This document shows positions 1-64,000 of a DNA stretch of 64,000 bases, one piece after another. This DNA comes from Adineta ricciae (lineage: Eukaryota; Rotifera; Eurotatoria; Adinetida; Adinetidae). The notes beneath the pieces are model-generated. The model made no database searches and was not told the DNA's origin. It was given only the letters and a program-made list of their open reading frames with translations. The DNA is taken from contig CAJNOJ010000257.1 of assembly GCA_905250025.1 (NCBI GenBank), forward strand, positions 79,227-143,226, given 5' to 3'. Positions within the stretch are counted from its first letter, which is position 1, and each line of letters begins with the position of its first letter. Made by a program: the position numbers and the translations under genes.

Positions 1-1640
1 CGCAGGAAACGCCTCGATGAGAGAAAAATCGATCAGTTGATACATCGAATGCTCTTAGATGTTGAATAGTACGAATAAGATGTACGTCAGAGAGTGATAA
101 ATTTTATAATTATAAGTAGTGAAGTTCGACGAATCCTACCACCAAATTAGTGTTTAAACTGTACAGGCTGTTGCATGAAGACAATTTTGTTCAAGTCCTT
201 ATAGCTACTCGTGAGAGTGAAATAAACGACCTTTTGGAAGAGCAAAATCAGTGTAGTTGTCTATGCGAATTTGTAACGACAAACTGGTTGAGTAGCTGAC
301 CGCTTCTCACGGTATCGATGTTTATTGACTACTCTACATGACCAGAATGTATCTCTTTCACAATAAGACACGCGCTTATATAGAGAAGAGGAAAGAGAGA
401 TATGACCCGGAGATAGTATGATATAGAGGTGAGAGAATAAAGAATAGAAAGAGATGAACGATATCATTATCGTTACAGAATTCTACTCGATCATATCTTT
501 CGTGAATATAACGAAACTTTATCTGGCCAAATTCTGTACAAACTTCATTATTTATTGCAAAATATTGACGAGAACAGAAATGCACCAAAAATGTTCTTTT
601 TCTGCAGCTCTTGTAGAGAACAAAATCATCGCATATCAATCCTACAGAATTCGGAAGAGGTGATAAACGTTTGCGTTGGTGATCAGTCGGATTTTGATTT
701 GATATTCATGCACAATAGATATTTAGATCCCATTGATTGTTCTACTATAGTATGAATAACGTCAAATATTGTCTCCTCTAGTGCGCCAGTTCTTATTATG
801 AGATAACAAAAGAAGAAACATCATTGTCCACAGCCTCTTTTCGTCTAAGACCTGTTCTTCTTCTCTCGATAATGCTAATCTTCACAAAAGAGCATTCCAG
901 AACGGTTTCTTCGTCAAAATTCATGAAAATTTGACTATCAGAATAAGTCAATTACATTTCCTACACGTTCCACTATCATATTCAACGTTTCAACATTCGG
1001 TGGTACCCATAAATGCGTTGGATTTAGTGAATTGTAGTCATTGGAACATGAGTATGATCAGATGAATTCAAACTTGATTGTCATTCTCTCTAAACAAAGT
1101 CATCTTGAGCGCTTCTACCTTGTTTAGTTCTATGACAGATTCAACATCATTTGCTATACAACGAACAATGCACTGAATACCAACTTGAAATCGATTTTCT
1201 GTCAAAATGTGAATCACTTCACCTGTATTCATCTCACACTTGTCTCGTTTTTCAATTCTTTAGGTTCCTAATCGTAGATCTTCAGATGTCGATAAGATCA
1301 TAATGCGCAACATGATTCACTTCATTTGCAGTTCAAATTAAACATTAGTTGTTCGATAAGCCCTGTTCTTTCATTCAAATACAGTGTGCACTGTCCAGTA
1401 TATCATCTGATTTTCCTTTTTATAGTCAGCACGACTAGAACTGAGAGCATTTCATCGTCGTCCTGTTTTCGAGATCGAGAAAAGAACATATTCAAAGCCG
1501 TTTGAGCAGTGTTTAGCGAATAATTGCACAAAGAGTCAACCGTGTGTTCCCTCTTTACCGTCAGTAGAAATTTGAACAGTATTGGGCAGCTTCTTATTTG
1601 CCATACATACAGTGAAATAAGAAAACAATTTCGTTTGATG
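1..1640. other. Region without a supportable gene; possible decayed leucine-rich frame
   Basis: I see no gene that I can support here. On the minus strand one open frame of 63 codons (1259 down to a stop at 1068) has a composition like the leucine-rich part of the F-box proteins found elsewhere in this window, and further minus-strand fragments between about 950 and 1010 look similar. The frames are interrupted by stops. A worn F-box/LRR pseudogene is possible but unproven. Confidence 0.2.
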
Positions 1641-1817
1641 ACATATACTCAGTCATTGCTCAACTTCGAAGCAAGAGAAAAAATGATTCATTTATGAGCG
1701 GATATTTGTCAACAAGGACTGAATAATGAAATATTCATTTATATAGGGAAATATCACACATGTACAAAATCAAAAGAAAAACTCTCCTAAGCTGCAAAAA
1801 TGCGTCGTAGTCGTTGT

Positions 1818-2388
1818 TTATGTCTGGCTTGCGCTTGGATATGAGCTGGATTGAGCATATTTGAGATTTTGATGAATGCAGCATACATCACCACAGCATG
1901 CACAGGCATCAAAATAATCAAGAAAACAGGTGTCATTATCGCTACTGTTTGTTGACATGCATTTTCCTATCACAAATATCGTCATGCAACACATTTCAAA
2001 GATGAAGANATCACAATCTGTTGTTGTCATAACAGGGGAAAGACCGCTGCTCGGATAGGTAGAACCTGAGCAGTTTGATAGACAAGTCATATAAGAATTA
2101 ACGGGAATCGGTGTTTGTGAAGTAACATCGGCTTCTGTGCAATAAGGTGGAGTAAAACCACACCATTGTCGATTTCAAAAATATCTTTGATGGATAAGAC
2201 TACTCGCACTACTACCCGATGGTGTACTATTCAATGGACGCCTGAGGAGAATCAAAGTATCGAAATGAAAGTTGGATGAGAGATGAATGTACGTACAATG
2301 AAATAATACCACTACGAAAGCGTGCTCCTTCGATTGTATTGTATAGAGCATACAAAATTACAAGGACCAGATACCAAGTAACCTTCAT
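1818..2388 (-). CDS. Possible small secreted cysteine-rich protein
   Basis: On the minus strand an ATG at 2388 opens a good signal peptide (MKVTWYLVLVILYALYNTIEG, hydrophobic core, small residue at the cleavage site). About 300 bases further on, a 90-codon frame (2090-1818) is rich in cysteine, including a CACCGDVCC cluster near its C-terminus, and upstream codons in the same frame add WCGFTPPYC. The joining exon is not resolved: every simple splice I tried meets an in-frame TGA near 2180. A single unknown base lies inside the frame at 2009. Function is not recognised. It could be a secreted disulfide-rich peptide or a pseudogene of one. Confidence 0.4.
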
Positions 2389-2824
2389 TTTTTCTGATGC
2401 GTAATTAACGTTTTTTTGGATTATATATATAATTTTACTGGAGTAAGCAACCGTCGTCGGCTATTTTTTTTTAGAAAGTGCGTCACAAAGATGATTTTCA
2501 ATTACGATCGAAAGCATAGAAAGAGAAGCGCATCAGTAGCCGACTTTGAATCAAACTGACTAGTCAATCCTTGCGAACTTCACCATAAGGTATATAGTAC
2601 TTGAGAAACTGCAGACGAGTAACTTATCTAAGACTATGCATGAGATATCGCATGCTACTAGTCGAAGACGAAATATTTATATCCGAGTTTTGTGAATATC
2701 AGTAGAGCTTTTAGTTTAATATCGATCGCATGAGAGCATTCTACATTACATCTTAGATTACGACCAATCTTTGTTTGTTTTTGCATCAAAACATTTAGAT
2801 ATTTCAATTTATTTTTAGGTAAAC

Positions 2825-3037
2825 ATGCCGAAATATAAGTTAATTTGTGGCCGTTATAATTCGAATTTTAATAATGAGAAAGAACTAGTGGAACATCTAA
2901 ACACTTTTATAGTTGTGCATTTAGATCCTATAAGTGGTAACGTCAATGTGCAAATTCCGACGAATTTCTTTTCAAAGTGTGCTTTGGCACCTGTTATCGG
3001 TGGCAAAATGGCAGCGATAACTGATTATAACAGATGA
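2825..3037 (+). CDS. Short hypothetical frame, degenerate zinc-finger look
   Basis: A 70-codon frame begins just after a long AT-rich stretch ending in TTTTTAG. Its start resembles half of a C2H2 finger (CGRYNSNF followed by ELVEHLNTF), but the second zinc cysteine is Tyr. No continuing exon is evident. It may be a worn fragment of a zinc-finger gene or a chance frame. Confidence 0.15.
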   Translation: MPKYKLICGRYNSNFNNEKELVEHLNTFIVVHLDPISGNVNVQIPTNFFSKCALAPVIGGKMAAITDYNR

Positions 3038-4545
3038 AATTGAAGATACAATCCAGTTCTCCATACTGATGAATAACAGAATTTATTCTTTTTCTTTTTT
3101 TTAAGCTGAGACAATATCTTGTATGGTTTGTTTTCGAACTAATAAATGCCTCGAAAGTTTTATCATACGATCTTAACATTGATATTGGGAAAACGGTTAT
3201 AGGCGATGTGCTTGCGTAAGATCACACCTAGTTGATTCAGTCTTGAGAAGTTTTTTTTTATCGAAAACAACAATTCTAAGAAGTATTCTACATGTAATCT
3301 TTAGCACTGAGTACGACTCTGACAGTCGTTTTCTGAAAAGCTTAGTTTTTTCCCCAGGAAAGTAAAATCTTAACTTTTTAAGAATTATATTTTTGGTGAT
3401 CTTAGCAGAAAATATCATAACAACGTATCGCTTTATGTACCATGCAATGCAGAAGCTCGTTCTTTACAAAACGAGCTATTTGATTTTGAGGTTTGGTAGT
3501 CAAAGACGATTCGGGAACAAGACTTAATGAAGACACACAGATGATTGGTTGTTCGTATTGAAAGGAACTAAGGCGTGTGGAACAGATGTTTATAAATAAT
3601 TCATCAGGGGGAATAAATTTTCGTATTAAAAAAGAAAAATCACTAAATTTCATGACAAATCATTTTGCATTCACACGAATATCACGATCAACTGCTGGCG
3701 TGCCATATTAGCCGCTGATAAGTGTATTTTGCTTAAAAATTGTAGACTCAATGTTGTATTCGAAAACAGGAGAAAAAATCGCTCGACTAAATTGTACAAA
3801 TCGGAAGGAAAAAAACTCTACTTGTTCGTTACCAGATGCAATCGTCCAGATTGATATCTTTCTTCTTTTATCTCGTCTTCATAAAAACGGTAGTAGTAAC
3901 ATCAGTTTGTTTATTAACTCTTTTTCCACATTTTGGTACAGCGAAAAACTATTCATCCGTAAGAGTCAAATGATCTGCTTGAACTTCTTAAGCTTTTCGT
4001 ACATTATCCGCATTTTTCATTGTCTACTTCGTTTACTTTAATCAGCATCCAAGAAAATTTCTTAATTTCTAGTTAGTTTGCCATATAGAAGAAAGATTTG
4101 GAAAGAAATCCTGTGCATCATTAGATATCCAACTAGAGATTGACGTGATGATAATAATCATTTCACACATATTTATTCTTCATATATCCTCTTCCTTTAT
4201 CCGAGAAATAAAATAGAAAAAACAATAATTCTATTGATACAGATTTTGTCTATTATTTTACAATAAGGAGAAACAATATTTCAATCTTATTCTTGACGAC
4301 GGTTTTTCTAAGTTTATTGACAAAAAATGGTTCTTTTTCTTCAGTAGATAGATACCTCAATGAATAAAATCAATTGTAATTCCAATTTCTATCTGATTTC
4401 AATACGGAAAACTCGTCATTTCTCATTCATTAGACTTGCTTCCTTGTTATCTGTTTAACAAATGACTTTTTCATCTATGAATTTTATTAATATGATAAGA
4501 ATAGAAGTACAAAAAATAAGATGCTTGTCTCTATTGCATTGATTT
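3038..4545. other. Intergenic region, nothing recognised
   Basis: AT-rich sequence with poly-A and poly-T runs. The short frames here have no family resemblance, no consistent splice sites and biased composition. Nothing is supported. Confidence 0.5.
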
Positions 4546-6285
4546 TCAATCGTTGTTCGTTTCACCAATCCAAATGTCGACTGAAAAGTAGTATTGATGA
4601 TTAATTTCACATATAAAATTCTTGTTTGTATCATTTCGTAAACGATTCGTATGTTTAATTAACCATTCTAATGACATTTGAATCGATTTATTTCGACCTA
4701 TAAAAGCCATATCAATGCTAAAATGGCCACAAACCATAGTTTTGAAATGATCAATTAAAATGGGAATTTGCTTTTTTGAATTAATGACAACAAATAACCG
4801 TTCAATACATGGAAAAACTTTATTCCATGGAAATAAATGATAATTTTGCACACGACCGAATTGCGTCAAATGTAATGTTCGAATTTGTTCTAATGAAACA
4901 TTGGGAACATCTTGATAAGTACAATTGAGAGTTAAATAAATCACCGAAGGCATCGATTGTTTAATCAATAATGTTAATTTTCTAAATGACCATTGTGGAG
5001 CGCGAACGACTAATGTTCGTACTTTTGAGAAATTGAAAATATTCTCTTCGACATATGGAATTTCAAGAAATAGTTTTTCAATAAATTTAAATTTCGAAGA
5101 TTCTTTGCATTGATTCGAATCATATGTCAACTTTGTCACTCGATCGAAAGCAAGATAATGTTGTTCAAGAGGTAATGTTGTTAATTTGGATGAAATTCGA
5201 AGAGATGAACAATGCCATGATGTTGGGAGAAAATGAGGTACCGTAAAAAACGAGGAATAGAAAGGATCACAAGCTACATACCAATGTTTATCGAGCCAAA
5301 ATGAATGACGATATTGATCAATAAGACTTTCCTCGAAATGATGACATCCGAAAGAAAAATTAAATGTCGATAAATTTGGTAAATGTTTAGGAAGAAATTC
5401 TTCCCATCGATTTGCTTCGTAAATTTGACTTTGAACACTGAATGGAAAAATCATTTCTAAATTTCGTAAGCAGCGAAATGGAAGAAGAAAATGTTCGACA
5501 TGAACACGTTTTATGGTACGACCTTAAAATAAGAAAGAAAATGAATGAAGATTTGAAGAGATTTTTCTATACTTACCGCATCCATTCAGAGAAAACGACA
5601 GTGAAAGAAGAGGATACATCATTTTTTGCTCTTGGTGAATTTGAGCAAATTCGTCAAATTCATCTTGATTATGTAATGTAAAGATTATTTTCAATTTTTT
5701 CAATTGAACTCCTTGACGAAGAATTTTTCGTAACATTTCCGCTGAACAAGTTGATAATGATAATGAATGTATATGTTCATATTGAATATGTGTAATAAAT
5801 GGATCGATATTTAATTGGACATTTTCAGGTGTATTTATAATTAATTGTTTTAATGATGATGGAGTTAAAATGAAATGAAGATGAATATTCATATCAACTT
5901 GAAGAAAAACAAGTTTGGAAAGTTTAGGTAAAACCAAACATAATGATTCATTTTCTTCTTTTAAATGAATAAGTTTTAATCCACGTAAATTGATAAATTC
6001 ATCCATAGAAAATAAAGAGAAGAATAATTTTAGAAGATCTGGTGTGTCTTCATCTTCACATAAAATTAATGAAACCACTTGTTTTGGTCGAAGATAGCGA
6101 CAAATTAGATCAAAATCACGTTTTCGAATCGATTGAAAGTTAATCATATAATTTGAATAATTGATTAGAATATTATTCATATAACAAGTTATATTACCGA
6201 ATGAATAAAGAATTTCATGAGCCCAAAAATATTTGAAAACACAATGGACAAGTTCAGCTGGAAAACGATCGAGAAGAAACGACAT
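4546..6285 (-). CDS. F-box protein with leucine-rich C-terminal region
   Basis: Two exons, 6285-5577 and 5522-4546, are joined across a 54 bp intron with GTAAGT donor and TTTTAAG acceptor, giving 561 residues. The ATG at 6285 is chosen because the F-box starts directly after it (MSFLLDRFPAELVHCVFKYF); an upstream in-frame ATG at 6354 adds only a hydrophobic run and is probably untranslated. The F-box (residues about 4-45) would bind Skp1 of an SCF ubiquitin ligase. The rest is made of degenerate leucine-rich repeats (SLILCEDEDTP, LRGLKLIHL, LKQLIINTP, LHSLSLSTC) expected to hold a substrate. This family is very large in bdelloids. The substrate is unknown. The frame is intact through both exons. 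Confidence 0.85.
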
Positions 6286-7430
6286 GATTTGTATTGTATG
6301 TAATGAAAAGGAAAAATGAACTATATATACATATACATTAACAAAGTACCACAAATCAGATTTGATCTATCTTTGATGTCGCTAATGGATGGAAAGATTT
6401 TGAGTTTTTTCTGATATGGAATTAACGTTTCTTGGTAAGAAAGAAAAAGGCGTATCTGAATTGCAGTGTACTTTTTAAATTCTGTCACGAAAAGTGAACA
6501 ATTTCGATATGTTTAGTCGTTTTTATCGGCAGCTGTGCAACTAAATTATATCAACATATGACCCGGTGCCTTTTCTCCAACCGAGAGTGTATTCTTTCTC
6601 TTATCCACAAGTATCTGCCCACATTTTTCAGTAACCTGAGACGGTGCGGATGAATTAACACTTTGCGTTGGAAACTTTTAATTAGACAAATCGTTTGACA
6701 GATAAACTCAATTTATTATAGATGAAACGGCCAGGTCAAAAGCTATACATAAGTGGTAATTTCGATTTGCGACTTGTCTTGAATAGAAAGCTCTCACTAA
6801 TTAAAACATTGGTTCGAAAGCAATTCACCACTTTTTTTAACTATGCAAGTTCCCAGGTATTCTTACAGTGTTTTTCACTGCTACTTGCACGAGGAAAATC
6901 ATTTAAATAAAAACAAGTAGACAATGGTGCCATTTAATGTTAAATCTTCTTTTCGAATCACCGCAAATGAAATTTCAGTGGTTCCTAACAATGGATGATT
7001 TGGATGAATAGATTCTTCTTTTGAGTTTCGTATGGTTTTTTTGTTCAAAGTCATCATGCTCTTCTTAATTTTCCTTTCTACTAACGAAATTCACCAGATA
7101 ATCTTTCTAAAATTATCACTAGATGTGCAATCATGACATGATTCTCTGGTAAATCTATTGTATGTGATGACAATGGTTCTCAATCAGTATTATTTTCACC
7201 TTACTTTATATGAAGAGTAGTTAATCCTTCAATAAATTGACTCAAACGATGATCAACTTAAATGGTCAAATAGACCGACTCGTACGAATCTGTGCATTAC
7301 TTTATGATTGCGCAATTACTGCCACGTATACAAAAGAAAAAGTACGGGGTTCCTCTTGTTACTATAAAATGATTCAACGACAATTTCTTCAGGCAAATAT
7401 TCTCTGTAACAACGGTGTTTATCGAGAAAA
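6286..7430. other. Intergenic region upstream of the first Arf-like gene
   Basis: It holds the shared promoter of the minus-strand F-box gene and the plus-strand Arf-like gene. The stretch just upstream of 7431 is similar to the region upstream of the Arf-like copies at 20855 and 24881. No gene is seen. Confidence 0.4.
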
Positions 7431-8187
7431 ATGAGTTCATCAGCAAATAATCAAGCAACAGCAGGCAATACGACAAATAAATCATTATCAGTGCTTATAA
7501 CTGGACCCTATGAAGCTGGTATGTATACATGTACAACTTGTTCGTAGTTTATGAAATAGACTTTTGTATTCAGGTAAGAAAACAATTGTTCACATGGCAA
7601 AACATGGTAAAATTTCTGACATTTCGCCAACAATCGGTGTCGAATTCGAAAAACTGAGTATCAATGAAACTCCTCTATTGGTTTGGAGTTTGGGTGGACG
7701 TTCAAGATATCGTCCTATAACAATGTCATATTATAGAAGAATGTCAGCATTTATTTTTGTTGTTGACTCCAATGATCATTTAAGCATTGGTGAAGCACGT
7801 GAAAGACTTCATCAAATAGTTGGTGATGATCGTATCGAAGATAAACCTATTCTCATATTTGCCAATAAACAGGATTTGCCCGATGCAATGAGTGTTGACC
7901 AACTTCGAGATAAACTTCATTTAGACAAAGTGGATAAGAAGGTCAAATGGCATTTACAACCAGCATCTGCTACTCAAAACCAAGGTCTTCAAGAAGGTTT
8001 CGAATGGTTGATACGTTCGATTCCAAAACAAAAGAACCAAACAAATCCCATCGTAGAAACAGCGAATGATGCAATTACGATGAAAAACGATTTCATTTCA
8101 TTATTCAATATCACTAAATTTACTGCAGATATATGGAGAATTATTTCTTCGTCATTCACTCTTATTGGATATATATTCAAACATTGA
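7431..8187 (+). CDS. Divergent Arf-like small GTPase, copy 1
   Basis: Exons 7431-7518 and 7574-8187 (55 bp intron inside the P-loop codon for Gly30) give 233 residues. The fold is that of the Arf/Arl family: P-loop GPYEAGKKT (25-33), switch I PTIG (48-51), FVVDSND (91-97) and NKQD guanine motif (127-130). Three features depart from working Arfs. The P-loop Ser/Thr that binds magnesium is Lys32. The WDxGGQ switch II motif reads WSLGGR, so the catalytic Gln is Arg72 and the Asp is Ser68. The N-terminus is MSSS with no Gly2 for myristoylation. A roughly 50-residue C-terminal tail ends in a hydrophobic stretch (about 210-231) that might hold the protein on membranes. Guanine binding looks possible, but normal GTP hydrolysis does not. 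It lies just upstream of a TPR relic and ABC transporter 1. Confidence 0.85.
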
Positions 8188-8529
8188 TATTCAATGAGAT
8201 CATATAGCCGACCGTGCATATCTTGACTTTAGAAAAAAAAGATTGAATTCAATAGTGTAATTATCTTCTACTTTCGATCCTTGATGTTGTTATCTAGACG
8301 CGATCGTGTGTGAATATGACAGAACAGTTGGGTTGAGTTGAACATAAATGTGTTGCTATTAAGAAGACTTTTTCTATCGTCTCGACTGAGGGATGTGCCA
8401 TATGGAAAAATAGTATGCATATTTGTATCCATTTGGAACATGAAGTCTTAAAAATCAGAGGTCAATGAGTACACAAAAATGCATCCATCAGTCTGAATTA
8501 GTAGAGATATAAATCACGAATGAAACCTA
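8188..8529. other. Short spacer after Arf-like copy 1
   Basis: No gene seen. The sequence leads into the TPR-gene relic that follows. Confidence 0.4.
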
Positions 8530-8720
8530 AGATTCATCTAATCCATGTGTTTTTCGTATTTCACACAACGTACTTGCCAAGTGCTTTACTATTCTATTAG
8601 ACCATATCATTCATTTAACGCTACATGATTGTTTAGATGAATTTCGTTGCGGTAAGAAAGATTTTGATGACGTGTTTTAGAGCACTGTACAAAAGTTATT
8701 GATGACAACAATAGATGAAG
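8530..8720 (+). pseudogene. Relic of an ART-TPR gene fragment
   Basis: This stretch aligns by eye with an internal piece of the intact ART-TPR gene at about 28205-28402. Shared blocks include TGTTTTTCGTATTT, ACCATACCATTC/ACCATATCATTC, AACGCTACATG-TTGTTTAG and AAGAAAGATTTT, with scattered substitutions and small indels. The frame is broken by stops. It sits between an Arf-like gene and an ABC transporter, the same order as the intact gene at 26.6-29.5 kb, so it is probably what remains of that gene after a block duplication. Confidence 0.6.
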
Positions 8721-9083
8721 AATACATATTTAGTAGTAGATAACTTCACCCTTACCCTTAAAGTATATTATCAACTCAAGGTTATATTTCGCCAAATAAA
8801 ACGATATGATGTGTAACAATCATAAAAGCAACGGAGGCATATATACGGAGTCGTTTTGTTTTATGGAGTTTCTTTTATTCGCTTTCGAAAGATTTCTGTT
8901 AGAAGTTTTAGTACTGTGGTTCCTATTTTTATCTCATCCAAAATGAAATTAATACATTGGTGAGCGAGTAATGACATTTGGAAAAATAAAATATACACAT
9001 ATTTATCGTGTAGGTTGCAAAGGCATTTGAGAGTCAGCAGAACGATTAAGATAAATGGTACGAATGAAAGAGAAAACAAATCA
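8721..9083. other. 5' flank of ABC transporter 1
   Basis: It is similar to 30005-30327 in front of ABC transporter 2: ATCAACTCAAGGTT, TTTCGCCAAATAAAAC and a longer stretch from about 8995. Conserved promoter or 5' untranslated sequence of the two paralogues is likely. An ATTTATCGTGTAG acceptor-like site suggests an untranslated first exon. Confidence 0.4.
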
Positions 9084-12000
9084 ATGTTTGTGCTAAAACA
9101 TTTGGTAAGTGAAAAAGATGAGAAGAAAAATGTCGCTTGAACCATGAATCGTATTTTCTAGTTACATTTCGGAGATGTTCGAGATTATTTAATGATTCTA
9201 TTTGGTATTTTTGCTGCAGCTGTTTATGCTATAGGTCATTTACTATTTGTTCGACTATTTGGTGAATTAGTTAGTTTATTTGTTTCACGCGTGTCTACTG
9301 TACAATGTTCTGAGTACGATTTCATCAAGCAGATCTCAAATAGTACTTTGGATAATGAGAAATTTCATAAGGATGTGAATGCAAAAGTGATTCAACTGAT
9401 AGGTGTGTATACTTTCAAGATAATACTCTTTCTTCATTGCAATATTCAGTTATTGGTCTCGTACAAATTCTGTTCAGTTATGTTCAATATATTTCTTGTG
9501 AACTATCTGCAGCTCGATTGGCCAATCGCATGAGAGCAAGACTCTTACAAGCTACTTTTGCCAGGGCATGTTTCACATCTTATGACTGAAACTCTCTGAT
9601 CTGTTACATATGATTCTATAGAATATTTCATACTTTGATACTACAGATATATCAATCAACAATCTATTCGAGTAAACCTTGTCTTGACGAATGTCATCAG
9701 ACGATTGTAATCTTCCTTTCCAGAAATATTGCTACCGTACAATCCGGCATCGGATGGACAAGTTCCGTGACATTAAGTGCGATCATTTTTGTTATCGGAA
9801 GTCTTATTCTTGCATTGTTCACCGACTGGAAACTAACACTGATCGTCATTATCGGAGAGCCACTGAGTGCGGGCGCAGCGTATATGTTATCTAAAGTAAA
9901 TTTCAATGAATATAATAATAACGAAAGGATTTTCGGTGTTTAGTTAACAGCACGAACAACTATTCTAGAATTGGAGTCTTATGGGAGTGCAGGACAAGTT
10001 GCACAAGAAGTTCTTGCAGCTTTTCGTACAGTTACAGCATTCAATGCACAACACAATGAACAAAATCGGTAAAGATTATAAATTCTTTCCTTCTATCTCT
10101 ATATACGGTAATATGTTAGATATGCATCAAAGTTGAAGTACAATACGAAATACGCACTTCGGAAAGGTCTTATCTATGGGTGTTTTGTTGGTGTGCTCAT
10201 GATTTTTACTTATTGGACAACCGCACTCGGTTTTCTGGCAGGAATATGGCTCAAAACAACAGGAAAACATCCCACACTTGATATTGGTCAAATCGTTGTA
10301 GTATGTTTCGTATTTGTCGGATTGAGAATGAATATATTTGAATGTGTTTAGGTCGTAACATGTATGACGGAAGCATTACAGTTTTTTGGCTATTTAGCTC
10401 CAAGTTTAAAAGCATTTTTCGATGCGTGTAATGTTGCCGATCCAATTATTCGATACATCGAAGGTACAAATATCGATCACGTTGAAATATCAAATGAAAA
10501 ATCTTTGAAAAGATTGGAAGTAACTCAACCCGTTGAGATTGTTTTTGACGATGTTTCATTCTCTTATCCAAATCGTCAGCAAGAATTTGCATTAAAGAAT
10601 GTTAGTTTCCAAGTAAAAGCTGGTGACACTGTCGCGCTTGTCGGCAGCTCAGGCAGTGGTGAGATTGATTATATCTACTTATTTTTTTCTTCTTCAAATA
10701 TGATTGTCTCAATAATTCGAAGGTAAAAGCACATGTGTTCAATTGTTACTTCGCTTTTACGATACAACCAAAGGACGTATCAATATCAATGGTCATTCAA
10801 TTGAAGATTATGAAAAGGAGAATTTACGTCAAATCATTGGTCTTGTCAGTCAAGAACCGGTAGAATTGATGATTCTATTCTTACATCATGTTTGGCTATT
10901 CGTTTTCTAAGATACTTTTTGCAACATCGATAAAAGAAAACATCAGCCATGGTAAAGATAATTCGACATTCGACGAAATCATTGAAGCAGCTAAACAAGC
11001 TAATGCGCATGATTTCATCATGAAGCTTCCACATGTACGTAGTTATCTTTAGATTTTTTTCATGATTTTTTTCGTCGTTCTTTCTCTTTCCTATGTAAGA
11101 AATATGACACATTAGTTGGCGAGCGAGGTGTACAACTGAGTGGTGGACAACGGCAACGCATTGCTTTAGCACGTGCTCTTATTCGTCAACCAAGTTTACT
11201 CTTACTTGATGAAGCAACAAGTGCACTGGATTCGTCGAGCGAAAAACTTGTTCAAGAAGCACTTGATCGCGCTGCTCAAGATCGAACAACGATTATTATT
11301 GCCCATCGACTATCAACAATTCGCTATGCTGATTGGATCATAGTTATGAAAGACGGTTCGATAGTTGAACAAGGTCCACATGACGATCTAATGGCAATGA
11401 AGCAATCTTATTATGAACTAGTCAACCAGCAACAAATGAATTTGACCACTTCCGAGACACACGAAGAAGTTAATCAGCGGATTGGTAATCAAGCATCAAC
11501 GGAGAGCAACGATGATATATTGACCAATACAGAAGAGATTGTGACTAAAGTTCCACAGGTATGTAATACTTATCGGTTGCTCCAGTGTAACAAACTTTTG
11601 TAGAACAAATCGAATTCCTTTTATTCATTAATGAAATTATTCAAATTGAATGCACCTGAATGGCCGTACCTATTGATTATTTGTTTGACGGGAATACTGT
11701 GCGGTGGATGTTATCCAGCTTTTGCTTACTCTCTAGCCGAAACTATTAACGTAAGTAACTCTCTACTATAGAAAACAGCTGTCGTCTGTCCCTCTTTTTT
11801 TTCTAGTCATTTCAAGAATGTTCGATTTCAGCGCAGATGAATCGAGTGATTGTTTTTACCCGAATCATCTTCATTCTAGGCATTGCCAGCTGTATACTTC
11901 GTGTCATTCACGTGAGAATTCATTTTCATCTGAAATAATATATCTAAATTCTGATAGTATACATGTTTGGGGCTAGTTGGAACGCGATTAACCAACCGAA

Positions 12001-13999
12001 TACGAACAAAAGCGTTCGGATGTATGCTACGTCAAGAAGTTGGTTGGTATGATCAGCCTGAAAATAATACTGGTGCACTCTGCGGACGTCTTTCTACCGA
12101 CGCACTAGCCATTCAATCAGTAAGTATCCATTGAACTTTGTAGAAGTAATCGATTTGTTTAGTTAACTAGCGCTCGACTTGGCCTACTGATTGAATCGTT
12201 ATCACTTTTGGTGATTGCATTAATTATCGGATTGATATTTTCATGGCAATTGATATTAGTTGTCTTTGGCCTAATTGTATTTGAAATGACTTTTGCTATT
12301 CTGGAAGTTCGAAGAAAGAGCAAAGTACAAACTTTGATTGAAACAGCATTTGCAAATGCTAATGAAGTTCTGACTCAGAGTGTACGCAATCTTCGTACAG
12401 TTTTTCAACTGAATAGACAAGAACACATATTAAACGAATTTCAGCATATCCTCGATGAAATTTACAAGTAAACAAGTACATAGGTAATAGTTCTTGGATC
12501 ATAGAAGCCCTTCTTTTAGTATTACACGTCTGAGTACGTATAAAGGTGGTGTACCATTTGCATTATCTTTTCCAGTTGCTACATTGATCTTACCGTGTCT
12601 TGCGCAGTTAGCTGTTACTCTTCTCGATAGGAATCTAATCGATGTAGAACGGATCGTCTTGTGAGTTTGCCTTATTCAACCGGAGACAATTCTGTTTATG
12701 GACATATTTGATAGATTATTTGCTTTCGTGCCGTTTACTTTCGATGTCATTCAAGTGTCGACAACAATGTAAGACAGAATGTTCTACGACTCAAACCAGA
12801 AGTCATTTTTTATATAGATCCGCTGACTTAGCTGGAACAACAGCAGCAGCGAATCATATCAATCAATTGTTTGAACGCATTCCGTTAATTGATAATATGG
12901 CAACGAGTGGCAAAACAATTGTAAGTTCACATGAACATAAATAAATTACCATTTGCCATTTTTCTATTAACAGGAGAATTTTTCAGGATCAATTCAATTT
13001 GATAATGTTACTTTTTCTTATCCGACACGAAGATTAGTTAAAGTACTCGACGCTTTTCAATTGACGATTCAACCTGGTATGCATACTTTTCTTTGTTGCA
13101 TTCGATAAATCTTCTTTGTTCAGGACAAAGTGTTGCTTTTGTTGGTATGATCTTTCATTTGACAATTCTTCGTTGAAATCGTGTCTAATTTCATCCAGGA
13201 TCAAGTGGATGTGGTAAATCAACAATGGCACAGTTACTCGAACGATTTTATGATAGTAGCCAAGGACGTGTTGTAAGTAATCTCGACATCTTCATCAGCC
13301 ATTCGCCATCCGTCTTTATTCATGTGTAGTTACTCGATGGTCACGATATAAGAACATTAAGTATAGCATGGCTACGTTCTCAAATTGGGATTGTTAGTCA
13401 AGAGCCTTCACTAATCTTAGGTCTTTCAATAGCAGAAAATATCTCTTACGGTTGTTTACCGAATACATTCGATCGAACAGATATCATCGATGCAGCTAAA
13501 CGAGCGCATTGCCACAAGTTTATCGAACTGTTACCTCAAGTAGGTTGTTCATTTTGTCTCAGCTCGTTAGATGATTTCCTGTACGTAGAGTTATGATACG
13601 CTTGTTGGTGTGAATGGTGCATTTTTCTCTGGAGGTCAAAAGCAACGCATAGCGATAGCTCGAGCTCTGTTTCGGAAACCGAAAATTTTGATTCTGGATG
13701 AAGCTACGAGTGCATTAGATGTGCATAACGAAAAGGCAAAACTGTGAACTTGATATGTGTGAAAGATCATTGTTTCGTCTCTTTCTCTTTAGCTGGTGGA
13801 AGAATCATTGAATGCCGCCAGACAAGACGATCCATCTCGAACTGTGATTGTCGTCGCTCATCGTTTATCAACTATTCAGTCGTGTGACCTTATTTGCGTT
13901 CTTGGTCCGAATGGACGCTTCTTAGAAAGTGGTACACACAACGAATTAATGGCACGTGGTGATGCATATTACAGATTTGTACACGATCACGTGACATGA
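9084..13999 (+). CDS. ABC transporter, full P-glycoprotein (ABCB1/MDR) type, copy 1
   Basis: About twenty exons with introns of 45-70 bp build TMD1-NBD1-TMD2-NBD2. The first coding exon is probably 9084-9104 (MFVLKHL), joined to 9162 onwards; the true start could be further upstream. TMD1 includes TM1 ([15 protein letters not shown]), the [20 protein letters not shown] coupling region and [20 protein letters not shown]1 has Walker A GSSGSGKST (split by an intron at 10662), Q-loop SQEP, signature LSGGQRQR, Walker [13 protein letters not shown] and H-loop AHRLST. TMD2 includes [12 protein letters not shown]2 has Walker [14 protein letters not shown], a changed signature FSGGQKQR, Walker [13 protein letters not shown] and AHRLST. 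The family exports hydrophobic drugs and lipids through the plasma membrane with ATP. I find no frameshift. One intron near 9567 appears to use a GC donor. Confidence 0.9.
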
Positions 14000-14327
14000 T
14001 GAGAATAAGGAAGTTTTTTTTTCACAATAAACCATTTTTCTACTAAACACTTAGTTAATATTATTTTTGAACTAAAAACTAGACTTCTTCATATATTCTT
14101 TACACACCTGATTGATTCGGTGAAAATAATGAATACATCAAGTTTTATTCATAAAGAAAACTATCCATTTACACAATTGAACTTAATTATAATACTTTTC
14201 TCTTGCCACGCTGCTGCACGAAACGTGTAACGTTGATGATGAGCAAGTCGATCAAAAAAACAATATCTAAACCAAGTCTAAAAACAAACCTTGAAAAGCT
14301 GAATGACATATTGTTAGCAATAAAGAA

Positions 14328-15606
14328 TTTTCGAGGATATTCTACTTTGCTCAAATGCATCGATCTTTTCTTGTATTAATATTTCAAAGGTCCAGCAGGC
14401 ACCTTGGCAATAAATAAATTTATCCACTTTTACAGATATTCTCAGTAATTCTTAACTTGTTGGAGTACTTGGTAATTATTTTCATTTCCATTCTGGAACT
14501 GAAAGTAGTTTTAACTTTCAAACTTTAATTCTGCATAAATAGATTGTCTTCTATATGTATATATTGATAGCCGGGAGAGAAAAAGTTCACTATATACTGC
14601 TTATTGCGTATGATAATCAGTCTTGTTTGGTTGTTAATTGTATATGTAGAATTGAAAGTGTTTCAATCGTTCACGAAATAAGTGGGCTAGAAACATGAGA
14701 ATAGCGATTAACATGCTCTACGTTTCTCGTGGAATTAGCTGACAGATGCATCTAGCATTTTCATTGAAAAAAAACTTATTATGGTAATAAAGTTTGGCGA
14801 TCATTGTAAATTAGTCTTTGTTAGACTTTTCTTCAGCATAGATCGGTATGAAAGAAAATGTTTGTGAATATTACTATATTAGAGATGTCCTGGTGTTTGG
14901 AGAATGGCTCTTATACGATCCGAAGACGTTGAATATCTGTGTTGCTTCTGTAACTGAGTGTGTTTGAATCATTTGGAAAATAAACTATTTTCTAATTACA
15001 GAGAAATACATATGGTAAAATGTTTTCATATAGAGAACATTTGAACAGTATGATATTTCATAAGGATGTGGATGAAGGTTGAAAGTATGTGCTTCCGCCC
15101 TCAAGATAATAGTCAGATAACTATTTGATACATGACTACGAAAACAAATAAGGTAAATATGAGTCTATAAGTTTTGAGAATGTTTGTATGTATGGGTGGA
15201 CTACATGAAAGGAAAGACACTGTCATTCATATCTCATTCTGTCTTTTTCGCTTTTATTCCCTTTGTTAAATATCTAATCAGGAGGAAAAAACCAGCATAC
15301 AACATAACGAAACGTGACAGAATGAAATAGAGAAAGATATTCTGCCGTACCACGTACATCAAAAGAGAAACAGTATAGACGAACAGAATACATGTGTAGT
15401 TTTTGCTTAGATACAAATGTTTGAGCAGCGAAACACAGTTCATGATGGTTATGAATATGTAGACGAAGCTTCCATTGATCCTGAGCTGATCTGTAGTATT
15501 TGTCATCAACCTTTTCAAGATCCACAATATACTCCATGTGATGACACATTTTGTCGTCGGTGTATAACACAATGGATGCGAACTCAAAATACATCTTGTC
15601 CGAGTT
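14328..15606. repeat. First copy of a 1.28 kb repeat carrying the 5' part of the RING gene
   Basis: It matches 15608 onwards at an offset of 1,280 bases with a few per cent differences and small indels. It ends at a single unknown base in the middle of the RING-finger frame. Allelic copies laid end to end by the assembler are likely; a true tandem duplication is possible. Confidence 0.75.
15417..15606 (+). CDS. RING-finger protein, 5' fragment cut by an assembly junction
   Basis: The 63 codons before the unknown base are almost identical to the start of the gene at 16695 and include most of the RING finger (CSICHQPF, CDDTFCRRCITQW, TSCP). The next bases come from far upstream in the repeat, so the fragment is cut by the junction and not by a natural stop. 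Read it as the other allele, or a truncated neighbour, of the complete gene. Confidence 0.7.
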
Positions 15607-15607
15607 N
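15607..15607. other. Single-N junction between repeat copies
   Basis: The sequence leaves the RING gene and restarts at material equivalent to 14328. Confidence 0.85.
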
Positions 15608-16886
15608 TTTTCGAGGATATTCCGCTTTGCTCAAGCGCATCGATATTTTCTTGTATTAATATTTCAAAGGTCCAGCAGGCACCTTGGCAATAAATAAATT
15701 TATCCACTTTTACAGATATTCTCAGTAATTCTTAACTTGTTGGAATACTAGATAATTATTTCATTTCCATTCTGGAACCGAAAGTAGTTTTAACTTTCAA
15801 ACTTTAATTCTGCATAAATAGATTGTCTTCTATATGTATATATTGATAGCCGGGAGAGAAAAAGTTCACTATATACTGCGTATTGCGTATGATAATCAGT
15901 CTTGTTTGGTTGTTAATTGTATATGTAGAATTGAAAGTGTTTCAGTTGTTCATGAAATAAGTGGGCTAGAAACATGAGAATAGCGATCAACATGCTATAC
16001 GTTTCTCGTGGAATTAGCTGACAGATGCATCTAGCATTTTCATCGAAAAAAAACTTATTTGGTGATAAGATTTGGCGATCATTGTAAATTAGTTTTTGTT
16101 AGACTTTTCTTCAGCATAGATCGGTATGAAAGAAAATGATTGTGAATATCACTATATTAGAGATGTCGTGGTGTTTGGAGAATGGTTCATATACGATCCG
16201 AAGACGTTGAATATCTGTGTTACTTATGTAACTGAGTGTGTTTGAATCATTTGGAAAATAAACTATTTTCTAATTACAGAGAAATACATATGGTAAAATA
16301 TTTTCATGTAGAGCACATTTGGACAGTATGATATCTCATAAGGATGTGGATGAAGGTTGAAAGTATGTGCTTCCGCCATCGAGATAATAGTCAGATAACT
16401 ATTTGATACATGACTACGAAAACAAATAAGGTAAATATGAGTCTAAATTTTGAGAATGTTAGTATGTATGGGTGGACTACATGAAACGAAACATACTGTC
16501 ATTCATATCTCACTCTGTCTTTTTCGCTTTTATTCCCTTTGTTAAATATCTAATCATGAGGAAAAAACCAGCATACAACATAACGAAACGTGACAGAATG
16601 AAATAGAGAAAGATATTCTATGCCGTACCACGTACATCAAGAGAGAAACAGTATAGACGAACAGAATACATATGTAATTTTTTCTTAGATACAAATGTTT
16701 GAGCAACGAAACACAGTTCATGATGGTTATGAATATGTAGACGAAGCTTCCATTGATCCTGAGCTGATCTGCAGTATTTGTCATCAACCTTTTCAAGATC
16801 CACAATATACTCCATGTGATGACACATTTTGTCGTCGGTGTATAACACAATGGATTCAAACTCAAAATACATCTTGTCCGATTTGT
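15608..16886. repeat. Second copy of the 1.28 kb repeat
   Basis: Counterpart of 14328-15606. It runs on without a break into the complete RING/TRAF-type gene. Before 16690 I see no gene; both copies carry the same AT-rich non-coding sequence. Confidence 0.75.
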
Positions 16887-17357
16887 CGAAAATTTTTATC
16901 AATTGATAATCTTACACAAGTGAATCGTCCATTACGCAACATGTTAAATCGACTTCAAGTCAAATGTACAACTTGTGGACAAAGTGGATTGCAACGAGGC
17001 GATTTGGACGATCATATGAATAAAATATGTCCCAAAATGGAAATACTTTGCTCATCAGCAGATATTCGATGCTCATGGAAAGGGCAGCGAGAACAATTAG
17101 ATGAGCATTTATCTACATGTGCTTTTAATTCGTTGAGATATGTTATCATTCCACTGGTTACGGAAAACTCGGAATTCAAAGAGCAAATCATTGAAATGAA
17201 AGATCAAATCGACAAACTTCGCAATGATAGTCAACAATTACAAGAGCGAGCAAATCGATTGGCAATTCAAGCGGATACATATCAAAGAGAAAATCAAAGA
17301 TTACAAGAACAAATAGTACAGTTACAACTTCAACCATTGAGAAAACTATACCGTTAA
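16695..17357 (+). CDS. RING and TRAF-type zinc-finger protein with coiled coil, no MATH domain
   Basis: A single exon of 220 residues. The RING finger (about 27-65: CSICHQPF, C-DDTF-C-RR-C, TSCPICRKFL) suggests E3 ubiquitin-ligase activity. TRAF-type zinc-finger spacings follow (about 92-149: CTTCGQSG, DHMNKICPKMEILC, CSWKGQREQLDEHLSTC). The last 65 residues are a charged heptad-like coiled coil (EFKEQIIEMKDQIDKL, RENQRLQEQIVQLQ). TRAF proteins normally end in a MATH domain that binds receptors; none is present and the frame stops after LRKLYR. RING plus TRAF-type finger without MATH is common in rotifers and ciliates as I recall. The substrate is unknown. Only 300 bases separate it from the ART-TPR gene, tail to tail. 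Confidence 0.85.
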   Translation: MFEQRNTVHDGYEYVDEASIDPELICSICHQPFQDPQYTPCDDTFCRRCITQWIQTQNTSCPICRKFLSIDNLTQVNRPLRNMLNRLQVKCTTCGQSGLQRGDLDDHMNKICPKMEILCSSADIRCSWKGQREQLDEHLSTCAFNSLRYVIIPLVTENSEFKEQIIEMKDQIDKLRNDSQQLQERANRLAIQADTYQRENQRLQEQIVQLQLQPLRKLYR

Positions 17358-17635
17358 CATAGTTGAAATCTATAAACATTTTAATCAACAACAGAATGTC
17401 ATTGTAGTCATTTCAGACTCGTTTTATAGTAAAAAAAAGTTCAATTGAGAAGTATTGATTCTCTAACATGTTGTTATATATTAAAAAAATTATGGAAATT
17501 ATATCGAAATTTTAGAAAAATTCTCGAATCAAATTAATTTAGCTGATGGGTTTCTTTTCCCACCATCACTGTTACCCAACATTTGTTTGAACGTCAACAA
17601 AAAGTTTGCTTCTTTTCCGATCAAAGCATAAATTC

Positions 17636-20260
17636 TTATTGTGAAGCAGGTAATAGCTGCAATTTGTTATTTACATTTTCCAGATTTTTTCTCCATTCTT
17701 GCAAATGAGGATGGTTCATTGGTAATGTCTGTTGTCCTATACTTATTCCACGTTCGTAAAATGAACGTGATTTCAAAAGATCATCTGTATTTTCATACAC
17801 CTCAGCAATATTACTGTAAGAAGCAGCTAAACTAGGATGATTCGATGGCAGCGATTCTTGTTGAATGGCAAGTGTCTTCTCAAGAAAATGAAGCGCTTTT
17901 GAATAATCTTTCATATTCATACATGTCACACCCATGTTACCATAGGAAGCGGCTAGTTCAGGATGATTTGAGGGAAGTGATATTTGCTGTATTTCAAGAG
18001 CTTTTTCGTAACATGAATATGCTTTCGAATAATCACCTGTTTTGTCATAGGCATTACCGATATTGATATGCGACGCAGCTAAATCAGGATGTTTGGAAGA
18101 AAGTGATTTCCGTTGAAGTTCAAGTGCCTTTTCGTAGGATGATATTGCTTTTGAGAAATCATTCATATTTTCATAGACTATACCAATGTTATTGTAGGAA
18201 GCAGCTAGATTAGGATGGTTTTCAGGTAGTGATTTTTCACTAATTTCGAGAGCGTTTTGATAGTAGGCGAGTGCTTTCGAATATTCACCTATATTTTCGT
18301 ATATCATTCCAATGCTGTTATAGCAATCAGCGAAGGAAGGATGATTTGGAGGAAGCGACCTTTGCTTAATGTCAAGTGCTTTTTCATAACACGGAAGTGC
18401 TTTGGAATATTCTCCGATACATTGATACAGCGTACCAATATCGATGTAGTGTTGACTGAGTGTGGGATGATTGGAAGGAAGTATTTTCCTATCAATTTCA
18501 AGAACTTTTTCACAATAAACAAGCGATTTTGCGTATTCAGCCATGTTTTGATACAATCGACCCATGTTACTATAGCAACTGCTCAAAACGGAATAATTGA
18601 CAGGGAGCAATTTTTCTTGTGCTTGTAAACAATTTTCGTAATACGAGAGCGCCTTTGAATATTCACCCATTGCACTGTACATAAAACCAATACTATTGTA
18701 TAGGATACTGAAATTGATATGATTAGGAGGAAAAATTCTTCCAAAAATGTCAAGGATGTTTTCATATAGTGAAATTGCTTCTTCGTAGTCTCCTTGATCA
18801 TATTTGACATGTGCCATTGTATAGTAAATAAAACCCATTTCATTTTCATCCGTCGTTTGCGAAAGTAATGTTTCATAAACTTGCTGAGATTTACCAAATT
18901 GACCCATTTTATGAAGTGTTACACCTAACCTGTACCATCCTTTTGCATCTGGATAGGTTTCTTCTCGTATACAATCAGTAAGCACACGCAAGTCTTTGTC
19001 ATCTTCATCGGTTAATGTTAAGTCTACCTGAAATAGACGAGAGCTTTCACCAATTACTTTTATATCATTGATGCGAAACACTGTGTGCATAGAGAAGAGG
19101 ATTTCGTCTTCTTCTTGAAAATAACTTTCGTCATTAATAGAAGCGAAAGGTGTAGTCGACTTGGCTGAATCAATAGACATGACGAATAGCACTCCCACTA
19201 AATTTGGATCACTTCCATTGCTCTCGGCGAACGCTAGAGAAACCTCGCGAACTGTACTAGTCGATAAGAAGCTATTAAAAGCTAGTAGTCCACCTTTTGT
19301 TTTCTTCATTTTCTCAAAGTCAGTCACAGTCAATCCTTGACCACGGTAAACTTCAAGAAGCTTGTCGCTATCGTGATTATTAAATTGTCTCTTGTGCAAT
19401 TCTTCGATCTGTCGATGTAAATCAGTAATGAAAAATCCCATTTTAATAATAATATCAGTATCAGTCAATCGTAGAGCACGATTAAGTATCGAGTATAGGA
19501 AATGTTCGTAGGTATACCACCAAATTGGTGAATTCTTCTTGTAGTTGAATCCAAATTCATTGACGTGTTCACATGTCCTTTCATTATCAACGAACGTGTT
19601 TCGGCAATAGTCAACAAATAATTTAATATGTTCTTGTTCAAATTTAATAGTTAACAAAATATCTTTGATGATTTGCGTGTACATAAATGCTGAATCTAAC
19701 CGATCCAGTGTTTGTTTGGATACGTCGTTATCCGTCGCGATGAAACTCATAGAAATGGTATTTTGTTGACATTGTTGTGTAACGCTTTTAAGCATGTCGC
19801 ATAGTGGTAGTATGTCTGAAAATAAACCCCTGATCTTAGGCCATTCTTGAGCCCATTGTTGTTCATGTTCGTTTGAATGACTCACAAAGATAAAGATTGC
19901 ATAAAGTTGGCTATTATCATGAATCAAAGGTACAATGTTTTCACACGATATGTCGGAAATTACCATAAAAACTTTCTCATTCTGAATGTCTGTGACGAAA
20001 TCAACACATTGATCATAATCATTGAATGTATAGATGCTATCGACAACACATTTCAATTGAATCATTGTATCATGATGGTTCATGTTATCGATATTCATGC
20101 GATTGTCTAACCAAATGAGAACGATATTTTGTATTAATTGAATACTTCTTTGTCCATCGTGAGTTCTGCTCTCTGAATTAGTAGATATTTTCATTGTTTG
20201 CTTCATGTCACTTGATCTATCGAGTGTGGTCGATTTCTGTAAGTTCATTATTTTGTGCAA
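17636..20260 (-). CDS. Arginine-type mono-ADP-ribosyltransferase with kinesin-light-chain-like TPR repeats
   Basis: An intronless gene of 874 residues. Residues about 40-200 form a domain I do not recognise, with alternating strands and helices (VLIWLDNRMN, KVFMVISDIS, AIFIFVSHS). Residues about 240-410 are an ADP-ribosyltransferase domain with the R-S-E triad of the arginine-specific class: YRGQG (Arg306), FLSTST (Ser333), and EEDE (Glu384-x-Glu386) before ILFS. Residues about 435-865 hold nine or ten tetratricopeptide repeats of about 42 residues with the KLC-like signature SLPPNHP-YSNIG-YSKALSYYEKAL. The ART would move ADP-ribose from NAD+ to arginine of a target chosen by the TPR part. 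The triad is complete, so activity is likely. It starts about 600 bp from the oppositely oriented Arf-like copy 2. The ATG at residue 5 is an alternative start. Confidence 0.9.
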   Translation of the reverse strand: MHKIMNLQKSTTLDRSSDMKQTMKISTNSESRTHDGQRSIQLIQNIVLIWLDNRMNIDNMNHHDTMIQLKCVVDSIYTFNDYDQCVDFVTDIQNEKVFMVISDISCENIVPLIHDNSQLYAIFIFVSHSNEHEQQWAQEWPKIRGLFSDILPLCDMLKSVTQQCQQNTISMSFIATDNDVSKQTLDRLDSAFMYTQIIKDILLTIKFEQEHIKLFVDYCRNTFVDNERTCEHVNEFGFNYKKNSPIWWYTYEHFLYSILNRALRLTDTDIIIKMGFFITDLHRQIEELHKRQFNNHDSDKLLEVYRGQGLTVTDFEKMKKTKGGLLAFNSFLSTSTVREVSLAFAESNGSDPNLVGVLFVMSIDSAKSTTPFASINDESYFQEEDEILFSMHTVFRINDIKVIGESSRLFQVDLTLTDEDDKDLRVLTDCIREETYPDAKGWYRLGVTLHKMGQFGKSQQVYETLLSQTTDENEMGFIYYTMAHVKYDQGDYEEAISLYENILDIFGRIFPPNHINFSILYNSIGFMYSAMGEYSKALSYYENCLQAQEKLLPVNYSVLSSCYSNMGRLYQNMAEYAKSLVYCEKVLEIDRKILPSNHPTLSQHYIDIGTLYQCIGEYSKALPCYEKALDIKQRSLPPNHPSFADCYNSIGMIYENIGEYSKALAYYQNALEISEKSLPENHPNLAASYNNIGIVYENMNDFSKAISSYEKALELQRKSLSSKHPDLAASHINIGNAYDKTGDYSKAYSCYEKALEIQQISLPSNHPELAASYGNMGVTCMNMKDYSKALHFLEKTLAIQQESLPSNHPSLAASYSNIAEVYENTDDLLKSRSFYERGISIGQQTLPMNHPHLQEWRKNLENVNNKLQLLPASQ

Positions 20261-21355
20261 AGATAAAGGCTATCCAATATATCGCAAGAAATTGGGAATA
20301 AATTGTACACGTTATTTACTTCCTTTCTATCTTTGTGCACGTTAATGAGAGCCACGTGTTTATTTTTTCGGCGATCAATGTTTTTCATGCAAAACTAAAT
20401 GACACATAATCGGGATGAGTAATCCAGATTTCGGATTCTCTTGCAGAGTGTGAGGATATCACTAATTATACTTTATCCGTGCTCTTTGTGCATTTTCAAA
20501 TGACGAGATGAATAGTTCCTTATGCAATTTCGATTTTACATCGTTTATTGTGTAAAATCAAATTTTCAGCTGAACGAAGGAAAGACATTTATATAGAAAT
20601 GCTTTTGGATGGTCAACTTCAATGATCAAATAGTCCGACTAGAACTTCTTAGAATACAATTAGTCGTACGAATCTGAGCATTATTCATCTTATAATTGAT
20701 AACAACATACGATAAGAATTACTTTATGGTTGCGTAAGTACTGCCACGTATGCAAAAGAGAAAAGTACAGCGTTCCTTTTGCTACTATCAAATATTTCAA
20801 CGACATTTTCTTCAATCGAATCTTCTGTGTAACAGTGGTGCTTTTTCGAAACAAATGAGTTCATCAGCCATTAATCAAGCAACAGCAGGCAACGTGAAAA
20901 ATAAAGTATTGTCAGTGCTTATAACTGGACCCTATGGAGCTGGTACGTATATGCGTGCAACTTCATAGATTAAGTATAAACCCTCGTATTCAGGTAAAAA
21001 AACAATCGTCCGCATGACAAAATATGGCGAAATTGCTGACCTCTTACCAACAATCGGTGTGGATTTCGAAAAGATAACTATTGATGAAACTCCTCTGTTG
21101 ATCTGGAGTATAGGTGGTCGTTCAGGACATCGTGCTACAGTAACACAATATTATAGAAGAATGTCAGCATTTATTTTTGTTGTTGACTCCAATGATCATT
21201 TAAGCATTGGTGAAGCACGTGAAAGACTTCATCAAATAGTTGGTGATGATCGTATCGAAGATAAACCTATTCTCATATTTGCCAATAAACAAGATTTGCC
21301 CGATGCAATGAGTGTTGATCAACTTCGAGAAGAACTTCATTTAGACAAAGTGGAT
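19514..21355. repeat. First copy of a block holding the ART-TPR 5' end and Arf-like gene
   Basis: It matches 23545-25380 closely (roughly one difference per 50-100 bases by eye, a few small indels), over coding, intron and promoter sequence alike. Uniform identity across non-coding DNA suggests alleles or a very recent duplication. Confidence 0.75.
20261..20854. promoter_or_regulatory. Shared divergent promoter region of the ART-TPR and Arf-like genes
   Basis: A spacer of about 590 bp between two genes pointing away from each other, repeated at 24289-24880. No recognised motif is called; the role is inferred from position only. Confidence 0.4.
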
Positions 21356-21607
21356 AAGAAGGTCAAATGGCATTTACAACCAGCATCTGCTACTCAAAAC
21401 CAAGGTCTTCATCAAGGTTTCGAATGGTTGATACGTTCGATTCCAAAACAAAAGAACCAAATAAATCCCGTCGTAGAAACAGTGAATGATACGATTACCA
21501 TGAAAAATGATTTGATTTCGTCATTGAATATTACTAAATTTACTGCAAGTATATGGAAAATTATTTCTTCGTCATTCACTCTTATTGGATATGTATTTAA
21601 AAATTGA
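20855..21607 (+). CDS. Divergent Arf-like small GTPase, copy 2
   Basis: Exons 20855-20942 and 20994-21607 (51 bp intron in the P-loop, same place as copy 1) give 233 residues. It has the same altered motifs as copy 1: P-loop GPYGAGKKT with Lys for the magnesium-binding Thr, WSIGGR in place of WDxGGQ, intact NKQD, no Gly2, and the same C-terminal tail (ISSSFTLIGYVFKN). The central third is nearly identical at the DNA level to copy 1 (7730-8000) while the ends differ, which points to gene conversion. Conservation of the unusual residues in all copies says they are fixed and not recent damage. It faces the ART-TPR gene head-to-head. Confidence 0.85.
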
Positions 21608-22381
21608 TGTTCAGCGAACTTTCTTTTTCAAATAAAGTATTCAACTTGCTATATCGATGTGTTGAATGATATGTAACGATGATTTTAACAGTTTGTCAAA
21701 TCCATTGTCTATGGTTCATTCTCTTTGATATCGTTTTAATAATGTCCAGTATTTTCATTCGTCTAGGTTCTACATTTCAGCATATGTTTTGCACAATATG
21801 TCAATGTATATCAAAACCTTGCATCGAAAATGCAAAACCAGTTTAAAAAACTGTTTAATGTTGTTTAAGCTGATAGAATAGATTTAATCTAGATATGGAA
21901 TCAAATAGAAAATAAGGAATAGTTGAAATCGTTTTACTATTCGAAGAGACGACAATTACCAGAAATGTGTGAAAACACTGCAAAAATTCTCGCCGATTTC
22001 AGATGTCAATCATGATCCACAATTGTCACCTAAAGATATTGTGAACAAGTATACATGAAAACCTGAAAGTCTCTTCGTTTGTAGAATCGATTAGTATGAG
22101 AAAATGTTCATACTATGTGTTTATCTATTCGATAAAGGCAGCTATTTCTTCTGTCGCCGTCGCCCGTGAATTGATTTTACTGTGATAAAAATAACAACGC
22201 ACGTTTTGAGTAACTTATAAACAGAATGACAATCGCATAGGTTTGCCTTTTTTCTTTTACATATAGTCATTTCTTACAACAGGTAAGAACAAATATGTTT
22301 AAAGTGCTGCAAATCAAATAACGATAGTTCATATTTTAATTGACAAAATTATTTTCTTTTTAGATAAAGCATCGCTATACT
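21608..22381. other. Intergenic region, nothing recognised
   Basis: AT-rich sequence between Arf-like copy 2 and the F-box relic. No gene-like frame. Confidence 0.4.
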
Positions 22382-22790
22382 ATGTCAATGTGTATGTTAG
22401 ATCGTTTACCCGTCGAACTAGCTCATGATATAATCTATGCATTTTCTCATATAACAAACTATCTGAAGAAGAAAGCATTGTTTCGAATTCGTTTTACCAA
22501 TTTATCCAATCATTTCGTTCCCTATTTTGGCTCGACTGAAAGCGTTGGTTTATTCCGCACGACAATTCGGATATAGAAGAGATTTTCACAAAACATCGTT
22601 TTCTCTCGGTTATTATCAAATGTTCGATGATATTGGAGTAAATGTATTGATTTCTTTTGTTGAACAAATGCAATTTTCGTGTTCGCTCTGACTTCGAGTT
22701 CATCCTTACGGGAATACGAATTTTTCTTTACTTGAACGTTTAAATTCTTCCGATGAATTATTTCTATTGATCGATCAATTCAAAAATCCT
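22382..22790 (+). pseudogene. F-box gene relic, copy 1
   Basis: It opens with an F-box start (LDRLPVELAHDIIYAFSHIT) like the gene at 6285 but lacks the middle of the F-box, and the frame stops after 64 codons (22574-22576). Downstream bits that look like the same family (DELFLLIDQF) are in other frames. I read it as a pseudogene. The same sequence, with the same damage, occurs at 25419, so the decay came before the duplication or allele split. Confidence 0.6.
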
Positions 22791-23543
22791 CCAATCGCAC
22801 AATTTGAATTTAAGTATTCATCTTCTTGATCATCCGAAAGTTAAACATAGTTGCGGCTAACGAAGAGTTCTCTACATTTGAGAAAAGACCAAAATTCACT
22901 TCATCATCAATTCGATTTCGGCATTCAACAATGAATCGACATGTGTCTATGGTTTTCATTCAAGTCATGTACTTTACAATCGATTCTGTTGTTGCTGTTA
23001 ATGAAATTGCGCTTTACTTTCATAAACTGTTAACAACCCGAAAAATTTTTAGACTTTTGTTTCAAGTTTTTGAACAAATATTTTTATTTTATTATACACT
23101 TGATGTAAAAGTATGATAGTTCAGAAATGACTTCGGAATACTTGTCAGAACGTCCTGTTGATGTCGAACAACGGTAGTGTTTCTCTGCACATAGAACTGA
23201 TGGTCTCGATGAATTCAATGTTACATTCTCCGTACGAAATATCTGTATACAGATGAAGAGTATCGCGGTTATTTATCATTGTTATCAGGTAGACATTTTT
23301 TTTCTAATTTCTTCTCTCTTCAAAATACTGTACGGGTTAGAACAAATGCAATACAAAATATTTATTTCTTAGAGGAAATCTTTATAGTTTTCGCCAAAGA
23401 TTTTCATAGGATTGAGATTTAACCAATCATATTAAAGATTCGTATATTTCTTTGCCCCCAGATCGGAATCATGCGTACATTCTTCACACGTGTTTATCAA
23501 AGAATTGAAACAAAGAAGTAGAAGGACGTATAAATAAAAAAAA
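22791..23543. other. Non-coding tail of the F-box relic block
   Basis: No gene-like frame. It is repeated at about 25790-26500 with substitutions and a small deletion, which argues against coding function in the 96-codon frame at 22826. Confidence 0.4.
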
Positions 23544-23544
23544 N
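23544..23544. other. Single-N junction between repeat copies
   Basis: The text before it matches 26475-26500, which is followed there by the second ART-TPR gene. The text after it restarts inside the first ART-TPR gene (equivalent to 19514). Confidence 0.85.
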
Positions 23545-24288
23545 ATACCACCAAATTGGTGAATTCTTCTTGTAGTTGAATCCAAATTCATTGACGTGTT
23601 CACATGTCCTTTCATTATCAACGAACGTGTTTCGGCAATAGTCAACAAATAATTTAATATGTTCTTGTTCAAATTTAATAGTTAACAAAATATCTTTGAT
23701 GATTTGCGTGTACATAAATGCTGAATCTAATCGATCCAGTGTTTGTTTGGATACGTCGTTATCCGTCGCGATGAAACTCATAGAAATGGTATTCTGTTGA
23801 CATTGTTGTGTAACGCTTTTAAGCATGTCGCATAGTGGTAGTATGCCTGAAAATAAACCTCTGATCTTAGGCCATTCTTGAGCCCATTGTTCATGTTCGT
23901 TTGAATGACTCCCAAAGATAAAGATTGCATAAAGTTGGTTATTATCATGAATCAAAGGTACAATGTTTTCACACGATATGTCGGAAATTACCATAAAAAC
24001 TTTCTCATTCTGAATGTCTGTGACGAAATCAACACATTGATCATAATCATTGAATGTATAGATGCTGTCGACAACACATTTCAATTGAATCATTGTATCA
24101 TGATGGTTCATGTTATCGATATTCATGCGATTGTCTAACCAAATGAGAACGACATTTTGTATTAATTGAATACCTCTTTGTCGATCGTGAGTTCTGCTCT
24201 CTGAATTAGTAGATATTTTCATTGTTTGCTTCATGTCACTTGATCTATCGAGTGTGGTCGATTTCTGTAAGTTCATTATTTTGTGCAA
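23545..24288 (-). CDS. ART-TPR gene, 5' fragment (second copy)
   Basis: About 248 codons nearly identical to the N-terminus of the gene at 20260, ending at the junction just before the ART catalytic part (…NSPIWWY). Differences include one lost Gln codon and a few substitutions (for example Gly to Arg near residue 36, Val to Gly near 126). The catalytic and TPR parts are absent only because the contig ends. It is most likely the other allele of the 17636-20260 gene. Confidence 0.7.
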
Positions 24289-24880
24289 AGATAAAGTCTA
24301 TCCAATATATCGCAAGAAATTGGGAATAAATTGTACACGTTATTTGCTTCCTTTCTATCTTTGTGCACGTTAATGAGAGCCACGTGTTTGTTTTTTCGGC
24401 GATCAATGTTTTTCATGCAAAACTAAATGACACATAACCGGGATGAGTAATCCAGATTTCGGATTCTCTTGCAGAGTGTGAGGATATCACTAATTACTTT
24501 ATCCGTGCTCTTTGTGCATTTTCAAATGACGAGATGAATAGTTCCTTATGCAATTTCGATTTTACATCACTTATTGTGTAAAATCAAATTTTCAGCTAAA
24601 CGAAGGAAAGACATTTATATAGAAATGCTTTTGGATGGTCAACTTCAATGATCAAATAGTCCGACTAGAACTTCTTAGATTAGAATTAGTCGTACGAATC
24701 TGAGCATTATTCATCTTATAATTTATAACAACATACGATAAGAATTACTTTATGGTTGCGTAAGTACTGCCACGTATGCAAAAGAGAAAAATACAGCGTT
24801 CCTTTTGCTACTATCAAATACTTCAACGACATTTTCTTCAATCGAATCTTCTGTGTAACAATGGTGCTTTTTCGAAACAA
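24289..24880. promoter_or_regulatory. Second copy of the divergent ART-TPR / Arf-like promoter region
   Basis: Near-identical counterpart of 20261-20854. Confidence 0.4.
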
Positions 24881-25380
24881 ATGAGTTCATCAGCCATTAA
24901 TCAAGCAACAGCAGACAACGTGAAAAATAAAGTATTGTCAGTACTTATAACTGGACCCTATGGAGCTGGTATGTATATGTGTGTAACTTCATAGATTATG
25001 TATAAACCCTCGTATTCAGGTAAAAAAACAATCGTCCGCATGACAAAATATGGCGAAATTGCTGACCTTTTACCAACAATCGGTGTCGATTTTGAAAAGA
25101 TAACTATTGACGAAACTCCTCTGCTGATCTGGAGTATAGGTGGTCGTTCAGGACATCGTGCTATAGTAACACAATATTATAGAAGAATGTCAGCATTTAT
25201 TTTTGTTGTTGATTCCAATGACCATTTAAGCATTGATGAAGCACGTGAAAGACTTCATAAAATAGTTACTGATGATCGTATCGAAGATAAACCTATTCTC
25301 ATATTTGCCAATAAACAAGATTTGCCCGATGCAATGTGTGTTGACCAACTTCGAGAAGAACTTCATTTAGACAAAGTCGG
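24881..25380 (+). CDS. Divergent Arf-like small GTPase, copy 3, cut by gap
   Basis: Exons 24881-24968 and 25020-25380. The P-loop GPYGAGKKT, WSIGGR and NKQD motifs are as in copy 2, with a few amino-acid changes (for example IDEAR and IVTDDR). The frame runs into the 38-base gap after LHLDKV, so the C-terminal tail is missing. Probably allelic to copy 2. Confidence 0.75.
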
Positions 25381-25418
25381 NNNNNNNNNNNNNNNNNNNN
25401 NNNNNNNNNNNNNNNNNN
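25381..25418. other. Assembly gap of 38 N
   Basis: The left side ends in Arf-like copy 3 (equivalent to about 21355) and the right side resumes at the equivalent of 22430. By comparison with the first block about 1.07 kb is missing. Confidence 0.95.
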
Positions 25419-26510
25419 ATAATCTATGCATTTTCTCATATAACAAACTATCTGAAGAAGAAAGCATTGTTTCGAATTCGTTTTACCAATTTATCCAATC
25501 ATTTCGTTCCCTATTTTGGCTCGACTGAAAGCGTTGGTTTATTCCACACGACAATTCGGATATAGAAGAGATTTTCACAAAACATCATTTTCTCTCAGTT
25601 ATTATCAAATGTTCGATGATATTGGAGTAAATGTATTGATTTCTTTTGTTGAACAAATGAAATTTTCGTGTTCGCTTTGACTTCGAGTTCATCCTTACGG
25701 GAATATGAATTTTTCTTTACTTGAACGTTTAAATTCTTCCGATGAATTATTTCTATTGATCGATCAATTTAAAAATCCTCCAATCGCATAATTTGAATTT
25801 AAGTATTCATCTTCCTGATCATCCGAAAATTAAAAATATAGTTGTGGCTAACGAAGAATTTTCTACATTTGAGAAGAGACCAAAATTCACTTCATCATCA
25901 ATTCGATTTCGGCATTCAACAATGAATTGACATGTGTCTATAGTTTTCATTCAAGTCATGTACTTTACAATCAATTCTGTTGTTCCTGTTAATGAAATTG
26001 CGCATTACTTTCATAAATTGTTAACAAACCGAAAATTTTTTAGACTTTTGTTTCAAGTTTTTGAACAAATATTTTTATTTCATTACACACTTGACGTAAA
26101 AGTATGATAGTTCAGAAATGATTTCGAACAACGGTAGTGTTTCTCTGCATATAGCACTGATGGTCTCGATGAATTCAATGTTACATTCTCCATACGAAAT
26201 ATCTGTATACAGATGAAGAGTATCGCGGTTATTTATCATTGTTATCAGGTAGACATTTTTTTCTAATTTCTTCTCTCTTCAAAATACCGTACTGATTAGG
26301 ACAAATGCAATACAAAATATTTATTTCTTAGAGGAAATCTTTATAGTTTTCGCCAAAGAATTTCATAGGATTAAGATTTAACCAATCATATTAAAGATTC
26401 GTCTATTTTTTTGCCTCCAGATCGGAATTATGCGTACATTCTTCACACGTGTTTATCAAAGAATTGAAACAAAGAAGTAGAAGGATGTATAAATAAAAAA
26501 AAAAAGAAAG
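25419..26510. pseudogene. F-box gene relic, copy 2, and flank
   Basis: It matches 22430-23543 throughout, with the same early stop after the F-box remnant and extra changes. No intact frame of the F-box family remains. It runs into the unique sequence before the second ART-TPR gene. Confidence 0.55.
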
Positions 26511-26621
26511 ACTCTTTCCAATGTGACTCGCTGTTTTCTTTTTCATTCCTTCTTTTCTTCCTCAATTCAAAAAAATACTATTCAATTCTTCGCCAATAAC
26601 AGTATTCTATACGCATTCAAC

Positions 26622-29477
26622 ATGTCGAGCAAAAGTGCGAAACGAAAATATGATGAATTGGCTGATGAGATGCAAAATACAGAACCTACTTCAACAGTGT
26701 TTGATAAACTTGAGATTTCAACCGAATATATTATTATTTGGTTCGATGAAAACTTCGAAATGAGAAAACAATACATGATAAGCAAGATCAAATTAAGAGC
26801 TATTGTGGATTATTTAATGTGGTTTGATGATATGGACCGGTGCGAGGCATATCTACGTCGATTAAAACATGAGTATGTATATTTTGTTATATCATCTGAT
26901 ACAGCTCAACCAGTCGTCGACCGTGTTCATGATCTTCGCCCGGTACATTTAATTTATATTTATAAGCACGACATCGAACTAAAAGTGGACTGGATTGCTA
27001 AGCATACAAAAGTAAGTGTCATACTGTGATACAAATAGGGAACGAAAACAAAAACACAGCTTTTCGATGAGTCGTTTTGGATAAGTGACTTGTAATCGTA
27101 GAATTTCAGGCGAAGACAATATGAGTTTCACTTGATTTCAGTAGTTTTTGAAAATTAAAGTTGAAAATAATTTTATAAATTTTAGTTCCATTGTAGATCA
27201 AAACGATTTTCAACAATTACATGGATCTATTAGAAAATTTGTCCAAAGACCTCCAACTATTTGGTAAACATTCGAATCTCGAAGCTGCTGCATTGTTTTT
27301 AGTTAGTAAAACCGAACGTACGATTCAGCTTGATGCAGCGCGTACAAATTCACATTGGTTTGCATTATTCCTACGCGCCCTTATCGAAATTGCACCGCCA
27401 TCAAATAACAAAGAGAAGTTTGTTCATGAGTGTAAATTATTTTATAAAAATAATGAATCCGTTTTGAAAGTAATTGATGAATTTAACGAAACATACGAAG
27501 CTGAGCACGCTGTTTGGTGGTATACACGTGCAGGATTTTTATATCGTCTTCTTAATCAAGCATTACGACAACAGTATCAAGACGCGGTAGTACTACTTCA
27601 TTTCTTCATTGTTGATCTATATAATGTTTTACATCGACTATATGAACAACAGATCGACGATACTGCTGAAAAGGAAATAATGTATCGCGGTCAATTGATG
27701 AATAAAACAGAGCTTAAAGTATTAACTGACAACACAAATTATGCGATGTTGATAAATAGTTTTCTATCCGCAACACTCGATCGCCAAGTAGCAATGATCT
27801 TTGCAGGAGCAAAATCAACAACTCTTGATGATCCGGTTCAGTCAGTTCTATTTGAAATATCTGTACAACATGTCGATACATGGGGTAAAGAAAAAGTCTT
27901 TGCAAATATTCAAAATATGAGCTTTAATCAAGACGAAAGTGAAATTTTATTTACACCTGGTGTCACTCTTGTACAACGTGAAGTACTTTACAGCGAAGAA
28001 GAAAAAGCATGGATTGTACATATTGATATGCATCCATTGAACACCGCTCTACGTTTAACAATTGATCAACAACTAATGGTTCTAGAATTAGAATTACATA
28101 TTTTGATAATTGAAAATGAAGGAAAAATAAGTCAAAACCCCGATATCAATTTTACTAACACTATAAATCAATATATTGTACCAATGGTCAAACGAATCAC
28201 AAATGAATCTCATGATTTATCGAATCGATTTGTTTTTCGTATTTTACGCAATGAACTTCGTCAATTTTTTTATATTCCGTCTGACCATACCATTCGTTCA
28301 ACGCTACATGGTTGTTTAGGTACAATTTGTCGTGACAAGAAAGATTTTAGTGGTGCTGTAGAACACTACCTAAAAGTCATTGATGGCAGTGAGAGTCGAA
28401 AGTTTTCCTATCAGGTAAACTTGGCATTTGTATACAAGCTACAAGGTAATTTTGAACAGGCATGGATTGTATGTAAAGATTTGATACGGTCAGCTCAAGA
28501 AGATACTAATAATGAAGTTAACGTCTATGAAGAAGTGGCATTTGGATCGATTAGGCCAACAAGTTTAGAGCCATATGATATTCCTGCAGAAGATGTTCGT
28601 AATTGTGAAGATTTTATCGATTATACTGTACAAAATGCTGATTGTGAGCTTTATTGGATCGAGATAAAGCAAGCATATTTACTAGCTGGTAACTTCTATA
28701 ACGAATCAGAATTCGTTCTGAGATGTTTCAAAAAAGCCTTAGCAATTGTTGAAAAATATGCACCAACATGTCATAACGAATTATCTGAGTGTTATCAAAG
28801 ACTTGCTGAGGAATATCATCGCATTCCTGATATTCAATTAGCTATCGACTACTATAAAAAAGTTATTGAGGAAAATCTTGCGTTTAGTATGGAGGACGAT
28901 GATAGTGACACGAAAAGTTATGATAGCGATCGTGACTCGGCGTGTGACACTGCTCTTGCTTACAGCAAACTGGGTCAACTAAGAGCTGAATTAGATGATG
29001 ACATAGAAGTTTGGAATTCTTTTCGAGCATCTTTTAACTGTTGGAAACATGTGAGTCCGGGCGATCGCTGCTTGTATAGTCTGGCAGAATCGTATAGATG
29101 TCTTGCTCTCGTGTATGAACGTCAGCAAGAGTGGGCTCACGCGATTAATCAGTATGAGCTAATGCTCTATATGACTCTTGAAAGAGATCCAGAAGACAAA
29201 CGTGCTGTTGACGAATGTTGTACGTCAATCTTGGATATTCAAAAGAAATTAAATGGTTAGTAAGATTTATCATGATGTTGGAAGTTTATCTTTCTATCTG
29301 TTTCTAGGAATAGAATCAACGACAAAAGAGCAATTATTAAACCGTTATAATAGTCGATTACCATTGACTCAAACCGACCTCACTCCAATCATTAATCAAA
29401 CTTTTACAGAAATGAATGATAAATTAAATGGCATCAAGGAGCGTTCGATCAACATTTCATCTCGAACTAATGAATGA
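26622..29477 (+). CDS. Second mono-ADP-ribosyltransferase/TPR-type protein, divergent
   Basis: Exons 26622-27011, 27197-29255 and 29308-29477 give 872 residues. The ATG at 26622 (MSSKSAKRKYDEL) is preferred over an upstream in-frame one because what precedes it looks untranslated. Exon 1 carries the same unknown N-terminal domain as the gene at 20260 (IIIWFDEN, YVYFVISSD, LIYIYKHD). The ART part keeps the triad: MYRGQL (Arg), NSFLSAT (Ser) and QDESEILF (Glu-x-Glu). The C-terminal half has weaker TPR-like helical repeats (FSGAVEHYLKV, QLAIDYYKKVIEE, AHAINQYELML) with long inserts, unlike the regular repeats of the first gene. Biochemical role as for that gene, with probably a different target. 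It lies upstream of ABC transporter 2. Confidence 0.85.
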
Positions 29478-30327
29478 TATCGAGATTTTTTCAAAAATGT
29501 TTTCATGTATTCATTCAATGAGAAAATTCCAAATGAACTGTAGTTGAATCTCGACATATAAAGTGACTTCAGGATCAGAATAAATAAACAAACACTTCTC
29601 TTAGAATATAATATTTAATTTGATTTTCATATTTTCATTTCAGATAATATTTTGAGGGTGTAAACGAGAGTCCCTCTGGTAACTGTTACACCTACGCCCT
29701 CAAGATTTCCTACCAAACAAGAAATAGAAGATATACGATTATCACATTTGAATCATCAGGGTTGATATTCACGGCGCTGTTGTTTTGTGAAATTTATTTT
29801 ACGCTTTCGTTTTTACACTGTTATTTTTCTACTTTTGTATTCGTACGAAGTTGAAATTTTCGTAAATTCATATGATGGTAAGAAGAATTTTGTAAAATTT
29901 GTTCTCTTGTGTCTGTTGTTTTTAAAGTTTTCAGCAAACAGCATATTCTTTCATTTTCAAGCAAAAACAAAACGAAATAAACATCGGTACTTTATACGAA
30001 CCATCGATTTCAAGTGTATTATCAACTCAAGGTTGTATTTCGCCAAATAAAACAATGATGTATAACAATCATAAAGCAACGACGTCATATAGACGAAGTT
30101 TTTTTTTATGGAGCTTCTTCTATTCTTTTTCGAAAGATATCTGCTAGAGGCTTCGGCATAACGCTTCTTTTTTTCTCATCCATATAATGAGATTGACACA
30201 TTGGTGAGCGAGTACTGACATTTTGAAAAATAAAATATACACATATTTATCGTGTAGGTTGCAACGGCATTTGAGAGTCAGTAGAACGATTAAGATAAAT
30301 GGTACGAATGAACGAGTAAACAAATCA
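29478..30327. other. Intergenic region before ABC transporter 2
   Basis: It includes an imperfect hairpin at 29654-29701 and, from about 30005, sequence like that in front of ABC transporter 1. No gene seen. Confidence 0.4.
29654..29701. repeat. Imperfect inverted repeat (hairpin)
   Basis: GAGGG-TGTAAAC on the left can pair with GTTACA and CCCTC on the right, with a small bulge and a loop of about 25 bases. It is 180 bases past the ART-TPR stop codon. A 3' untranslated structure or the remains of a small mobile element are both possible. Confidence 0.3.
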
Positions 30328-33300
30328 ATGTTTGTGCTAAAACATTTGGTAAGTGGAAAAGGATGAGAAGAAAGATATCGTTCGAACCATGAATCGTATT
30401 TTCTAGTTACATTTCGGAAATGTTAAAGATCATTTAATGATTCTATTTGGTATTTTTGCTGCAGCTGTTTATGCTATAGGTCATTTACTATTTGTTCGAC
30501 TATTTGGTGAATTAGTTAGTTTATTTGTTTCACGTGTGTCTACTGTACAATGTTTTGACTACGATCCCGTCAAACAGACCTCAAATAACACTTTAGATAA
30601 AGAGACATTTCATAAGAATGTGAGTGCGAAAGTGACTCAACTTACAGGTATGAATACTTTGGAGATAATGCTTTCTGTCGATTACGATGTTAAGTTATTA
30701 GTCTCGTTCAAATTGTGACTAGTTATCTTAAGTATGTTTCTTGTGATTTATCTGCAGCTCGGTTGGCAAATCACATGAGAGCAAGACTTTTACAAGCTAC
30801 GTTTGCTATAGTATATCTTGTGTCCTATAATTCCTGTTCTCTCATTCATTATATGTGATTCTATAGAATATTTCATACTTTGATACTACAGATATATCAA
30901 TCAACAATCTATTCGAGTAAACCTTGTCTTGACGAATGCCGTCATACGATTGTAATCTTCCTTTTCAGAAATATTGCTACCGTGCAGTCCGGCATCGGAT
31001 GGACAAGTTCCGTGACATTAAGTGCGATCATTTTTGTTATCGGAAGTCTTATTCTTGCATTGTTCACCGACTGGAAACTAACACTGATCGTCATTATCGG
31101 AGAGCCACTGAGTGCGGGCGCAGCGTATATGTTATCTAAAGTAAATTTCAATGAATATAATAATAACGAAAGGATTTTCGGTGTTTAGTTAACAGCACGA
31201 ACAACTATTCTAGAATTGGAGTCTTATGGGAGTGCAGGACAAGTTGCACAAGAAGTTCTTTCAGCTTTTCGAACAGTTACGGCATTCAATGCACAACAAA
31301 ATGAACAAAATCGGTAAAAACTATAAATTCTTTCCTTCTATCTCTATATACGGTAATATGTTAGATATGCATCGAAGTTAAAATACAATACGAAATACGC
31401 ACTTCGAAAAGGTCTTATCTATGGGTTTTATGTTGGCGCACTCATGATTTTTACTTATTGGACAACGGCCCTCGGTTTCCTAGCTGGAATATGGCTAAAA
31501 TCAACAGGAAAACATCCCACACTTGATATTAGTCAAATCGTCGTGGTACGTTCCGTATTCGCTTGATTGAGGATGAATACATTTGAACGCATATAGGTCG
31601 TAACATGTATGACGGAAGCGTTACAGTTTTTTGGCTATCTCGCTCCAAGTTTAAAAGCATTTTTTGACGCGTGTAATGTTGCCGATCCGATTATTCGATA
31701 CATCGAAGGTGCAAAGATCAATCAAACTGAAATATCAGATAGAAAATCTTTGAAAAGATTGGAAGTAACTCAACCCGTTGATATTGTTTTTGACGATGTC
31801 TCATTCTCTTATCCAAATCGTCAGCAAGAATTAGCATTAAAGAATGTCAGTTTCCAAGTCAAAGCTGGTGCAGCTGTCGCGCTCGTCGGCAGTTCAGGCA
31901 GTGGTGAGATTGATTATGCCTGCTTGCTTTTTCTTCTTCAAATATGATTGTCTCAATAATTCGAAGGTAAAAGTACATGTGTTCAATTGTTACTTCGCTT
32001 TTACGATCCAACCAAAGGACGTATCAATATCAATGGTCATTCAATTAAAGATTATGATAAGAAGAATTTACGTGAAATCATTGAGGCAGCTAAACAAGCT
32101 AATGCGCATGATTTCATCATGAAACTTCCACATGTACTTAATTCTTTTTGAATTCTTTTTCTCATTTTTTTCTGTTTTCTATGTAAGAAATATGACACAT
32201 TAGTTGGTGAGCGAGGTGTACAATTGAGTGGTGGACAACGACAACGTATTGCTTTAGCACGAGCTCTTATTCGTCAACCAAGTTTACTCTTACTTGATGA
32301 AGCAACAAGTGCATTGGATTCGTCGAGCGAAAAACTTGTCCAAGAAGCACTTGATCGCGCTGTTCAAGGTCGAACAACGATTATTATTGCCCATCGACTA
32401 TCAACAATTCGTTATGCTGATTGGATCATAGTTATGAAAGACGGTTCGATAGCTGAACAAGGTTCACATGATGATCTAATAGCAATGAACCAATCTTATT
32501 ATGAACTAGTCAATCAGCAACAAATGAATCAACGGAGAGCAACGATGATATATTGACCAATACAGAAGAGATTGTGACTGAACTTCCACAGGTATGTAGT
32601 ACATATCGTGTGTCTCAGTGTAACGCATCGAATTCCTTCTATACATTGGCGAAATTATTTAAACTGAACGTACCTGAATGGCCGTATCTATTGGTTGTTT
32701 GTTTAACTGGAATATTATGTGGTGCATCTTATCCAGCTTTCGCCTATTCCTTAGGCGAAACTATTAATGTAAGTAATGTTGCATCAAAAAATTATTAAGA
32801 ATTGTTTTTATTATTCATTTCAAGAATGTCCGATTTCAGCGTAGATGGATCGAGTGATTATTTTCACCCGAATCATCTTTCTCCTGGGCATTGTTAGTTG
32901 TATTATTCGTGTCATTCATATGAGGATTTATTTTGCTCTGAGGGATTATATCTAAATCTTGATAGTACGTATGTTTGGCTCTAGTTGGATCACGACTGAC
33001 CAATCGAATACGAACAAAAGCATTTGGTTGGTATGACCAACCTGAGAATAATATTGGTGCACTCTGCGGACGTCCTTCTACCGACGCATTAGCCATTCAA
33101 TCGGTAAGTATTGGTTAAGCTATGCAGAGTTCTATCGGCTGGTTTAGTTAACTAGCGCTCGACTTGGCCTACTGATTGAATCGTTATCACTTTTGGTGAT
33201 TGCATTAATTATCGGATTGATATTTTCATGGCAATTGATATTAGTTGTCTTTGGCCTAATTGTATTTGAAATGACTTTTGCTATTCTGGAAGTTCGAAGA

Positions 33301-33356
33301 AAAAGCAAAGTACAAACTTTGATTGAAACAGCATTTGCAAATGCTAATGAAGTTCT
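30328..33356 (+). pseudogene. ABC transporter copy 2, 5' segment, damaged
   Basis: It begins like copy 1 (MFVLKHL exon at 30328) and has TMD1 and most of NBD1, with Walker [30 protein letters not shown] and AHRLST. Three lesions separate it from copy 1. A deletion at about 32074-32083 removes the exon with the Q-loop (SQEP) and its intron. A 55-base loss in the linker near 32528 shifts the frame to a stop at 32554. A 24-base deletion at about 33024-33030 removes eight residues of TMD2. It ends in TMD2 at the unknown base 33357. Without the Q-loop NBD1 should not couple to transport, and the frameshift removes the second half. This copy is probably non-functional. Confidence 0.75.
31938..33356. 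repeat. ABC-2 segment repeated on the other side of a single N
   Basis: It corresponds to 33358-34998. The second copy still has the Q-loop exon, the linker and the 24 bases lost here. The last 200 bases of this copy are almost identical to copy 1 (12168-12369), not to the neighbouring segment. Confidence 0.7.
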
Positions 33357-33357
33357 N
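33357..33357. other. Single-N junction inside ABC transporter 2
   Basis: The sequence jumps from a TMD2 exon back to the intron before the Walker A lysine of NBD1. Confidence 0.85.
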
Positions 33358-36300
33358 TCTTCTTCAAATATGATTGTCTCAATAATTCGAAGGTAAAAGC
33401 ACATGTGTTCAATTGTTACTTCGCTTTTACGATACAACCAAAGGACGTATCAATATCAATGGTCATTCAATTGAAGATTATGATAAGAAGAATTTACGTC
33501 AAATCATTGGTCTTGTCAGTCAAGAACCGGTAGAATTGATGATTCTATTCTTACATCATGTTTGACTATTCGTTTTCAAAGATTCTTTTTGCAACATCGA
33601 TAAGAGAAAACATCAGCCATGGTAAAGATAACTCAACATTCGACGAAATCATTGAGGCAGCTAAACAAGCTAATGCGCATGATTTCATCATGAAACTTCC
33701 ACATGTACTTAATTGTTTTTGAATTCTTTTTCTCATTTTTTTCTGTTTCCTATATAAGAAATATGACACATTAGTTGGTGAGCGAGGTGTACAATTGAGT
33801 GGTGGACAACGACAACGTATTGCTTTAGCACGTGCTCTTATTCGTCAACCAAGTTTACTCTTACTTGATGAAGCAACAAGTGCACTGGATTCATCGAGCG
33901 AAAAACTTGTCCAAGAAGCACTTGATCGCGCTGTTCAAGGTCGAACAACGATTATTATTGCCCATCGTCTACCAACAATTCGTTATGCTGATTGGATCAT
34001 AGTTATGAAAGATGGTTCGATAGTTGAACAAGGTTCACATGATGATCTAATAGCAATGAACCAATCTTATTATGAACTAGTCAATCAGCAACAAGTGAAC
34101 TTGAGTATTACCGAGATATCGAAAGAAATGAATCAACGGATTGATAATCACACACCTGTGGTGGATAATGATGATATATCAATCAATACAGAAGAGATCG
34201 TGACTGAAGTTTCACAAGTATGTAATACATATCGTGTGTCTCAGTGTAACGAATCGAATTCCTTCTATTCATTGGTGAAATTATTTAAACTGAACGCACC
34301 TGAATGGCCGTATCTATTGATTGTTTGTTTAACTGGAATATTATGTGGTGCATCTTATCCAGCTTTCGCCTATTCCTTAGGTGAAACTATTAATGTAAGT
34401 AATATTGTATGAAAGAATTATTAAGAATTGTTTTTATTAGTCATTTCAACAATGTTCGATTTCAGCACAAATGGATCGAGTGATTATTTTCACTCGAATC
34501 ATCTTTCTCCTGGGCATTGTTAGTTGTATTATTCGTGTCATTCATGTGAGGATTTCTTTTGTTCTGAGGTATTATATCTAAATCTTGATAGTACGTATGT
34601 TTGGCTCTAGTTGGATCACGACTGACCAATCGAATACGAACAAAAGCATTTGGTTGTATGCTACGTCAAGAAGTTGGTTGGTATGATCAACCTGAGAATA
34701 ATACTGGTGCACTCTGCGGACGTCTTTCTACCGACGCATTAGCCATTCAATCGGTAAGTATTGGTTAAGCTATGCAGAGTTCTATCGGCTGGGTTTAGTT
34801 AACTAGCGCTCGACTTGGTATGTTGATTGAATCCTTATCACTTTTGGTGATTGCATTAATTATCGGATTGGTATTTTCATGGCAATTGATACTAGTTGTC
34901 TTCGGGTTAATTTTAATTCAGATGATTTTTGCTATTTTGGAAATTCGAAGAAAAAGCAAAGTACAAACTTTGATTGAAAGAGCATTTGCAAATGCTAGTG
35001 AAGTTCTGACTGAGAGTGTACGCAATCTTCGTACAGTTTTTCAACTCAATAGGCAAGAACACATATTAAACAAATTTCAGCATATCCTCGATGAAATTTA
35101 CAAGTAAACAAGCACATAAGTTTTAGTTCTCAGCTTACAGAAATTCTTCTTTTAGTATTACACGTCTGAGTACGTATAAAGGTGGTGTACCATTTGCATT
35201 GTCGTTTCCGATTGCTACATTGATCTTACCGTGTCTCACGCAGTTAGCTGTCACTCTTCTTGACAGAGATCTAATCGATGTAGAACGGATCGTCTTGTGA
35301 GTTTGCCTTATTCAATCGGAGACAATTCGGTTTATGGACGTATTTGATAGATTATTTGCGTTTGTGCCGTTTACTTTCGACGTTATTCAAGTGACGACAA
35401 CGATGTAAGACAGAATGTTTTACCGCTGGACCCGAAAATCATTTTTCATATAGATCCTCTGACTTAGCTGGAACAACAGCAGCAGCGAATCATATCAATC
35501 AATTGTTTGAACGCATTCCGTTAATTGATAATATGGCAACGAGTGGCAAAACAATTGTAAGTTCACATGAACATAAATAAATTACCATTTGCCATTTTTC
35601 TATTAACAGGAGAATTTTTCAGGATCAATTCAATTTGATAATGTTACTTTTTCTTATCCGACACGAAGATTAGTTAAAGTACTCGACGCTTTTCAATTGA
35701 CGATTCAACCTGGTATGCATACTTTTCTTTGTTGCATTCGATAAATCTTCTTTCTTCAGGACAAAGTGTTGCTTTTGTTGGTATGACCTTTCATTTGACA
35801 ATTCTTCGTTGAAATCGTGTCTAATTTCATTCAGGATCAAGTGGATGTGGTAAATCAACAATGGCACAGTTACTCGAACGATTTTATGATAGTAGCCAAG
35901 GACGTGTTGTAAGTAATCTCGACATCTTCATCAGCCATTCGCCATCCATCTCTATTCATATGTAGTTACTCGATGGTCAAGATATAAGAACATTAAATAT
36001 AGCATGGCTACGCTCTCAAATTGGGATTGTTAGTCAAGAGCCTTCACTAATCTTAGGTCTTTCAATAGGAGAAAATATCTCTTATGGTTGTTTACCAAAT
36101 ACATTCGATCGAACAGATATCATCGATGTAGCTAAACGAGCGCATTGTCACAAGTTTATCGAACTGTTACCTCAAGTAGGTTGTTCATTTTGTCTCAGCT
36201 CGTTAGATGATTTCCTGTATGTAGAATTATGATACGCTTGTTGGTGTGAATGGTGCATTTTTCTCTGGAGGTCAAAAGCAACGCATAGCGATAGCTCGAG

Positions 36301-36635
36301 CCCTATTTCGAAAGCCGAAAATTTTGATTTTGGATGAAGCAACGAGTGCATTGGATGTGCATAACGAAAAGGCAAAACTATGAACTTGATATGGTTGAAA
36401 GATCATTGCTTTGTCTCTTTTTCTTTAGCTGGTGGAAGAATCATTGAATGCCGCCAGACAAGACGATCCATCTCGAACTGTCATTGTCGTTGCTCACCGT
36501 TTATCAACTATTCAGTCGTGTGATCTTATTTGCGTTCTTGGTCCGAATGGACGCTTCTTAGAAAGTGGCACACACAACGAATTAATGGCACGTGGTGATG
36601 CATATTACAGATTTGTACACGATCATGTGATATAA
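33358..36635 (+). CDS. ABC transporter copy 2, 3' segment (NBD1 to NBD2), open
   Basis: From the intron in Walker A onward this segment encodes KSTCVQLL, Q-loop [12 protein letters not shown], Walker B and H-loop (here HRLPT), all of TMD2 ([21 protein letters not shown]) and NBD2 with [31 protein letters not shown] and AHRLST, ending HDHVI-stop at 36635. No frameshift was seen. A linker intron present in copy 1 (11560-11604) has lost its acceptor here and reads in frame as ten extra codons ([10 protein letters not shown]). The missing TMD1 half may be the one at 30328, in which case gene and lesions belong to different alleles. Confidence 0.8.
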
Positions 36636-37095
36636 TGGGAATAAGGAAGTTTTTTCACAATAAACCATTTTTCTACTAAAAAAGAGGACTAACCTAAATA
36701 ACGAGGGTCGAACTGAAGTGCTGAGAAAAATCACGTAAATATAATTTCTGAATATTCTTGTATTCGCTTAAGAATGCCAAAAGAAAATACATAGATCGAT
36801 GTGCATGGACGCTTATCTTTCACTCTTACGCCCATGTCGTCATCAGAGTAAGAACTAAACAAAAGAGAAATCATATTCGTGTGTATTTTAAAAAGAATGA
36901 CGACAGAGAAAGATATATTCTGCATTTACATCTATCATTTGTCCTCAGTGATACATTGAGAGAGAAAACAAACATTGTCTTTGTCCATTGTAACACTCAT
37001 TTACCTTTGCTCATATCCACACGTGTATTCTCTAATTTTTCGTTGCAAATCGACAACAACAAAATAGGTACGGTTCTTATTTTCTTTTATTTCAA
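36636..37095. other. Intergenic region, nothing recognised
   Basis: The long frames here are without family resemblance. A TTTCTTTTATTTCAA stretch leads into the UNC93-like start codon. Confidence 0.4.
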
Positions 37096-38891
37096 ATGGT
37101 TGTTCCACGCAGTATAGCTTCAAGCAATGAAGGCAAAAAGAAAGGAACGAAACGCAATTTCGTTATGATTTGTTTGGCTTATGTTTGTTCATATACTTCA
37201 TTGAATGCAGTTATTAGTTTACAATCAAGTATCAACACTGATGCCAACGTTGGCCTCTACTCATTGGCAATTCTGTATGGTAGTTCGTTAATCACATCAC
37301 TGTTCTTTACTACTCCGATTGGATACATTTTCGGATACAAATGGTCGATTGTTGGTGGACAACTTGGTGCGATGGTATACGTAGCATCGAATATGTATCC
37401 ACAACAGTGGCTGATGTTTTCCAGTAAGAAAATTAAGAATTGAGTTTATGAAGAATAGATAAATGTGTTCTATTTTTAGCTGCTGTGATATGTGGCGTAT
37501 TTCGTGCTTGTATGTTTATGGCTCAGGAGGCTTATGTTTCTGTTCTCGCTGGTGGTGAAGATGAAAATGATAACGATGAGAAAAAAAATCGAAAATATTT
37601 CAGTATTTTCTTTTCCGCATATCAATCAGGTCAGTTGAGTGTTATTTTGTACGTTGACGTGATAGTTAAATTCTAGCGGAAATCTGGGGCAACCTCATTT
37701 CTTATTTGGTCTTACGAAAGAATCCAGCTACAGTGGAAACCGATTTGGAACAGTGTGGAGCAAATTTCTTGGAAGAAGAACAAGAAGCACAGCTGGAAAG
37801 CGGTCAAATTTCTCCAATCACAGTATGATCTCTTTCACAAATCATTATCTCAATGACGTGAAAGTTATTTAGACATACATTCTCTTCAGTATATTCGCTG
37901 GAGTGATCATGGTATCCGTGTTGTTGGTGATCATTTTGCTCAGTCAGAAACGCGAGACTAAAAGTTCGTATTTGATATTCAAAGTATCTTTGTTCATATC
38001 GATATTTTGAAGAGGATGATTCGAAAGGTATATGGCATCAATCAGTCGAATTTTCCTTCACGACTTTAAAGACATTGTTTAAACCTATGCATTTGATCAT
38101 ATTTCCATTGGGATATTGGACAGAATCTGCACAAATGTTCTTCATGAGATCGTTTACCAACGTAAGTTCACACTAAACCTTGATGAATGAGAATATGCTA
38201 ACAATCGTTTCGTATGTTTGCAGAGTTTCATTACCTGTTCAATTGGAATTCAATATGTTGGTGTGTATATAATTCGACTAAAACAAGAAAAACAAAGTTT
38301 AATTGATTCTGTTCTTGCGTTTTCAGGATTGATTATGACAATGTATGGTGTGACTGTCACTCTGTCTTCGATAGTTATCGTGTTTTTAGTCAAACGAAAA
38401 TACAGTCGTCCGATATGTTTCATACTCGCAGCATTGTTGAGTTACTCAGTATTTATTGTCATGTTGATATGGAAACCAACATCGCCACAGACGTATGTGT
38501 TATTCATTCTTCCATGTTTATCAAGTATTTCAACTGGTATTACCGAACCTTTTATCACAGGTTAGAAGCGAAATATTTGTAGATGAGATTCAAAGTAAGA
38601 TCTGTTTTCATTCTAGCTATGTATAATTCGGTATTTCCGGGCAAGAAAGATACAGCTTTCTCGTTGTTGACCTTCGCTCAAACTGCAAGTTGTCTGATTC
38701 TCTTATTGTACGCATCCGTGTTACGTCTGCGTATACAAATCATTCTTCAGCTAGTTTATCTCACCCTAGCGATGTTATCTTACATCATCATTTCAATTAA
38801 ACAATATAGGTCTTCGAATAAGAATGATGATCGACAAATTCTTATTCTGAACGACAGTGTCGTGGCTTCTTCAATTCAAGAAACAATATAA
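37096..38891 (+). CDS. UNC93-like major facilitator family membrane protein
   Basis: Seven exons (37096-37423, 37480-37629, 37677-37822, 37873-37963, 38013-38161, 38224-38560, 38617-38891) keep frame through six short introns and give 491 residues. The N-terminal part fits the UNC93 family: NAVISLQSSIN after TM1, GLYSLAILYGSSLITSLF, then GYKWSIVGGQLGAMVYVASN. A charged cytosolic loop (DENDNDEKKNRK) follows TM5, and a long acidic loop (NFLEEEQEAQLESGQ) splits the halves. Ten to twelve membrane helices are expected. UNC93A-type proteins are orphan solute carriers or, in UNC-93 itself, regulators of a potassium channel; substrate unknown here. The start ATG directly precedes a basic cytosolic tail. 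Confidence 0.85.
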
Positions 38892-39069
38892 CATAGATAA
38901 TAGATGCACAAAATGAAAATAATGTCCTTTTTCGCTAAGATTGTGTAAGCACTTGAAATTAATTGAAAGGAAAACCATAGGATTACAGGAAATATGTCCT
39001 GTATGGTTGTTTTGTGCATGATGAATATTTATTAATTAGTTTTTCAACAAAGAAACTGCTTGATCGCAT

Positions 39070-40249
39070 TTGAAAAGGTTTTCTTTCACTTTCTTGCGTA
39101 GAAATGCCTCGATTGAAATCGGCAAAATAAACAATCACACTGTGACAAACTCTGTTAATCAGACATTAGTCAATCTCACTGAAAATCAATGTGTTTGTGA
39201 AATGATACTATCGAATCAAGAGATATCCGGATTGAACTATTTTTCAACAAATCAAAATTGTCAAATTTTATTGTCGAATATCTTTGAACATTCGATTCTA
39301 CTTATCAAGACACAACGCTGACGTTCAATGGAAGTTCATAAAACGGTGCAGGTTTTAATTCATCGACGATCACAGGTTATGGCTCGAGTCTTTCGTTGTC
39401 AATAGCATCGAATCAATCAGTTATTCTCGTCACATCGTCTTTGAATCTATTTCAATATACGTCACTTTTGACTGATCTATGTTTACATTTAACAATTCGA
39501 GATAGAAAATTGTTTTTTTAGCTTTTACTGTAATGATCCTGTAGGTAGAAGAAATGTGAGTGCATTGAAATGGCAACATGCCGCGTATGTTTTCAGTTGT
39601 ACCACTTGAAATCAATCGATTTACTTGAATGGAATATTAGATATTACGCGACAAGCAGGTAAATTTATGACGACGGGCCACTGAAAATAAATGGATCGCT
39701 GCGTTGGGTCTAACAAATATTGCCAATGGAAAAATAGATCAAGCGATTTAAGTAGGATTATCCAATAACTCGTATTTTCGTATAGCCGGTTTGGTGCTTC
39801 TAGACACTTCCAACTAATCCTATTCGATATCGATTTGGATTAATCCAAATAGGATCCAAACTTCACCAATAGTTTATGTATCGTCTGCAAACAATAGAAA
39901 TGGCTCGTGGTGTCTTGGTATGCTCAGTTTAAGTTCATCAGGTCGGCTAACCACAATATCATCCACTGGAAGTGGTGCGATCTCGATCAACGGATCTGTG
40001 CTAATGCCAACTATGTGGACATATACTATAATAACTTATAGTATTGGAAATGGGCTTCGTCTGCATACGAATGCTACTAGATGTAATTGTACAACTGGTC
40101 AATTCTTTGGTGTATTGGATGAATTTCGCCTCTATTCAAGAGAACTGACGACTCCTGACATATTATCTTTGTTTAATAATCAAATTTTCATTTTAAAGAT
40201 TGCTTGCCTTTCTGATCCATGTCCTACATTTTTATCTTTTACACCTTGA
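39070..40249 (+). pseudogene. Decayed LamG/concanavalin-like secreted protein gene
   Basis: Fragments of a bdelloid-type LamG jellyroll protein follow each other in changing frames: an N-terminal part (39070-39321, ISGLNYFSTNQNCQIL), a first LamG half (39340-39660, TITGYGSSLSLSIA, WQHAAYVF, SIYLNGILD), and the end of a second LamG domain (39920-40249, TYSIGNGLRLHTNAT, GQFFGVLDEFRLYSRELTTPDI). Stops and frame changes separate them and the spacers do not look like introns. I infer a pseudogene of an extracellular or membrane-tethered lectin-like protein. Confidence 0.65.
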
Positions 40250-40673
40250 GGCGATAATAATAGGTTCGATGCACTTTTACTTAGAGATTATTTCGCTATC
40301 CGTATCTTCGTACTACATGCACAGACTCTGATTAATTGTTAGTTTCGTTTCTGCTATTCTAATCGTTTTTTGAAGCGTTATTTATAAGGTTCATTTGTAA
40401 AAGTACGATGTTGCGTTTAATGAATAGCTGATTATTGGATGGAAGTCTGGAAAGGGGCGTGATAAACACATCTTTTTCCATAAAGAATTTCTTTGACGTT
40501 AGTTATTTTTAGCGCCAAGCAGGATAGAATGTACTGTGTATCACGAATAAAGATATATGTGCCCCGGCGGTGTTAGCAACGGCGACATTTGTCGTTGTTG
40601 AAAGAGAATATCTTATTCATAGTTGTCAATCATCTCTATTTCGTTTTTAAACTTATTTATATATGCAAATTTT
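40250..40673. other. Spacer between the LamG pseudogene and the GPCR
   Basis: Nothing gene-like seen. Confidence 0.4.
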
Positions 40674-41717
40674 TTAATGTTTTTCTATTTGGAAAACACT
40701 TTTTCTATTTGTCATTTTCATCAATGTTGCTGTTGGTTCCACAGTTGTTTGCCGTAGTTTCGTACAAAAGAGTTGTTTCAATTCTTTTCGAAAAACTTTT
40801 CCCGTCAATGTAAATAAATAAAACGATGTGGAAGTATTGAGCAACGCTAATAAAACCACGAATGTTGCAAAGAAACTTTCTATTTGTTGCGCCGCAACCG
40901 TTTTGTTTTGATGCAAAGTCATTTCCGAATAAATTTTCTGTACTGAAATGGGCAAAGTAAGTATCCCAGTGCAAATGACTTGAATGAAAAGCATCGCTGT
41001 TAACTGTCGATCTTTGAAATTCGACTCTCTTCGCAAGTGTTGACCTACACGAACGTTTCGTATTGTCATCCAACCCAACATCAACATTAGTATTGGCGGG
41101 AATAAGCTGAATGTGACCAGTAGGTTGAAATCATTCCAAGTATTACAGAATGGTGTAGCAGGATAACAATTAGCTGATTGAACATTACCATCAAAACAAA
41201 AGTTCATTTGAAAATAAACCAAAATGACGAGAATGGCAATCAAAACAACAGCTCGACGTGCATTTTTTACTTGACTGAACGAACGAATCCGAACAGTAGA
41301 CGCACTGGATGCGTAACGATCTGCACAAGCTCCAACAATAAACCATGCAGAACCTGCTAGACCAATGTACGTTAGGAACGTTTTGGTTTTACAATAGAGA
41401 GCCATTTGTGTCAGTGGGGGGTTGATTGAGTAACTACCCAAGATACGAGTGACACATCCGAAATAAATCGCAAAGAAGTTGCCTATACTCGATGCGAAGA
41501 AATAAATTGAACAAGAATTGCGTCGGAGTGATCGACGACTGAAGATAATACAATTAAGAGTATTGCCGATTGTGCCGACAATGGTTGTAAAGAGTGGCAG
41601 GTAACGAACCAGTTGACCTTGCACAATCTGAATCATTGTCAACGAGCTCATATTATTAGATGTTGGACAAGAATTAAGATGCACAAAAGACCATTTCCGT
41701 GGATTATATAGAAACAA
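40674..41717 (-). CDS. Rhodopsin-like G-protein-coupled receptor, orphan
   Basis: An intronless gene of 347 residues (325 if the ATG at residue 23 is used, which places the start closer to TM1). Seven hydrophobic helices: TM1 LPLFTTIVGTIGNTLNCIIF with the class A Asn of GN, TM2 SIYFFASSIGNFFAIYF, TM3 ending ADRYASS (the DRY motif), TM4 AVVLIAILVILVYF, TM5 LLVTFSLFPPILMLMLGW, TM6 MLFIQVICTGILTLPISVQKIY, TM7 LLALLNTSTSFYLFTLTG in place of NPxxY. Cys in the TM3 start and in the second loop could form the usual disulfide. The family resembles FMRFamide-type peptide receptors, which are greatly expanded in rotifers. The ligand is unknown. Confidence 0.85.
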   Translation of the reverse strand: MFLYNPRKWSFVHLNSCPTSNNMSSLTMIQIVQGQLVRYLPLFTTIVGTIGNTLNCIIFSRRSLRRNSCSIYFFASSIGNFFAIYFGCVTRILGSYSINPPLTQMALYCKTKTFLTYIGLAGSAWFIVGACADRYASSASTVRIRSFSQVKNARRAVVLIAILVILVYFQMNFCFDGNVQSANCYPATPFCNTWNDFNLLVTFSLFPPILMLMLGWMTIRNVRVGQHLRRESNFKDRQLTAMLFIQVICTGILTLPISVQKIYSEMTLHQNKTVAAQQIESFFATFVVLLALLNTSTSFYLFTLTGKVFRKELKQLFCTKLRQTTVEPTATLMKMTNRKSVFQIEKH

Positions 41718-42719
41718 AGTGTCACTTGTTCTAGCTCCTTATTTCTAGTTTTGCGCTTGAATAGTGCGTAGAAGATAATATTTCCTTGCGCAAGCAGATA
41801 GACTAGAAAAAAACTTGAGGTGAATCTTTTAATAACTCATTTCTTCACGTTGATAAAGAATGCTGAACGGAACGTCAGAATATTTTTATCTTGATTAAAA
41901 GGCATACAAAATTACAGTACTCACTCTAAATAATATACTTAATTCACAATGCACTTTGAATCTTTTCTTGATAGTCACGCTGCTTCATCCTGTTGACAGT
42001 TTGGTCTTTATGTATATAACAACTCAGATGAATATGTTTCTTAAAGATTCTCTTGGATATAGTTTTGAGTAATCAATATGGTTTCTCTTAGTCTTCATAG
42101 AATTATATGACTAGTCGACGGATTTGTACGAGTTTGAAGTCTGAATGACGTCCTACTCGAGAATATCGTCGCACAAAACTTCGACCGCAGGCAATTGTAA
42201 AACTTTTAATCAAAATCTATATAAAATTATACTAATGGAACGTATCGTGTCTTTGTATAACGGCTAACTCATAAATAGAATTCTAAGCTGTGGATATTTT
42301 AGCAATTGAACACTTAATATCGTCTATCGTTGGTTACTTCTTTTCAATTCTCTGAATCTAATACTATCCGAAAACTCTTTCTTCTTCACCGTTGGATCCA
42401 GTCCCATCGATTCCAGACCTTGATTACATGTAACACAGGATGTGCGAGTAAGGATGTGATTCGGGGGATGAAACTAGTTCCTGAATGTGCAAACGTTGAA
42501 TATAAGAAGTAGATTTTGAAATATTTCTAATAAACAGCTTCGTCTGATCTTTATATAAGGTCGATGTTTGAACGAATGAGAAGAAGATCAAAAGTCTTGG
42601 CACACATGAGAGGAAATAAATACCAAGGGATAAATACTTCTGCCAGTGTATTGATAAATTAAAACATGTGAAAACAAAACATCGAATACTAAACGTGGCA
42701 AATTCATTATACAAAATCG
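41718..42719. other. Intergenic region, nothing recognised
   Basis: Only short frames, none with a family resemblance. Confidence 0.4.
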
Positions 42720-42832
42720 ACGCAAATTGCCGATTCCTTTGGAATTACTCAAAAATGACAGAATTACGTATATTGAAAATATTCATGATGACATGATATT
42801 TCTTCAATATGCGCTGAAATTCTTGAATCCAA

Positions 42833-43045
42833 TCACACGCCATAAACGATTATTCTCATAATCCATAACAGATCTTGACTAACTTGCCGAAAAAGGAACT
42901 CATGTGAATAAATTACCAATTGCAAAATTATCAGCAAAATAATACTGATTTGCTTGTTGAATTTTGACGCTCGGTATAACGAAGAAACACGTTCAATTGT
43001 CACAAATGTCGACAACCAATCGTTGAATACTCAAATAATTTACAG
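42833..43045 (-). pseudogene. GPCR relic (TM3-TM4 region)
   Basis: A minus-strand frame reads NDWLSTFVTIERVSSLYRA-SKFNKQ, the TM3 end and following loop of a rotifer-type receptor with ER in place of DRY, then a hydrophobic TM4 (ISIILLIILQLVIYSHEFLF) and a short loop. Neither the preceding helices nor TM5-TM7 are present in any frame nearby. It is a fragment of a receptor from a different subfamily than the intact GPCR. Confidence 0.5.
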
Positions 43046-43410
43046 AATTGCATTGTCGTTCTTCGTCGAATCAGAAACAAAAATCAAATGGATTGATAAT
43101 CGATAATATCAAAAGATAGGTCCCACGTATAATGTACGTGAACAAGAGTAGACTAGTCTACTTTCAATAGTAAATCTCTTATGAAGTCAATACAGTCTCA
43201 TAATTCAACACCACACTTTTTTAGGAGCCTTCGGAGTGAGTAAGAATGGAGATACAAATGGCACTCGCCCATCCATATCATCATCCCTCATATCATAGAT
43301 AGATCCAAAAATGATACTAACTTAATGTATGAATTTTTATTTTTATTGAATTCTGTATAGTGAAGATTTATGAAGAGTTTCAGTAATAATAATCAAGCCT
43401 GCTGGATGTT
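43046..43410. other. Spacer, nothing recognised
   Basis: AT-rich, no gene-like frame. Confidence 0.35.
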
Positions 43411-44409
43411 CTATGGAATAATGCGTATGCGAGTACCGTAATTAAAAATAAGTTGAAGTACCCATGGAAACTGGCATTTATCAAGCTCAATTGGTAATTC
43501 ATGTTGCCGGCCAGAGCGGCGGTTTTGCATCCGTATAAATCGGCGATAACAGTCTAATTCAAGCTCGATAATATCGTTCACTATATAGTCACTCACATAA
43601 TCCTTGTAGTTACAAGAGCACTAACCGTGTAGGTATACTGCATTGTTTCCTCCAACTAACCAACCGTAGGATGATGGTGTAGTGTTGGAATTATTTTGTA
43701 TTGGAGTTGATTTCGAATTAATTCCAAAAAAGAAAAATCCATTATTAAAATTTTCGATTTTGAGCTGGATTTTATGTACACCTCGAGAATATTCTCCTTT
43801 ACCTCGCACATGTGCCATATATTGATTGTTATTCTGAATAACAACCATACCTTCATCTTGGAGCTGTGCGTAACCGGACACTTGTTCGAATTTCTTCCAC
43901 TGCAATTGAGGATGGCGATGTAAAATTTTCTTTGAGTTATTCCAGCTGCTCTGCCCAACGTTTAGAATCTCGCTCGTCAAATATGTTGTCCTTTCGCGAT
44001 TGCTGTAATCTTTCAACCATTTCTCGAAAACGGCTTGAGATCTCTATTCCATTAGTAGTAGCATGAGTTATGATCTCATGACGAGCTTCTTTTGCTTAGA
44101 TTCGTTTTCCCAAGCATCAATGCGATGTATAAGTTCATGGGTACGAGGATCGGCTTCTGTTTGGTTCAGTGTTTGCTTAAATGTGTCATGTTCATCGGCA
44201 AGTGCGTCTAATTCGGTAGAAAGTTGATTACGGTGCTGAGTTAAATCAGAGAAGCAGAATATTTTCTGACATCCTTCACATCTCAAAATCCCAATCGGTT
44301 TAAAACAAATTGTGCAGGATGCTTTTACAGTTGATGGTGGTCTTTCGGAAGTTGTTGCCGACACAGCTGCCATTTGGGTTTCACTTTGAACTGTTACTTT
44401 ACTCAACAA
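43411..44409 (-). pseudogene. B-box/coiled-coil/SPRY-like gene with frame lesions
   Basis: Part one (44409-44068) has a B-box-like zinc finger (CTICFKPIGILRCEGCQKIFCFSDLTQH) and starts a coiled coil. The coiled coil continues in another frame (EARHEIITHATTNGIEISSRFREM and on to RWAEQLE) and meets a TAA. A third frame (44016-43621) then has the ligand-binding-like domain (FFFFGINSKSTPIQ, YGWLVGGNNAVYLHG). A 45-50 bp intron leads to the last exon NDIIELELDCYRRFI, ending at 43411. Two frame breaks make it a pseudogene unless they are sequencing errors in the AAAA-rich stretch near 44094. Related intact genes are TRIM-like. Role unknown. Confidence 0.65.
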
Positions 44410-45715
44410 TGAAATATTTTCAATGCATAAGGATGATGTACACTATGCTGTCGCAAAATATGTCACAATTCAAACTAGGAAGAATATTGTTGACACACGA
44501 CGCTATGAAAATATTGCCTACTGTTTACTCTATTTCTTTCATGAAATAACACAGATGAATTAATCATATAATACTACTTGAATTTTTTCCTACATAAAAC
44601 ATTTGTTGGGCATCAGCACCAATGCGATACGTGCTCGTGATGCACACATACAATTGTATATACGTGAATATTCGTTTCACATTTTGTGAGGATTACGTCG
44701 GCACAATTAAATATTGTATTTCAACTAGTGATGCAACGACAGCGATCGTCGCTTATCGACGGTTCGCCGTAGGTAGGATGAAACGAAGCACCTTTGTTTT
44801 TCTAATTAATTAATTAATTTAACTACTCAAGTAATTCAGAAACATGCAAAAATGAAAGCTATTAAGAAGTTGTTCAGGATGAGAAATTATTGTGCTATTC
44901 ACAATTCCTAGCAAATCACCAATCGAAAATGCTACTCAAATGTAATCGAAATTTTTTTCTGGTTTGATGAGAATCATTAGCTCTATGGAAAGAGAGAGGC
45001 AAAAGCGAGAGTGTGAGTGTCTTCTTTTATTATTCACATCCATACTATCATCCTGCAATAGATATTGTCCAATATGTCGAAATCAGGGATATTAGAATTT
45101 TCCTTTCAATCCGTAAGCATTTTCCTGTGTATATCGTTCGTTATTCATTAGCTTTTTCTCGGCTTTCCTTTTATTTTTCAGAAATAAACAAGACTCTTTT
45201 TCAAAGCTACTTTTTTGCCGTGGTATTTCATTGTTCTCACCAGCAGCCTTTAAAGGTACTCGTTCTTTTTTGTGAAAATCGTTTGGAAAAACTTTTTATA
45301 CAGACTATAATTAGATCATATGTTGTTGCTTGGATCAGCCTTCGAACGAATTCAGTCAGGTGTGTCATTCGCATGCTAATCGATGTTCATGGGAGATTCT
45401 TGACTAAAAATGTTTTTGAGTGAGAGTGTGAATAGATAATAATGCTCTTGTTTTACTCACCCTCACTTTCAAGATGTTACAAAGATGTATGTACTGTTGA
45501 CAAAACTGAAATTTAGCCATATTTAAAATTTGCCTAGTCCAAACAGAAATTTCAATTTAGCCTAAACATATGTATATATATATGAGAATGTGTGCGAAAT
45601 AAAAGAAAAGAATGCATCGATATTTTCATTGGATAATCAATCGTCATCGTTCTGCTTTTAATAACTCATTCATTTCATTGTACGTTATTGTCAGAGGTCA
45701 CAAACATTAACGAAT
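44410..45715. other. Spacer between divergent B-box and F-box genes
   Basis: It includes a 136-codon frame at 45013 that is also open in the second copy, but changes between the copies alter amino acids at about 13 sites, so coding is doubtful. Short AT repeats lie near 45571. Confidence 0.4.
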
Positions 45716-45951
45716 ATGGATGCATCTCATACTCATCTCCTTCATTTACCAGATGAAATATTATTGAATATTTTCAAAAACCTAGGTAATACTTCTGTTC
45801 TTTATTCTTTACTTGGCATTAATAACAAACGACTGGAAAATATCATCCGACATAGATCCTTTTCTAATGAATTGAATATTGCATCGATGACAAAAGATAT
45901 TTCAATAATTCATCCAATACTTGATCGATTTTGTGATTATATAATACCTCA
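45716..45951 (+). CDS. F-box protein, 5' fragment (copy 1)
   Basis: The first 78 codons of the F-box gene (HLLHLPDEILLNIFKNLGNT) up to the junction. The protein sequence is identical to 47228-47463 and to the start of the complete gene. It is cut by an assembly break, not a natural stop. Confidence 0.7.
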
Positions 45952-45952
45952 N
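45952..45952. other. Single-N junction between repeat copies
   Basis: The right side restarts at the equivalent of 44269, inside the B-box gene. Confidence 0.85.
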
Positions 45953-46093
45953 ACATCCTTCACATCTCAAAATCCCAATCGGTTTAAAACAAATTGTGCA
46001 GGATGCTTTTACAGTTGATGGTGGTCTTTCGGAAGTTGTTGCCGACACAGCTGCCATTTGGGTTTCACTTTGAGCTGTTACTTTACTCAACAA
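45953..46093 (-). CDS. B-box protein, 5' fragment (copy 2)
   Basis: About 46 codons identical to the start of the gene at 44409 except one Val to Ala change, ending at the junction before the second zinc ligand pair. Probably the other allele of that gene. Confidence 0.65.
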
Positions 46094-47463
46094 TGAAATA
46101 TTTTCAATGCATAAGGATGATGCACACTATGCTGTCCCAAAATATGTCACAATTCAAACTAGGAAGAATATTGTTGACACACGACGCTATGAAAATATTG
46201 CCTACTGCTTACTCTATTTCTTTCATGAAATATCACAAATGAATTAATCATATAATACTACTTGAATTTTTTCCTACATAGAACATTTGTTGGGCATCAG
46301 CACCAATGCGACACGTGCTCGTGATGCACACATACAATTGTATATACATGAATAGTCGTTTCACATTTTGTGAGAACTACGTCGGCATAATTAAATATTG
46401 TATGTCAACTAGTGATGCAACGAAGCACCTTTGTTGTGCTATTCACAATTCCTAGCAAATCACCAGTCGAAAATGCTACTTAAATGTAATCGAAATTTTT
46501 TTCTGGTTTGATGAGAATCATTATCTCTATGAAAAGAGAGAGGCAAAAGCGAGAGTGTGAGTGTCTTCTTTTATTATTCACATCCATACTATCATCCTGC
46601 AATAGATATTGCCCAATATGTCGAAATCAAGGATTTTAGAATTTTTCCTTCAATCCGTAAGCATTTTCCTGTGTATATCGTTCGTTATTCATTAGCGTTT
46701 TCTCGGCTTTCCTTTTATTTTCCAGAAATAAACAAGACTCTTTATCAAAGCTACTTTTTTACCGTGGTATTTCATTGTACTCACCAGCAGCCTTTAAATG
46801 TACTCGTTCTTTTTCGTGAAAATCGTTTGGAAAAACTTTTTATACAGGTTATAATTAGATCATATGTTGTTGCTTGGATCAGCCTTCAAACGAATTCAGT
46901 CAGGTGTGTCATTCGCATGCTAATCGATGTTCATGGGAGATTCTTGACTAAAAAAGTTTTTGAGTGAGAGTGTGAATAGATAATAATGCTCTTATTTTAC
47001 TTACCCTCACTTTCAAGATGTTACAAAGATGTATGTACTGTTGACAAAACAGAAATTTCAATTTAGCCTAAACATATATATATATATATATATATGAGAA
47101 TGTGTGCGAAATAAAAGAAAAGAATGCATCGATATTTTCATTGGATAATCAATCGTCATCGTTCTGCTTTTAATAATTCATTCATTTCATTGTACATTAT
47201 TGTCCGAGGTCACAAACATTAACGAATATGGATGCATCTCACACTCATCTCCTTCATTTACCAGATGAAATATTATTGAATATTTTCAAAAACCTAGGTA
47301 ATACTTCTGTTCTTTATTCTTTACTTGGCATTAATAACAAACGACTGGAAAATATCATCCGACATAGATCCTTTTCTAATGAATTGAATATTGCATCGAT
47401 GACAAAAGATATTTCAATAATTCATCCAATACTTGATCGATTTTGTGATTATATAATACCTCA
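45953..47463. repeat. Second copy of the B-box/F-box spacer repeat
   Basis: Counterpart of 44269-45951. It has a longer TA microsatellite (about 47076-47094) than the first copy. Confidence 0.8.
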
Positions 47464-49172
47464 NACTCATCTCCTTCATTTACCAGATGAAATATTATTG
47501 AATATTTTCAAAAACCTAGGTAATACTTCTGTTCTTTATTCTTTACTTGGCATTAATAACAAACGACTGGAAAATATCATCCGACATAGATCCTTTTCTA
47601 ATGAATTGAATATTGCATCGATGACAAAAGATATTTCAATAATTCATCCAATACTTGATCGATTTTGTGATTATATAATACCTCAAATTTCTGTCAATAT
47701 CAAGTGTCTCATTCTTGAGCCACGGTATATGGAAGGTGTTTTGTTTGCCATTCATTATCCGAATTTAAGCGAATTGAAAATTGTACACTATGACCACGAT
47801 CAAATGTTAACTTCTTACATAAGTAGTCAAATAATTACAATTTGGACCTAGATAATGTAATGTATGTCTTTATTTAGATAATTTATCGTTTCGACATATT
47901 TTAAAACAACAAATTACAAAACTTGACTTGATGTACAACTGTAAAACGATTACACCAAGATCACTGAAACTTATTGCGAAATCAGTTCATGCACAAATTT
48001 TGATTGACGGCGAAAGGTTACAACATTTGAGTGTTACTTCATCTACAGGTTTGTTATATGCAAGCTTAGTACTTCGTTATTTACCACCGACCATCTTTAC
48101 TTCTTCAACACTTACTTATCTACGTATTAATGTACAAACTTTCACTGATCTTCTCTATCTACTTGATGGTCGATTCAAACAATTGCATACTTTAATTGCC
48201 CACATTTATTCTATGGAAACCGATTCATCAGTTGTATATAACACAGTAAATATTTTTTTTCAAATGAATAAATTAAATACTTTGAGAAATACATGAATCT
48301 CAATAAAATATTCTTCTATTTTATAGGATGATTTACCTAATCTGAAGTGTTTTTCATTTGTATATTATTATGAAAGTCCACAATATTATAACGTTTTACG
48401 TCATCTTTGTCGTATGAAAAACTTGGAAAAACTTACGTTATATATACGCATCGTCTTCGAAACTACATTCATAGATCCCATTGATCTCATCAATCAATTT
48501 TTAATGAATGCATCCGAACTTCAGTCTTTTAAGTTTTATCTTGGTACAAGAAGTAAAAGAACTGATTTAATTCATTATTTATCTGAGAACGATATTAAAC
48601 AAAATTATATGAAAAACGTCAAATGTCAAGAGATATCAAATTTCGTTCAGTATAATGGTGATTCAGGTATCAACCATATGTTCACACTTCCTTTTCAATT
48701 CGAATATCTTCAAGATGTTGGAAATATATTTCCAGATATTCTATTCAGCAATGTCGTTGATTTATGTGTATGTGATAATACTCCATTTGAACATGAATTT
48801 TTTCAACGAATAAGTCGAAGTTTTCCAAAGCTTCGAGCACTTACTGTAGTCAACACGAAACCATGGTTATATAAAACGGGAGTACCATCTGATAATATGA
48901 TTCCATCATATGAAATAGTCGAGTATCCGCATCTAAGTTTTCTTGATATTTCAACAGTAAGTAATTATTATATCGAAGAATTTCTCAATGAAACTAAAAT
49001 ACGTTTATCATGTCTACTTGAATTAAAAATCGATTATGAAAGATTAAGAGTAATTACCAAAGATTTTACACGAGAAAGCACACGACATAATTGTGCAAAT
49101 GTGCAACGATTAATTATTTATAGAGCAATTGTTGGTTCGAAAGATTATTATGATTATTTTCCTTTATTGTAA
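47228..49172 (+). CDS. F-box protein with leucine-rich region; 5' end duplicated in the sequence
   Basis: ATG at 47228. The 221 bases 47243-47463 are repeated exactly at 47465-47685 across a single N, so the real first exon is one copy of this, running to about 47822. A 55 bp intron, then exon 47878-48245, an 81 bp intron, and exon 48327-49172. The F-box is at the N-terminus (LHLPDEILLNIFKNLGNTSVLYSLLGINN), predicted to bind Skp1. The remainder has irregular leucine-rich repeats (IKCLILEPRYMEGVLF, LTYLRINVQTFTDLLYLLDG, LSCLLELKIDYERLRVITKDF). The end YDYFPLL-stop fits other members of this bdelloid family. With the duplicate removed the frame is intact. The substrate is unknown. Confidence 0.8.
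47464..47464. other. Single-N junction with 221 bp exact overlap
   Basis: Bases 47243-47463 and 47465-47685 are the same. An un-merged contig overlap explains this better than a real duplication inside an F-box. Confidence 0.85.
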
Positions 49173-49308
49173 ATTGTTTCCTTATACTTGAATAATAAAA
49201 TACTATTAATAAATGCTGAAAGAAACAGTTCAAATGTATATTGTTAAGAGAAATCAATTCTCTTTGTTCTGTTGTTGTCGTAGTTGACTTTCGAAATCGG
49301 CTAAAAAA

Positions 49309-49309
49309 N
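49309..49309. other. Single-N junction ending the P450 fragment
   Basis: The P450 frame is lost on its left side. The 136 bases between it and the F-box stop do not continue the P450. Confidence 0.8.
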
Positions 49310-49703
49310 CTTCCCATCCAAGACTCAATTGGGAAGAAATGTCCATCATTGCGGGAAACATATCCCGAATTGCTTGTGGGCCGAAAGCAGGCATCAAGAT
49401 TTTGTGTGCAAGTTTCCAGTTGGGTTCGGATGTATGTGCAGTGAACAAGCCATCACCAGCTGGAAATCTTAATTCTTCGAGGACTGGATCAACGTTTTTA
49501 TCAAATTTCGTTTCATCGCATAAAAAATTGGTAAGTTCTTGATTACATACGATGACGATGTTCTGATCGAGAATTGTCAATCGATAGATATCACCATACA
49601 ATTGGTGTAATCTTTTTAATGAGTTCAGAGTTTGAACTGGGTCCAATTCTTTCAAATTTCCAATAATCCACTTTTTCGGCGGTTGTGGAATCGCTTTTGC
49701 CAT
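49310..49703 (-). CDS. CYP102/BM3-like P450, N-terminal fragment of a second gene
   Basis: About 131 codons from ATG 49703. They match the first 131 residues of the complete gene at 57431 (about 70-75 per cent identical by eye), including IPQP, WIIGNLKELDP, YGDIYRL, CDETKFDK, GDGLFTA and SEPNWKLAHKILMPAFGPQA. The frame breaks at the unknown base 49309 just after QLSLGWE, so the rest of the gene is missing from this assembly or has been deleted. It starts 518 bp from the oppositely oriented nuclear receptor 1. Divergence from the complete gene shows an older paralogue, not an allele. Confidence 0.75.
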
Positions 49704-50221
49704 GGTAATCGACTTGAAAATGCTTTGGAATTCTGAACGATATCGAAGCCCTTTTATTAATCACCATTTTTTTCTGTTCTGTTAGTACAAGTCACCTCAC
49801 TGAAATACAGGTACGTCTTCAGAGGACGTCCGCAGAATACGTGTAAAAATAGAACGTAATTGAATTGCCTGATGAATCATCATCATGTGAAGAATAACGC
49901 GTATGCAATATAGAAAGCAGATTATTGCGGCATCGATAGTATGTAATTCAAAAATATTTCAATTTGCCAGTCAGGATTATTTGATTTAATTATATCTACC
50001 GATGATTTGTGCTTTGTTTTAAATCGATGACAGCACACGCTATCCTCTTTCTCGTCGTTTTCACCACCCTTATGCGTAAAATATGACAGAACGAAAAAGA
50101 AAAAATAATAGTCAACGTGCACTACCATTCATTTGAAGGGCTGATAAAAAAAACGACAACTACTATTTTTCTTTTATACATTCGTAAAACAAAATCATCA
50201 ATATCTAATCTTTAAAAGCAA
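49704..50221. promoter_or_regulatory. Head-to-head intergenic region, P450 fragment and nuclear receptor 1
   Basis: 518 bp between two divergent start codons. It contains GGACGTCC-GCA-GAATACG (49824-49841) and a TCACCT (AGGTGA on the minus strand, 49792-49797), both with counterparts in 57432-58113. A shared control region is inferred. Confidence 0.5.
49824..49841. promoter_or_regulatory. Palindromic GGACGTCC-N3-GAATACG element, copy 1
   Basis: GGACGTCC is its own reverse complement. With the same 3-base gap to GAATACG it also occurs at 57633-57650. Here it lies 121 bp upstream of the P450 start. Confidence 0.45.
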
Positions 50222-51805
50222 ATGGCTAACTTGAATTCGAACAGACATGTTATTGTTATCGCACCAAACGAGAAAACATTTGAAAAAATCATGTCTATTG
50301 TCCAATGTGCAGACAATTGTGGTGAAACAAAACATGTAAGTGGTATTAAATTAGATGGACATAAGATATAAGTTATATTATTATAGATCGCTGAATCTAC
50401 CAATGAAGATAAAACAAAGGGATCGCATAAACGACGTAAAACCGATTTGACCTGCGTTGTATGTAATGATAAATGTTCTGGATATAATTTCAATGTCATT
50501 TCTTGTGAATCATGTAAATCATTTTTTTATCGAAATTCCACACAAAATCTAGTAAGACATTATTTCTATTCCCTCTGTTTCATAATTATGTTCTCCTTGT
50601 TTAATAGAAGGATCTCAAATGTTTAACAGATACGAAGAATTGTATTGTAAATTTTCAAAATAGACGTAAAATGTGCAGATACTGTCGACTTCAGAAATGT
50701 TTATCAGTTGGTACGTAGGTTATTTGATTATGACTAGAATCTATAGCAAAGAAATTTGATGGTATAGGTATGAAATGGATGTCTTCGACAAGTGATAAGT
50801 TAACTAGACAACAACAAGTAGAAGAAAATCGACGATTTACAGAGAATAGAACAAATAGTCTCATACAAAGAAGCTCTGTCAACTTTTCTCCGCATGAAAA
50901 TGATGACGAAACTTTAGAAACAGTGCGTAGAATTTGGACGATAGAAAAACGAAAATAGATCTACTATTTTGAAGGAACCAGCTATCGAACAACTTCTCGC
51001 TTCTCAATCACCATGTCGACCACTTTCCCAAGAACATTTTCTCACAAGCGACGATCACAATCGTCTCAATTTGATAAAATCTTGTTACGAAAAAGCTTTT
51101 CAACATGCAACAGTCAAACGCGACATATCTGTTTTCGATCGTACAATTGACCGACGTTGGGGTTTGCTCTATTCCGCTTCACTTTTCTATGATATGGGTA
51201 TGAAAATCATAACATTCAGTCGAAGTATTCCGGAATTCGAATCACTCAATGAACAAGATCGATTTATACTAATTAAATATAATTCCCCTATGGTGTTTCA
51301 CATGCGTCTCTCTTTAATCTTTGATCCAAATAAAGATCTTGTTATTGAACCGGAAGCTGAAAGCGAAGAACACGCCATGATTTGTGAACAAATATCACAA
51401 TACTGTTATGGAAGTCAATTAAGTTTATTATCAAATGAACTTCTCCGTTCGATTAAGAACATTTCTGATGATGATCCGATGGTTTTAAAACTAATGATAA
51501 TCATACTATTGTTTGGGAAATCTGTCGCAGCTGAAGATATTATCATAAATGATCAACCAATTCTTAGAAATGGCAAACAAGTCTATGAAGCACAGTTGAT
51601 CTATACAAATCTTCTCTTTCGTTATATGATCGAAAAATATTCGGATTATTATCAAGCAGTACGTCAATATTCACAGTTAATACAAAAAACGATCCAAATG
51701 CAACTTTTAACACGAACATTTCTACAATTTCTACACGAACAACTAATTAATACAGGAGATGATGAAGTTAACCCGATTATTAAATCAATTTTACTCATAA
51801 GTTAA
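50222..51805 (+). CDS. Nuclear receptor 1, DAF-12/DHR96 (NR1J)-like
   Basis: Exons 50222-50335, 50387-50551, 50608-50710, 50768-50922 and 50975-51805 give 455 residues in one frame. The DNA-binding domain has two zinc modules: CVVCNDKCSGYNFNVISCESC and C-x6-C-x10-C-x2-C ending RRKMCRYCRLQKC. The P-box is CESCKSFF; ESCKA is typical of the DAF-12/DHR96/NHR-8 group, and here the Ala is Ser. A hinge rich in Asn and Arg precedes a ligand-binding domain (about 180-455) with the signature helix region FESLNEQDRFILIKYN. The C-terminal helix that carries the AF-2 activation motif is not obvious (DDEVNPIIKSILLIS). It is expected to bind DNA in the nucleus and respond to a lipophilic ligand. It lies divergently beside the P450 fragment. 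Confidence 0.85.
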
Positions 51806-52430
51806 ATAATTTGTTGTTCATTCATGACAATGGGTTAAGACTTGCATAAAGTTGTAAATACAAAATTAGGGAAGAAGACATATCGTGACGTACTCTTGAT
51901 AGGATGGAAATAAACCATTCTTGGCCAATATATATATATTATATGGCATGTTATAATCAGCTTAGTTATTCAAATTTTTCATGTCACAATAAATTTCTAT
52001 ATGTAACGTATTCGAAAAGTTTTATCGCGTGTTTCGTCTATTAGATCTAAGCAGGAGCTGATTGTAGCACTGACACATTGAGGACTCTACGTAGAATTTC
52101 ATATTTATATGTTTAATGCACTATGGAAATTTCTCATTTCTTCACGATGAAATTTGCATTATTGCACAGCGGTTTTCAATCTTTCAATGCTTTGTGTTTA
52201 GAGAGTCTTCATGAAAACACCACTCGAATCCGTTATCGAAAAAAATTGACTTTCAAAATAGAATAAGTAGAATGAAAAAGTAACTCCGAACCCCCGCAGT
52301 GTTTGTGATTTCTCAGGAACGATGTCACAATACCATTATTCTGAATATCCTTCTCAGGACGGATTTGTGCTTGACTAAAAGGTCGAGAGTTGTTTAAAAT
52401 ATCTCGAAAGTAATTAATACCAGAAAGATA
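51806..52430. other. Intergenic region, nothing recognised
   Basis: 3' flank of nuclear receptor 1, with a short TA run near 51933-51945. Confidence 0.4.
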
Positions 52431-54075
52431 CTATTGAAATGAAAATCGGATGACTGTGTGATCAAAATGGAACATATGTCTGTGCTGTTCAATACGACAG
52501 TTACGAAAAGTAATTTGAAGAAAATGTGTATTAACAACAATGAACGTACCAAAGCCAATCCTTCGTTTAAAAACAATATGTTTCAACTGAAAACAGTTTC
52601 GATGTGTTACATTTCTTGTAAAATCTTTTGTTACATATGTCAATAGTTTGTATGCGATACACAGCCTGTTCAAACAAGAAAATCGTGTAGTCGAGTCACG
52701 TAGAAACTGTTCCACATAGTCCATATGAACAAGGGAATAGTCAAGTTCGACAAGATGCAAAAAGTGAATAATCGACAATGTATTTCCATGACGTTCTTTT
52801 TGTTTTGTAACGTTACTATGTCTCATACAACGAAGCAGTAGAAATGAATTGAAAATTTTAGCAAAGAATCCGTGTTCGAATGGATGATCCATGTCTCTCA
52901 AATGTAGGACACGAATATTGATGAATCTAACGTGCTTATTAATAATATTGAAATGAAACGTATGTAAATGTAATAATCGACCGACAGTAAAAATTGTTCA
53001 AATAGCTTCCATCAATGAAAGAATCTCTTAAACTAATCCGAATAGATCAAATAAGCTCTTCCAAATATAACATTCGGCGAAGAAAAGGTAACATGATGTT
53101 ATCGAATTCAGTTGTTGCAAAACATACAGATAAGAAAAACATTTTAATCGATATGGATTCGTCTAAACAAAAAAAAACATACATAATCATTTCATCTGTT
53201 CATTGATACAAGCAATCAAAAAGACCGTTCTATCTTTACTTGTTTCAATATAACTCGAGAATAAATCAAATTGAACTGAAGTAACAATACATAAGAAAGA
53301 TGCACCATTGCGCCACAAATGACTGAAACATCTCTCATCCATTTCACTGGTATTTTGAAGAACTGTATGTAAAGATGACGACAGTAGTTTTTTAATTACC
53401 ATGCTGTTCATGATTTTCACTATGAACAAACAACATATTGTAGATGGCATTCTAGTCAATAACGATTGGTAAAATAGAGAATAATCGTCACTATATAAAT
53501 CCAATTGTTTCAGATTTGTGCGCGGTACAAAAGTACCATTGTAAATGTAAGTTATTAATTTGCCGTGCAATTTACTCCGAACTTTGTCACGGATCGTCAA
53601 AACAAGATCTGATATTTGCTGTAAAACAGGAAGAAATCAAGATTTCTCTAAAAACATACAGTTTAATTGTTTGATGTCGATAGAAGAATCACGAACCATC
53701 GAAAATGTGGCATGCCATACGAATTCTGAAACCGTTAATAACAAATTTTCGTAAATTAGGATACTTGGTAACAGAAAGAACTTGTGACAAGATAGTCGCT
53801 TGCAGAGTAAGAGACCCGACGTTGTCAGAAATTCGAGGAAGTATATCGACACAAAATTGATCAAGTACTGCATTAGCTTTTGAATGTATCAGTCGTAGCG
53901 GTTCAATTGACGTCAGATTAACAAGTCGAGTAAAACCAAGACCACATAGAACTTGACCGAGATTCTTATGAACACCAATCAACGAATTTAAAACATCGAA
54001 ATTGTTATGTTTATTCAAAATATAAAGCAAAATTTCATCAGATAAATTGACAATGTTCACAATTAACTTGTCCAT
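52431..54075 (-). pseudogene. F-box/LRR gene, probably decayed
   Basis: Three pieces of one F-box gene lie in order on the minus strand: an F-box start (54075-53689, VNLSDEILLYILNKHNNFDVL), a middle part (about 53603-53187, QISDLVLTIRDKVRSKL, NLKQLDLYSDDYSLF) after a CTGTTTTACAG acceptor, and a C-terminal part (52901-52431, MDHPFEHGFFAKIF, LVELDYSLVHMDYVEQFL, VTKDFTRN) that is like the end of the gene at 47228. The middle part stops and the tail is out of frame compared with its relatives (no FPLL end). I read it as a pseudogene; a gene with unusual introns is the alternative. It separates the two P450/receptor pairs. Confidence 0.5.
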
Positions 54076-54311
54076 CTTTATTCTCTTTCAGACGATTCGA
54101 AACAGCTACATGTATATATGTGTTCCTTGTTTATATGCTATCCATATATTGTAGGCAGAATTACAATTTTGCCTAGGCAAATTACGAATTTACCTGAAAT
54201 TCAATTTTACCTACAGCATATATATTGTATACATACACGCCGAGAAGGATTAATGTTTATTCATATTTTCAAATTTAGAGCAGATTAATGAAAGAAGCAT
54301 TGAACACAATT

Positions 54312-57300
54312 TTATGCAAAAACATCAACACTATACCGATCCAATGACATATTCTCTAATATTTTTCCTGCTGCCTGTTCATCACATTGTTTCATTTCTT
54401 CAATGATCTTCACAAAACATGTTTTCACTGAAGCACCCAACTTTCTTGCACTACCACATGTATAAAACCTTGCTCCATCATCATACAACTTCGCGATTTC
54501 TTTTCGATCTTCCCAAACCAGATCTTGAACATATTTCTTTCCATCGATTATCTCACGAGAGAAAACACTTCTCACTTCAACTGCACCCACTTTTGCCCAT
54601 TTCTCCAACTCATCAGCATACAAGAAATCCTCTCTTGTTCGACAACCATAGTACAGAACTGCTCGTCCAACTTCTCTTCCACATACCAACTGAGCTGCTC
54701 TCTCTTGGATAAATCCTCGAAATGGTGCAATGCCTGTTCCTGCTGCCATCATCACGATCGGTACTCGAGTATCTTCAGGTGGATGAAATCGAACATTACT
54801 CGCTCGAATACAACAGTTGATCTTGTCTGATTCTTTCAGATTCGCCAAATAGTTCGATGCCACACCAAAATATTGTCCAACTCCACTCAACGATGGAGTG
54901 TTGATCACATCAATGGTCAATGTCACAACTTGTGCATTCCACAGAGGTGAAGATGAAATACTGTACTGACGAATGCGAAGAGCAGGCAACATTCGAAGAT
55001 ATTGTGCAAAAGACAGTTCACATGATGGATACAATTCGAGAATATCCAACACACTGACACGTTTCTCCAGAATCTCTTTCTCATACGAATCTCCAGCAAG
55101 ATTTCGAAGAGTGATTTGTTCTTTCTCATTGTGACAAACATCAGCAAGAATTTCGATCTGTCGTTTGCTGATTGGTTGAGCTAGTTCGACATAACCACTC
55201 AAGATGTCGAATGCACTGATGGGATAGTTAGTTGGAAAGAATGTGTTCGTTGATGATGCAATCTTCACATGAGTGTCACTAGACAGGTTGAATCGTTTGA
55301 GAACACGAGAGACGACTTCGATTGGATTCGTGGGTAAAACAGCGAGATAATCACCAGTTCGATAAGTTTGTCCGGTAGGCAGTTGAATCTCGAGATGTCG
55401 TTTCATCGGTCCGATTTCATTCGCTTCGACTAAACATTCGTTTTTCATCACAATGCCGAAGTCGGTCATCTGTCCCAGATTTCTCTTCGTATTCACAATT
55501 TCGATGGAAAGCTTTTCATCACTGATGACATTACGATTGTCGGTATGTTTTTGCAATAATGTTCGAAAGAGATCTTCTTTCCAGCATTCAAATGCACCGA
55601 AGAAGTCACCTGCAGCATCACCCGCACCTCGATCGATGATTCGTGTGCCACCAGTACTTGCAATCATCTGATCGATATGAGCTGGAATCTTGTGATATGT
55701 GTCCACCCAGTCACGATGACCAGCTCCAAAAACGGCATAATTGATGGGTAAATCGGGTTTGGTTTCGAGATATGCAACGAATTGTTTGGCATTTTCACAG
55801 GGTTGTCCTTCATATGAAGCAGTGATAATGATAACAGGTCGATCGGTGGGAAGATGTCCAACAGCAGAGTCGAGAGTGGACACACTTGCATTGTAACCAT
55901 AGAGAGATGCTTCGGATGCCAGTGTTTCTGCAAAGGATTGACAAGAGCCAGAATTACTACCAAAGAGAACACACATTGGTCGGAGATCTTCTCGATTTGA
56001 TTTTGTTTCTGGCGCTTTCTCTGATTTCTTTGTTGTTGTTGTTGTTGTTGATGATGAGTGGAGTGCGAATCCGATCTGTTGTCGGGGTCGAACGCGCATT
56101 TTGAAACCCTCGGGTTTGATAGTTAATGTTTGTTTGATGCGAAGATCGTAAGCAGGATCGACGAATTCGAGATGAAAATGTTTGAGAATGAGTGCGAGAG
56201 CGAGAAGACTTTCTTGCCATGCGAAAGGTCGACCAATACAAGCACGTTGACCGTTACCAAATGGTTTCCATGAGTTGGGTGGAAGTTTCTCAAATCCACC
56301 ATTTAACATGCGCTCAGGTCGAAATTCTTCAGGTTGATCCCAAACTTTCGGATCACGATGCAGCTGTGGTAAAAGAATGGATATCGTATCATTCTTATGG
56401 ACTTCATAACCGCCAGGAAGTATAATATCGCCCACCTTAGATGCGACATTAAATCCAGGTGCCGTGGGCTGTAAGCGAAGTGTCTCTTTCAGTATCGCAT
56501 CGATGTATTTCAGTTGACCTAATACATCAATTGTAATTTCACTGAATTGATCGATTTCTGCTTGTGCCTTTTGTAAGACATGAGGATTTTTCAGAAGATA
56601 ATAGAGAGTAAATGAGAGTAGTCCAGATGTTGTTTCATGTCCGGCAACCAAGAAAGTGATAATCTGATAGCGAATATTTTCATCAGATAGCTGATAGCCA
56701 GTGTCAGGATCTTTGCCATTGATCATTCGATTGAGTAGGTCATTGACATCATTTGGATGTTTTCGTCGTTCTTTGACAATATCATCACACAGTTGATGAA
56801 GATATGCAGTATCTTTATGATAACGGCGTGTACTTTTGACCATCATTTTGTTTACAAAAGAAGGTCGTTGACTTCGTTTGCCACTTTCAACAAGAACATT
56901 AGCCATCGATTTAACAAAACGATTTATAGTCGTTTGATAAAAAGTATTGAATCGGTAATTAAAAGCACACAAAGCAATGGTATCCAATGTGAGGCGAGTT
57001 AAATTATCACAAACATCAATTTCTTCACCAGCAAATCGTTCCCATCGAAGAATCAATTGTGAAGAAATGTCCATCATTGCGGGAAACATATCCCGAATTG
57101 CTTGTGGGCCGAAAGCAGGCATCAAGATTTTGTGTGCAAGTTTCCAATTAGGTTCCGATGTCGATGCAGTGAAAAGTCCATCACCGACTGAATTTCTTAA
57201 TTCTTGAAGAGCAAAATCAACGTGCTTGTCGAATTTTGTTTCGTCGCACAAGAAATTGATAATCTCTTGAGTAGATACGACAACAAGTGTTTTGTCGAAT

Positions 57301-57431
57301 ATGTTCAATCGATAGATATCACCGTACAACTTTTGTAGCCGAATAAACGAATTCAAAGTGTGATCAGGATCCAATTCTTTCAAATTACCGATTATAAATG
57401 TTTTTTCAGGTTGTGGAATTGGTTTGCTCAT
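54312..57431 (-). CDS. Self-sufficient cytochrome P450-reductase fusion, CYP102 (P450 BM3)/CYP505 type
   Basis: One intronless frame of 1,039 residues, close to the 1,049 of P450 BM3. The soluble P450 domain (1 to about 455) has no membrane anchor. It has the I-helix oxygen motif AGHETTS (263-269), K-helix ExxR (ETLR, 316-319), PERF-like RPERM and the heme loop FGNGQRACIG with ligand Cys398. A Thr/Ser/Lys linker (460-480, from a GTT repeat) follows. The flavodoxin FMN domain (about 486-635: FGSNSGSCQSFAE, TASYEGQP, VFGAGHRDW) and the FAD/NADPH reductase domain (about 660-1039: RQYSISSSP, AAGTGIAPFRGFIQER, YYGCRTREDFLY, YTCGSAR) complete it, ending YSVDVFA. It should hydroxylate fatty acids or similar lipids with NADPH in the cytosol. 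Missing introns and family range (bacteria, fungi) point to horizontal transfer. It is head-to-head with nuclear receptor 2. Confidence 0.95.
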   Translation of the reverse strand: MSKPIPQPEKTFIIGNLKELDPDHTLNSFIRLQKLYGDIYRLNIFDKTLVVVSTQEIINFLCDETKFDKHVDFALQELRNSVGDGLFTASTSEPNWKLAHKILMPAFGPQAIRDMFPAMMDISSQLILRWERFAGEEIDVCDNLTRLTLDTIALCAFNYRFNTFYQTTINRFVKSMANVLVESGKRSQRPSFVNKMMVKSTRRYHKDTAYLHQLCDDIVKERRKHPNDVNDLLNRMINGKDPDTGYQLSDENIRYQIITFLVAGHETTSGLLSFTLYYLLKNPHVLQKAQAEIDQFSEITIDVLGQLKYIDAILKETLRLQPTAPGFNVASKVGDIILPGGYEVHKNDTISILLPQLHRDPKVWDQPEEFRPERMLNGGFEKLPPNSWKPFGNGQRACIGRPFAWQESLLALALILKHFHLEFVDPAYDLRIKQTLTIKPEGFKMRVRPRQQIGFALHSSSTTTTTTKKSEKAPETKSNREDLRPMCVLFGSNSGSCQSFAETLASEASLYGYNASVSTLDSAVGHLPTDRPVIIITASYEGQPCENAKQFVAYLETKPDLPINYAVFGAGHRDWVDTYHKIPAHIDQMIASTGGTRIIDRGAGDAAGDFFGAFECWKEDLFRTLLQKHTDNRNVISDEKLSIEIVNTKRNLGQMTDFGIVMKNECLVEANEIGPMKRHLEIQLPTGQTYRTGDYLAVLPTNPIEVVSRVLKRFNLSSDTHVKIASSTNTFFPTNYPISAFDILSGYVELAQPISKRQIEILADVCHNEKEQITLRNLAGDSYEKEILEKRVSVLDILELYPSCELSFAQYLRMLPALRIRQYSISSSPLWNAQVVTLTIDVINTPSLSGVGQYFGVASNYLANLKESDKINCCIRASNVRFHPPEDTRVPIVMMAAGTGIAPFRGFIQERAAQLVCGREVGRAVLYYGCRTREDFLYADELEKWAKVGAVEVRSVFSREIIDGKKYVQDLVWEDRKEIAKLYDDGARFYTCGSARKLGASVKTCFVKIIEEMKQCDEQAAGKILENMSLDRYSVDVFA

Positions 57432-58113
57432 GATTATTGTTTACCGAATAATAGTTATGTTGAAATAACAGAAAATGCTACCGACTTTGTTAGGTTTGTA
57501 CTTTGTTATTCGAGCACTTTTTCGTTTCTCAATCATTCACGAGTAAAATCGTTACCTTTTATTCAATACTTCTTTCCGTTCGATGCGTATGGGTGATATG
57601 GGTTGTTTTGACATAAAATGTATGTATGCAGCGGACGTCCTCGGAATACGTTCGAAAAGTGCGCGTGCGTTCGTAGGAAACGAAACTCAGGTGAATTATT
57701 CGAAAAGCCTTGAATCAGTTAGTCATACAAACACGCGTACTTGATAAAACTTATGCGAGTTATATATCAAACATCTTTTCAAATGATATTATTTGCTTTG
57801 ATACGGTCGTTAGAATGTTTTTTTTTTCGTGTAAATAAACAAGAAGTTTGATCAGAAACGGTTGTCATGCATTCACTTCGTTTCAACATTTTATTGATTA
57901 CGCACGTTGCAACAGAACGAAAAGTGCGTAGTTTTCTTTTCTTCTATCTGTAGTAGTTAACCATCGATAACATGTGATTCAATGCTACTCAAATACGCAC
58001 ACGTAGTTACTCTTGTTGTGGTAGTTTTTCTTCGTTGAGTCAATGTTTAGCTTTTTACTTTATGATATCTTATAGATAGGGACAAACAAACTTATCCTCG
58101 GCTTGAAAAGTAG
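57432..58113. promoter_or_regulatory. Head-to-head intergenic region, P450-reductase and nuclear receptor 2
   Basis: 682 bp between two divergent start codons. It contains GGACGTCC-TCG-GAATACG (57633-57650) and AGGTGA (57689-57694), both also present in 49704-50221. The rest of the two regions does not align by eye, so the shared element stands out. Confidence 0.5.
57633..57650. promoter_or_regulatory. Palindromic GGACGTCC-N3-GAATACG element, copy 2
   Basis: Same arrangement as at 49824-49841, here 202 bp upstream of the P450 start. Confidence 0.45.
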
Positions 58114-59667
58114 ATGGCAAATGGCAATCCTTCAATTAAAAATAGTCAGCAGACTAATGTAATCGTTGTCACAGAAGATGATGAAGCATTTCAAACGATT
58201 ATTTCTCTTGTTAAAAAATCCAACAATGGTAACACATCAAACAATGTGGTAAAACGAGTTGTAAGCGTTGTCAAATTATATATGCATAGTATTAATTCTG
58301 AAATTATATTTAATACAGATCCCCGAATCAAATGTTGATCACACACCGATTTCATACAAACGTCGTAAAGCTGATTTGACTTGTATGGTATGTAATGGTC
58401 GATGTTCGGGATACAATTTCAGTGTTATTTCCTGTGAATCATGTAAAGCTTTCTTTTATCGAAATGCGTCTGAAAACTTGGTAAATAATCAATTATTGTG
58501 ATAATTCGCATGCTTTTGCTATCTCTACTCGATAGAATGTTCTAAAATGCTTAACTGGCACTAATGATTGCAACATAGAATGCAACAACAAACGTAAAAT
58601 GTGCAGACGTTGTCGACTTCAGAAGTGTTTGTCAGTTGGTATGAAATGTGCGTCGAACGCAGATCAACGATTGAATAAACAACGACATATGGAAGAGAAC
58701 CGGCGATTAGCTACTATGCAATCGAGCGTGACAAGTATTTCTCTCGAGGATATTGATGAATCGACAGATGAATATGCAACAGTGTTGATATCGCAAAACG
58801 TAAACAAACTTGTCGAGTATTTCGAAATCTTTTCTCTCATCACATTCGTTTCTATCATTTTAGAAGTCAACTGTGGAACAATCTCATACTACTCACCAGT
58901 ACTTCCTCACCTTCGATGATTTTAATCGTATTAATTCACTTACACGTTCCTATGAAAGAGCTTTCCGATTCTCAACAGTCAGATATGATGCATCTGTGTT
59001 CGATCGTATAACTGACCGACGTACGGGTTTACTTCATACAACATCGATCTTCTACGACATGGGTATGCAATTGATTACATTTATTCGAAGTATTCCAGAA
59101 TTCGAATCACTCAATGAACAAGATCGATTTATCTTGGTGAAATATAACGCTCCTCTGACACTTTACGTTCGTTTATGTCTACATTATGACCTACAAAAGG
59201 AGCTCGTGATAGTTTCAGAAGTTGAAAATGAAGAACATGCGGTGGTTTGCAAAAAATTGTGTTTGTATTCTTTTGGAAATCAGATAGAATCGTTATCGAC
59301 TGAGCTATTTCGATCGATCAAGAAGATTACTGGAGACGATCCAGTGATTTTTCAACTGATGTTGGTTATATTAACATTTACTAAAAGTGTCACAGCTGAA
59401 GATCTTATCATGAATGATCAACCGGTTCTTGTGAATAGCAAACAAGTGTATGAGATACAATCCACCTATGCCAATCTTCTCTTTCGCTATATGCTTCAAA
59501 AATATTCAACGTATAATCAAGCAGCGTGTCAGTATTCAATATTGATACAAAAGATACTTCAAATACAAGTCTTAGTACGAGCATATCAAGAGTTTTTACA
59601 CGAACAACTAGTTGACAGCGGGGATGATGAAATAAATCCGATTATAAAATCAATATTACGTCTATAA
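58114..59667 (+). CDS. Nuclear receptor 2, DAF-12/DHR96 (NR1J)-like
   Basis: Exons 58114-58260, 58319-58480, 58536-58799 and 58864-59667 give 458 residues. The DNA-binding domain is complete: CMVCNGRCSGYNFSVISCESC, P-box CESCKAFF as in DAF-12 and DHR96, then C-x6-C-x10-C-x2-C ending RKMCRRCRLQKCLSVGMKC. The ligand-binding domain (about 190-458) has FESLNEQDRFILVKYN and shares long stretches with nuclear receptor 1. Relatives bind sterols, fatty acids or foreign compounds and switch on detoxification genes. One intron found in receptor 1 (50711-50767) is absent here. The gene starts 682 bp from the complete P450-reductase and points away from it. Confidence 0.88.
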
Positions 59668-62035
59668 GCGAAAATATTTCTTTGTAATTCATTCACCACG
59701 AAACATTTCGAGGACAACGAAATCGTGGTGAATGTTTTAGTCTTGAATAGTTTATTTTTAATAAAAAACCTACGAAAAAAAAGGCATTATTGTTTGTTCA
59801 CCTGCTCTAAAGAGAGCGCCGGAGATTTTATCCAAAGTGAACTCAGCTCAACAAAGTAATGTTGATGATTGTACCATCGAGATACCTCGCGCTGTCGTTT
59901 ATTTCGATAGTTCTCGTCGAAAAAGTATTCCCGACAAAGTGTATAAATAAAACGTCGTTGAATGTGTAGAATACGTCATTGCGTCTTAAGTCTTGGGCGC
60001 CAGATTTACCTGTACAAATCTCAAAGTACTTCTCGGAATATTCTCAGTTGATGGAACAACTTGGCGCCGGTATCGCATATGACTATACGTTTTGCTATTT
60101 TCAATGAACTGTGAAAATATCGGTCAATACACGCAAATACAATTGACCAACACGATGTTGTCCGAACCGAAAAAGAGAGAAAAAACTTGATTTTAGATAC
60201 GATAATATTGTATTATACAACTGTTGTTGTTACTGTACTGATTTGATGGATTAGCACACTGTTTTATGACATAATTTGTTTTAGAACCTAGAAAAGATGC
60301 ACCTCATGTGTAGTAAAACAAATTCCGAGACACTATTTGAAAGAAAGTATAAAAGATAAAATAGCAAAGTTACTGTGATTTTATAGACACTTTTCAAATA
60401 TGTTGTTCTCATCAATTGAAAAGGTAATCTATTTTGATCTGTAGAGGATTAAAAAAATGTTAACTGATAGAAATCTCTTCTAATCAAATAATCAATAATT
60501 TTGTCTAATGAAACGGTCTGACATGGAAAACGATTTACAGGACTAAAACTATCGCCTTTCTCTTCTTTTTTCGGCAGTCTTGTGCGAATGAATGACTTTC
60601 ATGTTCGTTGAAATTGTACAAACTGATCGAAAACTAAAAGAAATTTGTTTGTATATAGGTTAGTTAGAGAACAATCGCGGATTTAGAGAGCACGAATTTG
60701 GGAGGTGAATCATCTAGGAAATTAAAACATAATTTTTCTCCAGAGAACAGATTATCTAATTAGTTTTATTCAAAAGACTTTCACACAATCACTCTTCAAG
60801 CTTTTCTCAAAATGAAAACTAATCTATTTTCAAATTTGAGATACCAACAATATAGTCGGAGTAGTGTATTGCTATATACTAAATCTCCTATGGAATTGTA
60901 GATTTCACAAGAGAACTGTTTAGATTTACGAATCACACAACGTTTCCTCTAAGCGTAGTTTCGAAACTTTTTCTAATCTTCGTAGAACATCAAGAAATCT
61001 CGCTTAGATCTTATGACAAGGAAAATCCTTTCAAAACAGATGAATGCAGATTCTGTGCCCATTCTCAAAGACCTGAGATAAAAGCTTGGAAAACTTTTCT
61101 ATAATTTGAAATTGCTTCTTCGACAGTTCTTTTCTGAAATTGTTCGATAATACAATCCATAGCTTGGAAAAACAAAATTTGTCTTATATCTAAAGCGCTG
61201 GTTTGATTTCCAATCGTAAGCATGGACCTATACACAGCAAAAAATCAGCGATTGACAATGTTTTACATCGCTGATAAACCGGCATTATAATAGAATATTT
61301 GCAATGCTCCACACGACATAAATTCTGTTAGTTCCATTCGAGGTGATCAAAACTTTCGAGGAAGTCTTCACGAGAAATGTAAGCATTAGCTGTTCGTCAA
61401 GTATGGAAACTGTTCTTGATCATTCTTCACCATCAAATGCGATAAACATTCAAGTTTGATTTAATACCAAACAATACTTATACTTTCTCAGACGTCTTTC
61501 ATTTGTACAGCATTTGTTTGAGATTTGGCATTTCAATTAGATTCTTCTACGTCACTTCCATCAATCAGTGATTTATTATCCAGTTACATCTCATTTCACA
61601 CCCTCATTCTCATCCTCGAGAACAATGAGCCATGAGACATCTACTCAACACAAACAAAGTATTGTTTCCACTATGAAAAAAGGAGTATTGCACCTTTATA
61701 ACCAACGAATTGAATAACGAAATATTTCAATAAAAGCTTTTTCGTTTCAACTAGACGTATTGACATTTCATAAAGTGACAAACTGAATCTTAAGTAACCG
61801 ATGAAGAGAAAAATATCATAGCATCTGACAATGGTTTCAATGGGTTTTTTTTTTCTTTTCTAAAAGTGCAATCATTTTTACTTTTTTCTTCTTCCCACTA
61901 TTCAAGAAAGAGAACTAAAAACGATTGTGAATGTGCATAACTGTTACCATTAGTAAAAACAAACACTCTACCAACAGGCTATTGTTATTGTGAGAAGTTT
62001 TAGAAATTTTCCATTGACGAACAGTGCTGATAATC
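59668..62035. other. Long intergenic region, nothing recognised
   Basis: 2.4 kb of AT-rich sequence without a gene-like frame on either strand. It separates nuclear receptor 2 from the globin gene. Confidence 0.5.
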
Positions 62036-62656
62036 ATGGGTTGCTCAGACTCGAAAAGTGCAGATGCGTTACAACCAGCCAGTGATGAGTTGGATAACAT
62101 GAAGGCGCGACTCACACAACGCCTACTTAATCGCGACGCAACTAAAACACATAGTAAAAATGCCTTTGCCGCGTAAGTTAGGTTTAGTTTGTATTTACTT
62201 GATAAACCAATATGAGTTCTGACTCTGCTTCGTCTCTAGTGTTTTGAACAAATATCCGGATGCGAAGAAAGTCTTTCGCGTCCCTGAAACTACCAGTGCC
62301 GATACACAACTTGTCGATACCAAAGAAGTGAAAGCAGCTAGTGATAAGATTTTGAGCCACTATATGGATCTAGCGAAGACGGCGGACAGTAATCTTGACG
62401 ATGCTATTCAAAAGAAAGCTGAAGAACTCAAGAAGCAAGGCGTCAAAGCCGAACATGTTAAGGTAAAAACTCTCCTCTGATCATTCAGTGATTCATTGCA
62501 GTGTATTTTTCGCTGTAGTGTTATGGAGAAGCTCTTGCGCAAAATGCCGTCAAAGATACGGACAATAAGCTGACTGCTGAAGAAGAGAAAGCCTGGAAGA
62601 ATTCGGTCAATAACATAACAGCCAAACTTACTGCTGCTATGAACAAACTACCCTAA
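62036..62656 (+). CDS. Globin-fold protein, acylation-type N-terminus, heme-binding histidines missing
   Basis: Exons 62036-62172, 62240-62462 and 62519-62656 give 165 residues. Both introns sit at the classical animal globin positions: the first splits the codon five residues before the YP of the B-C corner (B12.2), the second falls after VKAEHVK, aligned to VDPENFR of beta-globin (G7.0). The CD1 Phe is kept (KYPDAKKVF, Phe58) and helix E aligns as VKAASDKILSHYMD. The distal E7 position is Ala79 where His is usual. The F-helix reads KKAEELKKQG, so F8 is Glu108 or Leu109 and no His is near. MGCSDS at the start fits myristoylation at Gly2 and palmitoylation at Cys3, as in globin X-type membrane globins. 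Normal heme binding looks unlikely. A membrane-bound signalling or scaffold role is inference. Confidence 0.8.
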
Positions 62657-63306
62657 TCATCTTGCGTCACTATCGTCAGCAACAAGCAAAAGACACGTCT
62701 AATTCTTTTTGTATCAAAATGAAATGTATTACTAGATTTTTCTTTCCGACAACAAGATAAAAACCAGAAAAGGATGAAATATGCACCGATGAATTAGATT
62801 TTGTAATAAGAATTAAATATTTGAAATTTCGACGAAGATATCGGTCTAGCCGATTGTACTGATATAGAGATTAGATGCAAAATAAATATGCATACTCTGC
62901 CGTCGTCTTCATCTTCAAAACACGAAGTATATGGATAGAAATCCTCTCTCAAGGTCATTCTCATGTTGCATAACGTAGGAAGCGACCAAAAATCTCAGTG
63001 GAAATTTGCAATATACTTCGTGCTTTGCAAAACCATGTTAATATCTTATAGGAGTGAGTTAGTGGTACAGATATCTTTATCTACTATGCTTTCGTATGTT
63101 TACTCACATTTACGCTTACCCAATAGCTGGGTACTTCTTGTCAGCACGTATGTGACAATAGCAAGCCACACAAGATCCATGAGTCTTCAAAGCTTTATGC
63201 AATGTGTAGTTATGATTAATATTTCTTTTCAACAGTTGCAGACTACTAGCTACAATGGTGCATTCAAACCTATTACATGAACAACAACAGAACAAAAGCA
63301 ACTTTT
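62657..63306. other. Intergenic region, nothing recognised
   Basis: 3' flank of the globin gene with AATAAA-type signals (near 62880). The 105-codon frame at 62963 has no family resemblance. Confidence 0.4.
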
Positions 63307-63849
63307 TTAATCAAGAAGCGCGGCATTTTGCAATGCTAGTTCTTCCAAAGCGTTACATATGTTACGAAAATATTCATTCAACTGATTGTGAATTGCAACA
63401 TTATGTCTAAATGTCTCGCGAAGACTACGAATGTACTTCTGACCAGTCAACAACAATTCTTCATTTAGCTTTTCAAAGATACATATGCCCACAGTTTGTC
63501 CATTGAGTTGTTGTTGATAGAAATCTATCCAATCTTGAACATAAAATTGCTTATCAGCGTGACAAAAAACTGTCAAATTCCGAAGATTATTCGACATATC
63601 GAAACCATCTCTCAGCCATTGATACAGATTATCTTCATATGCATATAATGTATGGCCCGGATGAGGATTATTCCTAATGTAAGTTCGACAGTTTTGACTT
63701 TGAGGAAAGACTTGTATGAATGCCAATAGATTAGCATGAGGTATTGGTATAATAGGGAATGCGGTTGACGTTTCACAAAGTAGCAGAATGCATTCTGTAG
63801 CGTGTTGAAAGAGATTGCCGTCGAATTGAATATCGGAAATAGTATACAT
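63307..63849 (-). CDS. Uncharacterised protein, possibly the last exon of a larger gene
   Basis: A frame of 180 codons with balanced composition, mixed hydrophobic and charged helices and no low-complexity runs (YAYEDNLYQWLRDGFDM, YVQDWIDFYQQQLNG, LRETFRHNVAIHNQLNEYF). No signal peptide or membrane helix is seen, and no family is recognised. An acceptor-like TTTATTGTAG lies directly before the ATG and a GTAAGC donor-like site about 45 bases further upstream, so an upstream exon is possible; the upstream frames are blocked by stops, which leaves the ATG at 63849 as the simplest start. The C-terminus (LEELALQNAALLD) is probably helical. Confidence 0.5.
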   Translation of the reverse strand: MYTISDIQFDGNLFQHATECILLLCETSTAFPIIPIPHANLLAFIQVFPQSQNCRTYIRNNPHPGHTLYAYEDNLYQWLRDGFDMSNNLRNLTVFCHADKQFYVQDWIDFYQQQLNGQTVGICIFEKLNEELLLTGQKYIRSLRETFRHNVAIHNQLNEYFRNICNALEELALQNAALLD

Positions 63850-64000
63850 CTACAATAAAATATGATAAAAATAGGATCTAAGCGTGCTTACATGATTTAT
63901 TTTCAAAGTTTTATATAGTCCTCAAAGTTCTTTTAGAATACGCTGGAGTCTGGCGGCTTTATTGAACATATCTTTAGCTGATGTTGTATCTTTTACGGCG
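63850..64000. other. Window edge
   Basis: A minus-strand stretch reads FNKAARLQRILKEL near 63925-63970 and then stops; it may belong to an upstream exon or another gene outside the window. Confidence 0.2.

Follow-up and report, generated by a model that had tools for sequence, protein, structure and literature searches.

The window analysed here is a stretch of 64,000 nt from contig CAJNOJ010000257.1 of Adineta ricciae (C257 in what follows). It contains two modules in which a P450 gene on the minus strand lies head-to-head with a nuclear receptor gene on the plus strand, and both members of the left module are paralogous to those of the right one. The features, with positions in the window, are:

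49309, no strand: single N at which the left P450 is lost
49310..49703, minus strand: left P450 stub, 131 codons, P450 N-terminus, cut at the N
49812..49843, no strand: 32-bp near-palindromic element between the genes of the left module, 109 bp from the stub start codon, with symmetry at 24 of 32 positions
50222..51805, plus strand: NR1, receptor paralogous to NR2, 455 aa; modelled exons 50222-50335, 50387-50551, 50608-50710, 50768-50922 and 50975-51805
54309, no strand: end point of collinearity with contigs C499 and C572, 3 bp beyond the stop codon of the P450
54312..57431, minus strand: P450-reductase fusion of the self-sufficient CYP102/CYP505 type, 1039 aa, single intronless open frame, stop codon included
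57621..57652, no strand: 32-bp near-palindromic element between the genes of the right module, 190 bp from the P450 start codon, with symmetry at 22 of 32 positions
58114..59667, plus strand: NR2, HR96-like nuclear receptor of 454 aa; exons as modelled: 58114-58248, 58319-58480, 58536-58799 and 58864-59667

The arrangement, orientation and paralogy given in the original prediction are thus borne out, and the few hundred bases that it placed between each P450 start and its receptor measure 518 bp on the left and 682 bp on the right. The description as a duplicated module holds in part, because the right pair is complete and the left receptor intact, but the left P450 is reduced to a stub lacking both the heme cysteine and the reductase. 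Both members have diverged between the modules to dS ~1 and are under purifying selection, as far as each survives.

The complete P450 fusion and its origin

The right P450 gene codes for P450, flavodoxin, FAD and NAD domains, in this order in one chain and all four above the Pfam cut-offs, and is matched over its full length by solved BM3-type fusions, in agreement with the BM3-like enzyme originally proposed. The alignment places the heme cysteine in FGNGQRACIG and the acid-threonine pair of the I-helix in AGHETT. The residues aligned to R47 and Y51 of BM3, the anchor of the fatty-acid carboxylate, are K and V. The product is probably a fatty-acid or lipophile hydroxylase.

Identity to named fungal and bacterial rows is 45-50 %, with 90-100 % query coverage. 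In a quick tree of 73 rows the bdelloid rows grouped with Violaceomyces and three chytrid fungi, not with the named bacteria; the tree is rooted at its midpoint, long branches meet in it and the row from Rhizoctonia is placed on the side of the bacteria. This grouping makes a fungal donor likely, and a bacterial origin was set aside, the bdelloid rows joining fungi in this midpoint-rooted tree. A search for P450 relatives in viral contigs gave three stretches fitting a pattern, none of which was confirmed.

The paired receptors

The modelled reading frames of NR1 and NR2 are both intact, the last intron being one of seven possible joins in NR1 and one of several in NR2. Each product contains two C4 zinc fingers, with the zf-C4 domain above cut-off (E values of 1.2e-20 and 2.7e-16), and the predicted CESCK(A/S)FF P-box is present as CESCKSFF in NR1 and CESCKAFF in NR2; the first R after FF is replaced by Y in all three A. 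ricciae copies. A ligand-binding domain with a VDR/LXR-like fold follows. However, the AF-2 glutamate of the charge clamp is absent from this receptor group, which shows NPIIKSIL where four non-bdelloid rows (insect, mollusc, nematode and nemertean) show PLL(I/V/L/R)E(I/L)F, and this makes a classical ligand-driven activation doubtful.

Purifying selection acts on the enzyme and on the DNA-binding and ligand-binding domains of the receptor. Omega is 0.12 (NR1 against NR2) and 0.24 (C257 against C499) for the DNA-binding domain. It is ~0.3 for the whole receptor and 1.1 for the first 64 codons in the comparison of C257 with C499, and these two values count against the local control proposed below. 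The intact DNA-binding domain of the three A. ricciae copies, and its low omega, argue against receptor decay, or conversion of the receptor into a cofactor free of DNA binding, an idea that would make its position next to the P450 a mere relic. This idea draws on the receptors of other species: A. vaga P0122 has a partial zf-C4 match (20.3 against a cut-off of 21.1 bits), its annotated DNA-binding domain being cut after CES; in A. steineri P0123 and P0127 the annotated exon 1 leads directly into the ligand-binding domain, with no DNA-binding domain, and P0127 contains the retroelement-type Pfam domain PF17917; and the metagenome rows P0125 (from a contig of 1492 bp) and P0126 begin downstream of the DNA-binding domain. 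The A. vaga and A. steineri models are nevertheless automatic annotations, taken from protein records rather than from DNA, and we regard receptor decay as very doubtful.

Linkage in other genomes and integrity of the left module

A second complete, homologous pair is situated on A. ricciae contig C499, whose receptor corresponds, except for the exon-1 boundary, to the annotated protein P0121. The best A. vaga matches to the P450 and to the receptor bear the consecutive locus tags I4U23_004846 and I4U23_004847, on contigs equally long, so the two genes were probably linked before the species arose. The right-flank ORF (63307-63849) was used to look for wider synteny with A. vaga, and the sole protein found for it is that of A. 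ricciae. The proposal of an acquired P450 beside an animal receptor, here a fusion of fungal or bacterial kind in a pair present on two contigs, is supported, and linkage in another bdelloid genome is probable from the locus tags. Two further P450 fusion copies occur unpaired on contig C314, with no receptor on that contig among the matches listed.

A rival reading is that the left module was wrongly joined to the right one in the assembly, the tandem arrangement not being real. The window holds seven single-base N and one run of 38 N, and a tandem repeat of 222 bp, identical at 221 of 222 positions, has its boundary four bases before the N at 47464. The N at 49309 is probably a contig join; scaffolding steps are described for a 2018 A. 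ricciae assembly, not necessarily the one used here. Additionally, the collinearity with C499 and C572 stops at 54309, where comparison of these contigs places a rearrangement breakpoint observed in C257 alone, and the age of the modules (dS ~1) would also suit a copy from a whole-genome duplication. However, there is no N in 49310-64000, and this uninterrupted sequence contains the stub, the full P450 and both receptors. Stub and right P450 also share an identical tract of 86 bp that is not shared with C499, which suggests a recent conversion between them. We consider a misassembly decidedly unlikely, and the right pair is in any case independent of the left one.

The missing remainder of the stub was not found among the 44 scored matches (of 155 candidates) in the whole assembly. 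The sole loose P450 piece among them comprises the last 95 residues of a copy at the edge of C572; it shares 97 % identity with the right P450, and C572 is collinear with C499 beyond it. The left P450 may merely be unassembled, being identical to the right one, an explanation that we set aside; the identical tract is limited to the 86 bp and the copies diverge again before the N at 49309.

The intergenic element and possible control of the pair

The 32-bp element, of the form TACGTATTC-NGN-GGACGTCC-NCN-GAATACGTA, separates the P450 start from the receptor start in each of the three pairs (left, right and C499). It was not found, with up to three mismatches, elsewhere in the 130 Mb genome, nor upstream of the two unpaired C314 copies, and its 25-base core had no match in prokaryote genome contigs. 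Among 1000 shuffles, symmetry as good was obtained 0 times for the C499 copy, 61 times for the left and 352 times for the right, so that symmetry is significant in one of the three copies. Since C499 is a homologue of C257, the independent copies of the element number two, and its conservation between these contigs (28 of 32 positions) is no better than that of the surroundings (89 %). Inspection by eye revealed no AGGTCA-type half-site within it. This pair-specific element is new here, and it fits, suggesting rather than proving, a local control.

Both the linkage and the element could have a simpler origin if the P450 landed by a member of a large receptor family and was then co-inherited with it, the element being an ordinary P450 promoter sequence read by an unrelated factor. 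With 150 of 359 candidates scored, A. ricciae has at least 182 zf-C4 matches at E ≤ 0.001, which makes one chance adjacency unremarkable, and the element lies closer to the P450 start than to that of the receptor, from which it is separated by 378 bp (left) and 461 bp (right). Against this, the element is lacking from the two C314 copies, purifying selection acts on both members of both modules where they survive, and the next nearest P450 and receptor on one contig, judged by eye among the matches listed, are ~20 kb apart (C232). We consider such passenger linkage plausible but, on balance, doubtful.

Our own reading, quite possible although short of probable, is a locally controlled head-to-head pair in which the fungal- or bacterial-type P450 and the animal HR96/VDR-like receptor would be controlled from the DNA between them. 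The near-palindrome near the P450 start would be read by a protein that binds DNA as a dimer, in the simplest case the adjoining receptor, and the level of a lipophilic ligand would then set the output of the P450 and perhaps that of the receptor itself. Because the AF-2 glutamate is missing from the receptor, ligand-released repression, or control through a partner, would be more likely than classical recruitment of coactivators. The sensor-effector unit originally proposed is thus retained in part: an element unique to the pairs fits local control, but activation by the receptor is doubtful. Speaking against such activation are the AF-2 sequence, the DNA-binding domains truncated or missing in the A. 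vaga and A. steineri annotations and the two C314 fusions without a listed receptor.

Foreign genes are numerous in bdelloids, and this locus bears on the question of how they come under host control. It pairs a foreign enzyme with a host sensor, apparently since before the split of A. vaga and A. ricciae, with one short candidate control element, and the question of control is reducible to one small locus: what binds the 32 bp, and whether P450 mRNA responds to the ligand of the receptor. Judged by titles and the beginnings of abstracts, we found no published description of a P450/receptor pair of this kind from bdelloids or other rotifers.

The bdelloid P450 shares its full domain order and catalytic motifs with CYP102/CYP505 enzymes, but it belongs to a bdelloid clade, is adjoined by an animal regulatory gene and has Phe in place of the C-terminal Trp of BM3. 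The HR96, DAF-12 and VDR-PXR receptors (class NR1) are xenobiotic and lipid receptors that control P450s. The bdelloid receptors have in common with them the C4 domain and the VDR/LXR-like ligand-binding fold, and the CESCKA P-box of the insect and mollusc HR96 rows recurs in the right receptor, whereas the left receptor has CESCKS; they differ in lacking the AF-2 glutamate and in the direct linkage of the receptor gene to its P450, an acquired fusion and not an animal CYP.

Possibly, the pair is repressor-like, as is FatR-CYP102A3. In this system of Bacillus subtilis, and in Bm3R1-CYP102 of B. megaterium, a BM3-type P450 is served by a regulator of its own, and its promoter contains a palindromic operator (PMC3814354). 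An animal nuclear receptor might even have re-created this logic, governing one horizontally acquired self-sufficient P450 at a single locus in the style of an operon and acting, with its AF-2 lost, as a ligand-released repressor on the palindromic operator of its own pair; we think this unlikely. The bacterial regulators are of the TetR family, in contrast to the C4-domain nuclear receptor of the bdelloid pair, and the FatR repressor forms one operon with its P450 and uses an 18-bp palindrome (PMC3814354), as opposed to divergent genes and a 32-bp candidate element. According to the same source, FatR bound one place in the genome in ChIP-on-chip, a parallel to the candidate element described here, which was found at this gene pair alone.

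The P450-receptor pair and its truncated relative

The head-to-head P450-receptor gene pair is real and conserved. The genes of the right and left modules in the window are:

54312-57431, minus strand: right P450-reductase fusion, 1039 aa, single open frame
58114-59667, plus strand: receptor NR2, 454 aa, four exons, start 682 bp from the right P450
49310-49703, minus strand: left P450 stub, 131 codons, ending at a single N
50222-51805, plus strand: receptor NR1, 455 aa, the model being one chosen among seven frame-keeping last-intron joins

The right P450 contains P450, flavodoxin, FAD and NAD domains, each above the cut-off, and solved BM3-type fusions align with it across its full length. 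The original prediction counted the head-to-head arrangement twice, as a duplicated module; since the left P450 is a stub ending at an N, one pair is complete and the other truncated, and the duplication must be restated accordingly. No description of the pair appeared in the literature found on bdelloid or rotifer P450s, nuclear receptors, head-to-head genes and HGT. A pathogen study of A. ricciae mentions a P450-domain gene flanking induced PKS-NRPS clusters (PMC11258130).

Putative genes of an F-box/LRR-like family, named by the look of their sequence, surround the left module (45665-46018, 47177-49172 and 52431-54087). A 222-bp tandem repeat at 47238-47681 (221/222), with a boundary adjoining an N at 47464, is probably an unmerged contig overlap.

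Copies in A. ricciae and other bdelloids

A P450 search of the assembly (130 Mb, 1033 contigs) gave 44 P450-like matches, and among the 44 of 155 candidates scored there were complete fusions on C257, whose positions 79227-143226 make up the window, and on contigs C499 (92% aa identity) and C314 (73%). Another copy on C314 contains two TGA stops and has no counterpart to ca. 56238-57377, and contig C572 retains the last 95 P450 residues at its edge. The receptor search gave 104 matches (93 of 236 candidates scored); among these, C499 carries the pair in the same head-to-head order, and C314 had no receptor match. The C499 receptor translation equals A. ricciae NCBI protein P0121, compared by eye, except at the exon-1 boundary. 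Window positions 54309-61146 align with C499 in four pieces (86-92% nt). Past the P450 stop, C499 and C572 are collinear (89.6% over 1.8 kb) and the window is not, which places the left module at a rearrangement observed in no contig but C257. Downstream of the C499 P450, at a distance of a few kb, lie two long minus-strand frames (C499:44485-49324; 1020 and 622 aa) that resemble a non-LTR retrotransposon.

The linked pair was also sought in other bdelloids. In A. vaga, I4U23_004846 (81%) is the top P450 match and I4U23_004847 (69% over 57% of the query) the top receptor match, each on a contig of 18,146,847 bases; the consecutive tags are read as adjacency. The complete C314 fusion (60357-63461) is 90% identical to Rotaria sordida P0014 and 73% to its window paralogue, an unexpected cross-genus closeness. 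Two A. steineri receptors (P0123, P0127) are annotated without a DNA-binding domain, one of them with a retroelement-type C-terminal domain. Among HR96-like A. ricciae receptors (L036-L060), helix 12 was of the PLMQAVLH/PLMKSLL type, without the AF-2 glutamate, in all 22 C-termini read, perhaps a trait of an expanded bdelloid receptor family.

Age and selection

Values of dS and omega come from pairwise counts. Left-right dS was 0.90 for the stub (131 codons, including an 86-bp identical tract) and 1.13 for the receptor (448 codons), which places the divergence of both members at about the same depth; between C257 and C499 it was 0.24 for the P450 and 0.11 for the receptor. The identical tract (49333-49418 and 57061-57146), which differs in C499 and is preceded by codon blocks of ca. 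68-80% identity, looks like recent gene conversion. P450 omega was 0.16 (C257/C499), 0.12 (C257/C314) and 0.16 (stub).

Receptor omega by region (NR1/NR2; C257/C499)
Whole receptor: 0.29; 0.30
N-terminus: 0.58; 1.1
DNA-binding domain: 0.12; 0.24
Hinge: 0.42; 0.34
Ligand-binding domain: 0.25; 0.20

In the ligand-binding-domain tree, A. vaga 004847 and NR2 form a group that excludes NR1 (support 92/89, under the starred level), so that the duplication probably predates the split between A. vaga and A. ricciae. The stub tree (98 columns) gave no resolution. A 73-row P450 tree, for which the program warned of long branches, placed all named bdelloid rows in one clade, intermixed with metagenome rows and adjoining Violaceomyces and chytrid fungi; a Rhizoctonia row fell on the bacterial side.

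A shared intergenic element and possible local control

Apart from one 32-bp near-palindromic block, the left intergenic region can hardly be aligned with those of the right module and C499:

49812-49843, left: TACGTCTTCAGAGGACGTCCGCAGAATACGTG
57621-57652, right: TATGTATGCAGCGGACGTCCTCGGAATACGTT
C499: TACGTATTCAGCGGACGTCCTCAGAATACGTA

The best 32-mer match was 28 for left/C499 (200 shuffles: mean 20.6, maximum 25) and 26 for left/right (200 shuffles: maximum 24). Reverse-complemented, the copies match themselves at 24/32 (left), 22/32 (right) and 28/32 (C499) positions, with equally good shuffles in 61, 352 and 0 of 1000, respectively. From these comparisons, conservation of the element is well supported, and its dyad symmetry is clear in the C499 copy and weak in the other two. 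Between C257 and C499 the element (28/32) shows no more conservation than the region overall (89%), so the case depends on the old left/right comparison. When up to 3 mismatches were allowed, a 31-base pattern occurred genome-wide in these three places and nowhere else (control pattern, 0); a 19-base half, allowed up to 2, occurred in four further ones (control, 2). BLAST of the sequence upstream of both C314 P450 copies (1500 and 1460 bp) found no comparable element match.

Receptors of the HR96/PXR/VDR type act as sensors of lipophilic compounds and regulate genes for P450s. The original prediction proposed ligand-driven activation, which needs correction: we consider it tentatively plausible that the neighbouring receptor would exert local control through the element, with its sign uncertain. 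The pair thus described yields a sharp, testable regulatory prediction. That the P450 and receptor are linked as mere passengers is only slightly less likely: with a receptor family of this size (at least 182 zf-C4 matches), adjacency by chance has to be reckoned with, but all other receptor-P450 distances, judged by eye among the matches listed, are at least 20 kb.

The locus has a layout comparable to one in Bacillus, where the repressors Bm3R1 and FatR act on CYP102 genes through an operator, for FatR an 18-bp palindrome, until fatty acids displace them; FatR had one site only in its genome (PMC3814354). Those regulators belong to the TetR family, whereas at the A. ricciae locus the putative regulator is an animal one.
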